NCBI GenBank assembly: GCA_016787575.1
Contig: JAEUUO010000032.1
Span: forward strand, 1-64,000
DNA length: 64,000 nt
Reading direction: 5' to 3'
Source of the DNA: Saprospiraceae bacterium
GTDB lineage: Bacteria; Bacteroidota; Bacteroidia; Chitinophagales; Saprospiraceae
Shown here one piece after another: positions 1-64,000 of this stretch. The notes beneath the pieces were generated by a model. It ran no database searches and had not been told where the DNA came from. It saw only the letters and a program-made list of their open reading frames with translations. Made by a program: the position numbers and the translations under genes. Every line of letters begins with the position of its first letter. Position 1 is the stretch's first letter.

Positions 1-357
1 TTTCCCTACATTGTTAAATAAACTCGCTTGATATAAGATACTGCCTTGATCGGTTTTCGCATTGACCTTTTCATCTGAGATGGCTGCATTCCAGGTATTG
101 TGCTTCTTCCCATCTAAATAACTGGTTGGATGTAAAAAGAAGACATCGGCTTGACTTATCAATTGATCGTCACGCAGCCCCTCTGGTGTTGAATCTGCAG
201 GATCGATTTTTTGTGGCAGCGCCGCCCAGGATTCGGGTTTGGAATAATCTGGAGCTGCGGGTATGGGAATTTGCTCAAATAGCTTTTTAGGCCGAAGACT
301 GCCACAACTGATAAGAACTAAGGCTGTGAGCGCCAGGAATTCAATTCTAATTTTCAT
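1..357 (-). CDS. DUF3089 family lipoprotein (5' part, runs off the window)
   Basis: The first 119 codons of a minus-strand gene are visible; the rest lies beyond base 1. The protein starts MKIRIEFLALTALVLISCGS, a short lipoprotein signal peptide with a lipobox ending at Cys18, so it should be lipid-anchored in the envelope. After a Pro-rich linker comes a segment with ADVFFLHPTSY (about residues 80-90) followed by NTWNA, the pattern I associate with the start of DUF3089, a family of alpha/beta-hydrolase-like bacterial proteins of unknown substrate. It is divergent from rlmN, with 85 bases between the ATGs. The family call rests on this short N-terminal motif only. Confidence 0.6.
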   Translation of the reverse strand, partial: MKIRIEFLALTALVLISCGSLRPKKLFEQIPIPAAPDYSKPESWAALPQKIDPADSTPEGLRDDQLISQADVFFLHPTSYLDGKKHNTWNAAISDEKVNAKTDQGSILYQASLFNNVGK

Positions 358-428
358 AAATTGATGCTAACATAGTAAATACGAATTGAATTGGGATATT
401 GTTTTCAAAATTGACCCTTACTCTGTAT

Positions 429-436
429 TATTTTTG
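429..436 (+). promoter_or_regulatory. Candidate -7 box (TATTTTTG) of rlmN
   Basis: TATTTTTG fits the Bacteroidota -7 consensus TAnnTTTG. A TTG at 411-413 could serve as the -33 element, though its spacing of 15 is short. The box ends 6 bases before the ATG at 443, so transcription would begin at or next to the start codon. This supports 443 over the more upstream TTG at 386 as the real start. Confidence 0.4.
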
Positions 437-442
437 TGGACG

Positions 443-1489
443 ATGTTTGAGAAAAAAGATTTATTGAATGTTCCTAAGGACAAATTGTTTGAAGAACTTT
501 TAACACAAGGTTGGGAAAAATACCGTTTAAAACAATTGGACGAATGGCTTTGGAAACATGCAATCCGTGACTTTCAGGCCATGAGCAATTTATCGAAAAC
601 ACAAAGGGCCTATCTCGACGAACATTTTTATATACCTGCACTGATTGAAAGTAAAATTCAAACCAGTTTGGATGGTACGATGAAATTTCGTTTTAAACTC
701 TTTGATGGACCCTTTATTGAATCTGTTTTGATTCCAGTGCCTGATGAAAATCGTTTTACAGTATGTGTTTCCTCTCAAGCAGGTTGTAGCCTTTCCTGTA
801 CATTTTGTGCTACCGGGCAAATGGGTTTAATTCGACAACTTACAGCCTCAGAAATTTTTGACCAGTATATTTTGGTTAATAAAAAATGCATCGAAGTATA
901 TGGCAAACCGCTAAGTAATATCGTATATATGGGAATGGGAGAGCCTTTGCTCAATTATAAAAATGTAATACAAAGCATTGAAAAACTAACTTCTCCTGAT
1001 GGACCCATGCTTTCCTCAAAACGGATTACTATATCCACAGCGGGCATCGCTAAAATGATTAAAAAATTGGCAGATGATGGATTGAAAGTGAATCTCGCAT
1101 TGTCCCTGCATGCGGGAGATGATCTTAAACGAAATAAAATGATGGCTATTAATGAAACAAATAATTTGGCCAGTCTGATTGAATCGTTGAAATACTTTTA
1201 TAAAAAAACCGGTAACCGCATCAGTTATGAATACATCGCTTTTGATGGTTTTAATGACCAAATATCGGATGCTAAAAACCTGATCCGCTTGTGCAGTCAA
1301 TTTCCAGTGAGAGTCAATATCATTGAATATAACCGGGTGCCGGGTATGGATTTTACCAAATCCACCGAAGATCAAATCAATCGATTTGCTCAAGAAGTTC
1401 GGAAACATGGTATCATGATTACGGTTCGAAGAAGTAGAGGGAAAGACATCGATGCAGCCTGCGGCCAGTTGGCCAATCAAGAGGCTTAA
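443..1489 (+). CDS. rlmN: Dual-specificity 23S rRNA (A2503)/tRNA (A37) C2-methyltransferase RlmN
   Basis: Radical SAM enzyme that methylates C2 of adenine 2503 in 23S rRNA and, in the family, A37 of some tRNAs; cytosolic. The protein is 348 residues from the ATG at 443. The radical SAM cluster motif is C115-x3-C119-x2-C122 (CSLSCTFC). The two methyl-transfer cysteines expected for RlmN are also present: C108 in TVCVSSQ, and C340 in the C-terminal AACGQL. GMGEPLLNY is a further family hallmark. An in-frame TTG at 386 would add 19 residues, but a promoter box lies between it and the ATG, so I prefer 443. It appears monocistronic. Confidence 0.95.
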   Translation: MFEKKDLLNVPKDKLFEELLTQGWEKYRLKQLDEWLWKHAIRDFQAMSNLSKTQRAYLDEHFYIPALIESKIQTSLDGTMKFRFKLFDGPFIESVLIPVPDENRFTVCVSSQAGCSLSCTFCATGQMGLIRQLTASEIFDQYILVNKKCIEVYGKPLSNIVYMGMGEPLLNYKNVIQSIEKLTSPDGPMLSSKRITISTAGIAKMIKKLADDGLKVNLALSLHAGDDLKRNKMMAINETNNLASLIESLKYFYKKTGNRISYEYIAFDGFNDQISDAKNLIRLCSQFPVRVNIIEYNRVPGMDFTKSTEDQINRFAQEVRKHGIMITVRRSRGKDIDAACGQLANQEA

Positions 1490-1532
1490 TTTGTTAATAA
1501 TTTGTAAATATTTAATCCAAAAACAACAATAT

Positions 1533-1571
1533 TGTAAAGTTTACTTTATATAATGTAAAGTTTAATTTACA
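1533..1571. promoter_or_regulatory. Twin palindromic operator upstream of the membrane protein/XRE pair
   Basis: Two related dyads sit directly before the start codon: TGTAAAGTTTACTTTA at 1533-1548 and TGTAAAGTTTAATTTACA at 1554-1571. Each begins TGTAAAGTTTA; the second has six-base arms TGTAAA/TTTACA. Their starts are 21 bases apart, two helical turns, so two dimers would bind the same DNA face. The second ends 3 bases before ATG 1575. The likeliest ligand is the HTH protein encoded second in the operon (autoregulation, inferred). Confidence 0.5.
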
Positions 1572-1574
1572 ATT

Positions 1575-2042
1575 ATGAAAATCTTGTTGTTTTTCCCTCC
1601 CTGGACCCGGAAACTGGGTTGGTATCTTTTAGTTCCATCCTTTATGGCAGGTTTGTATTGCATTTTTACTGATTTCGAACTGGAATTTTTAAAATTACCC
1701 ATGTTTGCAATCTATCAGGATCAATTTATGGGTCATACCTCTTATCTCAGTTTAATTGAGGATAATCTCACTATGGAATTAATTGGTGTTTGTTATGTTT
1801 TTGGTTTGTTATTTACCGGTTTTTCCAAATTGAAAATCGAAGATGAATTTACCATTCAAATGAGATACAATGCATTGATGTGGTCCACTTTGATGAGTTG
1901 CTTTCTTTTGTTATTCACCTTATTGTTTTTTTATGGAACTGGATTTTTTATCTGCATGATCTTTAATATGTTTTCCATTCCGACAATTTATGTCTTGCGG
2001 TTTAGTTATTTAATTCACCGCTCAAATTCAAGTGCCGAATGA
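1575..2042 (+). CDS. Small multi-pass membrane protein coupled to an XRE regulator
   Basis: 155 residues, unknown function. About four hydrophobic segments are visible: residues roughly 15-32, 70-82, 100-125 and 127-145. There is no enzymatic motif. Its stop overlaps the start of the next gene by ATGA (2039-2042), so the two are translationally coupled. Pairs of a small integral membrane protein with a short XRE repressor recur in bacteria, and the membrane partner is often proposed to sense a signal or hold the regulator; that role is inference here. The promoter region carries two palindromes (1533-1571), which suggests the pair is autoregulated. Confidence 0.7.
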   Translation: MKILLFFPPWTRKLGWYLLVPSFMAGLYCIFTDFELEFLKLPMFAIYQDQFMGHTSYLSLIEDNLTMELIGVCYVFGLLFTGFSKLKIEDEFTIQMRYNALMWSTLMSCFLLLFTLLFFYGTGFFICMIFNMFSIPTIYVLRFSYLIHRSNSSAE

Positions 2043-2254
2043 AAAATCAACTAAAAGTATTTCGTGCAATAAAAAATATGACGCAGGATGAACTGGCTAA
2101 AGCTGCTTCTGTAAGCCGTCAGACTATTTATGCAATTGAATCCTCTAAATATGTACCTTCTACCATACTGGCATTGAAACTGGCAGCAATTTTTGAAACT
2201 ACGGTAGAAAATGTATTTATACTTGAACCGTCTGATTTCTCTGCTAAAGACTAA
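2039..2254 (+). CDS. XRE-family helix-turn-helix regulator (YozG/Cro type)
   Basis: 71-residue protein made almost wholly of one HTH_3 domain: MTQDELAKAASVSRQTIYAIE (roughly residues 14-34) is the classic Cro/C1 scan-and-recognition helix pair, followed by PSTILALKLAAIFETTVENVF. The short form with 'SRQTIYAIE...YVPS' resembles YozG-like regulators commonly found beside membrane proteins. It overlaps its upstream partner by 4 bases. The twin dyad before the operon is the obvious candidate binding site, implying negative autoregulation (inferred). Confidence 0.9.
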   Translation: MKNQLKVFRAIKNMTQDELAKAASVSRQTIYAIESSKYVPSTILALKLAAIFETTVENVFILEPSDFSAKD

Positions 2255-2263
2255 ATTTTATTT

Positions 2264-3199
2264 TTAAGAAGCAAGAGTAAGTTCACGTACATCAAAGGTG
2301 GAGAGTTGTTCGAATTGACGAATTCGCTCATGAATTTGCTCTTGCCTTAAATTGCGCAGGTTATTCAGGCTGAAGTCTTCTACACAAAAGGAAGCCATGG
2401 TAGAACCATAAATAATAGCTGTTTTCATGTTGACAAAACTGGTATCATCTGTGCGAGCCAAATAACCGATCATTCCACCTGCAAAACTATCCCCGGCACC
2501 TGTCGGGTCAATGACATCTGCTACTGGCAAACCCGGAGCAAAAAATATTTGTCCATTGTGAAACAATAGGGCCCCATGTTCGCCTTTTTTTATAACCAAA
2601 AATTCCGGACCCATTTTATGAATTTTTGCAGCTGCTCTTACCAGGCTGTGTTCACCAGACAATTGTCTAGCTTCTTCATCATTGATTGTGAGGACATCGA
2701 CACGAGCAATTACTTTTAAAAGAGTTTCCAGCGAATTGTTCATCCAAAAATTCATAGTATCCAGGACTATGAGTTTAGGTTTTTTAGTTAATTGATCCAA
2801 CACTGCCATTTGGATATCAGGGGTCAGGTTTCCAAGCATCACGTATTCACTTGCTTTATAAGATTCCGGAAGTTTTGGATCAAAATCTGCCAATACATTT
2901 AAATCGGTTGTCAGGGTATCCCGACTGTTCATATCCTGATGGTATTTTCCAGCCCAAAAAAAAGACTTTTTACCCGGCACGCGCACCAATCCATCCATAT
3001 TGACTCCTCTTTGTTGAAGTGCCTGAATTTCTTCTTCAGAAAAATCGTCTCCAATAATTGAACATAATTTTATGTCATGGTACCAGTATGACGCAGCCCA
3101 ACTGATATAAGTACAAGCACCTCCTATCACTTTTGGTGCGTTACCAAAAGGGGTTTCAATGCTGTCAAAAGCCATGCTTCCAATGGTGAGAATGCTCAT
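2264..3199 (-). CDS. PfkB-family carbohydrate/nucleoside kinase
   Basis: ATP-dependent ribokinase-fold sugar kinase, 311 residues from the ATG at 3199 (an ATG two codons upstream is equally possible). Near the start is GGACTYISWAAS, which fits the substrate-binding glycine-rich segment, and near residue 237 is the PfkB signature DPTGAGDSFAGG with the catalytic Asp. Substrate cannot be told from sequence; close Bacteroidota relatives are simply called sugar kinases, and members with this N-terminal pattern have also been linked to nucleosides. It lies downstream of tRNA-Asn, separated by a hairpin terminator at 3223-3253. Confidence 0.85.
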   Translation of the reverse strand: MSILTIGSMAFDSIETPFGNAPKVIGGACTYISWAASYWYHDIKLCSIIGDDFSEEEIQALQQRGVNMDGLVRVPGKKSFFWAGKYHQDMNSRDTLTTDLNVLADFDPKLPESYKASEYVMLGNLTPDIQMAVLDQLTKKPKLIVLDTMNFWMNNSLETLLKVIARVDVLTINDEEARQLSGEHSLVRAAAKIHKMGPEFLVIKKGEHGALLFHNGQIFFAPGLPVADVIDPTGAGDSFAGGMIGYLARTDDTSFVNMKTAIIYGSTMASFCVEDFSLNNLRNLRQEQIHERIRQFEQLSTFDVRELTLAS

Positions 3200-3215
3200 A
3201 ATCAATAATTTAGAT

Positions 3216-3253
3216 AAAAATGAAAGCCCAACAGGTAGTACCTCTTGGGCTTT
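3216..3253 (-). terminator. Hairpin terminator after tRNA-Asn
   Basis: AAAGCCCAA (3223-3231) pairs with TTGGGCTTT (3245-3253). The intervening bases can extend the stem (AGGTA/TACCT). On the minus strand it follows the tRNA by 4 bases and is trailed by a short T-rich run (CATTTTTA). It would end the tRNA transcript just before the kinase ATG. Confidence 0.6.
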
Positions 3254-3257
3254 TTTG

Positions 3258-3331
3258 CGCCTCCTCTTGGGCTCGAACCAAGGACCTGCGGATTAACAGT
3301 CCGACGCTCTAACCAACTGAGCTAAGGAGGC
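3258..3331 (-). tRNA. tRNA-Asn (GTT)
   Basis: A 74-base minus-strand cloverleaf. The acceptor stem is GCCTCCT/AGGAGGC, the D-stem is GCTC/GAGC, and the anticodon loop is CTGTTAA, giving anticodon GTT for Asn. The T-arm is CTTGG-TTCGAGC-CCAAG and the discriminator base is G. No CCA is encoded. The outermost anticodon-stem pair (T-C) looks mismatched; the other four pairs are canonical. Confidence 0.95.
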
Positions 3332-3347
3332 TTATTAAAACGGACTG

Positions 3348-3355
3348 CAAATATA
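3348..3355 (-). promoter_or_regulatory. Candidate -7 box (TATATTTG) of tRNA-Asn
   Basis: The plus strand reads CAAATATA, i.e. TATATTTG on the minus strand, matching TAnnTTTG. It ends 16 bases before the tRNA 5' end, a sensible leader length. No well-spaced -33 TTG is seen. Confidence 0.35.
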
Positions 3356-3384
3356 AACCCAATGTGCAATTCCGGAAAAAAAAT

Positions 3385-4128
3385 CTACTCAGATGTAAGA
3401 CTTGCCTGAATTAAAGCACGATTCATACGGGCTATATTTTCAAGGCTGATCTCTTTAGGACATTCTGCTTCACAAGCACCAATGTTGCTGCAAAAACCAA
3501 AGCCCTCGGCATCCATCTGCTTGACCATATCTTGCGTACGCCTTAAATGTTCAACTTTACCTTGAGGCAACAATCCGAGATGCGAAATTTTAGCAGCTGT
3601 AAACAACATGGCTGATCCATTTGGGCAGGCTGCCACACAGGCACCACAACCAATACACGCTGCTGCATCAAACGATTTGGAGGATTGTTCTCTGGAAACC
3701 GGAATTGCATTTCCATCCTGAGCCTGACCTGTATTTACAGAAATGAATCCTCCAGCCTGTATGATTCGATCAAATGCAGAACGATCCACCACCAAATCCT
3801 TAATTACAGGAAATGCCCTTGCCCTGAAAGGTTCTATCACAATATCATCCCCATTTTTAAAATAGCGCATGTGCAACTGGCAAGTAGTTGTTCCACCATT
3901 AGGACCGTGTGGTCTTCCATTGATTACCATACTGCAAGCACCACAAATTCCTTCTCTGCAATCATGATCAAAAGCAACCGGATCTTTTTTTGAATCAATC
4001 AATTGTTCATTCAATACATCCAGCATTTCTAAAAAAGACATATGCTCATTAACAAGCACCTCATACTTTTCAAATGCACCTTTAGATTCTTTATTCTTTT
4101 GGCGCCAGATTTTTAGATTTAATTTCAT
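3385..4128 (-). CDS. sdhB: Succinate dehydrogenase/fumarate reductase iron-sulfur subunit
   Basis: Electron-transfer subunit of complex II, passing electrons between the flavoprotein and the membrane cytochrome b; 247 residues. All three clusters can be assigned: [2Fe-2S] by C57, C62, C65 and C83; then C158-x2-C161-x2-C164-x3-C168 ([12 protein letters not shown]) and C213, C219, C223 near the C-terminus for the 4Fe and 3Fe clusters. The gene is last in the sdhC-A-B order. It is not adjacent to sdhA as usual: 627 bases holding a four-helix-bundle gene and heptamer repeats separate the two. Confidence 0.95.
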
Positions 4129-4140
4129 TGGGATATTGTT

Positions 4141-4238
4141 GATAGTTGATAGTTGTTAGTTGATAGTTGTTAGTTGTTAGTTGTTAGTTGTTAGTTGTTA
4201 GTTGTTAGTTGTTAGTTGTTAGTTGATAGTTGATAGTT
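4141..4238. repeat. 14-copy heptamer tandem array (GWTAGTT)
   Basis: Fourteen uninterrupted 7-base units, each GATAGTT or GTTAGTT, run from 4141 to 4238. They lie between sdhB and the four-helix-bundle gene. Three inverted copies (AACTAAC, AACTATC, AACTATC) lie at 4733-4753 on the far side of that gene. The array is out of step with codons and contains stop codons, so it is not protein-coding. RNA of the whole interval could fold the two arrays together. Confidence 0.9.
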
Positions 4239-4258
4239 GACATTTGATGGCTGTTAGT

Positions 4259-4624
4259 TTATCTCAAATTTGAGTTTTTATAGTAGTTTATCAATCCTTG
4301 AATAAGTTTTTTACATTCAATGATTTTACTTGTAATTCGAATGAAACATTGGTCGTCAATCAGTTGTTTATCTCCTGCTAAAAAAATCAAGGTTTCCGTT
4401 TCATTTAAAGAAGCTCTAGAGATTGATAAAAACTGTATAGTTTCCTTTTTATATTGTCTGCCGATTCCTTCTGCAATATTTGAAGGTACTGATACCACTG
4501 CTCTTGAGAGTTGATCAATTAGGATTCGTTCTTTTTTTTCATCCAACACATTAATAATTTCAAAAACATCCAATACCAATATCCGACTTTTTTGCCAAAC
4601 AATCAGGTCTTTGTAATCCATCAC
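4259..4624 (-). CDS. Four-helix-bundle protein (23S rRNA intervening-sequence protein family)
   Basis: 121 residues, predicted all-helical. The family hallmarks are DLIVWQKS near the N-terminus, LSRAVVSVPSNIAEG at about residues 39-53, and FLSISRASLNETETLIFLA at about 65-83. These small proteins were first seen in intervening sequences inside 23S rRNA genes of Leptospira and Coxiella and occur scattered in Bacteroidota genomes; their molecular role is unresolved, with RNA binding suggested. Here the gene sits on the same strand inside the sdh operon, between sdhA and sdhB, bounded by inverted heptamer arrays, which looks like a secondary insertion. Confidence 0.9.
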   Translation of the reverse strand: MMDYKDLIVWQKSRILVLDVFEIINVLDEKKERILIDQLSRAVVSVPSNIAEGIGRQYKKETIQFLSISRASLNETETLIFLAGDKQLIDDQCFIRITSKIIECKKLIQGLINYYKNSNLR

Positions 4625-4732
4625 AATTAGTTTTAAAATATTTTTAAAATATCTTCTAACTATTCCTGATCATTAAAATAAGCCCTAATTTTAAAATATG
4701 CTTAATCTTCCAATTATCCCATATCACCTATC

Positions 4733-4753
4733 AACTAACAACTATCAACTATC
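4733..4753. repeat. Inverted heptamer copies abutting the sdhA stop
   Basis: AACTAAC, AACTATC, AACTATC are exact reverse complements of the GTTAGTT/GATAGTT units at 4141-4238. A degenerate copy (ACCTATC) precedes them at 4726-4732. The array ends two bases from the sdhA stop codon (4756-4758). Confidence 0.85.
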
Positions 4754-4755
4754 CC

Positions 4756-6759
4756 CTATTTATAGCTTCTACTCGCAATTTTTACATTTTCAAATTCTAA
4801 TTTTTCCTTGATCAATTCCGGCTCTTGATCAATGTTGGGCCAGAACCAAGCAGCAACATAAGCAAAGTTTTCATCGTCGCGCAATGTCTCGCCTTCACCT
4901 GTTTGGTATTCTTCTCTAAAATGGCCACCACAAGATTCATTTCGATGCAATGCATCAACGATCATAAGTTCACCCAATTCAATAAAATCAGCAACGCGAC
5001 CTGCTTTTTCCAATTCCGGATTAAATTCCTGTGTGGATCCTGGCACAAATACATCTTTCCAAAAATCATTGCGCAATTCCTGAACTAGTTTTCTTGCTTT
5101 TTGTAATCCTTCTGCATTGCGTGCCATACCGCAATAATCCCACATGATTTTTCCAAGGCGACGGTGAAATGTTTCCACAGAAGTATTTCCTTTAATGCCA
5201 ATTAATTGATTCAACCGATTTTGAACTTTTTCTTCTGCATTCGTAAATGCAGCAACACTTGTATCAATTTTAGCAGTTCGTATATCTTCCGAAAGAAAAT
5301 TACCTATGGTGTATGGTAAAACAAAATATCCATCTGCAAGACCTTGCATCAGTGCAGATGCACCCAATCGATTGGCACCGTGATCTGAAAAATTAGCTTC
5401 ACCGGTCGCAAATAATCCAGGAATGTTGGTTTCCAAATTATAATCAACCCATAATCCACCCATGGTATAATGGACAGCAGGATAAATTTTCATTGGTGTT
5501 TTGTAAGGATTGTCGCCTGTAATCTTTTCATACATTTCAAACAAGTTCCCGTATTTTTCTTCAACTTGTTTTTCACCCAAGCTTCGTATCGTTGTTTCAT
5601 CCGGATTGTGCAAACCCAATACATGTGCTTTTGATTTTCCATAACGTTGGATGGCAGCAGAAAAATCAAGATAAACTGCAAGTCCGGTTGGACTAACACC
5701 CAATCCTTTGTCGCATTCTACTTTGGCAGCACGTGATGCGACGTCTCTTGGTACTAAATTTCCAAAGGCAGGATATCTGCGCTCTAAAAAATAATCCCGA
5801 TCTGCTTCCTGGATATCATTTGCAGATTTATTTCCTTTTCGAATGGCATCCGCATCTTCTTTTTTTGCAGGTACCCATACGCGCCCGTCATTTCGAAGTG
5901 ATTCAGACATCAAGGTTAATTTGGATTGGTAATCACCAGATACCGGAATGCAGGTTGGGTGAATTTGTGTAAAACATGGATTTGCCATATAAGCACCTTG
6001 ACGCACTGCTTTCCAAATAGCAGTTGCATTAGATCCCATGGCGTTGGTAGATAAGTAAAAAACATTTCCATAACCACCGGTTCCTAATACGACGCAATGA
6101 GCTCCAAATCGTTCCAATTTACCTGTTAATAAATTGCGTGCAATAATGCCCCTTGCTTTGCCATCAATTAAAACCAATTCCAACATTTCATGGCGATTGT
6201 ACATTTTAACATTGCCTAATGAAATTTGTCTACTCAAGGATTGATATGCCCCTATTAATAATTGTTGACCAGTTTGGCCTCTGGCATAGAAAGTACGACT
6301 GACCTGAACCCCTCCAAACGATCTGTTTTCCAACAGTCCGCCGTATTCTCTTGCAAATGGAACACCTTGTGCAACTGCCTGATCGATGATAGCTGCGCTT
6401 ACTTCTGCGAGTCGATAGACATTTGCTTCCCGCGCTCTGTAATCACCTCCCTTAATAGTATCATAAAATAAGCGAAAAACACTATCCCCATCATTCATAT
6501 AATTTTTAGCAGCATTTATCCCTCCTTGTGCAGCAATGCTGTGAGCTCTTCTGGGACTGTCGTGAAAAGTAAAACAATGGACTTGATAGCCCAATTCGCC
6601 AAGACTGGCTGCTGCTGCTGCACCCGCCAATCCGGTTCCCACAACGATGATATCTATTTTACGTTTATTGGCCGGTGAAACCAATGGAACTTTTGATTTG
6701 TAACTGGTCCATTTTTTATCAAGTGCTCCTTCCGGTATTTTTGATTGGATGGTTTTCAT
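4756..6759 (-). CDS. sdhA: Succinate dehydrogenase/fumarate reductase flavoprotein subunit
   Basis: Catalytic FAD subunit of complex II, interconverting succinate and fumarate; 667 residues from the ATG at 6759, typical of the long Bacteroidota form. Visible are the Rossmann dinucleotide motif [10 protein letters not shown] near the N-terminus, the covalent-FAD region [12 protein letters not shown] (the His), the substrate-site segment QIHPTCIP, and the C-terminal [22 protein letters not shown] at 6765 could extend it by two codons, but ATG 6759 lies 6 bases after the sdhC stop and is the simpler choice. It is the second gene of sdhCAB. Confidence 0.96.
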
Positions 6760-6765
6760 ATTCAA

Positions 6766-7455
6766 TTAAGCCTGCGTTAAATAAATATAGATCGGTAAAA
6801 TTGCAAAACCCAGGGGTATCAAAATAGCATACAGCCATCCAATACTTCGTATGAGTCCGTTGTATTTCTTATGATTGAGACCCAGCGATTGAAATGCAGA
6901 ATGGAATCCATGAATTAAATGCATGGCAATAAATATCATGGAAACTGTATAAAATACTACATATCCAATGTTACTGTAAACTTCAACAACTGGTGTATAT
7001 AAATCCTGAAAATCATGCTCATGCCCTGGGTATTTTACTAAAGGCACAGCTCCTAATTTCATTTGCAACCAAAACTGATACATATGAATCAAAAGGAATG
7101 CTAAAATTAAAAGTCCTAAGTGAATCATGTATCTGGCAAAAAAACTATCACTTGTATTTGTTGAAACTGCGTATTTACTTCCTTTTGCTTTTCGATTTAC
7201 CCATGCCAGATAAATTCCCTGTATGCTGTGAAGAATAATTGTAAAATAAAGGGAATACGAAATCAATTTAATGAGCGGATTGTGCGTCATAAAGTAGGTG
7301 TACAAATTAAATTGCATGCCTTGATCATCTCTTAATAATTGCAAATTTCCCAATAAGTGTACTATCAGGAAAAGCATTAAGAAGATTCCGCTCAGACTCA
7401 TGACCACCTTTCGGCCGATCGAAGATCGAAATAAAAAATCAATGAACCATTTCAT
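6766..7455 (-). CDS. sdhC: Succinate dehydrogenase cytochrome b558 subunit
   Basis: Membrane anchor of complex II, binding di-haem b and menaquinone; 229 residues with five hydrophobic helices (around residues 15-35, 58-80, 105-128, 155-180 and 205-227). Conserved histidines suited to haem ligation lie in the helices: IVHLLGN, IILHSIQG, LLIHMYQF and AMHLIHGFHSA. This single five-helix anchor with no SdhD is the type B arrangement of Bacteroidota. First gene of the operon; its stop is 6 bases from the sdhA ATG. A TAGCTTTG promoter box lies 22 bases upstream. Confidence 0.93.
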   Translation of the reverse strand: MKWFIDFLFRSSIGRKVVMSLSGIFLMLFLIVHLLGNLQLLRDDQGMQFNLYTYFMTHNPLIKLISYSLYFTIILHSIQGIYLAWVNRKAKGSKYAVSTNTSDSFFARYMIHLGLLILAFLLIHMYQFWLQMKLGAVPLVKYPGHEHDFQDLYTPVVEVYSNIGYVVFYTVSMIFIAMHLIHGFHSAFQSLGLNHKKYNGLIRSIGWLYAILIPLGFAILPIYIYLTQA

Positions 7456-7477
7456 AAATAAGACTGGTTTTCAGCGG

Positions 7478-7485
7478 CAAAGCTA
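7478..7485 (-). promoter_or_regulatory. Candidate -7 box (TAGCTTTG) of the sdh operon
   Basis: The plus strand reads CAAAGCTA. The minus-strand TAGCTTTG matches TAnnTTTG and ends 22 bases before the sdhC ATG. A CAAAAA (TTTTTG on the minus strand) 25 bases beyond could be a loosely spaced -33 element. Confidence 0.4.
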
Positions 7486-7614
7486 TAATGGAAATAGGAA
7501 TTATTGAATGCAAAAACGGATTATAATTGATCTCCCTCAGATCTTTATATTACCAAATTTATAAATAGAATAATTCGCAAATACCAATTAATAGTTTGAA
7601 AATTGCTTATTTTT

Positions 7615-8751
7615 CTAAATTGCCTGATCGAGGTCTTCTATTAAATCGTTAACATCCTCTACACCGATGCTTAAACGGATCAAACTATCAGTAAGTCCAT
7701 TAGCAAGGCGGTCTTCTTTAGGAATGGAAGCGTGCGTCATGCTGGCAGGATGTCCTATCAATGACTCAACACCACCGAGTGATTCTGCACAAGCAAAAAG
7801 TTTGGTTTTTGACAAAATGTTCCTGGCTGTTTCAAATTGGCCATCTTTCAGGTCAAATGAAATCATTGCACCAAAATCATTCATTTGCTGTTTAGCCACC
7901 AAATGACCGGGATGATTTTCAAAACCAGGATACAGGACTCTTGAAATTTTAGGATGCTTCAATAAATAATTTGCAATTTGACGCGCATTGTCGCAAGACC
8001 GTTGAACTCTTAAGTGCAAAGTTTTAATCCCTCGCAAAACTAAAAAACAATCCATAGGGCCAGGTATGGCTCCACTGGCATTTTGTATAAATTTTAGGGC
8101 TTCGTAATTCTCTTTATTCTTGCTGATCACTGCGCCGTGTACTACATCGGAATGTCCTCCTAAATATTTTGTTGCGGAATGCAAAACCAGATCTGCTCCC
8201 AAATCCAAAGGTGTTTGCAAGTATGGAGAGGCAAAGGTATTATCTACACAGACTAAAATATTTTTTTGCTTTGCCAGTTGACAAATTGCTGAAATATCAA
8301 TAATATTTAACAATGGATTGGTAGGCGTTTCAATCCAGATCAACTTGGTATTTTCATTAATTTGAGATGCTACAAACGTAGTATCCTGCATGGGTATGAA
8401 TCTGCTTTCGATACCAAATTGTTTAAATATCCGAACCAATAAGCGATAAGATCCCCCATACAAATCATTCGTTGCTAAAACTTCATCTCCACTTTTCAAT
8501 AATTTAATAATTGCATCCATAGCCGCCAATCCACTTCCAAAACAAATTCCACCATAGCCATTTTCAAGAGCTGCCAAATTTTCTTCAAGAACTTGCCTGG
8601 TTGGATTTTGAGTCCGTGCATACTCAAAGCCTTTGTGATTGCCTGGACCATCCTGAACATAGGTTGAGGTTTGAAATATCGGCGTCATGATGGCTCCTGT
8701 GGATGGATCTGGATGCACCCCTGAATGAATCACTTTTGTATTGAATTTCAT
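7615..8751 (-). CDS. Cys/Met-metabolism PLP enzyme (cystathionine gamma-synthase/lyase)
   Basis: 378-residue pyridoxal-phosphate enzyme of the trans-sulfuration family, moving sulfur between cysteine and homocysteine by gamma-replacement or elimination; cytosolic. The Schiff-base lysine is K195 in SATKYLGGH. Other family markers are YARTQNPT (residues 44-51), the cofactor-binding GSGLAAMDA and the C-terminal SLGGVESLIGHPASMTH. Its length suits MetB/MetC/Mgl enzymes. Sequence reading cannot separate synthase from beta- or gamma-lyase. It stands alone, with the terminator of its upstream neighbour at 8783-8816 just before its ATG. Confidence 0.9.
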   Translation of the reverse strand: MKFNTKVIHSGVHPDPSTGAIMTPIFQTSTYVQDGPGNHKGFEYARTQNPTRQVLEENLAALENGYGGICFGSGLAAMDAIIKLLKSGDEVLATNDLYGGSYRLLVRIFKQFGIESRFIPMQDTTFVASQINENTKLIWIETPTNPLLNIIDISAICQLAKQKNILVCVDNTFASPYLQTPLDLGADLVLHSATKYLGGHSDVVHGAVISKNKENYEALKFIQNASGAIPGPMDCFLVLRGIKTLHLRVQRSCDNARQIANYLLKHPKISRVLYPGFENHPGHLVAKQQMNDFGAMISFDLKDGQFETARNILSKTKLFACAESLGGVESLIGHPASMTHASIPKEDRLANGLTDSLIRLSIGVEDVNDLIEDLDQAI

Positions 8752-8776
8752 TGGTTCGATAATTACGTATTTAAAA

Positions 8777-8816
8777 TAAAAAAAACCACAAAGCTTACAA
8801 GTAATCTTTGTGGTTT
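8777..8816 (-). terminator. Rho-independent terminator of the T9SS-secreted protein gene
   Basis: AAACCACAAAG (8783-8793) pairs perfectly with CTTTGTGGTTT (8806-8816) around a 12-base loop. On the minus strand it is followed by a run of T. It lies 18 bases after the stop of the gene at 8835-9854. Confidence 0.85.
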
Positions 8817-8834
8817 ATAAGTCTAGAGTATGAA

Positions 8835-9854
8835 TTACTGTTTATGAAGAATATCAAATAACAATGTTTTTTTATCTAATATTACTTGTACAAAATAGTT
8901 TCCAGATGCTAAATGCTGAACTGCTATTGGTTGAACATTTGATTTATTAAAACTTCCTGTAAGGAGGGCTTTCCCTTCTGCATTGATAACTGAATAATCT
9001 GCATTTTCAAAATCAATTCCGTTAAATTCCATTTGGAAAAAAGAAGCAGCAGGGTTTGGTGTTAATTGCAGTTTTGGAATTGCAGTTTCGATGTTTTCCC
9101 CGGCTACCAATTCTTGTTTATGGAGAAATCGAATCGTGGTGTCATTTTGAATTCCTGTAAATATGGATTCTGTTTCGCTGATTGTAAATTCAGCAACCGG
9201 ACCGACAATGCCGGATGCATACCAATGATGATATTCAAAGGTAGAACTTCCGAAAGGGATCCCTGAAACTGTTATTTCAGTTATTTGCTTGGTTTTAACT
9301 TTCAATACCGGATAAGTGCCTTCGTTAGTTGTTAACATGCCCCATCCATCTGCATTTGCATTGGACTGAATTTCTATTTTTCCAGTTGTTGTTCCCTGAG
9401 TTACATCCGCCTCTGTTCCATTTTGAAAATTTTGTCCAAAATTCAATGGAAATGGTACAAAAACATATTTATTTTTCCATACGATGGTTGTGCTGGTATC
9501 ATAAGAACCTAACCAATAAACTCCATTACTATTTACTTCAAGCATGGTAAATGTAGTGTCGGGTTCATCCAAATCTACAGATGCCATATTTGCAGTAGGA
9601 AATAAGTTTTTAAATGGGTATGCATCAATTGAAATAAAGCCTTCACGGTTTCCATCTACATCCGATCCTGTTATATTCCAAGTTTTATCAGATCCCGTCT
9701 GGGTCAAAGCATTCAAATCAATGCCCTGAATATTTTCAAGATATTTATATTCAGATTTGTGACCTGGCTTGGGTGCATTGGCGGAGGTATAACTAATTTG
9801 CGAAAAGGAAATTGTGCACAAACACATCGCTAATAAAGTAAAAATTGATTTCAT
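8835..9854 (-). CDS. Secreted protein with type IX secretion sorting domain
   Basis: 339 residues. The N-terminal signal peptide is MKSIFTLLAMCLCTISFSQ, cleaved about residue 19. The body is a beta-rich region without a family I recognise, of the kind found as unnamed exported proteins in Saprospiraceae and Flavobacteria. The last 75 residues (LTPNPAASFFQ ... HLASGNYFVQV) form a type A T9SS C-terminal sorting domain, so the product should cross the outer membrane by T9SS and be released or anchored at the surface. It has its own terminator and precedes the PLP-enzyme gene; no function is evident. Confidence 0.75.
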   Translation of the reverse strand: MKSIFTLLAMCLCTISFSQISYTSANAPKPGHKSEYKYLENIQGIDLNALTQTGSDKTWNITGSDVDGNREGFISIDAYPFKNLFPTANMASVDLDEPDTTFTMLEVNSNGVYWLGSYDTSTTIVWKNKYVFVPFPLNFGQNFQNGTEADVTQGTTTGKIEIQSNANADGWGMLTTNEGTYPVLKVKTKQITEITVSGIPFGSSTFEYHHWYASGIVGPVAEFTISETESIFTGIQNDTTIRFLHKQELVAGENIETAIPKLQLTPNPAASFFQMEFNGIDFENADYSVINAEGKALLTGSFNKSNVQPIAVQHLASGNYFVQVILDKKTLLFDILHKQ

Positions 9855-9967
9855 AGGCTGTTTTTAAAATTTATAAGGTTATATCCTGAATATAGTACAG
9901 GAATTCTCAATAATTTCTGCAAATATCTTAAAAATTTCGATCCAAATCCAGGTTTTTGTCAAACTGT

Positions 9968-12900
9968 TTACCGAATAACTACAAAATCCTTCATCAAGAC
10001 GGTTTCACCAGATTTTAAAATAAGGCGATAATGTCCGGTTGCGAATGAATAAATATCCACTTTTACTGCTTGTTGACATTCTTCCGAACTGGTGACCAAA
10101 AATTCTTTAACCAAATTGCCCTGAAAATCATAGAACTTTAAGACAGTCGGAAATGCATCCAAACCTTTAAGATTGATAAACAACTCGTTGCTTGCCGGAA
10201 CCGGATAAATGTCCAGAGATTTAACATTTTGTACATCATTTTCAGATCCAAGTTGTTGGTTGCTTATTTCTGCAAATTCAAACTTGTTTGTTGTTTTATT
10301 TGAATCTTCATTCTTTTTTAATGTAGTACCGGTTGGAATTTTGCTCTCTGCGGCATTAATTCCTTTAATACTTGTGCCACTCATGAGGTTCAGATTGTTT
10401 GTTGTTCCGATTCCATGCAAATGGGTGACATCCGAATCATATAAAGGATCATTCGTTAAAAATGGCGACCCAAATGAATATCCTGCCGGATATTCAAATC
10501 TTATAAAATAACTACCTGGTGGTACACAATCAAACGAATAATAACCATCGTATGAAGGAGTTCCCGGTTTGGGGCCTGTTAATTGTGCAGCGTATAAATT
10601 TTGATTCTGATTATTGTATAATCGTACGATTAATCCATTGATGCCCCGTTCGGATGAATTATATACTGAATTGTAATTGACATCATTCCAAACTGTACCT
10701 GAAATAGATGCACATTGATACAATCCCCCATCCAAATTTGGATTTGCCAAGCCCATACTTAAAATTAAACTTGAGCTTGAATTTAATCCATTGCTATGAT
10801 CTATATCACTATCGGTTAAATCAGAATCAACATTTGCTAATGTGAACTTAAAATTTACAGGTGGACTTACTTTTACAAAATAACTTCCTGATTTTAATTT
10901 TGTAAACAAATACCTGCCATTCATATCCGTTAAGGTGGTTTTTAATTGTGCTTTCGTTACAGCGTCGAAAAGAAGCACCTGTACATTTTTTATACCGAGT
11001 TCTAAAACTTCCTGAACTCCATTTCCATTTTTATCTTCCCAGATAAATCCACCCAGGGACAAAAATGGGACAATGGCTACATCAAGACTATCGTAATTTG
11101 TTCCTGAATTTATTTGTACCGACTGACTGACTCCTGAACTTCCAACATCGCTGTCGATTTTACGATTGGATCCAATCATTCTTTTCCCAAAATAATAATT
11201 TGCAGCTGCTGTACCCAATTGTACAAAAATAAAATATTGGCCCGGATTCAAATTGGTAAATTCATAATATCCAAATGCATCGGTAGTATCTTTTGCAATT
11301 AAACTACCTTGCACATTGTACAAACACACAATTACGTTGGGCATACCCGGTTCCATTGGGTCTTGCAAACCATTGTCGTTTAAATCTCTCCAAACAAAAT
11401 CCCCGATTCTCGCTACAATATCAAAGCCTTCGACATCGTGATCGTCCTCATCGGTATTATCCAGTTTAAAATGTCCCGAGATATTATTATTATCTGCAGA
11501 ATTTTGAAATACTGATCGTTCCTTTGGTGAATCAGAACCTAAGTTTGAATCTGCATCGATGACATTCATTCCTTGAAATCCTTCAGCGCTGAATACCTCT
11601 GCATAATTCAACCAACTATCAGATTTTCTAACAACAGGATTGACATATTTTAAATTAACAAAAATGCAAAAGCTGTCATTGGGTAAAATGGTATTAAAAA
11701 TTGTATAACTTAAAACCGAGTCGTTTAATTTTGCCCAGGAACTATTTAACATAGGATCAAATTCAAATCCATTTGGAAAGTAATCGCGTACTACAATATT
11801 ACTCACCGGTATATTTCCCTGGTTAAAAACTGCCAGCTTGAAATTTATTACATCACCAAAAACAAAAGGTCCTGCATTTGAAATAGTTTTCCGCAATGCA
11901 AGGTCTTGAATTAACGGCAGCGCTATGTCAGAAGCATCTGCATCATCCAAACCGTTTCCACCGAGAAAATCATCGAAAGGAGAAAAAGGGATTCCACCAC
12001 TGTCATTTCCTGGAATGGTATCGTAATCACTGTCAATATCTTTAACCAGGCTGCTGTGAAATCCTTTTGCATCAGAAATCTCTGCAATGTTTAACCAGCT
12101 CAATGCACCGGTCACAGCAAGTGGATTTAACTTAAATTTTATTAAAACAAAAGCACTGTCTTCAGGAATAATTGGACCCGCAATAAGTGTTTGCATCAAA
12201 GTACCATTAATAAACCAGTTGGGATTCAGTGCTGGCAAAAAACTGTAACCAGGGCTCATGTAATCGGTAACTAAAACTTGGTAAGCAGTATCGCATCCTT
12301 GATTTACAATGGTTATTTTAAAAGTTACGGTGTCACCAAATTTTGTTCCGTTTGACATTGATAAGGTTTTTTTCAATGCCAGGTCAAATTTCGGACAACG
12401 AACAGTTATTGTTTGAATGGCTGTGCTTGCATTTCCACAATCATCGGTAACCAACCAGGTTCTGATTATTTTACCAGAACCATTGCAACCAGTTAGATCA
12501 ATATTATCATCGTAATCAATTTTAGGCCGTCCACAATTATTGGAAACCATGCTTGCATTTCCAGTGATTAATAAATCATTGGCATTCTGGGTACATGAAA
12601 TCGTTACATCGGCAGGGGGTAGAAATACGGGTCGACTTGTATCCTGAACTGCGATTGTTTGAACGCACGCGCTGCTGTTGTTACACAAATCCGTTGCTGT
12701 CCAGCTTCTTTGTATTTCGTAATTATAATTACAACTGCCGTCCACCCGATTGTCTGAATGATTTAATTGAACAAATTGTCCACCGCAACGATCGGTAATT
12801 TGAGGAATTCCTGTTTGACTAGTATCAGATGGAGATTCACAGTTAATGGTAAGCGAGGGTGGGCAAACAATTCCTGGACCTGTTAAGTCCTCCACGGTAA

Positions 12901-15900
12901 TTAATTGTGTACAAAATGCCTCATTTCCACATGCATCGATTGCTTTGTAAATCCGATGAATTAAATATCTGTTTACACAAATAAAATCAACAATTGAATC
13001 TTTATGGTGAATTACAGCCACGTTTCCACCGCAACCATCTGTCGCAACAATTGCCATTGCATTAGCGGGTGGTACTTCACTTGCGCAGGATACTGTAAAG
13101 TTTCCAGGACAGTTAATGCTAGGCAATGTAAGATCATTTACAGTAAGTGTTTGAACACAAATTTGGGTATTACCGCTTAAATCTGAGACCCTATAAGTTC
13201 TTGAAATGGAAAACCGATTTGGACAAATTTGATTTGAAATTATATCTCCATTAAAACTTATATCGACTTGACCGTCACAATTATCTTTTGCGATCACATT
13301 GCCAATATCTGCCATTGGTACATCTCCTGCACAATTCAATTTAACATCTCCTGGACAAGTTATGGTTGGTGGGATTAAATCTCTTACCGCAATTTGCTGA
13401 CTGCAAGTAATTGAATTATTACTTCCATCCGTAGCACGATAGGTTCGGGTAATAATATAATTATTTGCATTAATATAATTGCTAACCACATCACTTAAGA
13501 AGAGTACCGTAACTGTTGCGCTGCAATTATCAGATCGCAATAACAAATTTGGATCAGGAGGAGGAACCAATTCCGCACAATTAATAGTCAAATCAATTGG
13601 GCAGATAATATTTGGTGGAACATCATCCAGTACAAAGATCTGCTGTGTACATTCTACAAAATTTCCACAAGTATCCGTTGCACGATAAGTGCGCAGTGTG
13701 GTGTATTTATTTTCGCCGGTTTGGTTTGTAATTTGATCTCCAATATGATTTACCCGTACCGGATTGGTACAGAAATCAAATGCAAAAGGTGCATTGACAT
13801 TGGCCGGAGGTATGTTTCCAGAACAAGAAACGGTAACATTGGTCGGACAGGTAAGTATCGGTGCTACATAATCAGCAACAATGATCGCTTGAGTACAGGT
13901 TGAAGTATTTCCGCAGAGGTCTGTGGTTTTAAAACTTCTGAAAATACTAAAGCGATTGAGGCAAGTTTGTCCTGTAAGAAAATCATTCATATGTTCAACC
14001 AAAACAGCTCCGCCACAAGCATCATTTGTAATGACAGCATTTTTACTGTCTAGTATACTTGGAACATCCTTTGAACAACTGATAACTGAAGTTGATGGGC
14101 AATTTACATCCGGACCTGATTGATCATTTACAACAATTGTTTGGATACAAAAATTCGTATTGCCACAAATATCTTGTGCCTGATAAAATCTTGCCACGTT
14201 ATATCGATTCGCACAGGACTGATTGTAAATACTGTCTTTAAGGTAACTAATTGTAAACATCCCTGCACAATTATCTGAAGGGATTACACTATTCAGATTT
14301 ACCGATGGAATCAACAAGGAGCAGCCAACATTAATATTTGCAGGACAAGTAAGAACAGGTCGTGTAGTATCTTGTATTGTTATGACTTGGTTGCACGTTG
14401 ACGTATTTCCACATAAATCCGTTGCTGTCCAGGTTCTCGTGAGTGTTTTATTGTTCTGACAACTTCCATCGGTGTACAATTCATGGAATAAAATGCTGGC
14501 TAAGATCGGATTGCAATTATCAGATCCTGTAGGAATCCCGGTACTCGCAGGAGCTGTCGAAGCATCGCAGTTTATGGTAGAATTTACCGGACAGAAAATC
14601 AATGGCCTGGTAGTGTCAACTACTTTGTAATTCAATACACAAAATGTTGAATCAGTTCCCGACTTTATTTTATAGGTGCGGGTTAGCCTGCTTGTATCAA
14701 ATGCGCATCCAGCACCGACATTCCAGCTGTCTGTGTTTGAAAAATTTAATGTTCCGCAATAACTGTTAATGGATCCACCAATTCCAATAAAACCCAATTC
14801 GTTTGTTATAGCTGTAGGAACATCCGGTCTGCATGAATAAACATCGCTTGAATTTTGCGGACAAACTAAGGTTAACACTGGACTGGTTCCACTAACTGTT
14901 TTGGTACAGTTTCCACCTGCTGTAATGGTAAAATTATAATTTGTACCTATTGGATAAATAAGTGTGACCACCCCATTAACAACAGGATTTGGATCTGCAA
15001 TATTTGTAAATTTTAACGGATTGGGATTTGTGGAAATTGAACTGGCCAATCCTGTATTATCAGTAATAGTAAACGTACCGTTGATCCCACTAAGGTAGCT
15101 GGTTACGGTATAGGTATTTATAACATTGCATATTGCTTTTGTAGAATCCACATAGATTAAACAGGCATCTGCATTTCCACAGCCCAGTCTTGCTTTAAAG
15201 TTCACAGAAAAATTAACCGGGTTGCAATTGCTTTGATCCCAAATAGCTAAATACAAATTGCTGGTTTTACTAAATACAGGAGTTGCTTTGGTCAACCAGG
15301 AATTATTAAATTGATTTCCACATGCATACAATTTTAAATTTGCACAATTTCCAGACAAGCTATCTGGGCCACTAACTCCATTTGTTGGGTTGAGTGAATA
15401 ATACAAAGCCCATCCAATATTCTCATTCGTTTCTACTTGAAAATCATAAGTGCCTGCCAGAGCGCGAACATCAAAATTCAACCAAATGATGTTACAACCT
15501 TGTCCAGGTGGAGAAACTGCTACAGCATTCCCGGTACTGGGACTGAAACAAGACAATTGTGACAAATCAATATTAAAACTACCGGCATCGTATGTACAAG
15601 AACCGGAACCAATATTCGTTTGTGTATTTACAGTATTGGTACAAGCTACAATTCCTAAAGCATCCGGGGCAGTTGGACTGTCATTTATAGAGCCATCCCC
15701 ATTCCAATGAGAACCTTTTTTCCATCTTTGAGTGCATTCACATGGGCTATCGTTGCCTATCATATAAGTACCTAAAGAATTGAATTGGATGCCATCGGTT
15801 AATTCCAAATGGAACGTACCGTGATTATATTTAATGTCAACAGCTCGATTCCTGCTCGAATCGTGCTGATAAGATTTATCAATTTTTAAATTTTTAGGAG

Positions 15901-15997
15901 GAATGCCTGTAAAATACGACTCAGCGTGTATTTGAGCGTTGGTTAATAATAATAGTAAAAACACACTATTGTTCCTCAAACTGAATAGTGAAAACAT
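9968..15997 (-). CDS. Giant surface protein: HYR-like repeats, DUF11, SdrD-B domains, T9SS sorting domain
   Basis: 2009 residues, the largest gene here. Order of parts: signal peptide (about 1-26, ending HAES); an N-terminal region of about 440 residues with many Cys; nine repeats of roughly 80 residues (about 466-1200), each with a CP...C start, a DNC or equivalent, and an end like R.YRATD.CGN...C.Q.I.V.D, resembling HYR/Ig-like modules; two DUF11-type domains starting near 1205 and 1364 (LALKKTLS, LALRKTIS); three SdrD-B/Cna-B-like domains near 1529, 1647 and 1765 (each with a WxDxNxxG-type start); and a T9SS sorting domain from about 1926 (LDIYPVPASNELF). The likely role is cell-surface adhesion or matrix; that is inference. 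Confidence 0.85.
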   Translation of the reverse strand: MFSLFSLRNNSVFLLLLLTNAQIHAESYFTGIPPKNLKIDKSYQHDSSRNRAVDIKYNHGTFHLELTDGIQFNSLGTYMIGNDSPCECTQRWKKGSHWNGDGSINDSPTAPDALGIVACTNTVNTQTNIGSGSCTYDAGSFNIDLSQLSCFSPSTGNAVAVSPPGQGCNIIWLNFDVRALAGTYDFQVETNENIGWALYYSLNPTNGVSGPDSLSGNCANLKLYACGNQFNNSWLTKATPVFSKTSNLYLAIWDQSNCNPVNFSVNFKARLGCGNADACLIYVDSTKAICNVINTYTVTSYLSGINGTFTITDNTGLASSISTNPNPLKFTNIADPNPVVNGVVTLIYPIGTNYNFTITAGGNCTKTVSGTSPVLTLVCPQNSSDVYSCRPDVPTAITNELGFIGIGGSINSYCGTLNFSNTDSWNVGAGCAFDTSRLTRTYKIKSGTDSTFCVLNYKVVDTTRPLIFCPVNSTINCDASTAPASTGIPTGSDNCNPILASILFHELYTDGSCQNNKTLTRTWTATDLCGNTSTCNQVITIQDTTRPVLTCPANINVGCSLLIPSVNLNSVIPSDNCAGMFTISYLKDSIYNQSCANRYNVARFYQAQDICGNTNFCIQTIVVNDQSGPDVNCPSTSVISCSKDVPSILDSKNAVITNDACGGAVLVEHMNDFLTGQTCLNRFSIFRSFKTTDLCGNTSTCTQAIIVADYVAPILTCPTNVTVSCSGNIPPANVNAPFAFDFCTNPVRVNHIGDQITNQTGENKYTTLRTYRATDTCGNFVECTQQIFVLDDVPPNIICPIDLTINCAELVPPPDPNLLLRSDNCSATVTVLFLSDVVSNYINANNYIITRTYRATDGSNNSITCSQQIAVRDLIPPTITCPGDVKLNCAGDVPMADIGNVIAKDNCDGQVDISFNGDIISNQICPNRFSISRTYRVSDLSGNTQICVQTLTVNDLTLPSINCPGNFTVSCASEVPPANAMAIVATDGCGGNVAVIHHKDSIVDFICVNRYLIHRIYKAIDACGNEAFCTQLITVEDLTGPGIVCPPSLTINCESPSDTSQTGIPQITDRCGGQFVQLNHSDNRVDGSCNYNYEIQRSWTATDLCNNSSACVQTIAVQDTSRPVFLPPADVTISCTQNANDLLITGNASMVSNNCGRPKIDYDDNIDLTGCNGSGKIIRTWLVTDDCGNASTAIQTITVRCPKFDLALKKTLSMSNGTKFGDTVTFKITIVNQGCDTAYQVLVTDYMSPGYSFLPALNPNWFINGTLMQTLIAGPIIPEDSAFVLIKFKLNPLAVTGALSWLNIAEISDAKGFHSSLVKDIDSDYDTIPGNDSGGIPFSPFDDFLGGNGLDDADASDIALPLIQDLALRKTISNAGPFVFGDVINFKLAVFNQGNIPVSNIVVRDYFPNGFEFDPMLNSSWAKLNDSVLSYTIFNTILPNDSFCIFVNLKYVNPVVRKSDSWLNYAEVFSAEGFQGMNVIDADSNLGSDSPKERSVFQNSADNNNISGHFKLDNTDEDDHDVEGFDIVARIGDFVWRDLNDNGLQDPMEPGMPNVIVCLYNVQGSLIAKDTTDAFGYYEFTNLNPGQYFIFVQLGTAAANYYFGKRMIGSNRKIDSDVGSSGVSQSVQINSGTNYDSLDVAIVPFLSLGGFIWEDKNGNGVQEVLELGIKNVQVLLFDAVTKAQLKTTLTDMNGRYLFTKLKSGSYFVKVSPPVNFKFTLANVDSDLTDSDIDHSNGLNSSSSLILSMGLANPNLDGGLYQCASISGTVWNDVNYNSVYNSSERGINGLIVRLYNNQNQNLYAAQLTGPKPGTPSYDGYYSFDCVPPGSYFIRFEYPAGYSFGSPFLTNDPLYDSDVTHLHGIGTTNNLNLMSGTSIKGINAAESKIPTGTTLKKNEDSNKTTNKFEFAEISNQQLGSENDVQNVKSLDIYPVPASNELFINLKGLDAFPTVLKFYDFQGNLVKEFLVTSSEECQQAVKVDIYSFATGHYRLILKSGETVLMKDFVVIR

Positions 15998-16033
15998 GCT
16001 TCGGTTTTTGATTGGTTCTAATCTTCGCTAAAA

Positions 16034-16041
16034 CAAAAGTA
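16034..16041 (-). promoter_or_regulatory. Candidate -7 box (TACTTTTG) of the giant surface protein gene
   Basis: The plus strand reads CAAAAGTA. The minus-strand box matches TAnnTTTG and ends 36 bases before the ATG at 15997. No correctly spaced -33 TTG is evident. Confidence 0.3.
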
Positions 16042-16184
16042 TTTAGAGTGTGTAATAGCTGTACCTGTGTTTTAAGCAAGGCAATTAATATTTATTATTG
16101 CCATTTGTACTATGTTAAAATCAATCTTAATACAAAATGTAAAAAAATGTATAGATGAATTTTATATGTTAGAATTTTAAAGTT

Positions 16185-16535
16185 CTAGTCCTCTATTTTC
16201 AAAAGTATATTTTGAATAGAACCTCCCAATTGGACTCGTTTATATAAAGACAAGTTGCATTTTTCAATTCTTGAATCAAAACTTTTTACTGCATGAAGTA
16301 CCCGTTTTGCTATATTTTCTATCAAAGCTTCGGATTGATTCATTTCGGCATGAATCAATTTATAAATCGTCTCATAATTTAGGCTGTCTTCCAAATTTAA
16401 GACATCCTTTTCGGGCACATTAAACGTTACAGATACATCAAGAATCAATTCAGTTAAAAGCTTTCTTTCTTCAGGATAATAGCCATAATGACCAAAAAAA
16501 CGCATTCCTTCTAATTTGAGCTTAATTTTTTTCAT
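16185..16535 (-). CDS. folB: Dihydroneopterin aldolase
   Basis: 116 residues, the normal size for FolB, which converts dihydroneopterin to hydroxymethyl-dihydropterin plus glycolaldehyde in folate synthesis. The N-terminal GMRFFGHYGYYPEERK matches the family's pterin-site segment (usually AYHGVxxEE). SLNYETIYKLI and the following SEALIENIAKRVL are also typical, the latter carrying the pterin-binding Glu. The gene stands alone, divergent from the acyl-CoA dehydrogenase gene. Confidence 0.88.
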   Translation of the reverse strand: MKKIKLKLEGMRFFGHYGYYPEERKLLTELILDVSVTFNVPEKDVLNLEDSLNYETIYKLIHAEMNQSEALIENIAKRVLHAVKSFDSRIEKCNLSLYKRVQLGGSIQNILLKIED

Positions 16536-16589
16536 TTATCTGCAAATAATATTAACAAGCTGTTTCATAGATACAGAACGAGTCTTATC

Positions 16590-16597
16590 TAAATTTG
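16590..16597 (+). promoter_or_regulatory. Candidate -7 box (TAAATTTG) of the acyl-CoA dehydrogenase gene
   Basis: TAAATTTG matches TAnnTTTG and ends 20 bases before the ATG at 16618. Confidence 0.4.
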
Positions 16598-16617
16598 TGC
16601 AAAATTGACAAAAAGAC

Positions 16618-17814
16618 ATGACATCAAAAACCAAAGGATTGGATCGTTACGAAGGTCATGATTATTACTTGATGGACGAACTCCTCAGTGAAGAACACTT
16701 ATTGGCAAGGCAGGCGGTCCGCGATTGGGTAAAACAAGAAGTAAGCCCAATTATTGAAGATTACAGCAACAAAGCTGCTTGTCCTCAGCATTTATTTAAG
16801 GGATTGGCTGAAATCGGAGCTTTTGGTCCCAGCCTCCCCAGGGAATACGGAGGTGGAGGTATGGATGAAATTGCCTATGGGGTGATCATGCAAGAATTAG
16901 AACGTGGAGATTCCGGGATTCGATCCATGGCTTCTGTGCAGGGTTCTTTGGTAATGTTTCCCATTTATAAATTTGGATCCGAAGAACTTCGCAAAAAGTA
17001 TCTTCCCAAATTGGGTTCGGGTGAATTTATTGGCTGTTTTGGGCTGACAGAACCAGATTATGGATCTAACCCAGCTGGAATGATAAGTTCCGTAAAAGAT
17101 GATGGAGATAGTTACATCCTCAATGGATCTAAAATGTGGATAACCAACTCTCCGGTAGCTGACATTGCAGTTGTCTGGGCTAAGAACGAAGCCGGTGAAA
17201 TATTGGGAATGGTTGTTGAAAAGGACTTCAAAGGATATTCAGCACCTGAAATTCACGGCAAATGGTCTTTAAGGGCCTCCATAACCGGCGAATTGGTATT
17301 TGAAGATGTGAGGGTAGCTAAATCAAACGTATTTCCGAATGTAAAAGGATTGAAAGGTCCCTTATCCTGTCTTTCCAAAGCTCGATATGGTATAGCATGG
17401 GGTGCTCTGGGAGCTGCATTGGATTGTTATGACACCGCTCTACGATATGCCAAAGAACGAATCCAGTTTGGTAAGCCACTGGCCGCATTTCAACTGACTC
17501 AGAAGAAATTGGCCGAAATGATTACTGAAATTACCAAAGCCCAGCTTCTGGCCTGGAGATTGGGAGTTCTAGCCAATAATGGGAAAGCAAGTCCAGCACA
17601 AATTTCGATGGCTAAAAGAAACAATGTGCACACTGCATTGGTTATTGCAAGGGAAGCCCGCCAAATTTTAGGAGGCATGGGAATAACCAATGAATATCCT
17701 ATTATGCGACACATGATGAATCTCGAAACCGTTTTAACATATGAGGGAACTCATGATATCCATTTATTGATTACTGGAATGGATATAACTGGAATTAATG
17801 CATTTGAAAATTAA
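16618..17814 (+). CDS. Acyl-CoA dehydrogenase, glutaryl-CoA dehydrogenase type
   Basis: 398-residue flavoenzyme. It most resembles glutaryl-CoA dehydrogenase, which oxidises and decarboxylates glutaryl-CoA to crotonyl-CoA in lysine/tryptophan breakdown. Visible are FGLTEPDYGSNPAGM (FAD/substrate loop), KMWITNSPVADI, the RYGIAWGALGAA segment and the C-terminal catalytic Glu at 376 in LTYEGTHDIH. The YEGT position and the PDYGS variant fit GCDH better than short-chain dehydrogenases, but substrate is inferred. A promoter box lies 20 bases upstream. The electron acceptor would be an ETF encoded elsewhere. Confidence 0.88.
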   Translation: MTSKTKGLDRYEGHDYYLMDELLSEEHLLARQAVRDWVKQEVSPIIEDYSNKAACPQHLFKGLAEIGAFGPSLPREYGGGGMDEIAYGVIMQELERGDSGIRSMASVQGSLVMFPIYKFGSEELRKKYLPKLGSGEFIGCFGLTEPDYGSNPAGMISSVKDDGDSYILNGSKMWITNSPVADIAVVWAKNEAGEILGMVVEKDFKGYSAPEIHGKWSLRASITGELVFEDVRVAKSNVFPNVKGLKGPLSCLSKARYGIAWGALGAALDCYDTALRYAKERIQFGKPLAAFQLTQKKLAEMITEITKAQLLAWRLGVLANNGKASPAQISMAKRNNVHTALVIAREARQILGGMGITNEYPIMRHMMNLETVLTYEGTHDIHLLITGMDITGINAFEN

Positions 17815-17853
17815 AATACCATTTCAGGATTAATCATCGTTTTAGTAGCAATT

Positions 17854-19089
17854 TTGAATCGAATTTTGGAAACCAGGGTCTATTTTTCAAATTTTCAAGG
17901 CATGAGTTTGATTGCCTTCATCTGCATATGGATGATTTCAGGTACACAAGTGGGTATTAGTCAAGTCCCTAATACCAATGATATTTTTATTCAAAACGGG
18001 TCGTTTGAAGGGACTCCCAAATGTTGCGAGCCACCCAATGGATGGATTGACTGTGGTTTTAAAGGGGAAACCCCTCCTGATGTTCAACCAGCATTGGATG
18101 ATAAAAACCAACCATTTTTTAGCGTAACAAAAACAGCATTTCATGGAAATACTTATCTCGGAATGGTAGTCCGTGAAAACGATACCTATGAGCGGGTATC
18201 CCAACGACTGATAAAACCCATGCTAAAAGGGACATGTTACTCATTTAGCATCATGCTATGCAGATCCAGTACGTATTTAAGTGCTTCCAATAAAAATGAG
18301 CCTACCAATTTAAAACAATATACAACTCCTATTATTTTACGCATTTGGGGTGGCGAAGCTTTTTGCAATCAAAAACAACTGCTTGCTGAATCTCCACTTA
18401 TTGACAATACGGATTGGAAAAAATTTGAATTTGAATTAGAAGCGAAATACGATTTGCAATATTTAGAATTAGAAGCATTTTATAAAACACCGGTTTTGTT
18501 TCCGTACAATGGAAATATTTTATTGGACAATGCTTCACATTTAACGGTTATTCCTTGTCCTACTGATCCGGCCTATGATAAATATAAAAAAGAACGGGAC
18601 GCGAATAAGTCAAAAAATACAGTTACAGTTGTTAAACCAAAAGAAAATCCTAAAACAAAAAATACCAACGGGAATACTGCAACTACTAAACCAAAGGAAC
18701 GCATTTTAAAATATCTGGACAATACAAAATTAAGTGTTGGCCAGGTGATGAAAATTGAAAAACTTTATTTTGAAACAGATTCCGCTCGATTTAAAACTGA
18801 ATCAAACATTGTTTTGGACGAATTGTATGAATATTTAAATAAAAATAAAAAAATAAGAATTGAAATTGGTGGACATACCAATAATAAGTGCGCTGAAAAA
18901 TATTGTGAGCGATTGTCCTTGTTGCGTGCAGAAGCTGTAAAAGAATATCTTGTAACAAAAGGAATTGATACCAAGCGTATTAATTGTAAAGGTTACGGTG
19001 GAAAAAATCCCGTAGCCTCAAATTCTACAAAAGAAGGAAGAGCATTAAATCAACGCGTAGAAATTAAAATTCTGAGTATAGCAGGTTGA
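17854..19089 (+). CDS. OmpA-domain protein with N-terminal carbohydrate-binding-like domain
   Basis: 411 residues from a TTG at 17854, or 395 from the ATG at 17902. The longer form gives a signal peptide with a positively charged start, the shorter begins directly with the hydrophobic core (SLIAFICIWMISG), so the start is uncertain. After the signal comes a beta-sandwich-like region with NGSFEG...GW (about residues 47-65) and LLDNAS near 225, as in galactose-binding-like modules. A Lys/Thr/Asn-rich linker (about 245-285) leads to a C-terminal OmpA domain that would bind peptidoglycan, with FETDSARF and GHTNNKC. It likely tethers the outer membrane or surface to the cell wall. Confidence 0.8.
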   Translation: MNRILETRVYFSNFQGMSLIAFICIWMISGTQVGISQVPNTNDIFIQNGSFEGTPKCCEPPNGWIDCGFKGETPPDVQPALDDKNQPFFSVTKTAFHGNTYLGMVVRENDTYERVSQRLIKPMLKGTCYSFSIMLCRSSTYLSASNKNEPTNLKQYTTPIILRIWGGEAFCNQKQLLAESPLIDNTDWKKFEFELEAKYDLQYLELEAFYKTPVLFPYNGNILLDNASHLTVIPCPTDPAYDKYKKERDANKSKNTVTVVKPKENPKTKNTNGNTATTKPKERILKYLDNTKLSVGQVMKIEKLYFETDSARFKTESNIVLDELYEYLNKNKKIRIEIGGHTNNKCAEKYCERLSLLRAEAVKEYLVTKGIDTKRINCKGYGGKNPVASNSTKEGRALNQRVEIKILSIAG

Positions 19090-19133
19090 GTCTTTTGGTT
19101 TGGTATTCAACCGTTTTAAATTAAATTAAACAC

Positions 19134-19847
19134 ATGTTGCAAACTGAAGGCATTGTATTTCGCACAACCCGCTTCCGCGAAAGCAGCCTGATCATGGATA
19201 TTTATACCGCAGAAAAGGGACTTCAATGCTTTATTGCAAATGGTGTTTATTCAAAAGCGAATCAAAGATTGGCTTCCTTGTTTCAATTGATGAATGTTCT
19301 AGAGATGTTGGTCTATTTTAATGAACAAAAAGAAATCCATAGAATCAAAGAAGTAAGTCCGTCAATTTTATATCAACGAATACCATTTGACATAAAACGT
19401 TCAGCAATTGGAACTTTTATCTTAGAAGTATGCAGGAAATCACTCAGTGAACATCAGGCCAATATCGAGTTATTTAATTTTATAAAAAAAAAATATTACC
19501 AACTGGATACCCAGGACTCCATTTCCCCCGATTTTGCAATCGATTTTTTAATAGAGTTTTCAGGATATTTAGGATTTAGTCCGCTTGATAATTATACGGA
19601 GACCGATAATTCCCTCGATTTGTTAAATGGAAGCTTTATGCCTTATTCTGTAAGCAACAGATATGCTGTTTCTCCGGAGGACAGTATTTTGTTGTTGCAA
19701 TTAATTCGAAAGAAAGAAGATGAAAAACTATTTAAAACATTGGATCAGAGACGCAGAATTTTAACACTATTGATCTTGTATTATAAATTGCATTTAGAAC
19801 ATTTTAAGGATATAAAATCGATTGAAGTTTTTAAAGGGATATTTTAA
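19134..19847 (+). CDS. recO: DNA repair protein RecO
   Basis: 237 residues. RecO anneals single strands and, with RecR, loads RecA onto SSB-coated DNA. The N-terminal OB-fold begins LQTEGIVFRTTRFRESSLIMDIYTAE, the pattern by which Bacteroidota RecO is easily recognised (GIVL..R.Y.E.S.I..I.T). The rest is helical with little motif content, as usual. No zinc-binding cysteines are evident in the C-terminal half. It sits between the OmpA-domain gene and the E1 fusion with gaps of 44 and 57 bases, so it could be cotranscribed with either. Confidence 0.88.
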   Translation: MLQTEGIVFRTTRFRESSLIMDIYTAEKGLQCFIANGVYSKANQRLASLFQLMNVLEMLVYFNEQKEIHRIKEVSPSILYQRIPFDIKRSAIGTFILEVCRKSLSEHQANIELFNFIKKKYYQLDTQDSISPDFAIDFLIEFSGYLGFSPLDNYTETDNSLDLLNGSFMPYSVSNRYAVSPEDSILLLQLIRKKEDEKLFKTLDQRRRILTLLILYYKLHLEHFKDIKSIEVFKGIF

Positions 19848-19904
19848 ATAATTTTACCGACAACAAAGATTTATTTAATCTTCAATTTCGAAAAAAATAT
19901 AAAA

Positions 19905-21902
19905 ATGATGGCTCATTCCATTTTCCAATACAATCGAATTTCTTATTCTGATGAAAAACTAATTCACCTATACAAAGCCCTCCTCTATCCGCGACTGATC
20001 GAAGAAAAAATGTTGCTCTTACTTAGACAAGGAAGAATTTCTAAATGGTTTTCAGGTATTGGACAGGAAGCTATTTCAGTTGGTTGCACAGAAGCTTTAG
20101 ATTCAGATGAGTTTATTTTCCCTTTGCATCGCAATCTGGGAGTGTTTACTTCACGAAAAATGCCATTGGATCGATTGTTTGCGCAATGGCAAGGTAAATC
20201 AAAAGGTTATACCAAAGGGCGCGACCGTTCCTTTCATTTTGGAAATCTGGACTTTGGTATTGTCGGAATGATTTCCCACTTAGGCCCCCAATTGACTTTA
20301 GCAAATGGAACGGCTTTGGCTTATTTACTTAAAAATGAAAAAAAAGTTTGTGTAGCCTATACGGGTGAAGGAGGAACCAGTGAAGGTGATTTTCACGAAG
20401 CATTGAATGTTGCATCAGTCTGGTCCTTGCCTGTTATTTTTATAATTGAAAACAATGGGTACGGATTATCAACTCCAACTTCAGAACAATATGCTTGTAA
20501 ACAATTAGCAGATCGCGCATTGGGCTATGGAATGGAAGGTATTACATTGGATGGAAACAATATACTCGAAGTCCATTCAACAATTTCCAATTTGGCAAAA
20601 AGTCTCCGTGAAAATCCACGTCCGGTTTTAGTAGAATGTATGACGTTTAGAATGCGCGGTCATGAAGAAGCCAGTGGGGTAAAATATGTTCCAAAAAAAT
20701 TGTTGGAAGAATGGGCTGCAAAAGATCCAATTCTTAATTATGAAAAATGGTTAATGGATGAAAAAATAATACAGGCATCAGAAGTTGAATTCATTCGAAC
20801 TCAATTTAAAAAACAAATTCAGGAGGATGTTGAAAAAGTTTTTGAATGGCCAGATGATGCGGTTTCCATTGAACACGAATTAAAAGATGTTTATAAATCA
20901 TTTAATTATAAAGAAAGCTTTCCTTATGCAAATGCAGCTTTAAAAAACATACGGTTTATTGATGCCATACGGGAAGGACTTCAGCAAGCGATGCGTAAAC
21001 ATCCGGATTTGGTATTGATGGGTCAAGATATTGCCGGATATGGAGGAGTTTTTAAAATTACAGAAGGATTTTTGGATGAATTTGGAAAAGATCGGGTACG
21101 AAACACACCCATTTGTGAAAGTGCCATTTTGGGTGCAGCATTAGGGCTTAGTTTAAAGAACATCAAGTCAATGGTAGAAATGCAATTTGCAGACTTTGTC
21201 AGCAGTGGTTTCAATCAAGTTGTAAACAATCTTGCTAAAATCCATTATCGCTGGGGTCAACAAGCAGATGTGGTGATTCGAATGCCTTGTGGTGCAGCAA
21301 CACAGGCTGGTCCATTTCATTCACAAACAAATGAAGCCTGGTTTGCACATACTCCGGGCTTAAAAATCATTTATCCCTCCAATCCCTTTGATGCTAAAGG
21401 ACTTTTATTGAGTGCTTTTGAGGATCCCAATCCTGTTTTGTTTTTTGAACACAAAGCGCTGTATCGGGCTGTTGAAGGAGAAGTTCCAGATGCTTATTAC
21501 ACCATTCCCATAGGTAAGGGCCGACTTATAAAATCCGGAAATTCAATGACGATTATAAGCTATGGTTTAGGAATTCAATGGGCTAAAGAACTTTTAAATC
21601 GGGTAGCATTTGATGCCGATTTAATAGATTTGAGAAGTTTGGTTCCATTAGATTATGATATGATTCGTGAAAGTGTATTAAAAACTGGTAAAGTGTGCAT
21701 TCTGCAAGAGGATAATCAGTTTTGTTCGATAGGTTCTGAGCTAGCATCCTGGATTCAGGAAAATTGTTTTGAAGCTCTGGATGCACCAATACAGCGTTGC
21801 GGATCATTGGATACACCCATTCCATTTGTAAAACGCTTGGAAGACCAATACCTCGCAGTTTCAAGATTAGAAGAAAAACTTAGATATTTGCAGGCTTATT
21901 AA
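19905..21902 (+). CDS. Alpha-keto acid dehydrogenase E1, fused alpha and beta subunits
   Basis: 665-residue thiamine-diphosphate enzyme that decarboxylates an alpha-keto acid and transfers the acyl group to the lipoyl domain of E2. The N-terminal half (about 20-320) is E1-alpha with the TPP motif GEGGTSEGDFHEA ending in IENNGYG (residues 154-187). The C-terminal half (about 349-665) is E1-beta, starting RFIDAIREGLQQAM. The fusion is common in Bacteroidota and is usually named 2-oxoisovalerate (branched-chain) dehydrogenase E1; pyruvate as substrate cannot be excluded. E2 and E3 are not in the window. It is followed 6 bases later by a DUF5606 gene. Confidence 0.92.
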   Translation: MMAHSIFQYNRISYSDEKLIHLYKALLYPRLIEEKMLLLLRQGRISKWFSGIGQEAISVGCTEALDSDEFIFPLHRNLGVFTSRKMPLDRLFAQWQGKSKGYTKGRDRSFHFGNLDFGIVGMISHLGPQLTLANGTALAYLLKNEKKVCVAYTGEGGTSEGDFHEALNVASVWSLPVIFIIENNGYGLSTPTSEQYACKQLADRALGYGMEGITLDGNNILEVHSTISNLAKSLRENPRPVLVECMTFRMRGHEEASGVKYVPKKLLEEWAAKDPILNYEKWLMDEKIIQASEVEFIRTQFKKQIQEDVEKVFEWPDDAVSIEHELKDVYKSFNYKESFPYANAALKNIRFIDAIREGLQQAMRKHPDLVLMGQDIAGYGGVFKITEGFLDEFGKDRVRNTPICESAILGAALGLSLKNIKSMVEMQFADFVSSGFNQVVNNLAKIHYRWGQQADVVIRMPCGAATQAGPFHSQTNEAWFAHTPGLKIIYPSNPFDAKGLLLSAFEDPNPVLFFEHKALYRAVEGEVPDAYYTIPIGKGRLIKSGNSMTIISYGLGIQWAKELLNRVAFDADLIDLRSLVPLDYDMIRESVLKTGKVCILQEDNQFCSIGSELASWIQENCFEALDAPIQRCGSLDTPIPFVKRLEDQYLAVSRLEEKLRYLQAY

Positions 21903-21908
21903 ATAAAT

Positions 21909-22340
21909 ATGGTACAAATAGATCAGATTATTGCAGTTGGAAGTAAAGTTGGATTATTCAAACTTGTCGCATCTCGTTCAAATGGATTGATTTTGGAAGA
22001 TTTGCTGACTCATAAAACAAATTTTTATTCATCTCGTACATTTCAATTTTCACCTTTGGAGTCCATTGGGATTTATACGCTTTCCGATAACATTCCTTTA
22101 AAAGACGTTTACACCCGGTTTTTAGAAAAAGAAAACGAAGTAATTCCACCGGATGATCAAGCTGAAGCCGCAGCTTATAAAAACTATTTTGAAACAATTT
22201 TACCCGAATACGACCGTTATCGCGTTCATCTGAAAGACATGCAAAAATGTTTAAAATGGTACCATCAGTTAAAGTCTTTGGGATTTATCAAAGCTGATGA
22301 AGCTCCAATTGAACCTGTATCAGAACCTGCAGTTGACTAG
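21909..22340 (+). CDS. DUF5606 family protein
   Basis: 143 residues. The start, VQIDQIIAVGSKVGLFKLVASRSNGLILEDL with a later PLESIGIYTLSDNIPLKDV, matches the Bacteroidota-only DUF5606 family, whose members open with a small beta domain and end in a variable Glu/Ala/Pro tail, as here (DEAPIEPVSEPA). Function is unknown; no signal peptide or membrane segment is seen, so it should be cytosolic. It starts 6 bases after the E1 fusion and lies 10 bases before the glycosyltransferase, so the three probably share a transcript. Confidence 0.82.
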   Translation: MVQIDQIIAVGSKVGLFKLVASRSNGLILEDLLTHKTNFYSSRTFQFSPLESIGIYTLSDNIPLKDVYTRFLEKENEVIPPDDQAEAAAYKNYFETILPEYDRYRVHLKDMQKCLKWYHQLKSLGFIKADEAPIEPVSEPAVD

Positions 22341-22350
22341 TCTGAAATAA

Positions 22351-23091
22351 ATGTACAAAGAAAAAAAGGTTGTGGTCGTATTGCCCGCATACAATGCGGC
22401 GCTCACTTTAAAAAGAACATTGGATGAAATACCAATGGATCTTGTTGACGAATTAATCCTGTGTGATGATGCCAGCAAGGACAGTACCTTTGAATTGGCA
22501 AAGCAATTGGGAATTAAGCACTGCATCCGACATGAGAATAATCTGGGATATGGAGGAAATCAAAAAACCCTTTATACTAAAGCATTGGAAATTGGTGCTG
22601 ATATAATCATCATGTTGCACCCAGATTATCAATACACACCAAAGTTAATACCCAGTATGGTTAACATTATTGGAGAAGGATTGTATCCGGTCGTATTGGG
22701 ATCCAGAATCTTAGGGAAAGGCGCACTTAAGGGAGGCATGCCCTATTATAAATTTCTGTTTAACCGCTTTTTGACATTGATACAAAATTGGATGGTAGAT
22801 TATAAATTATCTGAATACCATACAGGATATCGGGCATTTTCAAGAACAGTCTTGGAGCAAATTGCATTTCATAAAAACTCAAATGATTTTGTATTTGACA
22901 ATCAGATGCTGTCTCAAATTATTTATAAAAAATTTGCCATTGCAGAAATAAGTTGCCCAACCAAATATTTTGATGAAGCTTCTTCAATAAACTTTAACCG
23001 CAGTGTTAAATATGGATTGGGGGTATTGGGAGTAAGTTTAAAACATTTTTTACAAAGAAAAGGAATTGCCAGATTTGAAATCTATTCCTGA
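22351..23091 (+). CDS. Family 2 glycosyltransferase (dolichol-phosphate-mannose-synthase-like)
   Basis: 246 residues, GT-A fold. VVVVLPAYNAALTLKRTLDEIP at residues 7-28 is the nucleotide-sugar entry motif, ELILCDDASKD holds the first conserved Asp pair, and MLHPDYQYTP replaces the usual DAD/DxD metal segment. GSRILGKGALKGGMP and the acceptor-side EYHTGYRAFSR fit the DPM/GtrB-like group, which adds sugars to lipid carriers. No transmembrane helices are seen at the C-terminus, unlike GtrB. Probably cotranscribed with the preceding DUF5606 gene; substrate unknown. Confidence 0.88.
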   Translation: MYKEKKVVVVLPAYNAALTLKRTLDEIPMDLVDELILCDDASKDSTFELAKQLGIKHCIRHENNLGYGGNQKTLYTKALEIGADIIIMLHPDYQYTPKLIPSMVNIIGEGLYPVVLGSRILGKGALKGGMPYYKFLFNRFLTLIQNWMVDYKLSEYHTGYRAFSRTVLEQIAFHKNSNDFVFDNQMLSQIIYKKFAIAEISCPTKYFDEASSINFNRSVKYGLGVLGVSLKHFLQRKGIARFEIYS

Positions 23092-23197
23092 TTTTAGGAA
23101 TTTTCACGCAGATATAATGGAGATGCTACTCGAAGGAAAAGGATTTACCTTGTTTTTCTTTTTATGAATTTTTTCGCATTCTCTGTGAGTAAAGAAA

Positions 23198-23758
23198 TTA
23201 ACGTCTTAAAATGCCTTTAAATATAATTTGATAGATTTGATCTAAATTTTTCTGTAAGATTTTGTCAATCTTTTTAGGGGAGTTGTATCTCCATCGTATG
23301 GATGAAAGTAAAATCTGTAAAATAAGGTCCGGATCTAGATCAATAAATTTATTTTCTTCAATACCCTTTTTAATAATAATCAATATTCTGGATTCAAATT
23401 GATTACGTAATTTTTTATACTGTTCCAGATTTTTATCTGAAAGATGTTTGTATTCGGTGTGTGTAATTTGAAATGCATCCCAATGGTCGACCTGATATTT
23501 TAAATAAAAGCGAATAAAAGTTTCAAGTCGGGCCAAGCTGGTTCGACGGGTCATTACAATCTCATCCAATTGCAAATTCAGGTGTTGCAACAGATTGATG
23601 CAAATGGAAGCTAAAATCTCTTCCTTTGATTTAAAATGATTGTACAAACTGGCAGCTTCGATTCCAACAGCTGAGGCAATTTCACGCATTGTTGCCAAGC
23701 CAAATCCTTTAGCCTGAAACAGAAGCTCTGCTTGTTGTAGAATTCGATTTTTTGTCAT
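23198..23758 (-). CDS. TetR/AcrR-family transcriptional regulator
   Basis: 186 residues. The N-terminal HTH is clear: RILQQAELLFQAKGFGLATMREIASAVGIEAASLYNHFKSKEEIL (about 5-49), with the TxREIA...ASLYNHF signature. The C-terminal helical ligand domain is not diagnostic; it resembles regulators of fatty-acid or acyl-CoA degradation in general form only. It stands alone, with no divergent target gene adjacent (the convergent neighbour is a glycosyltransferase), so its regulon is likely elsewhere. The 106 bases between it and the glycosyltransferase contain only a weak dyad (TCACGCAGA / TCTGTGA). Confidence 0.92.
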   Translation of the reverse strand: MTKNRILQQAELLFQAKGFGLATMREIASAVGIEAASLYNHFKSKEEILASICINLLQHLNLQLDEIVMTRRTSLARLETFIRFYLKYQVDHWDAFQITHTEYKHLSDKNLEQYKKLRNQFESRILIIIKKGIEENKFIDLDPDLILQILLSSIRWRYNSPKKIDKILQKNLDQIYQIIFKGILRR

Positions 23759-23821
23759 TTTATACTATTGTATCCTGCTACCAATTGGAAACTAAATATA
23801 CCAAATATTAGTTTCGATCCC

Positions 23822-23862
23822 ATAAAAAAAAATCGTGTACAAATAGTATCTGCACACGATTT
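23822..23862 (-). terminator. Rho-independent terminator of rpsT
   Basis: AAATCGTGT (23830-23838) pairs with ACACGATTT (23854-23862). On the minus strand the stem is followed by a long run of T (plus-strand run of A at 23824-23832). It lies 25 bases past the rpsT stop. Confidence 0.85.
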
Positions 23863-23887
23863 TAATATTTTATTTTTAAGGTATTCC

Positions 23888-24142
23888 TTATTTCATTGTT
23901 GCAATGTGGTGCATTAAACTGCTTTTAATATTGGCAGCTTTGTTTTTATGCCAGGTATTCTTTTTAGCCAGCTTATCAATCATTCGGACTACTTTAGGCA
24001 TATAGGCTTGAGCAGCTGACTTATCAGTAAGTTCTCTTAATTTTTTAATAGCGGAACGGGTAGTTTTCTTGAAATAGCGGTTTGCGATTCTACGCACAAT
24101 ATTTTGACGCATTCTTTTTAAAGCCGACTGATGATTTGCCAT
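23888..24142 (-). CDS. rpsT: 30S ribosomal protein S20
   Basis: 84 residues, standard size, very basic. The start MANHQSALKRMRQNIVRRIANRYFK and the centre TTRSAIKKLRE match S20, a primary binder of 16S rRNA helix 44 and the 5' domain. The C-terminal half has the usual KNTWHKNKAANIKSSLM pattern. It is monocistronic, with a TATCTTTG promoter box 23 bases upstream and a strong hairpin terminator downstream. Confidence 0.97.
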   Translation of the reverse strand: MANHQSALKRMRQNIVRRIANRYFKKTTRSAIKKLRELTDKSAAQAYMPKVVRMIDKLAKKNTWHKNKAANIKSSLMHHIATMK

Positions 24143-24165
24143 ATACTTATTTTAAAAAAGGAATG

Positions 24166-24173
24166 CAAAGATA
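24166..24173 (-). promoter_or_regulatory. Candidate -7 box (TATCTTTG) of rpsT
   Basis: The plus strand reads CAAAGATA, i.e. TATCTTTG on the minus strand, matching TAnnTTTG, 23 bases before the rpsT ATG. No well-spaced -33 TTG is seen. Confidence 0.45.
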
Positions 24174-24260
24174 AAACGCAGATTTGTTTTAATTAAACTT
24201 TTAACAATTATTTGAAAAATACTATTAATGTATTATTTTTCAAAGCATTATATATTATAA

Positions 24261-24641
24261 TTATTTAACTTTTGCCATTTTCATCAAGACCCAGGTCTCT
24301 AAAATGGTAAACAAGAGGTAGGAAGAGATCAGGGGCAAGACCAATTCTCTTGGTTTGATACCCAACACTTTAACTAGTATGATGACCAACATAGACAGTA
24401 ATACAATTTTCAGACTGATGCTGACCATAAATACCCGAGTAAATAGAAAAGGATTGGAAGAACGCACCGCTCGCTCTGAAATTTGAAATATTAGGCTGGT
24501 AAAAAAAACAAAAAAAGCTATTATCCCATAACTGGCATTGGCCACAAGTTGCGAAGGATCGGCTCCCGGTCCAAATAAACTGATTCCTAAACAGACTATT
24601 GCTGTGAGTACTAAAAAAATATAAAACCTGGCGACGCTCAT
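24261..24641 (-). CDS. Four-helix membrane protein, ATP-synthase-protein-I-like
   Basis: 126 residues with four hydrophobic segments (about 6-24, 33-52, 68-88 and 95-118). There is no family motif I can name with certainty; size, topology and position right after an AtpZ gene resemble the second small membrane protein (AtpI-like) that precedes atpB in many Bacteroidota. It overlaps AtpZ by 4 bases (ATGA, 24638-24641), so they are translationally coupled. Oddly, no F-type ATP synthase genes follow; rpsT comes next. Family placement is inference. Confidence 0.6.
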   Translation of the reverse strand: MSVARFYIFLVLTAIVCLGISLFGPGADPSQLVANASYGIIAFFVFFTSLIFQISERAVRSSNPFLFTRVFMVSISLKIVLLSMLVIILVKVLGIKPRELVLPLISSYLLFTILETWVLMKMAKVK

Positions 24642-24853
24642 TTATCGATTCTCTTAAGGTCATAATTTAACCAAACCATAAAAGCAATCAGCATAAACAT
24701 ACTGCACAATGCCGTCAAAATAGGTTTTTCCAATTGAAATTTACGATCTAAAAAACCACCAAACCAGGCTGCAAGTCCCATAGATACAAACAATTGCGTA
24801 GCAAGACCCGAATATTTTAGGATCTTATTGCTTTTTAGATCATACTTAGCCAT
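24638..24853 (-). CDS. AtpZ/AtpI family small membrane protein
   Basis: 71 residues with two transmembrane helices: LATQLFVSMGLAAWFGGFLD (about 17-36) and PILTALCSMFMLIAFMVWLNY (about 44-64). This two-helix hairpin with the AAWFGGFLDRKF stretch is the AtpZ/AtpI pattern. In other bacteria such proteins help assemble the F0 c-ring or move Mg/Ca. It lies 12 bases after the bactofilin gene and overlaps the next membrane gene. The usual downstream atpB-E-F-H-A-G cluster is absent from this window. Confidence 0.8.
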   Translation of the reverse strand: MAKYDLKSNKILKYSGLATQLFVSMGLAAWFGGFLDRKFQLEKPILTALCSMFMLIAFMVWLNYDLKRIDK

Positions 24854-24865
24854 GAATGCCTTGGC

Positions 24866-25303
24866 TTACATTTTAATCAGGTCCGGTTTTACCTGAGTCA
24901 TCGGATTGACTTTTGGTGAACCAGCTCCCATTTTACTGGTTACGTTAAATTTTGCTCCCGGGCTGACTGCCAATTTATCAGTATTTATTTCTCCGTCAAC
25001 GATAGCCGTTTCTTTAACCTGAAGCAAATCTTCGATTTGAACAATTCCCTTAAATCGGCCTTCAATGGTTGCATTTTGAGCTTTGATTTCACCTTCAATA
25101 CTACCTTTTGGTCCGATGATGACTTTTCCTTTGCAGACTAAAATGCCCTTTAGAAAACCATCAATTCGAATGTCACTTTCTGCTGTAATGGTTCCTTCAA
25201 CTTGGGTACCCACTACCAGACTGTTCAAAGCCCCCTGTGGTAAAGGTCCTACTGATGATTTACTTGCATCATTCGATGTGTTTTTATTCCCAAACATATC
25301 CAT
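24866..25303 (-). CDS. Bactofilin (polymer-forming cytoskeletal protein)
   Basis: 145 residues from the ATG at 25303. The core (about residues 30-120) is the right-handed beta-helix of bactofilins: repeated hydrophobic steps such as LVVGTQVEGTITAESDIRIDG, VIIGPKGSIEGEI and IVDGEINTDKLAVSPGA. Bactofilins polymerise without nucleotide into membrane-associated scaffolds for cell shape or envelope machines. A longer reading to 25417 exists, but a promoter box at 25320-25327 falls within it, so the shorter start is better. First gene of a three-gene operon with AtpZ. Confidence 0.88.
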   Translation of the reverse strand: MDMFGNKNTSNDASKSSVGPLPQGALNSLVVGTQVEGTITAESDIRIDGFLKGILVCKGKVIIGPKGSIEGEIKAQNATIEGRFKGIVQIEDLLQVKETAIVDGEINTDKLAVSPGAKFNVTSKMGAGSPKVNPMTQVKPDLIKM

Positions 25304-25319
25304 TGTTTTTGGTGGGAAA

Positions 25320-25327
25320 CAAAAATA
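25320..25327 (-). promoter_or_regulatory. Candidate -7 box (TATTTTTG) of the bactofilin operon
   Basis: The plus strand reads CAAAAATA, i.e. TATTTTTG on the minus strand, ending 16 bases before ATG 25303. It fixes the start of the bactofilin gene. Confidence 0.35.
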
Positions 25328-25664
25328 CGATTTAATTAAATAAATAAATGGAAAAATGGAGGATGGGAGTTCATAGTCTATAGTTTGGAAGAATGCTGCA
25401 TTCTTATAATTGTTCAATTCTCCAATGCATTAATCACTTCCCGCCTACCTGAACAATCCTATTCTGTATATTTAAAATTATCATGCAACTCAGTCAGGCT
25501 GATTGTGACAATGGATGGAAGCATGTCTATAGGCTTTGGTCAGGTGGAGAGGAAATGTTGTAATGGGTATATTGACCGCTAATTAGATGAATTTTACCAT
25601 CAATCAGTCTAACAGTCTAACAGTCTAAGCCAATAGTCTAAGCCCCTTTCGCCTGGTCTTCTTC
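25328..25664. other. 337-base gap between bactofilin promoter and PorP/SprF stop
   Basis: No recognisable gene. A 65-codon plus-strand reading (25385-25582) has no family resemblance and is rejected. The right end (25605-25642) holds three tandem CAGTCTAA octamers and a related ATAGTCTAA. Confidence 0.6.
25605..25642. repeat. Octamer repeat (CAGTCTAA) x3 plus a degenerate copy
   Basis: CAGTCTAA occurs at 25605, 25613 and 25621 without gaps, then ATAGTCTAA at 25634. The reverse complement, TTAGACTG, is the unit of the array at 45216-45280. It lies 22 bases from the PorP/SprF stop. Confidence 0.85.
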
Positions 25665-26732
25665 TTAGAAATTCGGACAGTAGATTCCTCGGCGTTCTGG
25701 TCCGCAGATATTGTAGATGAATGACAATTCAAATGAATTGTTTCCTGCATTAGCTTTCTTCAAGGAAGAGGTATTGATATCGTAACTCAATCCGAAACCG
25801 TATTTGCTATAATCAAATCGGGAAGAAAGAATGAGTGCATCCATATGAATTCCGGATGAATTATCTGTTTTGTATTTGTTGGCCAAACGTGCCCACATTC
25901 CTAATTGGAATGTAGCTTCATTGGTACGACTATTGCCGGATCCAAATCGGAAACTTGTACCTCCGTTTAATTGAAAAGAGGGTCCTTGAAAAAAAGCAAC
26001 CATGCCCGGAACAATTGCATTGCGGCGGTTTAATCTGAATACACCTCCACCGTGAACGGTTAATTTAGAATATAATGGTGCCGGAACATACCCATTATTC
26101 GGGATGTCAGTTATGTTGTTTTGCAATGGTTCGTTTAAGTGACTGTAAGCACCTCCTATGTAAAAGTTGTTGTATTTATCCAATACAGAAAACCACAATG
26201 CCCCAACAGATACATCTGCAAACAAAAAGCTTGGATCAAATACTGCTGGATCTTTTTGACCATTTGGATCTACCCCATTCGAAGTAATCTGAGTACCCCA
26301 GATGGCATTGTGAAATTTAACACCGCGTTGGTTTAAACCAGCTTCTGCACCAAAAACTAAATAATTGGAAGAGGTTCTACTACCTGACATTCGCTTACTG
26401 TAAGATCCGGAAAGTTTAAATTGCAAGGTACTGAAATCCAATGATCCAGCTTTGTCACCCCAGAATGTGCCTCCAAATCCAAAATAATCATAACGACCTA
26501 CTGGAATTTTTTGGTCGAAAGACATGTTATAAGTATTGAATGAGTTTGCAAAACCGATTACTGGTGCCCACTGGTTGCGGTAATTAGCTACAAACCGCAT
26601 TTTACAATTCATAACCCCCGTTAATGCAGGATTTAAATTGGTTGGGGACATGTAAAACTGAGAAAAATGAATGTCTTGTGCCTGGATTCCCCAGCTCAAA
26701 ACGATTGAGAAAAGAATAGCTAAACGCTTCAT
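25665..26732 (-). CDS. PorP/SprF family type IX secretion system outer-membrane protein
   Basis: 355 residues from the ATG at 26732, where a clean signal peptide begins (MKRLAILFSIVLSWGIQAQ); an in-frame extension to 26807 would put 25 unlikely residues before it. The mature start, DIHFSQFYMSPTNLNPALTGV, is the hallmark of the PorP/SprF family: outer-membrane beta-barrels that work with T9SS in secretion of SprB-like adhesins and gliding. The C-terminus alternates as a barrel (GFGLSYDINTSSLKKA...FELSFIYN). It is monocistronic here, not beside porKLMN, as is common for the many PorP paralogues in Saprospiraceae. Confidence 0.92.
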   Translation of the reverse strand: MKRLAILFSIVLSWGIQAQDIHFSQFYMSPTNLNPALTGVMNCKMRFVANYRNQWAPVIGFANSFNTYNMSFDQKIPVGRYDYFGFGGTFWGDKAGSLDFSTLQFKLSGSYSKRMSGSRTSSNYLVFGAEAGLNQRGVKFHNAIWGTQITSNGVDPNGQKDPAVFDPSFLFADVSVGALWFSVLDKYNNFYIGGAYSHLNEPLQNNITDIPNNGYVPAPLYSKLTVHGGGVFRLNRRNAIVPGMVAFFQGPSFQLNGGTSFRFGSGNSRTNEATFQLGMWARLANKYKTDNSSGIHMDALILSSRFDYSKYGFGLSYDINTSSLKKANAGNNSFELSFIYNICGPERRGIYCPNF

Positions 26733-26834
26733 GCCTACTACTTTATAAGTGCATAAATTTATGACCTTTCCCTCAAATAATATTCCCATTTGCTTAAAAT
26801 TTAACAAATATTAAAAAAAACAATGTTTAATCCC

Positions 26835-27914
26835 TTAATCCACACGAGTTATAGCTCCAAAATTCTTTATCAGTAAATCATCGTATGCATTGGCTTTTTC
26901 AAATAAATATTGGAAAATCTGACTGCCCAATTCCGGTTTGAATGAGTGATCAAATATTTGCAATGAAAGAATGATGTCTTGATTCTGAATACTAAAACAT
27001 AGACCCTCTAACTGGCTATTCTGCTGCAACAGATAGACGTAAATTTCCTTAATATTTTCTTTGGGCAGCGAACAAATATAAGCATCTCCTGCAATCATTC
27101 CTGTTTCTTCGTGGTAAGAAAGTAAGATTTTAGCGGAACCATGTTCTATTTCCCAATTAAAAGGGCCTCTGCGGGTCAGATTGATATCATAATTAAGAGC
27201 TTTTAATGCATCTTCAATTTCCAATTTGATTCCTTTAGGTTGATAATCTTCTATTTGCGATATCATTTGAATTTTAGACCCACAAAAAGGACAGTATTTT
27301 TTTTCCGGATTAGGTTCAAACACAATGTTGGCGCACGAAATGCAACGGACACCAGATTTGTCACCACCCGCTTTAAATTCATCCAATGCTTGTTTTAGAT
27401 ATCTGGCTGGAAGGGAAAATCCAATGCTTTGGCCATTTTGAATGATAAAAGTATTTACACCTAAAATTTCTCCGGCATCATTTACTAAAGGACCTCCACT
27501 GTTTCCGGGATTCAGAGCTGCATCGTGCTGGATATAGTATAAATCATCCTGTTGGTGGCTTGAATTCGAAATAATGCCTTGTGTTGCTGTATATTTTAGT
27601 CCAAACGGATGGCCAACTGCTATAACAGGATCTCCTTCTCTAAAATCTTCCTGATCGTGCAATTTAACACCCATCCATGGATTTGGTTTCGGGCCTTGTA
27701 CAAAAGCCAAATCAAACTTAGGATCTAAATAACGAACCGAACTCAGTACGCGTTGTACCCCTTTTCCTTCAACGACTACATCTTTGTTGTTGCGAACCAC
27801 GTGTTCATTGGTAATAATCAAATCATAGTCTTTCAGGTAAAATCCGGTCCCTATTGAAAATGGTGTTGCAATTTGTATGACAACCCCTTTGTATTGTTCG
27901 ATTAACTCTCTCAT
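26835..27914 (-). CDS. Cytosolic trypsin-like serine protease with zinc ribbon and YbjN/CesT-like tail
   Basis: 359 residues, no signal peptide. The first 180 residues are a compact S1C (HtrA/Deg-type) protease with all three catalytic residues: H38 (TNEHVV), D68 (KFDLAF) and S139 (NPGNSGGP). No PDZ domain follows. Instead there is a zinc ribbon with C191-x2-C194 and C208-x2-C211, and then a domain of about 135 residues (220-359) of mixed alpha/beta character (AYICSLPKENIKEIYVYLL...GLCFSIQNQDIILSLQIF) that looks like the YbjN/type III chaperone fold. The start overlaps the upstream gene by ATGA, so the two are coupled. Substrate unknown; it acts inside the cell (inferred). Confidence 0.85.
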   Translation of the reverse strand: MRELIEQYKGVVIQIATPFSIGTGFYLKDYDLIITNEHVVRNNKDVVVEGKGVQRVLSSVRYLDPKFDLAFVQGPKPNPWMGVKLHDQEDFREGDPVIAVGHPFGLKYTATQGIISNSSHQQDDLYYIQHDAALNPGNSGGPLVNDAGEILGVNTFIIQNGQSIGFSLPARYLKQALDEFKAGGDKSGVRCISCANIVFEPNPEKKYCPFCGSKIQMISQIEDYQPKGIKLEIEDALKALNYDINLTRRGPFNWEIEHGSAKILLSYHEETGMIAGDAYICSLPKENIKEIYVYLLQQNSQLEGLCFSIQNQDIILSLQIFDHSFKPELGSQIFQYLFEKANAYDDLLIKNFGAITRVD

Positions 27915-29212
27915 GCCAGGGGTAAATCTTTTATAAATACCAAAAATTCTTTTAGAAAAATGCCTGGATTCAAATCTTTAAACTTAGCTTTTGGAACTTC
28001 CTCTGTAAACGCGGTTGGAAATTTATCCAGGATTGTTTCTATTTCATCATTTATTTCATTGAAGTTGAGCGATCCATCCGACTTCCAATAGTTCAATGGA
28101 AAACCAAGCGATTTGAAATAAGCATCGTAAGCAATTTCAAAATAAAGATGAAACAGGCTGCGTCCCGGTTCAGGCATCGCAAAATTGTACATGCAATAGC
28201 CTGCTATGTAATTGCAAATAGCCAGACAAATCCGATCGTGTTTATTTTCTTCATACCATTTTATGGCTTGCAGTTCGGCATCGATAAATTGCGCAATTGT
28301 TGCATGTTTTACAGGACTGGTAATTCCAAAACTTGCAATAACTTCATACAATTCTTTTTCAAGGTCAGCGTCTTTCATTTCCAGAATTTCTTTTAAACCT
28401 GTTTCCAAAATAGACACTTTTAATTCTGTATTTTCCGGAGCTGTTTCAAAATAACGAATGTGCATTGTACTCAGGATATCCATTAGTTTGCCTTCCGGTT
28501 TTACCAAATAATCCAGCCCATAAACCACTGCTAAATAAACGTAAGTCAGCGCACCTTGAAATCGCCTTGGGTTGAGGCTTCCCAATACTTCCGGCTTAAA
28601 AACATGTTCTATTTGATTGCGGATGAATTTAATTTTAACTGCTCTGAGCTCCGGACTCAATAATTTTATATGTTGATTTTGAATTGGTTCAAGGTATTCA
28701 AACTCATCCAATAAAATATCATCATCTTTATCAGCTTGCAATGCCAATTCTTTTAATCCATAATACAATTTATAAGGTGAGGCATCTGCCAATAAACTGT
28801 CAAAAATCAAACACAAATTATCATTGGCATCTAAAGCAAATCGGGCATAGTTCAACCGATAATTGTGCTCGACGGCTTTTCTTAAAAATCCAACATTGAG
28901 TTCCTTGCAATGTGCAACCAAACAGACGGCTTTAAAAATCCGGTCGTCATAGTTGCAATGTATTTGTTTAGAACCCTGATACAAGATGAATGTATTTTCT
29001 TGTTCACGTATTACATTATCCCCAGACTGGTTTTTAATATAGTTTAAAAGATGTTTGATGGCTTCTTTGCAGTTGCCTTCCTCAAAAAGTTTTAAACTGG
29101 CATCCCAATCCGCATATTGTTCTTTAGATTTATAGGCATCTGAAAACCGTCCGAATGAAATTTCAGGTAAGGTGGTTTGTGGTCTTGACAAAATTTTATC
29201 CCAGAATCCCAT
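27911..29212 (-). CDS. Uncharacterised partner of the trypsin-like protease (YbjN/CesT-like segment plus helical region)
   Basis: 433 residues, no signal peptide or membrane segment. I do not recognise a named family. Residues about 70-145 (FILYQGSKQIHC ... NYRLNYARFALDANDNLCLIFDSLLADASPYKLYYGLKELA) read like the YbjN/CesT-like fold and echo the C-terminal domain of the next gene's protease. The remainder (about 150-433) is mostly helical. The stop overlaps the protease start by ATGA (27911-27914), indicating equimolar, coupled production and probably a physical complex. A promoter box lies 17 bases upstream. Function unknown. Confidence 0.75.
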   Translation of the reverse strand: MGFWDKILSRPQTTLPEISFGRFSDAYKSKEQYADWDASLKLFEEGNCKEAIKHLLNYIKNQSGDNVIREQENTFILYQGSKQIHCNYDDRIFKAVCLVAHCKELNVGFLRKAVEHNYRLNYARFALDANDNLCLIFDSLLADASPYKLYYGLKELALQADKDDDILLDEFEYLEPIQNQHIKLLSPELRAVKIKFIRNQIEHVFKPEVLGSLNPRRFQGALTYVYLAVVYGLDYLVKPEGKLMDILSTMHIRYFETAPENTELKVSILETGLKEILEMKDADLEKELYEVIASFGITSPVKHATIAQFIDAELQAIKWYEENKHDRICLAICNYIAGYCMYNFAMPEPGRSLFHLYFEIAYDAYFKSLGFPLNYWKSDGSLNFNEINDEIETILDKFPTAFTEEVPKAKFKDLNPGIFLKEFLVFIKDLPLA

Positions 29213-29229
29213 AAAATTTTTAAGAGGCT

Positions 29230-29237
29230 CAAAGGTA
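29230..29237 (-). promoter_or_regulatory. Candidate -7 box (TACCTTTG) of the partner-protease operon
   Basis: The plus strand reads CAAAGGTA, i.e. TACCTTTG on the minus strand, ending 17 bases before the ATG at 29212. It is divergent from the GSCFA gene's box at 29292. Confidence 0.4.
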
Positions 29238-29291
29238 ATGATCCAGCATCTTTAATTTTGAATAAAAAATCGGGTATAAGGCAAAGCCCTT

Positions 29292-29299
29292 TACTTTTG
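29292..29299 (+). promoter_or_regulatory. Candidate -7 box (TACTTTTG) of the GSCFA gene
   Basis: TACTTTTG matches TAnnTTTG and ends 8 bases before ATG 29308. With initiation 6-8 bases after the box, the mRNA would have almost no leader. No well-spaced -33 TTG is seen. Confidence 0.4.
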
Positions 29300-29307
29300 C
29301 ATTTAAT

Positions 29308-30258
29308 ATGTATGCAAAAACCTCCTTTCCCGCATTTGAAAGTCATCATAAGATATGTCACAAAGATTTAATTTATAGTTGTGGAAGTTGTTTTGCAAGT
29401 GAAATGGCAGATCGTTTGGAATTGCTCCGTTTTCAAATTGCAAGGCATGCTTATGGCATCGTGTACAATCCTTTAAGCATTGCTCAACAATTTGATCAAC
29501 TGTTGACTCAAAAAGAATTTCATGAATCTGATTTTTTGATTCAGGATGGGCTTTATCATTCTATGGATCATCATGGATCCTTGTCATTGCCAGATAAAAC
29601 ACAATTAGCTGATCAACTGAATGCCCGTTCCAAAGAAGCTTATGCACATCTAAAAAAATCAAGCTTTCTGGTTCTTACTCTGGGATCCTCTTATTTTTTT
29701 CGTTTGAAATCCAATCAACAAATTGTTTCAAATTGCCATAAAATTTCTGCCAGTCAGTTTACCAAAACAATTGCTTCGCTTGATGAAATTAATACGTGTT
29801 TAAGTCAAACTGTCAGGCAATTATTAAATTTCAATCCAAGTTTGCAAATTCTATTAAGTGTCAGTCCGGTGCGCTATTTAAAAGAAGGATTTATTGAAAA
29901 TCAGCGAAGCAAATCCAGATTGTTGCTAGCATGTGAACAGCTTTGCGATCAATTCAATGCTTGCTCTTACATACCTGTTTATGAAATTTTTATGGATGAC
30001 CTGAGGGATTATCGTTATGTAAAGGACGATTTGGTTCATCCCAATTCATCTGCAATAGATTATATCTTTAACTATTTTGAAAATGCTTATTTTAATAAGT
30101 CCACCAAGGAATTGACCATTAAAATAAAGAAGTGGAATCAACTTTCCAATCACCGGGTAATGCATGCAAACTCAGAAACCATTTCAGAGTATCAGATCAA
30201 ATTGGAACAGTTAAATGCAGAAATTGAAAAAGAATTAAACCATTTTAAAGAAAAATAA
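29308..30258 (+). CDS. GSCFA domain-containing protein (SGNH-hydrolase-like)
   Basis: 316 residues. Near the N-terminus, LIYSCGSCFASEMADRL carries the GSCFA motif that names the family, with the candidate nucleophile Ser. GIVYNPLSIAQQF and LTLGSSYFFR follow as in relatives, then LLSVSPVRYLKEGF and the C-terminal DLVHPNSSAIDYIF, which would supply the Asp/His of an SGNH-type triad (D and H in DxxH style). Substrate is unknown; the fold suggests a small esterase or acyl hydrolase. No signal peptide. The gene is monocistronic with a possible leaderless promoter. Confidence 0.9.
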   Translation: MYAKTSFPAFESHHKICHKDLIYSCGSCFASEMADRLELLRFQIARHAYGIVYNPLSIAQQFDQLLTQKEFHESDFLIQDGLYHSMDHHGSLSLPDKTQLADQLNARSKEAYAHLKKSSFLVLTLGSSYFFRLKSNQQIVSNCHKISASQFTKTIASLDEINTCLSQTVRQLLNFNPSLQILLSVSPVRYLKEGFIENQRSKSRLLLACEQLCDQFNACSYIPVYEIFMDDLRDYRYVKDDLVHPNSSAIDYIFNYFENAYFNKSTKELTIKIKKWNQLSNHRVMHANSETISEYQIKLEQLNAEIEKELNHFKEK

Positions 30259-30409
30259 AAAAATTAAACGATTGGAATGAATTGCATGGCTTTACAATAT
30301 TTCATGCGTACCAATCAAAAAAACGTTTATACATAAGCTTAAAGGAATTTAGTAATGGATACCTGTAAAAAACTAGCAACCCTTATAGTTAAATGTATAT
30401 GATATTTTA

Positions 30410-30452
30410 AAACAAAAAAGTCCACGGGAAAAATAAATTCACCGTGGACTTT
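30410..30452 (-). terminator. Rho-independent terminator of the OPT/POT operon
   Basis: AAAGTCCACGG (30417-30427) pairs with CCGTGGACTTT (30442-30452), an 11-base perfect stem with a 14-base loop. On the minus strand it is followed by a T run. It lies 22 bases past the OPT stop. Confidence 0.9.
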
Positions 30453-30474
30453 AGAACTATTATTTTTTTAATAT

Positions 30475-32502
30475 TTATTCCGTTTTAGCCTGAACTGCGG
30501 TGCGGTATAAAATAAAAGCAAGTGCAGCAAAAAACAAGACCCCTAAGAGTTGATAGCCTCCTTCGCCGATTGCTCCGGTCAAACTATGCTCCAAGGAAAT
30601 CGAATTGATTTTAGCAGCAAAGCCTTCGTTAACATTCAATAAGGCAACGATAACACCTGCCAATGCCCCTCCTGCAACCAATCCGGTTGCAAACAAGGAG
30701 CCTTTACCCAATTCGTCATCTTCTGATTCCTGATTCTTTTTCTTGTTATACCAATCAACCAATCCTTTAATAGCACCACCAATAAAGATTGGTAAGGTAG
30801 TGGCTAATGGCAAGTATGCACCTACAGCAAATGAAAGCGCTTTTATACCGCAGAGCTCCATAACAATTGCCAGAAATACCCCTACAATTACAAATTGCCA
30901 ATCCAGATTGAAGGATAAGATTCCTTTAATTAAAGTTGCCATCAAAGTGGCTTGAGGTGCATTGTATTTTTCACCAATGGCATGTTGAATGCCTTGTGAA
31001 ATCATGGTAGAATCGGGAGTATCCAATAATTTAACGGTCCAGCCAATTACGATAGAAGAAAACACAGCTCCAATAAACAAGGCCAATTGCTGGTATCTTG
31101 GAGTTGCACCAATGATATAGCCTGTTTTTAAATCCTGAGAGGTTGCACCGGCATTGGCAGCTGCAATGCAAATCATTCCACCAACTACCAAAGCCATTGG
31201 TTCGTATATCTTACCGCTCCATCCTACCCCGATAAATACCAGACAGGTAGCCATAATGGTTGCTATCGTCATACCCGAAATCGGATTGTTGGACGAACCG
31301 ATGATGCCAACGATTCTTGAAGAAACGGTGACAAAAAAAGCACCAAAGATGACCACCAAAAGTCCAACCAATAATTTAGAAACAAAACCCTGACCAGGAA
31401 TAATGGGAAGCAGGGCTACCATTAATATCAATCCGATGCTGCCAAACAATACGACTTTTATATTTAAATCTTTTTCAGTACGAACTACACTTGAACCTGC
31501 ACCTTCTTTGACAGCTCCCATTGAATCTTTAAATGAACTGATGATGGTAGGAATGGTTTTGATCAAAGTGATAAATCCACCTGCAGCAACTGCACCCGCT
31601 CCAATCTGGCGAATGTATACCCTGTAAATTGCTTCTGCAGAATTGGTAAATGTATGACTAGCTTCATCCCATCCAAAACGGGTTGGATTAAATCCCAATT
31701 TGAGAACTTGTTGGTAGATGATATCACCCGGCACCAGGGTCGCCAACAAAGGAATCAAGACAAAAGAACTCAATACCCCACCTGCTACCAGGACTCCTGA
31801 AATTTTTGGCCCGATGATATATCCGACACCCAGATATTCAGGAGTAATTTCACCATGAATCCGACCGGCAGGCCAATATTTATTGGTCAATCCGGTAACA
31901 TAAGTAGGTACTTCTGCGATTAAGTGGAGTACCTTTTGCAACATGGCATACAAGATGGAGATTCCCAATCCCATAAATGCAGTTTTTGCAAAATCACCTC
32001 CTTTTTCACCTGCCACCAATACACTTGCACAGGCCGTACCTTCCGGATATGGAAGGCTGCCGTGTTCTTTGACGATTAAAGAGCGTCGAAGGGGTATCAT
32101 CATGAGTGTGCCCAAGATTCCACCTAAAACTGCCAATGTAAAAATGGTCCAATAATTAAATGAGCTGATGCCATCGCTTTCCGCAGAAAGAAATAAAAAG
32201 CCCGGAAGCGTAAAAACTACCCCTGCAGCGATGGATTCTCCTGCAGATCCAGTGGTTTGAATGATATTGTTTTCAAGAATGGTAGTTTTAAAAAACCGTC
32301 TTCCCAATGAAATGGCTAATACGGCAATAGGAATCGAAGCTGATACAGTTAAACCTGCTTTTAAAGCAAGGTAAACGGTTGCAGCCCCAAACAGGATTCC
32401 AAAAAAGACTCCTAATAAAATTGCCTTTATTGAAAATTCTGCGATGTTGGTAATCTCCGGAGAGATATACGGTTTAAATTCTTTGTGTGGTGAACCTTCC
32501 AT
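30475..32502 (-). CDS. OPT family oligopeptide transporter
   Basis: 675 residues with about 14-16 hydrophobic helices. The opening EFSIKAILLGVFFGILFGAATVYLALKAGLTVSASIPIAVLAISLGRRFF and the later NNIIQTTGSAGESIAAGVVFTLPG are hallmarks of the bacterial OPT branch, which imports oligopeptides or metal-chelate compounds by proton symport at the inner membrane. GTACASVLVAGEKGG is a further family motif. It follows the POT transporter gene by 38 bases on the same strand and ends in a strong terminator, so the two peptide importers form one operon. Confidence 0.93.
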   Translation of the reverse strand: MEGSPHKEFKPYISPEITNIAEFSIKAILLGVFFGILFGAATVYLALKAGLTVSASIPIAVLAISLGRRFFKTTILENNIIQTTGSAGESIAAGVVFTLPGFLFLSAESDGISSFNYWTIFTLAVLGGILGTLMMIPLRRSLIVKEHGSLPYPEGTACASVLVAGEKGGDFAKTAFMGLGISILYAMLQKVLHLIAEVPTYVTGLTNKYWPAGRIHGEITPEYLGVGYIIGPKISGVLVAGGVLSSFVLIPLLATLVPGDIIYQQVLKLGFNPTRFGWDEASHTFTNSAEAIYRVYIRQIGAGAVAAGGFITLIKTIPTIISSFKDSMGAVKEGAGSSVVRTEKDLNIKVVLFGSIGLILMVALLPIIPGQGFVSKLLVGLLVVIFGAFFVTVSSRIVGIIGSSNNPISGMTIATIMATCLVFIGVGWSGKIYEPMALVVGGMICIAAANAGATSQDLKTGYIIGATPRYQQLALFIGAVFSSIVIGWTVKLLDTPDSTMISQGIQHAIGEKYNAPQATLMATLIKGILSFNLDWQFVIVGVFLAIVMELCGIKALSFAVGAYLPLATTLPIFIGGAIKGLVDWYNKKKNQESEDDELGKGSLFATGLVAGGALAGVIVALLNVNEGFAAKINSISLEHSLTGAIGEGGYQLLGVLFFAALAFILYRTAVQAKTE

Positions 32503-32540
32503 ATAATTCGAAATGTTTTGTTTGTTTATTTTTTTGAATT

Positions 32541-34208
32541 TTATCGAATGCCATGCATCCAGGTTTGCAATTTTTTAGAAAGTAAAAACATTACAATAGA
32601 AGCAATTCCTGACATTACAACAAACAATAAGAAAAAGTCATAGGTATTTGCCATAGCATATCCTAAAAACGAACTTGATTTTCCTGTTTCTGGATAGAGT
32701 GCGGACAACATCCCTGCAAATTTATTTGCTGTTGCATTTGCTAAAAACCAAACACCCATGAGCAATGAAGCTAAACGTGCAGGTGCCAATTTATTTACCA
32801 TTGACAATCCGATTGGAGATAAACAAAGTTCGCCGATGGTATGAATAAAATACAATCCGGTTAACCAGATCATACTCACTTTAGTAGTACCTTCTACTCC
32901 ATTTACACCAAAAGAAATGTAGAGATAACCCAATGCCAATAGTCCAAGTCCTAAGGCCTGTTTGGTTAACGAAGCAGGTTGCTTATCGTCCATTTTTAAC
33001 CAAATTGCTGAAAGAACAGGAGCAAAAATGACTACGAATGCTGCGTTGTAACTTTGAAACCAGCTTGCAGGCATTTCTGTCATGGTAAAATCATTTAGAT
33101 ACCCAGCAAAATGCAATCCAGTTAATAAGACTAAAGATCCTAAACCATAGTAAAGGGATGATTTTGGGGAATGCTCAAAAAACCAAGCTAAAAATTTACC
33201 TAAAAAGTAAACGATTCCACTTAAAACCAGAACCAATATCCACCATGGGATTAATAAATTCATGATTCTATCGGTTTGTTCGTCTGCAAAAAAGGTCAGC
33301 GATGCTCCAGCCTGTTCGAATGCAGACCAAAAGAAGATTACAAAAAATGCAGATATAAAAATGACCCATATCCGATCTTTCTCGATTGGATTTAAGGATG
33401 GATCTAAAATGATGGTTGCTGGAATGCTTATAGCAAATGCAAAAATTGCAGCACCAAAAACATCAAAGCCAATCAGTTTATAAAATATTACAAATAATAA
33501 AAGCGATCCTGCAGTAATGGCAGCTAGTTGCTTATTGTCAAATTTAGAATTGCCAGCCGAATCCCCTTCTTTTATTCTGTTTTTATTTGGTTCAATACCA
33601 ATTTGATCACCAGAAGGTGATAGAAGAAAGCGATTCTTTAACCATTGAAAGGATGCAACACTTAATAACATCCCGATACCGGCAGCCAAGAACCCCCATT
33701 TAAAAGCTATATTTTCTCCGAGCCAACCACAAAGCAAAGGTGCTAAAAAAGCTCCCAGGTTAACTCCCATGTAAAAAATGGTATAAGCAGAATCCAATCT
33801 GCGATCGTTGTCAGGATATAACTGGCCTACCATGGTTGAAATATTTGGTTTAAAAAATCCATTTCCAAATACCATCAACCCAAGACCCATATACATAATA
33901 AAACTACTGTCAAACTGCCCACTGGCAAATAACATAAATTGTCCGGCTGCCATAATCAAACCACCAATGATGATTGATTTCCGGTTTCCCCAATAACGAT
34001 CTGCGAAGTACCCGCCAATAATCGGTGTTAAGTAAACAAGTCCTGTATAACTACCATAAATCCCGGATGAAAATGATTTATCCATCAACAATTGTTTGGT
34101 AAGAAAAAGTACCAGGATGGCTCGCATTCCGTAGTAACTGAAGCGCTCCCACATTTCTGTAAAAAACAAAAGATAAAGTCCTCTGGGGTGACCCGTTTGT
34201 TGGCTCAT
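32541..34208 (-). CDS. POT family proton-dependent di/tripeptide transporter
   Basis: 555 residues, about 12-14 transmembrane helices, inner membrane. The first helix has the ExxER-type motif (FTEMWERFSYYGMRAIL, about 14-30) used for proton coupling. PTR2 signatures are visible in GGYFADRYWGNRKSIIIGG and FYMGVNLGAFLAPLLCGWLGE. It imports di- and tripeptides with protons. First gene of a two-gene operon with the OPT transporter, which broadens the range of peptides taken up. Confidence 0.94.
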   Translation of the reverse strand: MSQQTGHPRGLYLLFFTEMWERFSYYGMRAILVLFLTKQLLMDKSFSSGIYGSYTGLVYLTPIIGGYFADRYWGNRKSIIIGGLIMAAGQFMLFASGQFDSSFIMYMGLGLMVFGNGFFKPNISTMVGQLYPDNDRRLDSAYTIFYMGVNLGAFLAPLLCGWLGENIAFKWGFLAAGIGMLLSVASFQWLKNRFLLSPSGDQIGIEPNKNRIKEGDSAGNSKFDNKQLAAITAGSLLLFVIFYKLIGFDVFGAAIFAFAISIPATIILDPSLNPIEKDRIWVIFISAFFVIFFWSAFEQAGASLTFFADEQTDRIMNLLIPWWILVLVLSGIVYFLGKFLAWFFEHSPKSSLYYGLGSLVLLTGLHFAGYLNDFTMTEMPASWFQSYNAAFVVIFAPVLSAIWLKMDDKQPASLTKQALGLGLLALGYLYISFGVNGVEGTTKVSMIWLTGLYFIHTIGELCLSPIGLSMVNKLAPARLASLLMGVWFLANATANKFAGMLSALYPETGKSSSFLGYAMANTYDFFLLFVVMSGIASIVMFLLSKKLQTWMHGIR

Positions 34209-34604
34209 TTTTGTATAAGTTTGTTAAAAGAATGGTTTTTCTAAGGCTAAATATAAATGGAATCTTTGGAATTGACTAAGATGCAGAATATTTAAATGGA
34301 CTTTTAACTTTTTAAATAGTTGGTTTTAAATTTTTAATTAATTAAACAAATTATATTCTGAAGATAGCTTTGATTTTTAGGTGATTCAAAATTATATTCT
34401 GTAGTCAATCCAATTTATTTGTGCTGAAATCAATGACAGATATATCTATAAAAATTAAAGATCCAGTCAATAAAAACATTCGGAATGTTTCAACCAAGGT
34501 TGGGCAATGGTATTTAGAAAAAATAAAACCTTTGATTTAATTATTAAATGCTAGAGCTAAAAAGGATTTATTTTTATAAAGTAAAAATGTTTTTCAGACT
34601 GCAA
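34209..34604. other. 396-base AT-rich intergenic region
   Basis: Lies between the divergently read POT start and the M28 peptidase stop. Only one short reading is worth noting: plus strand 34433-34540, 35 residues (MTDISIKIKDPVNKN...), basic, without recognisable homology. No hairpin terminator or promoter box of note was found. Confidence 0.5.
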
Positions 34605-36194
34605 TTATAAACCAGAACCATTTGCCAATGCCCAGGTCAACAAAAAAATATGCCGGGCAATGTTGGTTGTTTTTGTATAATTAATTTTAAAGGCATCGTC
34701 TGTAAGGCGATGGTAATCTTCGTGTACACCGCTAAAAAAGAATATGGAGGGTATGCCTTTTTCTGCAAAATTGTAATGATCCGAGCGATAATAAAAACGA
34801 TTCGGGTCTGTTTCGCTATTGAATGTATGATCGAGTTTTAGTTGCGCATATTTTTGATTCACACGGACGTTTAGTTCATGCAATTTAGGATTGATTCGGT
34901 CTGAGCCAATTACATAAATGTAATTGGTGTCTTTCCCATATTTATCATCCATGCGTCCTATCATATCTACATTGATTTCTGTTTTGGTTTGTTGCAATGA
35001 AAACAATGGATTGTTTACATAGTAAAGTGAACCGAGCAAGCCCTTTTCTTCACCGGTAACCAACATACACAACACCGATCTCCGTGGTCCTTTTCCCTCA
35101 TTTTTTAATTTTTGCAAAGTGGCAGCGATTTCCATAACAGCTGATGTACCACTTGCATTGTCATCAGCTCCGTTGAATACTTCTTTTCCACGCATACCTA
35201 TGTGGTCGTAATGCGCTGTCAGGCTGATGATTTCATCCTTTTTATCCGTACCCTCAATAAATGCAATTACATTTTGCCCTTTAACTGCGCGAATTGATTT
35301 TTTTTGTAATATATCCAATTTAGCTTTTATAAGAAAGGCAATTGGCTTTCCATTGCGATTAATTTTTTCTTTTGCTTTTAAAATTTTCTTAAAGCTTCCT
35401 CCCATTAACATGGATGCTGTTGTAGGTGATAGTACCAATTGATTAATTCCTCGTGGTTGCCAGATTTCGCTGGTATCCAAAATCACATCCGGTGAAACAA
35501 CTTCTGAACGATGCGCATCTACATAATCTTTAAATTTATCTTCAATTACCAAAACTAATTTGGCACCATGCTTCCGAGCCGCTTCAACTTTCATATCCAA
35601 ATTAGAAGACCAATCTGAAGGTGTTTTCGTTCCGTTGATTATATAGATGTTATTTTTATCTTTTGGTTCTCCTTTAAAAAATAGCACTGCTTTATTTTTT
35701 ACATCGATGTTTTTATAATCGTTGTAATTTTTATGATCAATTCCGTAGCCTGCGAAAACCACTTCATTGGCATTCCATTCAAGGTCATCATTGATAGACG
35801 GTATCACTAAATAATCCCAAAATTGTTTGTAGGGGACCCCATTGATTTTAAAATGGAGTTTATCCCAATAAATCCATTTAAATCCAACTTTTTGAAAATA
35901 CGTGTTTGATTCTCCTCGTTTTTCAATTTGGTTCTTGGCAAAATGGGCTGCGATGTAATGAGCTGCCCGGTCATTTCCTGCCGTACCCAACTCTCTGCCT
36001 TCACATGAATCAGATGCGAGATATTCAATGATTTCTTTGAGATTTTCTGCTTTGATGTTTTGAGCATACTGATATGCAGAATCTAGCTGAACGGCTTGTG
36101 TTGAATCCGGAATTACTACTGCACTGAAAAAATCAGATTGAGCAGATCCAGCTACCAATAAAAAACAAAAATTCAATCCAAAAATAAATTTCAT
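34605..36194 (-). CDS. Exported M28 family zinc aminopeptidase
   Basis: 529 residues. Signal peptide MKFIFGLNFCFLLVAGSAQ. The M28 co-catalytic zinc ligands can be followed in order: His in LTAHYDHIG, bridging Asp in GADDNASGTSA, Glu pair in VTGEEKGLLGS, Asp in VDMIGRMDD and His in YRSDHYNFAEKG. A PA-like insert with VLFFKGEPK sits between about residues 125 and 300. The enzyme would trim peptides in the periplasm or outside. It overlaps rpiB by ATGA (36191-36194), so it is translationally coupled; a PA/M28 peptidase beside peptide importers fits peptide scavenging. Confidence 0.9.
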   Translation of the reverse strand: MKFIFGLNFCFLLVAGSAQSDFFSAVVIPDSTQAVQLDSAYQYAQNIKAENLKEIIEYLASDSCEGRELGTAGNDRAAHYIAAHFAKNQIEKRGESNTYFQKVGFKWIYWDKLHFKINGVPYKQFWDYLVIPSINDDLEWNANEVVFAGYGIDHKNYNDYKNIDVKNKAVLFFKGEPKDKNNIYIINGTKTPSDWSSNLDMKVEAARKHGAKLVLVIEDKFKDYVDAHRSEVVSPDVILDTSEIWQPRGINQLVLSPTTASMLMGGSFKKILKAKEKINRNGKPIAFLIKAKLDILQKKSIRAVKGQNVIAFIEGTDKKDEIISLTAHYDHIGMRGKEVFNGADDNASGTSAVMEIAATLQKLKNEGKGPRRSVLCMLVTGEEKGLLGSLYYVNNPLFSLQQTKTEINVDMIGRMDDKYGKDTNYIYVIGSDRINPKLHELNVRVNQKYAQLKLDHTFNSETDPNRFYYRSDHYNFAEKGIPSIFFFSGVHEDYHRLTDDAFKINYTKTTNIARHIFLLTWALANGSGL

Positions 36195-36622
36195 GCAAGA
36201 TTTATTTTGTCCACTCTTCGTTGATGCCTTCCTCCTTCAAAAGCAGTTTCAATAAATAATGCAACCATCTTGCATGCTGTTTCCAATGAAACATATCTTG
36301 CCGGTATACTCAGTACATTGGCATTGTTATGCGCTCGCGCCAGTTGCGCTATTTCTTCATTCCAGCACAAAGCACATCGCACAGAAAGGTGTTTATTAAC
36401 CGTCATTGCAACTCCGTTGCCGCTGCCACAAAGTACGATTCCAAAATCTGCCTGGTGTAGATCTATATCATTTCCAACCGGATGTACAAAATCCGGATAA
36501 TCTACAGAATCTGTATTGTAACAGCCATGATCGGTTACTTCAATTCCCCTGGATTCCAAAAATGCAATGACTCCTTGTTTGCATTCAAATCCGGCATGAT
36601 CACATCCTACAGATACTCTCAT
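36191..36622 (-). CDS. rpiB: Ribose-5-phosphate isomerase B
   Basis: 143 residues, the usual length for RpiB/LacAB isomerases, interconverting ribose 5-phosphate and ribulose 5-phosphate in the pentose phosphate pathway. It starts SVGCDHAGFECK with the phosphate-binding GCDHAG; LCGSGNGVAMTVNK is the anion-hole region; RCALCWNEEIAQLARAHNNANVLSIPARYV is the typical C-terminal half with catalytic Cys region and HNNANV. It begins 8 bases after the DUF2723 gene and overlaps the M28 peptidase gene. Confidence 0.95.
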   Translation of the reverse strand: MRVSVGCDHAGFECKQGVIAFLESRGIEVTDHGCYNTDSVDYPDFVHPVGNDIDLHQADFGIVLCGSGNGVAMTVNKHLSVRCALCWNEEIAQLARAHNNANVLSIPARYVSLETACKMVALFIETAFEGGRHQRRVDKINLA

Positions 36623-36630
36623 GCAACTTG

Positions 36631-39600
36631 TTAGTTAGGAGCGTTAGGATTTGCAGCATTGTATTTATTGAGCAAGGTTTCCATTTCCTTAATAAATGCA
36701 TCATCCTGAAGCATTTTAGCCCGGTCAATAATTTCCCGTACTGCTGATAAAGAGAGACTTCGATCTTGTGAAAATCCTTTTTCCAAATCTTCCTTTGTCA
36801 ATGAATCGTAAAAATTCAACATATCAACAGTTTCTGTTGCCAGAATACGCAATTGTCTTTTTGCAGATTCGTGATCACCTGCTTCAATTAAAACTTGAAT
36901 GAATGGCATGATCCGCACATCGTATTGGAAATTCATATTTGGAAATGCTTCAAAATATTTATTTGCCATTTTTGCTGCTCTTGCAGTATCGCCTGCTTCT
37001 TGTAAACTTACAGCAGTACGCATCATGATCATGCGCATGGCTTGAATACTTGGAGCATAACTGTGATCTACAAATTGTTGTTCTTTATCAAAATTACCCC
37101 AACGGAATTTATTCATAATCACGTCATAACTTTTATCAAGATCGGCTTTGCCTGCTCCATAAATGTATAAGCTGGGATCACTTTTTGTTCTGACCGGAAC
37201 GATCCGCAATGCCATCCCTTCCAGATTGGTGTAATCATCCAATCCCATTAATTTTTCTCCATTACAAGTAACAGAAAAATAAATCGGGCGATCGTAAATA
37301 TTTGAATTGATAATATCCAATACGGCTATATCATCTTTAGTAATATAGGTTGAATTCAAGCTCACAGGAATTTTATCCACAAAATTGGTATCATTGGCTG
37401 AAACGATGCCAGCTGCAATTGCTTTTTCGCGATCAATACCAATATATACATTTCGTGTAGGCATGTGCGTTTCAAATTTTCGTCCATTTCCGGATTCGAT
37501 GGTATGATCTTCGCCGATAAATTTTAAAAATTCCGAAGCTGACCAAGCTCTATCAGTACCGGAACCATCCGGATTTTCAGGATTGTAATAAAACACCTGA
37601 TTTCTTAAACTGCCCCTTAGTTTTTCTTGTGGAATTGACATTTTAACCAAAGGAGACTCATTAAATTTCCTACGTTGATTTTCGATATACCAATCCACTG
37701 CTATCAAACTTAAATTAATTACCCGTACATCCCTTCTGATTCCTTCTACTTCTTGAGCATACCAAACCGGATAGGTATCGTTGTCTCCATAGGTAAACAA
37801 GATAGCATTGGGTTGACAAGATTCGAGAATATTGGCAGCATAATCACGCGCAGCGTGACTTTTCATCCGGCTGTGATCGTCAAAATTTTGTGTTACCAAT
37901 ACCAAAGGAACCAGCAATCCGAATGCAGATGCACTAATACCGGAAACAGATGCACTCAATTTTAGACGTTCGGTAAGTAAATTGGTGAGGAAGAGCACTC
38001 CCATTCCAATCCAAATACAAAATGTTAAAAAAGAACCTTCCAGTACATAGTCACGTTCCCTGGGTTCATTGGGCGGTGAATTGTTAAACACACACAAAGC
38101 AATGCCTGTTAAGATAAAGAAACTCAACAAAGCCATAAAATCATTTCGATCTCTTTTAAAATGAAAAATGACACCCAATATTCCCAAAATCAATGGCAAG
38201 AAGTAATACCGGTTACGAGAAGGATCTTCGCGAATAACCCTTGGAAGTTGTGATTGATTGTATAAACGATTGTTATCAACCGCATTGATACCGGAATACC
38301 AGTTTCCATCTTTATTAATCCAAGGATAGAAACCTTGTTCACCATTTTGTCTTCCCACAAAATTCCATAAAAAATAACGCCAGTACATCCAACCAAATTG
38401 ATAGCTGAACATAAACTTCAAATTAAATGCCATGGAAGGAGGACCTGTTTTAGAGCCTTGCAAATATTCCATCCACATCCGATACAAAGTTGGACGGCCC
38501 TGATCGCTGTGACTGATCCGCGGAAACATAATTTTATCTTTTTCGCGAAACTCGTAATCGTATTTCTGATCTACTACTTTGTACTGATTTCCAACCCGAC
38601 CCCAACGGTCTTCAGCTTTGGTATCGATTGGCTTTGCATCAAATGTAGGTCCTTTTAGCAAACTACGATCTCCATATTGTTCGCGATTAAGATAAGGAAT
38701 CAAACGCATTACGTCATATGGATCATTCATATTGACTGGAGGCTTTGCATTTGCACGAATGATGACGACGCCTACTGTTGAATATGAAATTGCCAAAAGC
38801 ACCAAGGTGAAAACCACTTTGTGCATTAAATCATTTCCTTTGTTTTTAAAATACCGAAGGAGGTAATAAGCAGCCAGAACAATGGTAATGATCGTGGGTA
38901 TCAATCCAAAATGAAAAGGCATTCCAAAAGAATTGACGCAAAGCTTTTCGTAAAAACTCCAGAGATTTGGAATTCCTGTAATGATTAAGATTTGGAATAG
39001 AAATATGGCTACAATACCAGCAAATGCTGCGATAAACATACCCAGCCAGCTGTGTTTCTGATAGCGTTTGTAATAATATAAAATCGCAATGGTCGGAAAT
39101 GCCAATAAGGAAAGTAAATGCACGCCGGTTGAAAGGCCCACAGCAAAGACTGCAAAAATCAACCATTTGTCATTTTTCGGATTGTCTTCAAGATAATACC
39201 ATTTCATGGCAGCCCACATGGTCATGGTTGTAAACATGGTAGACATTGAATATACCTCCCCTTCAACTGCAGAAAACCAGGTAGTAGAGATATAACCTGT
39301 TGAAAGGCCGGCAACCAATCCTGCACCCAAAACAGCCCAGGATTCATTGTTTTCATTGTTGTAATCTCTTCCAAACAAAGCCACGCGTCCAAACATCATG
39401 GTAATCCAGCAAACAAACATGGATGCCAATGCAGAACACATAGCTGACATCAGATTGACTGCAAAAGCGATGTAAGATGGGTTGTCAGATAGAAGGTCTG
39501 CAATCCAGGCAAACATTCTTCCAATGATGATAAAAAATGGAGCACCCGGTGGGTGAACAACCTGAAGTTTGTAAGCACCCAGAACGAATTCACCACAGTC

Positions 39601-39702
39601 CCACAAGCTGCCATTCCGTTCAACTGAAAAATAGTAAACTATAAAAACGAGTAAAAATACGAGCCAACCAACAATGTTGGTTTTGTTAAACTTGTTATTC
39701 AT
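36631..39702 (-). CDS. DUF2723 family multi-pass membrane protein
   Basis: 1023 residues. About 12-13 transmembrane helices in the first 600 residues, then a soluble C-terminal region with tetratricopeptide-like helices (AARAAKMANKYFEAFPNMNF). The signature is near residues 35-60: DCGEFVLGAYKLQVVHPPGA, the hallmark of DUF2723, whose acidic loop recalls protein O-mannosyltransferase (TMEM260-like) and other GT-C fold enzymes. In Bacteroidota this family is conserved; a role in O-glycosylation of exported proteins has been proposed. It heads the operon with rpiB and the M28 peptidase. Confidence 0.9.
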   Translation of the reverse strand: MNNKFNKTNIVGWLVFLLVFIVYYFSVERNGSLWDCGEFVLGAYKLQVVHPPGAPFFIIIGRMFAWIADLLSDNPSYIAFAVNLMSAMCSALASMFVCWITMMFGRVALFGRDYNNENNESWAVLGAGLVAGLSTGYISTTWFSAVEGEVYSMSTMFTTMTMWAAMKWYYLEDNPKNDKWLIFAVFAVGLSTGVHLLSLLAFPTIAILYYYKRYQKHSWLGMFIAAFAGIVAIFLFQILIITGIPNLWSFYEKLCVNSFGMPFHFGLIPTIITIVLAAYYLLRYFKNKGNDLMHKVVFTLVLLAISYSTVGVVIIRANAKPPVNMNDPYDVMRLIPYLNREQYGDRSLLKGPTFDAKPIDTKAEDRWGRVGNQYKVVDQKYDYEFREKDKIMFPRISHSDQGRPTLYRMWMEYLQGSKTGPPSMAFNLKFMFSYQFGWMYWRYFLWNFVGRQNGEQGFYPWINKDGNWYSGINAVDNNRLYNQSQLPRVIREDPSRNRYYFLPLILGILGVIFHFKRDRNDFMALLSFFILTGIALCVFNNSPPNEPRERDYVLEGSFLTFCIWIGMGVLFLTNLLTERLKLSASVSGISASAFGLLVPLVLVTQNFDDHSRMKSHAARDYAANILESCQPNAILFTYGDNDTYPVWYAQEVEGIRRDVRVINLSLIAVDWYIENQRRKFNESPLVKMSIPQEKLRGSLRNQVFYYNPENPDGSGTDRAWSASEFLKFIGEDHTIESGNGRKFETHMPTRNVYIGIDREKAIAAGIVSANDTNFVDKIPVSLNSTYITKDDIAVLDIINSNIYDRPIYFSVTCNGEKLMGLDDYTNLEGMALRIVPVRTKSDPSLYIYGAGKADLDKSYDVIMNKFRWGNFDKEQQFVDHSYAPSIQAMRMIMMRTAVSLQEAGDTARAAKMANKYFEAFPNMNFQYDVRIMPFIQVLIEAGDHESAKRQLRILATETVDMLNFYDSLTKEDLEKGFSQDRSLSLSAVREIIDRAKMLQDDAFIKEMETLLNKYNAANPNAPN

Positions 39703-39829
39703 CTTAAAATCAATGATTTATAAATATATTTTTTATATATAATAAAAATATTTCCTGTAAAAGTATGAAATTCCTGCATAAATCAGGCTGCTGCTAATTA
39801 GGCATAACGTACTCAGGGGTTGAATTTGT

Positions 39830-40003
39830 ATGAAAGCCTTATCTTTATTGCCTCAATCAATACTTATGATCCGGATTATTGTCTTTGGATTGGCTATTTA
39901 TGCTTTGTACATTCTTTTTTTTAAAGATAAGACCATTATTATCCAACCCAAAGATCCTAAAAAGCCTAAACCCCCCTATTCAGATTACGAAGAAATAAAA
40001 TAA
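39830..40003 (+). CDS. Small single-pass membrane protein
   Basis: 57 residues: one hydrophobic helix (MIRIIVFGLAIYALYILFF) then a charged, Pro/Lys-rich tail (KDPKKPKPPYSDYEEIK). The start could also be the second ATG at 39866. It ends 11 bases before the TTG start of the pseudouridine synthase, suggesting an operon small-protein/rluA/thiL. No family recognised; the coding look (helix plus charged tail ending at a stop just before the next gene) favours a real gene. Confidence 0.5.
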   Translation: MKALSLLPQSILMIRIIVFGLAIYALYILFFKDKTIIIQPKDPKKPKPPYSDYEEIK

Positions 40004-40014
40004 AATCAACCAAT

Positions 40015-40683
40015 TTGGATTCAATCCGGGACTATATTTTATACCAGGATCATCACATTTTAATTGCCAATAAGCCAGCCGGAATGCCCGTTCAGGATGA
40101 TTTAAGCAAAGATCCTTCCTTGCATAAACTAATACAGGCTTATTGTAAGCGGGATTTGCATTTATGCAATCGCATCGACAGACCTGTTTCAGGAATCGTA
40201 TTGTTTGCCAAATCAAAAGAAGATGCAGTACTTTTAAATGAGCAAAATGCATACAATTCAATGGATAAAGAATACCTGGCATTGGTTGAGAAAAAAGTCA
40301 TTGATGCAAGTGGTAAATTAGAAAACCGCCTCCAGAAATCTTCGAAATATAAAAAAGCTTATGTAAGTAAAGATGAAACCGGAGATTTAGCACGGTTGGA
40401 ATATCAAGTTATTCATGAAATGGATCATTATTTATTAATTCAGGTAGCAATAAAATCCGGTAGATTTCATCAAATTCGCAGTCAACTAGCGCACGCAGGA
40501 ATTCCTATTAAAGGTGATGTCAAGTACGGTGCACGAAGATCAAATAAAGACCGAAGCATCGGTTTACATGCCTGGAAAATTAATTTTACACATCCTACAA
40601 CTCATCTTGATGTTGCATTTACTGCACCCATCCCTTTAAATGATATTTGGCCGGTTGTACAAACACTAATACAAAGTATATGA
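40015..40683 (+). CDS. RluA-family pseudouridine synthase
   Basis: 222 residues from a TTG at 40015; no ATG fits, since the family's opening (DYILYQDHHILIANKPAGMPVQDD) begins at residue 6. The catalytic Asp is D55 in NRIDRPVSGIVLFAKS, with GRFHQIRSQLAHAGIPIKGDVKYG near the C-terminus, matching RluA/RluD-like enzymes that isomerise uridine in rRNA or tRNA. There is no S4 domain. The exact target nucleotide cannot be told. It overlaps thiL by ATGA and follows the small membrane protein by 11 bases. Confidence 0.9.
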   Translation: MDSIRDYILYQDHHILIANKPAGMPVQDDLSKDPSLHKLIQAYCKRDLHLCNRIDRPVSGIVLFAKSKEDAVLLNEQNAYNSMDKEYLALVEKKVIDASGKLENRLQKSSKYKKAYVSKDETGDLARLEYQVIHEMDHYLLIQVAIKSGRFHQIRSQLAHAGIPIKGDVKYGARRSNKDRSIGLHAWKINFTHPTTHLDVAFTAPIPLNDIWPVVQTLIQSI

Positions 40684-41720
40684 ATGAAACACCTTCTGAT
40701 ATTCGCACAGAGATAGCAGACCTCGGTGAGTTTGGTTTAATTGATCATCTCACTAAATTATTTATACCTACAAACACTTCAACTGTAAAATCAATCGGCG
40801 ATGACTCAGCAGTATTAAATCCGGAAAACAAGCACGTTGTTATTACAACGGATATGATGGTAGAAGGGGTCCATTTTGATTTGGCTTACTTTCCATTAAA
40901 ACATTTAGGTTATAAAGCAATCGTTTCAAATTTATCGGATGTCTATGCAATGAATGCAATTCCGGTACAAGTAACGGTTTCCATTTCTGTTTCAAATCGC
41001 TATTCGGTTGAAGCCTTAGAGGTATTGTATGAAGGCATTCGACTTGCCTGTGAATCCTATCAGGTCGATTTGGTAGGAGGAGATACGACTGCATCCTTGC
41101 GTGGCCTGGTTATTTCAGTAACTGCTATTGGGATTCAGGAAGCAGAAAAAATTTGCTACCGCAATGGTGCAAAACCAGGTGATCACATTTATGTAAGTGG
41201 TGAATTGGGAGCTTCCTATTTGGGTTTGCAATTACTTGAACGTGAAAAGCAAATTTATTTATCAAATCCTGGAATTCAACCGGATCTGGAAAATCAAAAA
41301 TATTTGATTGGAAAATTTTTAAAACCGGAAGCACAACGGGAAACAATAGATTGGCTTGAAAAAGCAGGAATCATACCCCATGCAATGATTGATTTAAGTG
41401 ACGGATTGTCTTCGGATCTTATGCATATTTGTAAACAAAGTCAATGTGGTGCAGAGATCGAAGAGTCTTTGATCCCAATAAATGAACAAACCAAATGGAT
41501 GGCATTAAAATTTCACATGGATCCATTGACCTGTGCTTTAAACGGTGGCGAAGATTACGAATTGCTATTGTGTGTGAGTCCGCAAGATTCCGATAAAGTG
41601 CGCATGTTTCCCGGATTGATTTACATTGGTCAAATAAAAGAATCTGCATTTGGGGTTCAATTAAAAAGCAACAGCAACAATTTGCATCCATTGAAAGCAC
41701 AAGGTTGGGTGCATTTTTAG
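40680..41720 (+). CDS. thiL: Thiamine-monophosphate kinase
   Basis: 346 residues from the ATG at 40680, which overlaps the rluA stop (ATGA); a longer reading from 40647 lies within rluA and is unneeded. ThiL phosphorylates thiamine monophosphate to the active diphosphate. Motifs: GDDSAVL (ATP/Mg site), TTDMMVEGVHFD, LVGGDTTAS, IDLSDGLSSDL and GGEDYELLL, in the standard order for the AIR-synthase-like fold. It supplies the cofactor for the fused E1 elsewhere in the window, though that link is generic. Confidence 0.95.
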   Translation: MNETPSDIRTEIADLGEFGLIDHLTKLFIPTNTSTVKSIGDDSAVLNPENKHVVITTDMMVEGVHFDLAYFPLKHLGYKAIVSNLSDVYAMNAIPVQVTVSISVSNRYSVEALEVLYEGIRLACESYQVDLVGGDTTASLRGLVISVTAIGIQEAEKICYRNGAKPGDHIYVSGELGASYLGLQLLEREKQIYLSNPGIQPDLENQKYLIGKFLKPEAQRETIDWLEKAGIIPHAMIDLSDGLSSDLMHICKQSQCGAEIEESLIPINEQTKWMALKFHMDPLTCALNGGEDYELLLCVSPQDSDKVRMFPGLIYIGQIKESAFGVQLKSNSNNLHPLKAQGWVHF

Positions 41721-42067
41721 GAAATCGGGGAGTCTGAAGAGAGAAAGTCTGAAGTCTATTGAAAAGAAGTCTGAGGGAATTTTTCAATGCTGTAATACTT
41801 CGAAACTGCAATTAAGGCTAAAGGCCAGAGGATTGAGAATGCTGCAATCTTGAAATGGTTCAATGTTGCAATTGGGCTAGAGGCTAATAGTCTAATAGTC
41901 TTAAAAAAAAAATTATAACAGCTTATTTTGATTTAAATAATGAGTTTCAGAAAGAAATTACATCTAAGTTGAAAGTAATACTAATTCAAATATTGTAACA
42001 TTTTAGCTTTGCAAAATTGTAGAATTGCATGATTCATCATTATTTTTGATAAATTTAAATACTGAAA
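41721..42067. other. 347-base repeat-rich intergenic region
   Basis: No gene. AGTCTGAAG-type words occur near 41730-41775, AATGCTGTAAT, AATGCTGCAAT and AATGTTGCAAT words near 41788-41872, and TAATAGTCTAATAGTCTTA at 41884-41902, the same AGTCTAA core as the arrays at 25605 and 45216. The right end holds a candidate promoter box at 42004-42011. Confidence 0.6.
42004..42011 (+). promoter_or_regulatory. Candidate -7 box (TAGCTTTG) of the orphan lipoprotein gene
   Basis: TAGCTTTG matches TAnnTTTG and ends 56 bases before the ATG at 42068. Confidence 0.3.
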
Positions 42068-43180
42068 ATGAATCTATACAAGGCATTGATATGGTTTTGC
42101 ATTCTTTTATGTAGTTCTTGTCAGCAAAATTCAAATTCTAAAACAGAAAAGGGAGATCATAAAAGGAACCAACAAGAAACTGAAAAAGTCGCTGCCAAAC
42201 CGATAACAATGAAATTGGTTCCGCATCATATTTTGGATCGTGAAGGATCGGGTATGACAGCCATTACTTGCTTAATACCGGAGGGTTGGACTATAAAAGA
42301 TAGATTGTATTGGGAATATGAAGATGCGACCTTGCCGATTCGCTATGAAGGGACCTTGCAAAGTGAAGATGGACGATATAAAATTTTTGCATATCCAGAT
42401 ATACGTTCGGTATACAGTGAAGGACCGATGGGGAGCAGTGGATATCCACCACCACAAAATATACTTACAGGATTAAAAGATTTTATTAAACGTCATCGGC
42501 AAGGATTTCAATATCAAATTAGGGAAGAAAAGATAATTAACCGAAGTGGTCCAACAGATCATACCGTTCAAGGAGTATCTTTTCGCACCCACTCCACTGG
42601 TGGACTGGTGCGTATCCGTTACAAAGAAAATCAAAACGAAATAGAGGAAGAGTTTTATGGCAATTTGGAAATTACAAATTCTCTTTCTCAAGGGTATGCT
42701 ACATTAAGTGGCATCATTTGGTGGGCATCCGGTTTGTACAGTTGCAAAGCACCAATTGGGGAATTAGAAAAATGCAGACGTATTGCTCTAACTGTAAAAT
42801 CATCCAGTAAATTGACCTTAGCTTTTTATAATAAATTTATACAAGTCACACAATTACTTTCTGATGCAGTCTACCAACGCATATACGCAGCCGGACAAAT
42901 CAGTAAAATTATAAGTCAAACCAATGATCAAATTTCAAAGACCATCAGCGACAGCTATTGGAATACGCAAAAATCAAATGAACGTAACAATCAACAATTC
43001 AGCGATTATTTGCGTGGTGTAGATCGATATTCTGACGGACAAAATAATATACAGTTGCCTTCAGGTTATACCAATGCATGGGTCAATGACAAAGGAGAAT
43101 ATCTGTTGAGTGAAACAAATTCCTATGATCCAAATCAAGAATTAAATGGGAATTGGAAGCAATTGGATAGAATGAAATAG
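42068..43180 (+). CDS. Uncharacterised lipoprotein
   Basis: 370 residues. A lipoprotein signal (ALIWFCILLCSSC, Cys19) anchors it in the envelope. A Lys/Glu/Asn-rich linker leads to a beta-rich body; the final 100 residues are polar and helical with a repeated ISQTNDQISKTISDSYW pattern, then LRGVDRYSD and a glycine/asparagine-rich end (PSGYTNAWVNDKGEYLLSE), reminiscent of secreted proteins of unknown function that end in GxxxAWxNxxGEYxLS-like stretches. No catalytic motif recognised. It is monocistronic, flanked by repeat-rich gaps. Confidence 0.7.
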   Translation: MNLYKALIWFCILLCSSCQQNSNSKTEKGDHKRNQQETEKVAAKPITMKLVPHHILDREGSGMTAITCLIPEGWTIKDRLYWEYEDATLPIRYEGTLQSEDGRYKIFAYPDIRSVYSEGPMGSSGYPPPQNILTGLKDFIKRHRQGFQYQIREEKIINRSGPTDHTVQGVSFRTHSTGGLVRIRYKENQNEIEEEFYGNLEITNSLSQGYATLSGIIWWASGLYSCKAPIGELEKCRRIALTVKSSSKLTLAFYNKFIQVTQLLSDAVYQRIYAAGQISKIISQTNDQISKTISDSYWNTQKSNERNNQQFSDYLRGVDRYSDGQNNIQLPSGYTNAWVNDKGEYLLSETNSYDPNQELNGNWKQLDRMK

Positions 43181-43370
43181 CCTTGAAATTCCTATAATAA
43201 GGTCTGCCAATTATACATTCTTGTCACACAGAATGCCCAAATGTAAGTCGAAAGGATGATGAAAAATTGCAACAAATACATGAATGGAAAACGAATGAAA
43301 GTTAAAGCATTGCACGCTTATAGACTAGAGACCATTGTAAGGTTGCAACATTAAAGAATTTCAACATTGG

Positions 43371-44153
43371 TTATTTCAATGCAATACAAAAATAATCCAA
43401 TTGCATTCCGTCCATTTCCTTTAAAAAATAATTTGCAGTACTGATTTCACCTACAAGACGGTCGTGTTGATTTTTCAGTTTGTTTCTATTAAGGCGATTT
43501 AAAATATCGTAAGGAATCTGGAACCAGCTTGCAGGTAAATTTTCTTCTAGGTTTAAAACATCCCAACGTTTCCATTTGGAAATATTTTTTTTATTTTTCT
43601 CCTGATAGTCCATAATTTTTTCATCACCATAAACACCGCCAAAATAAACTTGTCCCGGATTAAAATAATGGCTAATCAGCTTTCTGAATTCATCGGTTTT
43701 GTATTCACGCATGTGATAGGGATTGCGTGTTAATGACATCTCTTTGTTGGGTGTGGTCAGCAATAATTTGCCACCTGGTTTAAGAACGCGATAAATTTCA
43801 GATAATAAGGTAGTGTCTTCTTGAATGTGTTCGATCAATTGAAAACAAATAACTACATCAAATTGATTGCTTTCTATACCATCCAACCAAGGCACTTCTT
43901 TTTGAATAAATTCAACCTGATCAAAATTTCGAAGATCGGAAGGAATGTGACGATCTAAAGCTAAATAACGACTCGCATGTGGTGCTAATAATTTTATACC
44001 GTAGCCTTCTCCACATCCAATTTCAAGTACGGCTCCTTTTATTTCAGGAACTGCTTTTTCATAAGCAAAGAGTTGCCGCATAAAAACCGGACGATCGGAT
44101 ACGGCATTTTCATTGGCTCGCTCTGCTGTATATAAAGATTCAAGTAATGACAT
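43371..44153 (-). CDS. Class I SAM-dependent methyltransferase
   Basis: 260 residues. Motif I is VLEIGCGEGYGIKLL (about 43-57), followed by the acidic end of beta-2 (ALDRH), motif III-type DVVICFQLIEHI and LKPGGKLLLTTPN, all in the order of Methyltransferase_11/UbiE-like enzymes. No substrate clues; the region after residue 180 is unique. It is divergent from a polytopic membrane protein gene with only 52 bases between the start codons, and both have promoter boxes there, so the two may serve one pathway (for example envelope glycolipid), which is inference. Confidence 0.88.
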   Translation of the reverse strand: MSLLESLYTAERANENAVSDRPVFMRQLFAYEKAVPEIKGAVLEIGCGEGYGIKLLAPHASRYLALDRHIPSDLRNFDQVEFIQKEVPWLDGIESNQFDVVICFQLIEHIQEDTTLLSEIYRVLKPGGKLLLTTPNKEMSLTRNPYHMREYKTDEFRKLISHYFNPGQVYFGGVYGDEKIMDYQEKNKKNISKWKRWDVLNLEENLPASWFQIPYDILNRLNRNKLKNQHDRLVGEISTANYFLKEMDGMQLDYFCIALK

Positions 44154-44172
44154 GTTATATATTAAACGGGCT

Positions 44173-44180
44173 CAAAGATA
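44173..44180 (-). promoter_or_regulatory. Candidate -7 box (TATCTTTG) of the methyltransferase gene
   Basis: The plus strand reads CAAAGATA, i.e. TATCTTTG on the minus strand, ending 19 bases before ATG 44153. It is back-to-back with the plus-strand box at 44191. Confidence 0.4.
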
Positions 44181-44190
44181 GTTTGTTTAC

Positions 44191-44198
44191 TACTTTTG
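44191..44198 (+). promoter_or_regulatory. Candidate -7 box (TACTTTTG) of the polytopic membrane protein gene
   Basis: TACTTTTG ends 7 bases before ATG 44206, so the transcript may start at the start codon (leaderless). Confidence 0.4.
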
Positions 44199-44205
44199 TC
44201 TGTAT

Positions 44206-45219
44206 ATGTTATCAAGTCTTCGCAATATATTAAAAAATCAACAAGATGAATGGCTTGTATTAATCCTAAGTTTTAGTGTCTTATTCAGTCTTGCATTTGA
44301 AGTGATGCTTTTTTTTCCAATGCATCAGAGTCCGGATATTTTGGATTACCTGAAAATGGCAGGCGGAGATTGGGAACAAAGTCCGGTGCGCATGTACCGC
44401 GTGTTGGTGCCCTCCTTGGCTGGTATTGTGCATTATTGCTTTGGCTGGCTGTTTGAATTTTTAAAGCCCGACAGTTTTAATGGAAATTTTTCCCTCTGTT
44501 TTAGTTTTTTATTAGTCAATACATGGCTCATGTCAATTGCCAGTGTATTCATTTATAAACTTTGTAAGGTATTTGGAATGAAGACCTGGCAATCGGCTTT
44601 TTCTTTAATCCCTTTTTTATCCTGCCGTTGGACACTTGAAATATCAGGATTGCCTTTAGTTGACAGTCTTTATTTCTTAAGTCTTGTCATTTTGCTGTTT
44701 GCATATTTTAATAAGAACCAAAGCTTAATATTTGCTTCCATTTTTATAGGTCCGTGGGCAAAAGAAGCTTATGTGTTTTTTATTCCTTTGATTCTCTATA
44801 TGCACCGGGATCATTTAGTAAAATGTGTATCCTGTTTACTTGCATCTGGAATTCTGGTTTTTGGATTTCGTTTTTTATGGGATTTGTATTTGCAAAATAA
44901 TTTTCTTGAAAGCTTTAAGCACGATGCCGATTCGTTTTCCACGATTGGGTATTCACTTGATAAAATCACAAGCTTTCATGGCATTTACGATGTATTTTCA
45001 GTGTATGGTTTTTGGATATTGATACCCATGTACGCATGGATGAAAAATTCGTTTAAACTGAATTATAAATTGAATAAGGAAAGTATTGTAGCAGTTTTAT
45101 ATATGGTGGCAGTAATTTTTCAAATGCTTTTATCAGGCGATATTGCAAGAATGCTTTATTTATCTATGCCGCTTTTTTGTTTGTGGATAGGTCGAGTAAT
45201 TCGGTGGAGAAGCTATTAG
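44206..45219 (+). CDS. Uncharacterised polytopic membrane protein
   Basis: 337 residues with about nine hydrophobic helices spread over the length, and a polar loop of about 45 residues (35-80) containing HQSPDILDYLKMAGGDWEQSPVRMYRVL after the first helix. This arrangement, with a short acidic/aromatic first periplasmic loop, recalls GT-C-fold glycosyltransferase-like or lipid-linked sugar enzymes, but no family-defining motif is clear. It is divergent from a methyltransferase. Its stop codon overlaps the first unit of an octamer array at 45216. Confidence 0.65.
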   Translation: MLSSLRNILKNQQDEWLVLILSFSVLFSLAFEVMLFFPMHQSPDILDYLKMAGGDWEQSPVRMYRVLVPSLAGIVHYCFGWLFEFLKPDSFNGNFSLCFSFLLVNTWLMSIASVFIYKLCKVFGMKTWQSAFSLIPFLSCRWTLEISGLPLVDSLYFLSLVILLFAYFNKNQSLIFASIFIGPWAKEAYVFFIPLILYMHRDHLVKCVSCLLASGILVFGFRFLWDLYLQNNFLESFKHDADSFSTIGYSLDKITSFHGIYDVFSVYGFWILIPMYAWMKNSFKLNYKLNKESIVAVLYMVAVIFQMLLSGDIARMLYLSMPLFCLWIGRVIRWRSY

Positions 45220-45280
45220 ACTGTTAGACTGTTAGATTGTTAGATTGTTAGGCTAATAGTCTAAGAGTCTAATAGCCTAA
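45216..45280. repeat. Octamer array TTAGACTG/TTAGATTG ending in an inverted repeat
   Basis: TTAGACTG at 45216 and 45224, TTAGATTG at 45232 and 45240, then TTAGGCTA (45248-45255) paired with TAGCCTAA (45273-45280) around AGTCTAAGAGTCTA. The first unit includes the stop of the preceding gene. The unit is the reverse complement of that at 25605-25642. It may fold as a hairpin at the 3' end of the mRNA. Confidence 0.85.
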
Positions 45281-45303
45281 ATAATAAATTTTGCTTTCTC
45301 CAG

Positions 45304-46674
45304 TTATTCGCAATTCAAATCTTTTCTTGATTTCATGTCGTTGTTTGGAAAACACATAAAAGACAATACATGATCCGGTAGATATTTTTCAAGTGTCGGA
45401 TCGTAGAGACCATTTTCCAAAAATTCTGTAAGGTCTGTAACTTCCTGTTCTGTTAAATTCAAAGGATGGAAAAAGCCACTTATTTGAGATTTTGGAACCA
45501 AAGGATTTTCAGGTTCTGCTTTATTAAAATATTCAACGACTTCGCGTAAACTTTGCTTACTACCCCCATGAAAATAAAATCCAACTGGTTTTAAATTATA
45601 CAATTGAGGAACTTTGAATTTATATAAATCTTCTGGTTTGCCTGTAAATCCAGCACGACCTTTAACACGTTTGTCATTTGCGCCTGTGCGAAAAACTTCT
45701 GTAATTTTATTTTCATATAAGTCATAAACACCTAAAGCAAAGAAATTAAAACTATTTAAAGATGGACTGTTGTGACAACGGTAGCAACCTGCTTTTCCAA
45801 AAAACAAACCAGCCCCTTTTTTCTGTTGTTCTGTCATAGCAGCATGATCTCCTTTTAACCATTTTTGGAAAGGTGCTTCATGGGTGGTAATTGTTCTAAA
45901 ATAAGCAGCGATTGCAAAAGAGGTAGTTTTTAAAGAATATCTTTCAGATACAGGAATTTCAGGGAAGGCTTCATCAAATAGGGCTTTATAACCCAAATAA
46001 GAAGCTAAACTTTCATTCATGGTCATGCGGTGTACTTGCAAAGCACGAATGTTATTTGCTTCCAATCCTTCCAATCCTAAAAAATTAACTTCTGTAAGTG
46101 TATCCTGATGCCATACAGATTCCGTACCTACATTTAAACTAAACGATCCAAACGATCCTGCCCAAAGTGCATTTCTGACATATGCTAAATTTATAGTTGG
46201 CAAAGGTCTGGCTCCTTGAGCATCCACTTCATCACCGGTGTACAATGGATTCTTATTGCGCCCATTACCTAAATTACCAAATCCTTCCGCACCATCTGCA
46301 ATTCCCTGAATTCGACCGGCTGTAAATGATTTGCTTGCGATGTGGCAGGAGGAACAACTAAAAGAATTCATTCCAACGGGTTTGTTTGGAAAAATTCCAA
46401 TAGCAGGCTCGTGAAAGAGCATTTTTCCTAATTTAATTTTTGTAGAGTTTAAAATATTTTTCGGATCCTGATTAGGTATTTCAGCCAAATTTTCGCCACT
46501 TACCAAAATGTAATCACGAATGTCCCCATTGGGTGAGGCCGATTTGACTTGTTTAATTAACTTTTCATCCAGGCTGGTTTCATCTTGAGCCAATTCTCTT
46601 GTGCAAGTGGTAAATATGTAACCAGCAAATAGCAAGCATAGCAATTGGAAAGCGAGTAATTTTTTCGCAAACAT
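45304..46674 (-). CDS. Di-haem cytochrome c peroxidase (MauG/CcpA family)
   Basis: 456 residues, exported (hydrophobic signal about 5-22; Cys24 might be lipidated but the lipobox FTTC is poor). Two c-type haem sites are present: C107-SS-C110-H111 and C297-YR-C300-H301, the spacing of bacterial di-haem peroxidases. The core has LGKMLFHEP and KAGLFFGKAGCYRCH; the C-terminal VYDLYENKITEVFRTG ... VPQLYNLKPVGFYFHGGS segment is typical. It would reduce hydrogen peroxide in the periplasm, or, as in MauG relatives, oxidise a protein substrate. Isolated gene. Confidence 0.92.
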   Translation of the reverse strand: MFAKKLLAFQLLCLLFAGYIFTTCTRELAQDETSLDEKLIKQVKSASPNGDIRDYILVSGENLAEIPNQDPKNILNSTKIKLGKMLFHEPAIGIFPNKPVGMNSFSCSSCHIASKSFTAGRIQGIADGAEGFGNLGNGRNKNPLYTGDEVDAQGARPLPTINLAYVRNALWAGSFGSFSLNVGTESVWHQDTLTEVNFLGLEGLEANNIRALQVHRMTMNESLASYLGYKALFDEAFPEIPVSERYSLKTTSFAIAAYFRTITTHEAPFQKWLKGDHAAMTEQQKKGAGLFFGKAGCYRCHNSPSLNSFNFFALGVYDLYENKITEVFRTGANDKRVKGRAGFTGKPEDLYKFKVPQLYNLKPVGFYFHGGSKQSLREVVEYFNKAEPENPLVPKSQISGFFHPLNLTEQEVTDLTEFLENGLYDPTLEKYLPDHVLSFMCFPNNDMKSRKDLNCE

Positions 46675-46817
46675 ATTCAGGGAGTATATTTTATTATAAA
46701 AATATCAATATTTAATTGACTCATTTACAATAGAATTAATTAAATATCAAGTATTTATATGCAAATTTGATAAAAAAAATCCAAACACTGAGTAACAATT
46801 TAAGTTTTAAGTAATTT

Positions 46818-47684
46818 CTAAGAATTAATTGTAAAAGAAGCTTCTAATGGAAGTATTTTCAAACTCCGCTCCCGGATTCGAAAACGATCTCCATTGGCTA
46901 ATACGTGGGTAGTTAAATTGCTTAGTGACATGGGGGTACCAGGTTCTAAATCGATGTATCGATTGTGGTTTAGGTTTCTGGGATCAAACAAAACGACCAT
47001 ACCGGTTCCAATGACTTCGCAATCATTGCCTTTCTTAATGACCAATCCGGTATCTTCAGCCAGTCCGATACCCAATTGGTTTGGAAAACGTGCAACCGCT
47101 TCAGCCAATCGACCAAATCTGCCCCGTTGAATAAAATGTGTATCAATAATTACCTGATCCAGATAAGCCATTCCCCTGGCCATTTTTACATTGCCCTTTT
47201 GCATGGCATCTACCACACTACCACCGGCAATCATTTGTAGGGACATGGACATTGCCCCTGCGCTAGTTCCTGCAAGTACTAATTTTGTTTCTTCAAGTTT
47301 TTTTCGAATTATCTGATGTGCAGTAGTATCGGCAAAGCATTTTACAATTCTTGACTGATCTCCTCCGGAAAACATGATGCAATCAGCCTCTTCAATTAAT
47401 TTTACATTCTTTTTTAATTGTGCTTCAGATCGTTTTCGAACATCAACAATCTGGACTGTCTGACAACCAAGCGTTTCGAAGGCCTGGCTGTAATTTTCAC
47501 CCACCTCAACAGGAATACTGGAAGCTGTCGTTATAACTACAATCCGAGCTCCAATACCGCCGCTTTCACGGACTATAACAGATAAAATTCCTTGTTTAAT
47601 AAAGTCCAGACATTCTGATTCCTTTAGGCCTATTCCTTTGTTTTCATTCCCCCCCACTGGTATCAACGTTCCTTTAAATTCCAT
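46818..47684 (-). CDS. cphB: Cyanophycinase
   Basis: 288 residues, peptidase family S51. It starts GTLIPVGGNENKG; the nucleophile is S141 in LAGTSAGAMSM, with MFSGGDQSRIV (about 104-114) preceding. This is the cyanophycinase pattern. CphB cuts cyanophycin, multi-L-arginyl-poly-L-aspartate, to beta-Asp-Arg dipeptides in the cytosol. No signal peptide, so it is the intracellular form rather than secreted CphE. It is divergent from cphA with 87 bases between start codons, so polymer synthesis and breakdown can be co-regulated from one shared region. Confidence 0.93.
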   Translation of the reverse strand: MEFKGTLIPVGGNENKGIGLKESECLDFIKQGILSVIVRESGGIGARIVVITTASSIPVEVGENYSQAFETLGCQTVQIVDVRKRSEAQLKKNVKLIEEADCIMFSGGDQSRIVKCFADTTAHQIIRKKLEETKLVLAGTSAGAMSMSLQMIAGGSVVDAMQKGNVKMARGMAYLDQVIIDTHFIQRGRFGRLAEAVARFPNQLGIGLAEDTGLVIKKGNDCEVIGTGMVVLFDPRNLNHNRYIDLEPGTPMSLSNLTTHVLANGDRFRIRERSLKILPLEASFTINS

Positions 47685-47708
47685 GATTTGGCACTTGAAA
47701 ATAGATCA

Positions 47709-47716
47709 CAAAGCTA
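47709..47716 (-). promoter_or_regulatory. Candidate -7 box (TAGCTTTG) of cphB
   Basis: The plus strand reads CAAAGCTA, i.e. TAGCTTTG on the minus strand, ending 24 bases before ATG 47684, in the 87-base cphB-cphA divergent gap. Confidence 0.4.
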
Positions 47717-47771
47717 AAGGAATGCAGATAATTGCTTAAAATTATTACCTTAAGGCCTCAATCAATCAAGA

Positions 47772-50423
47772 ATGAAAATCCGGGAAATCAATGTCATGCG
47801 AGGACCTAACTATTGGTCCATCAGAAGACACAAACTCATTGTCATGGTTTTGGATCTTGAAGATCTGGAACAAAAACCAACCAATCTTTTGGATGGCTTT
47901 TTAGATCGAATGAAAGCCCTGTTGCCTGGTTTGTATGAACATCGTTGTTCGGAAGGTGAGCCTGGTGGATTTTACAAACGCGTTACTGAAGGTACCTGGA
48001 TGGGGCACGTGGTTGAGCACATTGCCCTTGAAATTCAAACCATGGCCGGTATGGATGTCGGTTTTGGAAGGACCCGTAGTTATGGAGAAGATGGAGTCTA
48101 CCACGTCGTTTTTGATTACCTTGAAGAAAAAGTTGGTGTTTACGCAGCAAAGGCAGCTGTGCGCATCGCAGAAGCATTGATTGAAGATAGATCTTATGAT
48201 TTAGCAGATGACATCCAGGAAATGCGGGAGTTGAGGGAAAATCAACGATTGGGACCCAGTACCGCCAGTATTATTGATGAAGCCATTGCAAGGGGAATCC
48301 CCTGGATTCGCTTAAATAAATACTCTCTTTGTCAATTGGGTTATGGATGCAATCAGGTTCGCGTGCAGGCAACAGTAACTAGTAAAACATCCAGCATTGG
48401 AGTTGACATCGCCGGAGATAAAGAAGATACCAAATTTTTACTCGGCCAAGCTGAAATCCCCGTACCAAAAGGAGAAATTATAAAAACGGAAACTGGTCTT
48501 CAGGAAGCTGTAGATTATTTAAAATACCCATTGGTAATTAAACCAATCGATGGCAATCATGGACGCGGAGTAACAACCAATATAACAAATTGGGAACAAG
48601 CATTGGAAGGATTTCACCTGGCTAAAAAAATTTCCAATGCAGTTATTGTTGAACAATACATTACAGGTGATGATTATCGAATTCTATTAATTAATTATAA
48701 ATTAGTAGCCGCTGCTAAAAGACTTCCAGCTCAAATTATTGGAGACGGTGTTTTAAGTATTGATGCTTTGATTAAAAAAACAAATGCAGATCCCAAACGA
48801 GGTTACGGACATGAAAAGGTATTGACCTATATCACAGTTGATGACATTACTTTAAAGTTATTGGAACTGAAAGGATATACGCTTGACAGTATTTTACCAA
48901 TAGGAGAAATCCTGGTTGTAAAAGACACTGCTAATTTATCGACAGGAGGCACATCGGTTGATGTCACAGATATTGTACATCCCCATACGGTATTTATGGC
49001 TGAGCGAATTTCACGAATTGTAGGATTGGATATTTGTGGTATTGATTTTTTAACAAAAGATATCAGCAAACCAGTTTCAGAAGTTGGTGGTGCTGTTATT
49101 GAAGTGAATGCCGGCCCCGGATTTAGAATGCACCTTGCACCCGCAGAAGGATTGCCAAGAAATGTAGCCGCACCGGTAATAGATATGTTGTATCCACCTG
49201 GAAAAAACAGTCGGATACCTATTGTAGCAGTTACCGGTACAAATGGTAAAACAACCACTACCCGACTCATAGCACATATGGCAAAAATGATGGGTTATAC
49301 GGTAGGCTTTACAACGACCGATGGAATTTACATTCAAAATCACCTGATGATGCAAGGGGATTGCAGCGGACCAGGGAGTGCAGAGTTTGTATTAAAAGAC
49401 CCTACTGTAAATTTTGCAGTTTTTGAAACCGCACGAGGTGGAATACTCCGCGCAGGATTGGGATTTAAGAATTGCAATTATGCAATAGTTACCAACGTAG
49501 CACCGGATCATCTCGGACTAAAAGGTATCCACACATTAGAACAATTGGCAAAAGTGAAAGGGGTGGTTGTAGAATCAGTTTTACCAGACGGTTATGCCAT
49601 TTTAAATGCAGACGACGATTTGGTTTATGCCATGCGGGAACGAGTCAATTGCAAGTTGGCTTTATTTAGTATGGATGAAGACAATCCAAGAATTAAAAAA
49701 CACATGCGTGAGCATGGCATTGCAGCGATATACGAAAACGGATTTATTACTATTTGCAAGGGCGAATGGAAAATGCGGGTTGTTAAAGCAGTGAATGTGC
49801 CCTTGACTTATGGAGGCAGGGCAAGTTTTATGATTCAGAATGTGCTACCGGCTGTATTGACTGCCTATTTCAATGGATTTGAATTGGACGACATCAAAGC
49901 AGCTTTGGAGTCCTTTATTCCCAGTCCGGCCCAAACACCCGGAAGATTGAACATGTTTGATTTTAAGCATTTCAGTATTTTATTGGATTATGCACACAAT
50001 CCTGCAGGATTGCAGGCCCTCAAGAAATTTATTGATAAAATAGATGCCTATCCAAAAGTAGGTATCATTGCTGGAATTGGAGATCGAAGGCAAGAAGACA
50101 ACGAAGGAATTGGAAAAATAGCTGCGGAGATGTTTGATGAAATCATTGTTAGGCAAGACAAACACCTGAGAGGCAAAACAGACCAGGAAATTATCGATAT
50201 GCTGACTGCCGGAATAAAGCAACACGACCTCAATAAACCTTTCAAAGTGATTCCAAAAGAATCGGAAGCCATCAAATATGCCATTGAAAATGTAAAAGAA
50301 GGTTCATTGATCGTTGTTTGCAGTGATGTAGTGCCAGATGCCCTCGAATTGGTGCAACGTTATCTTGAAGAAGAAGCTAAGAGTTTGTACAAATTTAAAA
50401 AAGAAGATATTCCGAATACGTAA
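47772..50423 (+). CDS. cphA: Cyanophycin synthetase
   Basis: 883 residues, the usual size for CphA1. Three regions: an N-terminal domain (about 1-165, MKIREINVMRGPNYWS, MGHVVEHIALEIQTMAG); an ATP-grasp domain (about 165-480, with FKxxDGNHGRGV-type KPIDGNHGRGVTTNI) that adds Asp to the backbone; and a Mur-ligase-like domain from about 485 (VAVTGTNGKTTTTRL P-loop) that adds Arg side chains. The product is the nitrogen-storage polymer cyanophycin. Divergent from cphB, its likely degradation partner. CphA is known well beyond cyanobacteria, so a Bacteroidota copy is expected rather than exceptional. Confidence 0.96.
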   Translation: MKIREINVMRGPNYWSIRRHKLIVMVLDLEDLEQKPTNLLDGFLDRMKALLPGLYEHRCSEGEPGGFYKRVTEGTWMGHVVEHIALEIQTMAGMDVGFGRTRSYGEDGVYHVVFDYLEEKVGVYAAKAAVRIAEALIEDRSYDLADDIQEMRELRENQRLGPSTASIIDEAIARGIPWIRLNKYSLCQLGYGCNQVRVQATVTSKTSSIGVDIAGDKEDTKFLLGQAEIPVPKGEIIKTETGLQEAVDYLKYPLVIKPIDGNHGRGVTTNITNWEQALEGFHLAKKISNAVIVEQYITGDDYRILLINYKLVAAAKRLPAQIIGDGVLSIDALIKKTNADPKRGYGHEKVLTYITVDDITLKLLELKGYTLDSILPIGEILVVKDTANLSTGGTSVDVTDIVHPHTVFMAERISRIVGLDICGIDFLTKDISKPVSEVGGAVIEVNAGPGFRMHLAPAEGLPRNVAAPVIDMLYPPGKNSRIPIVAVTGTNGKTTTTRLIAHMAKMMGYTVGFTTTDGIYIQNHLMMQGDCSGPGSAEFVLKDPTVNFAVFETARGGILRAGLGFKNCNYAIVTNVAPDHLGLKGIHTLEQLAKVKGVVVESVLPDGYAILNADDDLVYAMRERVNCKLALFSMDEDNPRIKKHMREHGIAAIYENGFITICKGEWKMRVVKAVNVPLTYGGRASFMIQNVLPAVLTAYFNGFELDDIKAALESFIPSPAQTPGRLNMFDFKHFSILLDYAHNPAGLQALKKFIDKIDAYPKVGIIAGIGDRRQEDNEGIGKIAAEMFDEIIVRQDKHLRGKTDQEIIDMLTAGIKQHDLNKPFKVIPKESEAIKYAIENVKEGSLIVVCSDVVPDALELVQRYLEEEAKSLYKFKKEDIPNT

Positions 50424-50735
50424 AACATCCAAATAATGTATTGCATTAAAAGTACTTTAATTACTCCTTAAAAATTCCTTAGAAGTCTTTATATTATATA
50501 TTTTACTATATATAACTGCTTGATAAGTTTATAGATTTTTTTAATATTAACTTATTGCTTCATGTGTATAAATTTAATATTCAATTTCTTAAATAGTATT
50601 ATTTCGAATATGTATTTTTCAATAAAAAAAAATAATTGTTGGAAATTTCTGAGCATTTCTTAAACCAAATATTATTTTTGCAGTGTTAAACCTGAAAGTT
50701 TTAAATTTTTTTGTATTAAGACTTAAATCCCTCTT
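50424..50735. other. 312-base very AT-rich region between cphA and the haloperoxidase gene
   Basis: Near-continuous A/T with few G or C, without open reading or GC-stem terminator. An imperfect dyad (ATTAAAAGTACTTTAAT) lies near 50447-50463. The right end carries a TATTTTTG box (50683-50690). Long AT-rich tracts before an exported-protein gene may act as a promoter UP-like or curved element; no evidence here. Confidence 0.5.
50683..50690 (+). promoter_or_regulatory. Candidate -7 box (TATTTTTG) of the haloperoxidase-like gene
   Basis: TATTTTTG matches TAnnTTTG and ends 45 bases before ATG 50736. No convincing -33 TTG is spaced correctly. Confidence 0.3.
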
Positions 50736-52127
50736 ATGAAATTTTTATCCAAACTACTATTAGGATTAGTAGCTTTTACTTTAGTTCTTTCAACTTCCTG
50801 TAATGATGTAGATACTCCAGAAGGCGGAAACAACCTGATGAAATCACAGGAGAATGAAGTGTATCATGAATGGAACAATGTTTTTATGGAAGTTGAGCGT
50901 TACGCTGCAGCTTACAGACCCGGTCCAGCTCCACGTGCTTTAGCTTATCTTGGTTTAAGTGCCTATGAAGCTTGTTTAGGTGGAATGCCGGACTATCAAT
51001 CTTTACAATACAGATTAGGCATTTCAGACATGCCAGCTGTTCAGACCAATTTATATTGGCCGGAAGTAATCAATGCTTCTTATGGTTATTTAATGAATAA
51101 ATTTTTTGAAAACGTAACGTTTAAAGACAAAGCAGGACTGACTTTGGATAAGCAACAATTTTTACGGTTGATTGAAACTAAAGAAAAGGAACTCAGGGAG
51201 CGTTTTCGCCAAAATACCGTAGAGACCATCTTAAATAATTCTGAAGCGCACGGTCGCGAAGTAGCGTCTGCAGTCTGGAGATTTTCTACAACAGATCCGG
51301 TTGGCTACAATGCACATTTAAATCCATTCCCTGTCGAAAACAAACCTGTAAATACCTGTGATTGGGTTGCAACAGATCCTCAAATATCCTTGCGCGGGAT
51401 GTATGCGCAATGGGGCGGTGCAAGACGTTTTGGTTTGAATCAAATTGACATGGATGCATTGAAAGCTCCTTTTACTTGTGACGATGGTAAAAATTCAATA
51501 AACTACCAACAAGCTTGGGAAATGTATGTAATTGCCAACGAAGCACGCAGCAATCCTAAAGGTGAAATGGAATGCATCGCAGAATTCTGGAGTGACGACC
51601 GTGTAGGTTGGACATTTAGTCCTGCACCAAGGTTTATTGCAATTGCTGATCAAATCGTTCAAAAAGAAAATTTAAATCTTGAAACTACCTGTGTTTTGTA
51701 TGCACAAATTGGTATGGCATTAAATGATGCCAGCGTAATAGCCTGGTATAACAAATACAAATACGATCTCGAAAGACCGATCACATATATTAAAAGAAAT
51801 ATTGACCCAGGATTTACAGTACCTTGGTTAGGTTTTACACCTCCATTCCCAGCTTATCCTTCCGGACACTCCACATTCGGTTATGCAGGTGTTGGAATAC
51901 TGGAATATTTTGTCGGACCAAACTACAGCTTTACAGATCATTGCCATGAGCAACGTACTGATTTCTGTGGTACGCCTCGCTCATTCAATACCTTGCGTAC
52001 CCTTGCTTATGAAAATGCATTCAGTCGCTTACCTTTAGCGGTGCATTGGAGAATTGACATGGAAGGCGGTGAATTTTGTGGTCTCCTGGCGGCAAAACGC
52101 ATTCACGAATTGCCTTGGAAAAAATAA
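50736..52127 (+). CDS. Vanadium-dependent haloperoxidase-like lipoprotein (PAP2 superfamily)
   Basis: 463 residues. A lipoprotein signal ends at Cys22 (LVLSTSC). The C-terminal half holds the PAP2/vanadate-binding motifs in order: KYDLERPITYIKR (Lys/Arg), AYPSGHSTFGYAG (Ser-Gly-His) and RLPLAVHWRIDMEGG (Arg, His, then Asp). These match the bromo-/chloroperoxidase-like family, in which vanadate replaces phosphate to halogenate with hydrogen peroxide; several members instead act as phosphatases. Halide or phosphatase use is undetermined. It has its own terminator 25 bases downstream. Confidence 0.88.
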   Translation: MKFLSKLLLGLVAFTLVLSTSCNDVDTPEGGNNLMKSQENEVYHEWNNVFMEVERYAAAYRPGPAPRALAYLGLSAYEACLGGMPDYQSLQYRLGISDMPAVQTNLYWPEVINASYGYLMNKFFENVTFKDKAGLTLDKQQFLRLIETKEKELRERFRQNTVETILNNSEAHGREVASAVWRFSTTDPVGYNAHLNPFPVENKPVNTCDWVATDPQISLRGMYAQWGGARRFGLNQIDMDALKAPFTCDDGKNSINYQQAWEMYVIANEARSNPKGEMECIAEFWSDDRVGWTFSPAPRFIAIADQIVQKENLNLETTCVLYAQIGMALNDASVIAWYNKYKYDLERPITYIKRNIDPGFTVPWLGFTPPFPAYPSGHSTFGYAGVGILEYFVGPNYSFTDHCHEQRTDFCGTPRSFNTLRTLAYENAFSRLPLAVHWRIDMEGGEFCGLLAAKRIHELPWKK

Positions 52128-52152
52128 TTTATTTAATTATAAACTTATATAT

Positions 52153-52185
52153 AAAAGGGATCTTCTGATAGAGGATCCCTTTTTT
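52153..52185 (+). terminator. Rho-independent terminator of the haloperoxidase-like gene
   Basis: AAAAGGGATC (52153-52162) pairs with GATCCCTTTT (52174-52183) around an 11-base loop, then T residues. It lies 25 bases after the stop. Confidence 0.9.
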
Positions 52186-52192
52186 GTTAGGG

Positions 52193-52354
52193 GATAGTTG
52201 TTGGTTGTTAAAGGATAGTTGAAAGAGGGTTTCTCATTTATGCTCAAAAGCAGATTTATTTATGTTCCTTGATCAATTTTCAGAGAATGATTCAATTCAA
52301 ATTACAATTTACACTCCCGAACTAACAACTATCGACTAACAACCATCAACTAAC
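52193..52354. repeat. Second inverted heptamer locus (GATAGTT...AACTAAC)
   Basis: Left side: GATAGTT at 52193 and 52214 with degenerate GTTGGTT and GTTAAAG between. Right side: AACTAAC, AACTATC, GACTAAC, AACCATC, AACTAAC at 52320-52354, five consecutive heptamers in opposite orientation. The ends are complementary, so the 162 bases could form a stem around a 100-base loop. It abuts the 3' end of the beta-barrel gene (stop at 52362). It is the same family as 4141-4753, but with no gene inside. Confidence 0.8.
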
Positions 52355-52361
52355 CATATTC

Positions 52362-53087
52362 TTATTCCTCATATTCTATCACTTGCATAAACCGAAGGTA
52401 AAAACTCAATTCAATAGTAGTATTGACTGTGGATTGCTCGTATCCTGGTTCTGCCTGACCAGTCCATGGATTGATGCGGCGAATAGTTGCTGGAACATAT
52501 ACTTGTTTGGATAAGTCAGGGGCAATGTTGAGTTCAAGTCCGGCATGCGTTAACTTACTCATTTTATATTCAGTTCCTAATTTGATAGAAAATCCGTAAT
52601 TCCATTTACGAACCCATTCTTCAAGTTCTTGGTAAATTTCAAACTTTGTTTTTACGGTATATTCGCCACGAAGTCCAACCGCATAATAAGGCTTCCAGAT
52701 GCCTTTGTTTCGAATAAATCTTTTAAGTCCAATATCTAAACTCAGATTGTGAAATTCCATGCCGTAAGTACTACCAGGATAACGATTGCCATTGATGTCA
52801 TAGAAGTAACTGACCCTGAATGCACCACCTTTTACATGGTAGCCTAATTGACCGTAGATTACATTTTTCGAATCCGAACTTTCAGAATCCATAAACGCTG
52901 CCACATGCCAACGAATTAATGGATCGCGTTGGCTTCCACCTCCCCATTTTTGAAATCCCATACTGGGACCAAGTTTGAGTCCAAATCCATTGGATTGAGC
53001 TAACACATAGCAAACATTGCTACTCAACAATAAACCCATTGTGAAAAGCGAAAAAATGAATTTTATAGAATAATGAGTCCGAACCAT
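52362..53087 (-). CDS. Outer-membrane beta-barrel protein of unknown function
   Basis: 241 residues. Signal peptide about 1-31 (FIFSLFTMGLLLSSNVCYVLAQ). The mature sequence alternates hydrophobic and polar residues in strands with glycine/aromatic turns (GFGLKLGPSMGFQKWGGG, YYAVGLRGEYTVKTKF, GFSIKLGTEYKMSK), and ends in TTIELSFYLRFMQ, like a PorT-type or OmpW-sized eight-strand barrel. No specific family. It is monocistronic; its 3' end abuts an inverted heptamer repeat. Confidence 0.7.
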   Translation of the reverse strand: MVRTHYSIKFIFSLFTMGLLLSSNVCYVLAQSNGFGLKLGPSMGFQKWGGGSQRDPLIRWHVAAFMDSESSDSKNVIYGQLGYHVKGGAFRVSYFYDINGNRYPGSTYGMEFHNLSLDIGLKRFIRNKGIWKPYYAVGLRGEYTVKTKFEIYQELEEWVRKWNYGFSIKLGTEYKMSKLTHAGLELNIAPDLSKQVYVPATIRRINPWTGQAEPGYEQSTVNTTIELSFYLRFMQVIEYEE

Positions 53088-53169
53088 GATTGCTTAGTTT
53101 CTTGTAAAATTACAACACATAGTATAAATAATAATATTATGCCATTTTGACGTGAATAAAATATTATTT

Positions 53170-53184
53170 ATGTCATAATGACAT
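53170..53184. promoter_or_regulatory. Perfect 15-base palindrome upstream of the Hsp20 genes
   Basis: ATGTCAT-A-ATGACAT: seven-base arms with a one-base centre, 84 bases before the first hsp20 ATG and 82 from the divergent barrel gene. It is a typical dimer operator. It is unlike CIRCE (TTAGCACTC-N9-GAGTGCTAA), so HrcA is not implied; the cognate regulator is unknown. Confidence 0.55.
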
Positions 53185-53268
53185 GTGTTTTAAGAAAAGA
53201 ATGCCAAGTTTTCCTCTTTTTTGGAATGGTACATCAATTGATCTATGCTTATCATAAAATAAAAAAAT

Positions 53269-53673
53269 ATGATGTACTCAAATTACTATTTCCCCTTTCC
53301 AAAAACTTTACGCAGCAAAGCAAGTTGTGCAGTTGATTATTCACCCAAAGTGAATCAAAGCATTTTGCCAAAATTAAATGCCTTTCAAAAAGACGAAGTG
53401 TTGAATCTTGAATTTTCAATGCCGGGTGTATTGAAAGAAGATGTAAAAATTCAGCTTGATCAATTCGTACTAAGCCTTACTGCAACTCGCAAATCAACCC
53501 ATCAGGATGGAACTGCAATGCACAAGGAATTTGGTGAAGCTACCTATGCTCGTAAGATTCAGTTACCCGATGACATTGATGTTCAAAGTTTAAAAGCACG
53601 TTTTGAAAATGGGGTCTTATTGATTCAAATGAATCGAATTAAGAAGGCCATTCATAAAATTGAAGTTCAATAA
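53269..53673 (+). CDS. Small heat-shock protein Hsp20 (first of a pair)
   Basis: 134 residues, alpha-crystallin family. The alpha-crystallin domain covers about 43-130: EVLNLEFSMPGVLKEDVKIQLDQFVLSLTATR, the KEFGEATYARKIQLPDDID stretch and the terminal GVLLIQM. It forms oligomers holding unfolding proteins. It differs from its neighbour in having a Cys in the N-terminal arm and a shorter, more divergent C-terminus lacking an IXI motif (the end reads HKIEVQ). It may start at the second Met. The partner lies 27 bases downstream, presumably on one transcript. Confidence 0.9.
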   Translation: MMYSNYYFPFPKTLRSKASCAVDYSPKVNQSILPKLNAFQKDEVLNLEFSMPGVLKEDVKIQLDQFVLSLTATRKSTHQDGTAMHKEFGEATYARKIQLPDDIDVQSLKARFENGVLLIQMNRIKKAIHKIEVQ

Positions 53674-53700
53674 TTTTTTAATAATTAAATTTTTAAAACC

Positions 53701-54126
53701 ATGAGAAATATGAATTCACTAGTACCATTTGTTCAAATCGTTGATGATTTGATCAGCAAAACATTCCATGATATCAATGGAGGTCAATTATTCCGCAACA
53801 ACACCCCTGGTTTAAACGTGGTGGATACCGGAAAAGAATTTAAACTGGAGCTTGCAGCACCAGGATTGAATAAACAAGATTTCAAAATTGAATTAGAAAA
53901 TAACACGTTGATTATTTCAGCAGATAAAAAACAAGAGCAAACTGAAAACAAAGACAGTTATTTTCGGAAAGAATTTAGCTACCATTCTTTCAAAAGAATG
54001 TTTGAATTACCTGCTGAAGCGGATGCTGAAAACATTAAAGCACAGTATGACAATGGTATTTTGAATATTTTTATTCCAAAGACCATTGAATTGAATAAAA
54101 ACAATAAGACTATTGAGATTTCGTAG
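53701..54126 (+). CDS. Small heat-shock protein Hsp20 (second of a pair)
   Basis: 141 residues. The alpha-crystallin domain spans about 35-130: LNVVDTGKEFKLELAAPGLNKQDFKIELENNTLIISADK, then FRKEFSYHSFKRMFELPAEAD and the AQYDNGILNIFIPK signature (GILxIxxPK). This is the more canonical member of the pair. It ends NKTIEIS, short of a classical IXI tail. It is followed 23 bases later by a strong terminator, so the two hsp20 genes form a bicistronic unit, possibly heteromeric. Confidence 0.93.
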   Translation: MRNMNSLVPFVQIVDDLISKTFHDINGGQLFRNNTPGLNVVDTGKEFKLELAAPGLNKQDFKIELENNTLIISADKKQEQTENKDSYFRKEFSYHSFKRMFELPAEADAENIKAQYDNGILNIFIPKTIELNKNNKTIEIS

Positions 54127-54149
54127 TTGATTTCATATCAGGGATTAGG

Positions 54150-54181
54150 AACCCGGAGGCATTTGCTCCGGGTTTTTTTTT
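54150..54181 (+). terminator. Rho-independent terminator of the hsp20 pair
   Basis: AACCCGGAG (54150-54158) pairs perfectly with CTCCGGGTT (54166-54174) around a 7-base loop, followed by nine T in a row (54173-54181). Confidence 0.95.
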
Positions 54182-54226
54182 ATCTGCATACAAGCGATTC
54201 AACCCATTTATTTTGATACGTGGGTG

Positions 54227-54254
54227 TTGAGATTCAGCAAGCGCACTACCTTTG
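54227..54254 (+). promoter_or_regulatory. ruvC promoter (TTG-N17-TACCTTTG)
   Basis: TTG (54227-54229), 17 bases, then TACCTTTG (54247-54254) is a full match to the Bacteroidota promoter consensus TTG-N17-23-TAnnTTTG. It ends 22 bases before the ruvC start codon and follows the hsp20 terminator. It is the best promoter in the window. Confidence 0.6.
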
Positions 54255-54276
54255 CTAGAATTAGAGCAGCAATCTA

Positions 54277-54831
54277 TTGAAAACCATTCGCATTATAGGC
54301 ATTGATCCGGGTACCAGCATCTTAGGATATGGAATTTTAGAAATGAGGGATCAAAAATCGATTGTTTTGGAAATCAATACCTTGCAATTAGCAAAAATTG
54401 AAACACACCAGGCAAAACTTCGGGAAATATTTTTAAGGGTTCAAGAATTAATTGAAACCTTTCAACCACAAAGTCTATCTATTGAAAGTCCGTTTTTTGG
54501 AAAGAATGCACAGAGTATGCATAAACTGGGACGTGCACAGGGTGTTGCAATAGCAGCTGCAATGGTTATGGGTGTAGAAATTTATGAATTTTCGCCAAAG
54601 AAAATTAAAAAAGCCATAACGGGAAATGGAAACGCTACAAAAGAGCAGGTTGCTTTGATGTTAAACCGCTTGTTGGATTTTAAAATAGATGAAAAATATT
54701 ACGATGCAACAGATGCTTTGGCAGCAGCTTTGTGTTTGATGTACGAATTAAATTCTCCTGCTAAAGGAATGAAGCCTTCAGCCAAATCCTGGAAATCATT
54801 TATTGCTAACAATCCCAATCGAGTGCTTTAA
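54277..54831 (+). CDS. ruvC: Holliday junction resolvase RuvC
   Basis: 184 residues from a TTG at 54277; no ATG is in frame between the promoter and the conserved start (IIGIDPGTSILGYG). The catalytic acids are D10, E70 (SIESPFFG), D143 and D146 (YYDATDALA), as expected for RuvC, which cuts four-way junctions as a dimer with RuvAB. The C-terminal extension (residues 160-184) is basic. Monocistronic behind a clear promoter; the AMP nucleosidase gene follows 55 bases later. Confidence 0.95.
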   Translation: MKTIRIIGIDPGTSILGYGILEMRDQKSIVLEINTLQLAKIETHQAKLREIFLRVQELIETFQPQSLSIESPFFGKNAQSMHKLGRAQGVAIAAAMVMGVEIYEFSPKKIKKAITGNGNATKEQVALMLNRLLDFKIDEKYYDATDALAAALCLMYELNSPAKGMKPSAKSWKSFIANNPNRVL

Positions 54832-54886
54832 TTTTGATATAATTTTAAATACAAGAGCAAATCCTGTGTTGTATAATTTATAATAA

Positions 54887-55666
54887 GTGAAAACAAAAAG
54901 AGAAATTGTAGAAAATTGGTTACCGCGTTACACCGGTACCAATCTGGATGAATTTGGCAAATACATCATTTTGGTAAATTTCAGTTTATACGTTGAGTTG
55001 TTTGCTAAATGGAATGAAGTTGAAGTTCGCGGACGTGACCGCTCTATGATAAATGCTACTGCCAACAACATCAGCATCATTAATTTTGGAATGGGCAGCC
55101 CAAATGCGGGGACCATCATCGATTTACTGACTGCAATTAAACCTAAAGCTATCTTATTTTTAGGCAAATGCGGAGGACTCAAATCCGGTAAAAATAAATT
55201 AGGTGATTTTATTTTACCGATTGCTGCGATTCGAGGAGAAGGAACGTCCAATGATTATTTACCACCGGAAGTACCTGCACTTCCAGCTTTTGCTTTGCAA
55301 AAAGCAATTTCAACAACCATTCGTGAATACGAACAAGATTATTGGACAGGCACTGTTTATACAACTAACAAACGGGTTTGGGAACATCGTTTGGATTTCA
55401 AAAAATACCTGTTGCGATTGCGCGCATTGGCGATCGATATGGAAACTGCAACCATTTTTGTAGCAGCTTTTAAAAACAGAATTCCAGCAGGCGCCTTGCT
55501 ATTGGTTTCAGACATGCCCATGGTTCCTGAAGGCGTTAAAACCGAAGCCAGTGATAAAACAGTTACCGATAAATTTCTACACCTGCACTTAAAAGTTGGA
55601 ATTGATTCCCTAAGAAAATTAATTGAGAATGCACTCACTGTAAAACATCTTCGATTTGAAGAATGA
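54887..55666 (+). CDS. amn: AMP nucleosidase
   Basis: 259 residues from a GTG start at 54887 (no ATG is in frame near). The nucleoside-phosphorylase fold is seen in NISIINFGMGSPNAGTIIDLLTAI, FLGKCGGLKSG and the C-terminal IDMETATIFVAAFK with the catalytic Glu/Asp region (VSDMPMVPEG). Length and the start KTKREIVENWLPRYTGT match the short AMP nucleosidase of Bacteroidota, which hydrolyses AMP to adenine and ribose 5-phosphate, rather than MTA/SAH nucleosidases. Cytosolic. Its 3' side is a repeat-rich gap. Confidence 0.88.
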   Translation: MKTKREIVENWLPRYTGTNLDEFGKYIILVNFSLYVELFAKWNEVEVRGRDRSMINATANNISIINFGMGSPNAGTIIDLLTAIKPKAILFLGKCGGLKSGKNKLGDFILPIAAIRGEGTSNDYLPPEVPALPAFALQKAISTTIREYEQDYWTGTVYTTNKRVWEHRLDFKKYLLRLRALAIDMETATIFVAAFKNRIPAGALLLVSDMPMVPEGVKTEASDKTVTDKFLHLHLKVGIDSLRKLIENALTVKHLRFEE

Positions 55667-55789
55667 GGGAGGAGTCTGTAGTCTTTAGGGAGAAAGGCTA
55701 GAGGGAGGAAGGCTAAGTGGCTGAAAAGAGGAGAAGAGGATAAAAGGAGAAGAGGAATAAATGCCGAGCTCATTTCAGCTTAATAGCTT

Positions 55790-55868
55790 ATTAGCATTTT
55801 GATTCCTGATTATTGACTTGCTGACCCCTGATTTCTGACTACTGATTCCTGACTACTGATTCCTAATA
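55790..55868. repeat. Heptamer-like low-complexity array CTGATTC/CTGACTA at the ompH 3' end
   Basis: A run of variant 7-base words (TGATTCC, TGATTAT, TGACTTG, TGACCCC, TGATTTC, TGACTAC, TGATTCC, TGACTAC, TGATTCC) from about 55800 to 55863 reaches into the stop codon of the ompH gene. The preceding 120 bases are purine-rich GGAGAAGAGG-like words. No gene is present. Confidence 0.7.
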
Positions 55869-56366
55869 GCCTAACTTCTTCAGAACTTTAGAAAATACAT
55901 CGTCGGTTTTATTGAAGTATAAGACACCCATGGCGCTGTCAAAAATAAAGGCATAGCCTTCTTCCTTTCCTACATCCTGAATGGCTTTATTGATTTTATC
56001 CAGGATGGGTTGGATGAGTTCTTGTCTTCTTTTTTCCAAAGAAGTTTGTGCGGATTGGCGGTAAGCGCTAAGCGCTTGCTGATCTACTTGTAAGTCGGAT
56101 TCAGCCTGGCTTTTTTGAACGGGAGTAAAACTACCTGCCTGGATGCTGTTTTGATATATATGCACTTTTTCCTGGTATTTGGCAAGCATTTCCTCGCCGG
56201 TTTTTGTCAGTGAAGCATCGTATTGTTTTAAAGTTACGGATGCTGCTTTTGCTTCATTTAATGAATCAATTAACTGAACAGAATTGATATGCCCAACTTT
56301 TTGAGCCTGTATGTTGCTTAAAAAAAGGCAAATAAAATACAATAACGAAAGTGAAAAGACCTTCAT
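55863..56366 (-). CDS. OmpH/Skp-family periplasmic chaperone
   Basis: 167 residues. Signal peptide 1-21 (LLYFICLFLSNIQAQ). The mature protein is a short beta start (KVGHINSVQLIDSL) and a long coiled coil (about 45-125, AKYQEKVHIYQNSI...QQALSAYRQSAQTSLEKRRQELI), then the ILDKINKAIQDVGKEEGYAFIFDS end typical of OmpH/Skp, which escorts outer-membrane proteins. It is followed on the same strand by tatA 23 bases upstream in sequence order. Its C-terminus lies beside a low-complexity array. Confidence 0.9.
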   Translation of the reverse strand: MKVFSLSLLYFICLFLSNIQAQKVGHINSVQLIDSLNEAKAASVTLKQYDASLTKTGEEMLAKYQEKVHIYQNSIQAGSFTPVQKSQAESDLQVDQQALSAYRQSAQTSLEKRRQELIQPILDKINKAIQDVGKEEGYAFIFDSAMGVLYFNKTDDVFSKVLKKLGY

Positions 56367-56389
56367 TTAAAAATTAAATTTGAGATTAA

Positions 56390-56608
56390 TTATTTGTTGT
56401 CTGAATCAAGGCTCTTACGCTCTGCATCGCGCATACCTTCCCTGATCTCATTGGATATATTGTTTTTGGCATTGTTAAATTCCCGGATACCGGAGCCTAA
56501 GCCACGCATCAATTCGGGAATCTTTTTTCCTCCAAAAAGCAATAAGACAATAAGCAGGATTACCAGTACTTCTGTAGAACCCAGATTGCCTAAAAATAAT
56601 AAGTTCAT
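56390..56608 (-). CDS. tatA: Sec-independent protein translocase subunit TatA
   Basis: 72 residues from the ATG at 56608; a TTG at 56629 adds 7 residues before the natural start and is less likely. One N-terminal helix ([31 protein letters not shown]) is followed by the FGGKKIPEL hinge and an amphipathic, charged helix, the standard TatA/TatE form of the twin-arginine pore that moves folded proteins. No tatC is nearby. It lies between the 2OG oxygenase gene and ompH, all on the minus strand. Confidence 0.93.
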
Positions 56609-56631
56609 ATTGATGTATTTAAGGTTCAAAG

Positions 56632-57582
56632 TTATTTTTTTAATCCGATTTCTCGCAATCGTTCGTCTAAATATGCTCCAGCAGTGATGGGTCCATACCC
56701 TGCTTGCGCTCCAGGCTCAATGCAAGATTCCAGACAACTTAGGTCCATTTCACTCCTAGGATGCAGAAAAAAGGGGATGGAAAGCCTTGGAATGTGCCAT
56801 TCCTGCCTTGGAGGGTTGACAACGCGGTGTGTTGTTGACACCAAATAATTATTTGTTAATCTTTGGAGCATATCCCCCACATTGACCACTATTTCTTGTT
56901 CACCGGGTATTGCATCCATCCATTCTCCTGATTTTGTTAAAACTTGAAGTCCTCCAGATGAGGCACCCACCAACAAGGTAATCAGGTTGATATCTTCATG
57001 TTGTTCTGCCCGTATAGCCGATTTGGGTTCACTTATTATGGGAGGATAATGAATGGCACGAAGAATACTATTGCCATTGTGAATTTTGGAATCGAAATAA
57101 TCTTCCCCCAATTTCAAATACAATGCGATTGCACGCAATAAATAAGCACCGCTTTCTTCAAATGCCTTATACAATTTAAAACCCAATTCTGTAAATGTTT
57201 CCGGAAATTCAACTTTGACATTTTCAGGATATTCAGATAGAATAGCGTCTCCGTCTAAAACAGTTTGCCCGATTTGAAAAAATTCTTTCAAATCACCCAC
57301 TTCTGAATGTTTAGCGTGCTCTTTTCCAAAAGAAGTATAGCCTCTCTGTCCGGCCAAGCCTGGTATTTCATAGCGAAGTTTTTCAGTTTCAGGCAATGAG
57401 AAAAATGCTTTAGATGCAGTGTAAAAACCATCCACCAATTCTTTAGGTACTCCATGATTTACTACACCAACAAAACCGATTTGATGAAACGCTTTACCCA
57501 ATTGATCGACAAATAGATTCCGTTGGACAGCATCCCCCTTTTTAAATAAATCCAAATCAACTAATGGTATAATCCGTTCCAT
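56632..57582 (-). CDS. 2-oxoglutarate-Fe(II) oxygenase (isopenicillin N synthase-like)
   Basis: 316 residues from the ATG at 57582; in-frame alternatives at 57597 and a TTG at 57615 only lengthen it. The N-terminal DIOX domain starts [14 protein letters not shown] and has [10 protein letters not shown]. The C-terminal jelly roll has the iron ligands H and D in [14 protein letters not shown] and the distal His in TTHRVVNPP with the 2OG-binding Arg ([11 protein letters not shown]). These plant-like dioxygenases are common in Bacteroidota with unknown substrate. It runs just ahead of tatA on the same strand. Confidence 0.88.
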
Positions 57583-57647
57583 AAAATTGTTTAGCATTTC
57601 ACAATCAAAAATCAATCCAATATAAGTGGAAAGCTAAATTTTTAGAC

Positions 57648-58703
57648 TCATTTATCACTGAGTGGTTTAAAGCGAGATTCTTTTAGAATCAATTGAGCAT
57701 TTTGTTGTCCGATTAAATCAGAAAGCGTCATTTTCGGATGCTTGCTCATATAGGCCTGTACCAAATAATACCCAATATAAGATCCTGTTTGACCCGGAGC
57801 ATCTGCAGGCATTCCAGGTGAATCCGGACTTGGATTAATAAATTTATTAAATTTTAAAAATTCTGTTGAATACAACATGGAACCAGAAAGAAAATACGAC
57901 CAAATTTCCAATCGGTTTTTATTACACCAATCCAATTGCTTTGGTGAATATTCAAACAATACGGTATCTTCAATTTCAGGAACTAATTTTTGCAATATGT
58001 ATAATTTCTTTCCTCTGTGAATGATGTAATCGATAAATTGGCCGGATTGAGGCTCGGTCAATTTATCTGAAATATAACTTTCCCACGTCTTTTTTAATAA
58101 ATGATCTTTGTTAAAACAACGGGTGAGGTAATCTGAAAAAACTGGATTTTTAGGATCCAGCTTTTTATAATCCATTTCAGATCCTAAAAAATAATCCAAA
58201 CTTATTCCTATGCCATTTGTATTGTTATTATCAATGAAAATAAAATTAGCATAATTAAAATTGCTAATTAAACTATAGAATACAGGTTCCTTTTCATTAG
58301 GAAAATAATATTTCATCAATTGTGTTGAACGTTTTAATGCCTTAATCAAATCCTCATCATTTTTAAAAACCGCTGTTGTTTTTTGATACAATGCTCTCGT
58401 AGAGGGCTCATTTAAAAACGTACGTAAGCCATCCGTAAATTCTGGTGATAAGCTGTCAATCTGATTTGTCATCGGTACAATTTGAGTAAAATACAATCGA
58501 CAAAATTCAGGATACTTTTGTATTAGTTTGAACAACTCATTCTTTAAATTCATCGTATCCAATGAAAACAATTCTTTTTCAAATCGAATCCATTTTAAAT
58601 TAACCGAAATATTAGAAATGTCGGGAACCGGATCACGATTTGAATTTTGACATGCATTCAAAGCAAAACAAAAGAGGATCAAAAAAATAACATAAACCTT
58701 CAA
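57648..58703 (-). CDS. GldB-like gliding motility lipoprotein
   Basis: From a TTG at 58703 the protein is 351 residues with an ideal lipoprotein signal, KVYVIFLILFCFALNAC (Cys18). A longer in-frame reading to 58850 (400 residues) would put the lipobox at 67, too far in, so the TTG is preferred. The body matches GldB-like features: IRFEKELFSLDT, YPEFCRLYFTQIVP, IGISLDYFLGSE and GQTGSYIGYYLVQAYM near the C-terminus. GldB is an essential gliding/T9SS-linked lipoprotein in Flavobacterium. The family call is from pattern memory; the order of conserved blocks supports it. Confidence 0.72.
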   Translation of the reverse strand: MKVYVIFLILFCFALNACQNSNRDPVPDISNISVNLKWIRFEKELFSLDTMNLKNELFKLIQKYPEFCRLYFTQIVPMTNQIDSLSPEFTDGLRTFLNEPSTRALYQKTTAVFKNDEDLIKALKRSTQLMKYYFPNEKEPVFYSLISNFNYANFIFIDNNNTNGIGISLDYFLGSEMDYKKLDPKNPVFSDYLTRCFNKDHLLKKTWESYISDKLTEPQSGQFIDYIIHRGKKLYILQKLVPEIEDTVLFEYSPKQLDWCNKNRLEIWSYFLSGSMLYSTEFLKFNKFINPSPDSPGMPADAPGQTGSYIGYYLVQAYMSKHPKMTLSDLIGQQNAQLILKESRFKPLSDK

Positions 58704-58928
58704 CTTGGAGCCGGATTCTTGGAATTTTTCAAATATTAAAAATAGTTTATTCAATATCTTATAATTAGTTTTAATAGATAACAAGCGGACACTTAAGGAA
58801 AAATAAATTAGTTTTTCTTTAAACGAATAGAGAGCTGTTTTATTGGGCATTTTTATTTCTGCAAAGATTGAATTATTTTAGCTTTACAGGTCTATTTTCA
58901 ATAAAATGAAAGTCCTAAAAACAAAATT

Positions 58929-59636
58929 ATGAAAATCCTAAAACTTATAATTACAATCCTATTGCCTGGTATGTTGATGTGTCAGGAGATTAAGTTTAGT
59001 GTATTGACAGGTCCAGGAATCAGTTGGATTGCATCCAATGACAATCAGATTTCATCTTCCGGATTTAAATTGGCTTACAAAGCACATGTGCAAGCTGAAT
59101 ATTGGTTTAATGATCGCTATGCTGCAACTGGTGGCATCGGTTTATCGCTTGGACAGGGTGGCCATCTTGAATTTCTTAAAGGTGGTGATCTGTGGAAAGA
59201 AGCAGAATTGAGTGATACTAAATACAAAAATTTACCGGACAATGCCACTTTGGGATATCGCATGAATTACATTGACATTCCCTTTGGATTTAAACTACGT
59301 ACCAATGAATTTGGAAAATTCAGATTCTACGTTCATGCACCTGAATTTAGTATCAGCTTGCGAACACGGGCCAGAGGTAGCATTGAAGCAGCTCCATTGC
59401 CGGATACTGAAGGAGAAGACATACGCAAAATGGTCAGTTTCTTTGGTTTGTTTTACGGAATCGGACTGGGTGGAGAAATGCGAATTTCAGAAGATGTTTC
59501 TTTAGTGGGGGGTCTGCGCTTTTATCAAAGCTTTACAGACATTACGGATGACAGTGGTCGTTATACTGATGGAAAGAGAGAAGATTCAAAAGGCATCTTA
59601 TCGAGTTTGGATTTAAGATTCGGAGTGATTTTTTAG
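58929..59636 (+). CDS. PorT-like outer-membrane beta-barrel protein
   Basis: 235 residues. Signal peptide MKILKLIITILLPGMLMCQ. The mature protein is an antiparallel barrel with GPGISWIASND, FNDRYAATGGIGLSLGQGG, YIDIPFGFKLRTNEFGKFRFYVHA and LSSLDLRFGVIF as recognisable strands, resembling the PorT/outer-membrane-protein-beta-barrel family. It would sit in the outer membrane. It precedes nadC by 2 bases (59637-59638), likely one transcript, and follows the GldB-like gene divergently. Confidence 0.75.
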   Translation: MKILKLIITILLPGMLMCQEIKFSVLTGPGISWIASNDNQISSSGFKLAYKAHVQAEYWFNDRYAATGGIGLSLGQGGHLEFLKGGDLWKEAELSDTKYKNLPDNATLGYRMNYIDIPFGFKLRTNEFGKFRFYVHAPEFSISLRTRARGSIEAAPLPDTEGEDIRKMVSFFGLFYGIGLGGEMRISEDVSLVGGLRFYQSFTDITDDSGRYTDGKREDSKGILSSLDLRFGVIF

Positions 59637-59638
59637 TT

Positions 59639-60487
59639 ATGATTTCGTTTGATTTAAAAAAATTTATTCAACAGGCTTTGCAGGAAGATGTGCAAACCGG
59701 AGACATTACTTCTTTGGCATGCATTCCTTTTGAAAGTCAAAGCAAAGCAATCCTAAAAATAAAAGAAGATGGAATTATTGCCGGTGTTGAATTGGCAAAA
59801 TCGATTTTCAAATATTTAGACGATGAAGTAAAGATGGATGTATTTAAACCGGATGGTTCATATGTTCATTTGGGTGAAGTGGCATTTGAAGTAGAAACAG
59901 GAACTCGAAATTTATTAATGGCAGAACGCTTGGTTTTAAATTCGATGCAACGCATGAGTGGAATAGCTAGTTTGAGCAATCGTTTTTTATTGGAAGTGTC
60001 TGATTTGCAAGTTAAATTATTAGATACCAGAAAAACAACTCCCTTAAACCGTTATCTTGAAAAATGGGCAGTTCGCTTGGGGGGTTGTCACAATTACCGG
60101 GATGGCCTTTATGATTGGTTTATGATCAAAGACAATCACATTGCTGCATGCGGATCCATATCAAAAGCTATCAAAGCTGTAAATAAATACCAAAAATCCA
60201 ATCATTTGGAAAATCTGGGTATCACCATTGAAGTAAAAAATTTAGTAGAACTGGAAGAAGTGCTTCGTGTTGGAAATGTACAGCGAATCATGATGGATAA
60301 TTTTGAGCTCCCACTGCTGGAAGAAGCTGTAGCCATGGTTTCAAAAAAACATGAAACCGAAGCTTCCGGAGGGGTCAGTCTCGAAACGGTTCGTAAAATT
60401 GCCCTTACCGGGGTAGATTTTATCTCCGTTGGAGCCTTAACACACAGTGCCGGAAGCCTCGATTTAAGCTTAAAGATACAAGGCTGA
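59639..60487 (+). CDS. nadC: Nicotinate-nucleotide pyrophosphorylase (carboxylating)
   Basis: 282 residues. NadC converts quinolinate and PRPP to nicotinate mononucleotide in de novo NAD synthesis. The sequence has the family landmarks: LQEDVQTGDITSLA near the N-terminus, LMAERLVLNSMQRMSGIAS, DTRKTTPLNRYLEKWAVRLGGCHNYRDGLYDWFMIKDNHI (all catalytic Arg, Lys and His residues) and the C-terminal ISVGALTHSAGSLDLSL. ATG 59639 starts 2 bases after the barrel gene stop. With nadE at the window end, two NAD genes are present. Confidence 0.97.
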   Translation: MISFDLKKFIQQALQEDVQTGDITSLACIPFESQSKAILKIKEDGIIAGVELAKSIFKYLDDEVKMDVFKPDGSYVHLGEVAFEVETGTRNLLMAERLVLNSMQRMSGIASLSNRFLLEVSDLQVKLLDTRKTTPLNRYLEKWAVRLGGCHNYRDGLYDWFMIKDNHIAACGSISKAIKAVNKYQKSNHLENLGITIEVKNLVELEEVLRVGNVQRIMMDNFELPLLEEAVAMVSKKHETEASGGVSLETVRKIALTGVDFISVGALTHSAGSLDLSLKIQG

Positions 60488-60491
60488 GTTT

Positions 60492-60602
60492 TTAAGCAGG
60501 ATACGTTCCTAAAAGCATTCCAACAAGAATGCAAGTAAGTGTAATTACCAGCCAAAAACGCATATCCTTGTACAACACAGCTGGGGTCTGGTTTGCCTTC
60601 AT
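60492..60602 (-). CDS. Possible small single-pass membrane protein
   Basis: 36 residues: MKANQTPAVLYKDMRFWLVI then TLTCILVGMLLGTYPA, one hydrophobic helix after a short polar, positively charged N-terminus. It is antisense to nothing, ends 5 bases from the nadC stop and is convergent to it. Composition looks like a real small membrane protein, but there is no homology I know and no promoter box upstream. It may be spurious. Confidence 0.35.
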   Translation of the reverse strand: MKANQTPAVLYKDMRFWLVITLTCILVGMLLGTYPA

Positions 60603-61005
60603 ACGCTTTCAGAAATTAATATAATGAGAAAAATTCGTTTCGCCTTGTTCGTTAACAAGTTAACTTGTACTTATCAATTTAAATGTTCTGCTTTTTAAAT
60701 AAGATTCAGATTTGCATTTAATTTGATTTCAATAGTTTTTTTAAACGGTGTGAGTGAATTTGTAGTAATCTTTAATCGGCTAACGGGTATTTAAAGAATT
60801 CCAAAAACCATACCATAGCATAAATCTATAATATGACTGATTTTACAGGCTTTCAGCTTCTCATGATTCATTTTATTCTAATATGAATGCCTTGAACTTT
60901 AGATAAATACTAGAATCAGGTAGATTAACCCATTAATTTAATTTGTTATGTAAAATTCACAATACAAACCTGAGGCTTAAAACCCAGGCTTGAGATTAAG
61001 AATTC

Positions 61006-61035
61006 AAAAACCATGGGTTTAAACCCATGGTTTTT
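61006..61035. repeat. Perfect 30-base palindrome
   Basis: The 15-base half ends ...CCATGGGTTT and is mirrored exactly, with centre TTTAAA at 61018-61023. A related but imperfect dyad of the same style (CCTGAGGCTTAAAACCCAGG) lies at 60969-60988. It might be a terminator-like or REP-like element, or a protein-binding site; the T run on the right (61031-61035) is short. Confidence 0.75.
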
Positions 61036-61094
61036 AATGCAATTCATAATTAAATTAAAATGCAGATTAATTTTACATCCGCTTAAATGATCTT

Positions 61095-61862
61095 ATGAAA
61101 AAAATTATCAGTTATAATGTCAATGGTTTGCGGTCTGCAATTACAAAGGGATTTAAAGAATGGGTTGCAGAAAATGATTTTGATTTTATTTGCTTGCAGG
61201 AGACAAAGATGGATGCATCCCATGCTGATCCTGACTATTTTAAGGATTTGAATTATCATTCTTATTGGCATTGTGCAGAAAAGAAAGGATACAGTGGTGT
61301 TTTAATATTAGCAAAAGAAAAAGCGACTCAAGTACAAATGGGTACCGGCAATGATATATATGATCGGGAAGGGAGATTGATCGTTTTGGATTATCCAGGA
61401 TTCAGTTTGGCAAACTGTTATTTTCCATCGGGTTCATCCGGTGAAGAACGGCATCAGTTTAAAATGCAATTTTTAGATGACATGTATCCTGTATTTAAAA
61501 AAATGAATGAGCAAAAAAATAATTTTATAGTTGTAGGAGATTACAACATCGTACACCAAGGTTTAGACATTCACAATCCGGAACGAACGGACAATCCATC
61601 AGGCTATAGACCCGAAGAACGAGCATGGTTGGATCGTTGGTTTTCAGAAATGTTTCACGACAGCTTCAGATTGTTATATCCGGATAAAAAAGAATACAGT
61701 TGGTGGAGTTATCGCGCCGGCTCCTATGGAAAAGACAAAGGCTGGCGCATCGATTACCAATCGGTTTCAAAACCAATGAAAGACAAAGTCAAAGCCTTCA
61801 GACATTTGCGGGAAATTCGATTTTCAGATCATTGCCCGCTTGAAGCGCATTACAATCTCTAA
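61095..61862 (+). CDS. xth: Exodeoxyribonuclease III (AP endonuclease)
   Basis: 255 residues. The endonuclease/exonuclease/phosphatase fold is complete: N8/N10 in SYNVNGLRS, E36 in LQETKMD, GDYN (Asp and Asn) in the centre, WRIDYQ and the C-terminal FSDHCPLEA with the catalytic Asp and His. XthA cuts at abasic sites and digests 3' ends, acting in base-excision repair in the cytosol. It is monocistronic; the upstream gap carries a 30-base palindrome. Confidence 0.95.
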   Translation: MKKIISYNVNGLRSAITKGFKEWVAENDFDFICLQETKMDASHADPDYFKDLNYHSYWHCAEKKGYSGVLILAKEKATQVQMGTGNDIYDREGRLIVLDYPGFSLANCYFPSGSSGEERHQFKMQFLDDMYPVFKKMNEQKNNFIVVGDYNIVHQGLDIHNPERTDNPSGYRPEERAWLDRWFSEMFHDSFRLLYPDKKEYSWWSYRAGSYGKDKGWRIDYQSVSKPMKDKVKAFRHLREIRFSDHCPLEAHYNL

Positions 61863-61917
61863 GAATTGTTTTGAACTTTCCGGATTTTTAATTGTATTTT
61901 GATTGAATAAATTGCTT

Positions 61918-62532
61918 ATGGAAACTGTACAACCAACAAAACCCGGTATTTTACTTTATACCGAACAAACACCCAATCCGGAATCCTTAAAATTTGTAAG
62001 TAACCGAATGCTCTATCAGGGCATAGCTGATTTCAAAGATAAAGAATTGGCAGAAGCATGGTCTCCTTTAGCAAGCAGCTTGTATAAGGAAGACTTTGTT
62101 CAATCTGTATATATCTCAAATAATTTTGTAACCATAACAAAGAAACCGGGTTATGATTGGCAAGAAATCATGATTTCTGCAAAAGAAACCCTTAAAAAAA
62201 TTATTGAGCAGGAGTCTGTGCTGATAAAAGAAGGATTTGAGGCTTTTCGTATGCAACAGGAGGCGGATTCTTCTGAAGGTAATTTTGATGAAAAAGATGC
62301 CGAATTGGTACTCCGAATTAAAGACATGATCCAAATGTATGTCAAACCAGCTGTTGAAATGGATGGCGGTAATATTGAGTTTAAATCTTATCGGGATGGA
62401 ATTGTTACGGTATCTATGCAAGGTTCTTGCAGTGGCTGCCCTTCTTCTACCGTAACCTTAAAAGCAGGTATTGAAGGATTGTTAAAAAGGATGGTTCCTG
62501 AAGTACAGGAAGTAGTTGCCGAAGCAGAATAA
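61918..62532 (+). CDS. Nfu-type iron-sulfur scaffold protein
   Basis: 204 residues from ATG 61918 (a TTG at 61903 would add 5). Two domains: an N-terminal Nfu_N fold (LLYTEQTPNPESLKFVSNRML) and a C-terminal NifU-like domain with the cluster ligands C171-SG-C174 in GSCSGCPSSTVTLKAGIEGLL. Such proteins carry [4Fe-4S] clusters to targets. It is downstream of xth by 55 bases, possibly cotranscribed, and convergent to nadE. Confidence 0.93.
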   Translation: METVQPTKPGILLYTEQTPNPESLKFVSNRMLYQGIADFKDKELAEAWSPLASSLYKEDFVQSVYISNNFVTITKKPGYDWQEIMISAKETLKKIIEQESVLIKEGFEAFRMQQEADSSEGNFDEKDAELVLRIKDMIQMYVKPAVEMDGGNIEFKSYRDGIVTVSMQGSCSGCPSSTVTLKAGIEGLLKRMVPEVQEVVAEAE

Positions 62533-62558
62533 ATTCAATTCTGTTTTTCTTTATAGAA

Positions 62559-64000
62559 CTAATTTAAATATTTTGCTTCAATGGGCATCCTTCTGCCTAA
62601 GCCAAATGATTTGGACGAAACCCGAATCACCGGAGGAGATTGATATCTTTTGAATTCTGCTCTGTTAACCATCTTAAGCGTTTGCATTACGATTGCTGGA
62701 TCAAAACCCATTTGAATCAATTCCTTAGGGCCGAGTGATTTTTCAATGTATTGGTATAAAATTTTATCGAGAATTGAATAATCCGGTAATGAATCAGAAT
62801 CCTTTTGACCGGGTTTCAATTCTGCTGATGGTGGTTTTTGAATGGTGTTTTCCGGAATAATTTCATTTTGGCGATTGATATAATTTGCTAATTGATATAC
62901 TTGTGTCTTATAAACATCAGCTAATACAGCTAAACCTCCACATAAATCACCGTAGAGGGTTCCGTAGCCAACAGCCATTTCACTTTTGTTGGTTGTGTTC
63001 AAGAGTATGGCCGAAAATTTATTAGAAAATGCCATCAAGAGCATACCACGAATTCGAGCCTGGATATTTTCTTCAGTTACATTTTCCGGTAAATTTTTAA
63101 AATATGGATCTAAGGTAGATTTATATTCATTAAAAACACTCCCAATCGGAATGGTGTCATATTGAATTCCAAGATTATCTGCCAATGCAATTGCATCCAA
63201 CACGGAACCCTCAGAAGAATATTGGGACGGCATAAGAAGTACACGTACCTGATCTTTACCAAGTGCAGCCACTGCAAGACATGCTGTAAGTGCAGAATCT
63301 ATACCGCCCGACAAACCAAGAATGGCTTTGCTAAAACCCATTTTATTGAAATAATCCCTAATGCCTAAAACCAGTGCTTGGTAAATCAATTCGATTTCAT
63401 TTTTTTCTTGTTCCCGATTGATTCCTCCAGCTGTCACAGAATCCAAATCATAATATTGGAGGTCCTCAATAAAAAATGGAAGTTCTTCATAACACAAACC
63501 ATCTCCGGACAATACTGCCGAGCCCCCATCAAACAAAATGTCTGTTTGAGCGCCAATGCAATTCACATAAAAAATGGGGATCTTGTATTTTAGTACATTG
63601 GCGCGTAAAACATTTAAGCGATCCTTAGCATGTTCGTAGCTAAATGGAGAAGCCGAAAGATTGAGTATAAAATCCGGTTTTTGATCGATCACTTCATCCA
63701 ATGGACATATGGTGTACATTGGATTTTCATTTCCAAGATTCCAAATATCTTCACAAATTGTTACTGCAATTTTTTTCGATTTAAAATGAACCATTTCAAA
63801 TTTGCGATTGGGTTCAAAGTAACGGTATTCATCAAAAATATCATAGTTTGGTAAAAGCGCCTTGTGGGTAATGGATTGTACTTTACCTTCATATAAAAAG
63901 AAGGCTGAATTAAACAAATCTTTGCCTTCTAAATTTGGATTCACACTAGGCGCACCAACTACAATTGCGATGTCATGACTTAATTCACAAAGTTTATTTA
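62559..64000 (-). CDS. nadE: Glutamine-dependent NAD synthetase (3' part, start beyond the window)
   Basis: 480 codons are visible; the reading frame remains open to base 64000, so an internal GTG at 63944 is not the start. Visible is the end of the N-terminal nitrilase-type glutaminase (IAIVVGAPSVNPN at the edge, TICEDIWNLG with the catalytic Cys, and VNCIGAQTDILFDG), then the C-terminal NadE domain with the P-loop GLSGGIDSALTACLA and GTLYGDLCGGLAVLADVYKTQVY. It amidates nicotinate adenine dinucleotide to NAD using glutamine, the last step of the pathway fed by nadC. Confidence 0.96.
   Translation of the reverse strand, partial: NKLCELSHDIAIVVGAPSVNPNLEGKDLFNSAFFLYEGKVQSITHKALLPNYDIFDEYRYFEPNRKFEMVHFKSKKIAVTICEDIWNLGNENPMYTICPLDEVIDQKPDFILNLSASPFSYEHAKDRLNVLRANVLKYKIPIFYVNCIGAQTDILFDGGSAVLSGDGLCYEELPFFIEDLQYYDLDSVTAGGINREQEKNEIELIYQALVLGIRDYFNKMGFSKAILGLSGGIDSALTACLAVAALGKDQVRVLLMPSQYSSEGSVLDAIALADNLGIQYDTIPIGSVFNEYKSTLDPYFKNLPENVTEENIQARIRGMLLMAFSNKFSAILLNTTNKSEMAVGYGTLYGDLCGGLAVLADVYKTQVYQLANYINRQNEIIPENTIQKPPSAELKPGQKDSDSLPDYSILDKILYQYIEKSLGPKELIQMGFDPAIVMQTLKMVNRAEFKRYQSPPVIRVSSKSFGLGRRMPIEAKYLN

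Follow-up and report, generated by a model that had tools for sequence, protein, structure and literature searches.

What would an HtrA-type protease do if it carried no PDZ domain, stayed inside the cell and came with a separate partner protein? HtrA proteases are the textbook case of quality control that works without ATP and outside the cytosol; proteases of the HtrA/Deg group form trimer-based oligomers, bear an export signal or a membrane anchor, and possess one or more C-terminal PDZ domains, which select the substrates. The question is raised by two adjacent genes of a Saprospiraceae bacterium, located in a stretch of 64,000 nucleotides (hereafter, the window) that is part of a genome of 3.57 Mb; its closest relatives with names are MAGs of Saprospiraceae and other Bacteroidota.

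The P2-P1 gene pair

The two genes, named here P2 and P1, and the features of their products are listed in Table 1; P2 is the gene which the sequence-only reading of the window counted as first (27911-29212). Both open reading frames were found on the minus strand, at the coordinates which that reading gives and with the ATGA overlap that it had noticed. The overlap of -4 recurs in L058-L061, L121, L014 and L025, and a promoter and terminator scan gave nothing informative.

Table 1. Features of the P2-P1 locus, with positions in the window and the basis of each assignment.
Feature	Position	Strand	Description	Basis
P2	27911..29212	(-)	upstream gene; partner protein of 433 aa, in which a short N-terminal segment is followed by a YbjN/type III chaperone-like domain and then by a helical C-terminal half	ORF, AF2 model
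P1	26835..27914	(-)	downstream gene; protein of 359 aa with a trypsin-like protease domain, then a zinc ribbon and then a chaperone-like tail	ORF, Pfam, AF2 model
ATGA overlap	27911..27914	(-)	P2 stop/P1 start	sequence
P2 residues 41-178	28679..29092	(-)	predicted TY-chaperone (YbjN/CesT-like) domain	VIA structural matches; Foldseek
P2 residues 179-433	27914..28678	(-)	helical half, without family or fold assignment	AF2 helices, pLDDT mostly 76-96
P1 residues 1-184	27363..27914	(-)	HtrA-like protease domain	Z 24.0 to HtrA1 6z0x over 180 residues
P1 His38 codon	27801..27803	(-)	catalytic	alignment of P1 relatives
P1 Asp68 codon	27711..27713	(-)	catalytic	alignment of P1 relatives
P1 Ser139 codon	27498..27500	(-)	catalytic	alignment of P1 relatives
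P1 C191/C194/C208/C211	27282..27344	(-)	zinc-ribbon-like segment	Cys4 in 95/95 relatives; weak zinc-ribbon Pfam matches
P1 residues 223-359	26838..27248	(-)	YbjN/CesT-like tail, homologous to P2 41-178	hhalign 98.3%; same helix/strand order

An HtrA-like protease without a detected export signal

The H38/D68/S139 triad of P1 is intact and lies within the HtrA-like motif DAALNPGNSGGP, and Trypsin_2 is the Pfam match of the protein (E 2.7e-27). Single-chain AF2 models, built on alignments of the window proteins with the fetched relatives, had pLDDT 86 for P1 and 87 for P2. Residues 1-187 of the P1 model superimposed on HtrA1 with a structural Z of 24.0 and an rmsd of 2.1 A over 180 residues, and the matches listed by Foldseek and VIA for this model comprised proteases only. 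The full S1C triad reported from the sequence is thereby confirmed.

No PDZ domain was found in P1 by Pfam at E up to 10, nor by NCBIfam, in which the scores of P1 fell far under the DegP/HtrA cut-offs. The maximum of N-terminal hydropathy was 1.41 in P1 versus 2.75 and 2.16 in two further proteins of HtrA type that this genome encodes, and among 33 P1 proteins the hydropathy test, which is not a signal-peptide predictor, revealed no strongly hydrophobic N-terminal stretch. The low N-terminal hydropathy and the lack of a PDZ match agree with the initial description of a protease devoid of signal peptide and PDZ domain. Since no signal sequence was detected, P1 is presumably located in the cytosol.

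The four-cysteine ribbon and alpha/beta tail proposed to follow the protease domain were recovered as well. The cysteines C191, C194, C208 and C211 are invariant in all 95 P1 relatives, and zinc-ribbon matches in Pfam, though weak, occur in every P1 member scanned. The tail, which gives a faint TY-Chap1 match in Pfam, is modelled by AF2 as a helix, three strands, a helix, two strands and a helix, and profile homology (see below) together with this secondary structure assigns it by homology to the YbjN/CesT-type fold.

A chaperone-like domain shared by both proteins

P2 has no family match in Pfam or PADLOC and none that counts in NCBIfam. Sequence searches of solved structures with the P1 tail or P2 returned chance-level matches only, and nothing in a viral structure library matched P2 at E below 0.001. 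The model of residues 41-178 was matched by VIA to 2plg (Z 14.3), ExsC (12.8), YbjN and DR1245 (10.4 each); other type III chaperones were also among the matches, unrelated rows stood at Z 5 or below, and 1xkp (SycN-YscB) was found among the structural matches of the domain. Its predicted fold is alpha-beta3-alpha-beta2-alpha, the same order of elements as in the P1 tail. The N-terminal segment that precedes this domain in P2 has low confidence in the model and is perhaps flexible. Type III chaperones bind their clients at unfolded stretches. They wrap the client chain, and proteins of the YbjN fold form dimers (PMC5398634). DR1245, a protein of the YbjN fold, binds DdrB (PMC3575483), and the TY-Chap proteins take their definition from ADP-ribose systems (PMC9503650).

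Profile comparison with 9-10 sequences aligned P1 239-354 to P2 62-176 with 93.5% probability (E 2.3e-7), and hhalign with 33 sequences of each protein raised the match between the P1 tail and the P2 domain to 98.3% (E 2.4e-14); in the controls, reversed alignments gave 0.3-0.6% and other parts of both proteins 1.0% or less. Stand-alone relatives from the phylum match the P1 tail and the P2 domain at 98.6% and 97.9%, respectively, and two of the three scanned exceed the Pfam TY-Chap1 cut-off. Members of the pair itself, where scores were given, stay below the Pfam gathering thresholds, the best being 23.4 against the cut-off of 27 for TY-Chap1 (PF22551); this test covered TY-Chap1 PF22551, CesT_Tir_1 PF22550 and YbjN PF10722, the other aligned P1/P2 members being scored by E-value only. 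Because the profiles align, the stand-alone relatives match both proteins and two of these relatives pass the TY-Chap1 cut-off, the predicted domains of P1 and P2 clearly belong to the YbjN/CesT superfamily. The sequence-only reading had noticed in its first protein a segment (about 70-145) resembling the P1 tail. The likeness proved stronger than supposed, with homology covering P2 62-176 and the fold P2 41-178, and the opposite outcome, unrelated folds in the two segments, did not occur (hhalign 98.3%, E 2.4e-14).

In phylogenetic trees, the P1-tail clade and the P2-domain clade each split early from the same f20 lineage, which fits an ancient pairing, and the P1 and P2 distances correlate (r 0.74). 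Small stand-alone proteins of the YbjN/TY-Chap1 type (L087-L091, L113, L114; about 146-173 aa) are encoded elsewhere in the phylum, away from the pair.

Co-inheritance of P1 and P2

Of 392 genomes sampled across the phylum, 17 contain both proteins and 375 neither, with none containing P2 only or P1 only (P2 matches at E below 1e-40, P1-tail matches at E below 1e-15); the genes are neighbours in 15 of the 17 carriers. In the order, P2 homologues occur in 116 of 298 genomes: 114 genomes have both proteins, two P2 only (G859, G023), one P1 only (G920) and 181 neither, and assembly gaps may account for the three exceptions. The latter counts exclude weak matches and stand-alone YbjN-like proteins, and the corresponding Fisher p of 1e-79 is inflated by kinship. 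A search of Bacillota, run without a positive control there, found P2 in none of 299 genomes. Wherever linkage was checked (33/33 linked loci), P2 precedes P1 on the same strand, more regularly than chance would give, with gaps of -17 to +326, many of them between -4 and +12. The pair is thus conserved across Bacteroidota, as had been predicted, and a lack of conservation in other genomes, the outcome that would have spoken against it, was not observed.

In about 40 genomes, almost all of them from the window's family, P1 and P2 are both present but lie at a distance from each other; linkage alone, therefore, does not explain their co-retention. A single genome (L179:2614-4971 in G785:C236) contains a frame of 786 aa, in which an enzyme resembling threonine aldolase (identified by eye) is fused in frame to P2, with an intact P1 adjoining.

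Decay and loss of the protease

The active site of P1 is degenerate in 21 of 95 copies, that is, any of H38, D68, G137, S139 and G140 is not kept, and the ribbon and tail persist in all these copies. On the tail tree this corresponds to about five changes, 17 of the 21 cases forming one clade; the serine and the histidine remain in some of the degenerate proteins, which may therefore have kept their activity. Moreover, in G800, G809, G795 and G949 the frame directly after P2 (139-155 codons) encodes a bare tail without protease or ribbon, which amounts to about two changes, on long branches. G795 and G949 hold further full-length P1 copies, and none other was found in G800 and G809. The P1 survey used the tail as its query, so tail-less proteases of the P1 family lie outside these counts.

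Two observations accompany this pattern. Each of G795 and G949 possesses three P2 copies: the bare tail goes with one of them, and the other two, which are of a divergent type, are accompanied by a full-length P1 frame. In the 17-genome clade (L135-L172; genus g7 and others) degenerate P1 coincides with a gene located at a distance from P2, as though one of these events had come before the other; a general rule connecting unlinked genes with a degenerate protease (p 5e-7) is not claimed, since the association comes mostly from this one clade.

As far as can be judged from the sequences, the two putative chaperone domains are the conserved core, and the protease is a removable effector. The 'regulated intracellular protease complex' suggested at first hence fits the pair of the window, but it does not describe the conserved core: the protease, which lost key catalytic-site residues about five times and was deleted about twice, is not a constant part, while the tail and P2 stay.

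Proposed function of the pair

We suppose that the chaperone domains of P1 and P2 pair as a client-binding hetero-complex presenting or regulating substrates for the tethered protease, a reading to which we give an even chance. P1 and P2 would be obligate partners, with residues 223-359 of P1 most likely pairing with residues 41-178 of P2, by analogy with the heterodimeric chaperones of type III secretion. The paired domains would make up a cytosolic platform that binds clients independently of ATP, and the helical half of P2 might lend it specificity for clients or for regulation. When the protease is intact, as in the window, the ribbon and the HtrA-type domain tethered to the P1 tail would cleave or process what the platform holds, and the chaperone domain would occupy the place of the PDZ domains in other HtrAs; where the protease of a lineage is degenerate or missing, the platform would be a binder only. 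The domain homology does not by itself prove mutual pairing, being compatible also with the P1 tail and P2 each forming homodimers. Going further, the pair may represent a new ATP-independent cytosolic chaperone-protease, in which a two-gene heterodimer picks up clients, unfolded or specific, and hands them over to the tethered HtrA protease, and from which evolution repeatedly drops the protease, keeping a pure chaperone; we consider this possible, though short of an even chance.

The position of P2 just before P1, with the ATGA overlap in several genomes, and the occurrence of P1 without P2 in only one of 115 carriers of the order would also suit a dedicated inhibitor or chaperone of P1, capping the tail and keeping the protease off (or folding it) in the manner of an antitoxin or immunity protein, and releasing it under stress. 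This explanation seems unlikely, however, because P2 is kept with degenerate P1, in the 17-genome clade and others, and with bare tails, which need no inhibitor. P1 might otherwise act in the cytosol as a stress protease of a general kind, to which P2 is accessory as a holdase, the chaperone domains being unpaired and each a homodimer, as is known for YbjN-fold proteins (PMC5398634); the persistence of both genes when unlinked accords with this, but the near-perfect mutual dependence and the bare tail kept beside P2 point to partnership and make it quite improbable. Finally, P2 could be the main substrate of P1, cleavage freeing its helical half or its N-terminal segment as a signal. The tight co-occurrence and the low-confidence, possibly flexible N-terminal segment are in line with such a role, which we regard as very doubtful, as it is weakened by the same retention of P2 where no working protease seems left.

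Gene neighbourhood and the question of a conflict system

The genes around the pair change between lineages and are ordinary ones (dnaN, alcohol dehydrogenase, TonB receptor, etc.). Within the window (24261-30258), the order is GSCFA-like (divergent), P2, P1, PorP/SprF-like, bactofilin-like and AtpI-like, with names assigned by eye; close relatives keep it, and it has disappeared from more distant carriers. The pair lies beside a divergently transcribed dnaN, encoding the DNA polymerase III beta clamp, in another family of the order (L121:7294-8409, L122, L123). A full-length P1 relative is carried by the 602-kb Bernardetia plasmid NZ_CP147018.1 (L134, 6001-7080), where it is annotated only as a trypsin-like peptidase domain-containing protein. 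The PADLOC matches of P1 to an RT-Protease system reflect the shared protease domain only, and this assignment was rejected.

P2 was found neither in PADLOC or PHROGs nor in the plasmids and phages searched. No MoxR, vWA or VMAP genes were present among the neighbours examined, P2 matched neither Trypco1 nor Trypco2, and ten neighbours scanned from divergent loci, which represent part of the loci, included no ARG, Macro or NADAR genes. Trypsin-linked systems of multicellular prokaryotes are known to include trypsin-like effectors and chaperone components (PMC7159879), and some ADP-ribose-linked conflict systems contain TY-Chap families (PMC9503650), but the ordinary neighbours, the synteny conserved among close relatives, the presence of the pair in most sampled genomes of the window's family, the lack of MoxR, vWA and VMAP among the neighbours examined, and the above searches with P2 make it highly improbable that the pair serves in defence or conflict and has the protease as its effector; a conflict role had been entertained from the sequence.

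Relation to known systems

With HtrA/Deg proteases (MEROPS S1C; DegP, DegQ, DegS, HTRA1) P1 shares the protease fold, the triad and the GNSGGP-type active-site motif; it differs in having no detected signal peptide or PDZ domain, in the ribbon and YbjN-like tail found instead, and in an apparently obligate separate partner. The fold of the YbjN/TY-Chap1/CesT superfamily is predicted in the P2 domain and, by homology, in the P1 tail; unlike in that superfamily, the domain is part of a fusion, in P1 with a protease and in P2 with a helical half. SycN-YscB, which binds YopN, offers a precedent for two homologous chaperone-fold chains acting as one client binder, whereas here one partner carries a protease and no secretion system is seen beside the pair. 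The Trypsin-Trypco and VMAP/MoxR-vWA conflict systems likewise combine a trypsin-like peptidase with a co-occurring neighbour gene (PMC7159879), but their partners belong to different families. We found no published description of the P1/P2 pair in the literature searched, mostly open-access. The parts are thus known folds, and their arrangement matches no family model or paper that we found.

Taken together, these results describe an HtrA-type protease without a detected export signal, with a predicted YbjN/type III chaperone domain in the place of PDZ, which is co-inherited with a protein of the same domain. For the YbjN fold, which is poorly understood, the pair provides a concrete candidate partner and a role that can be tested, and the key mutants already exist in nature, namely dead-protease and protease-less versions that retain the putative chaperone pair.
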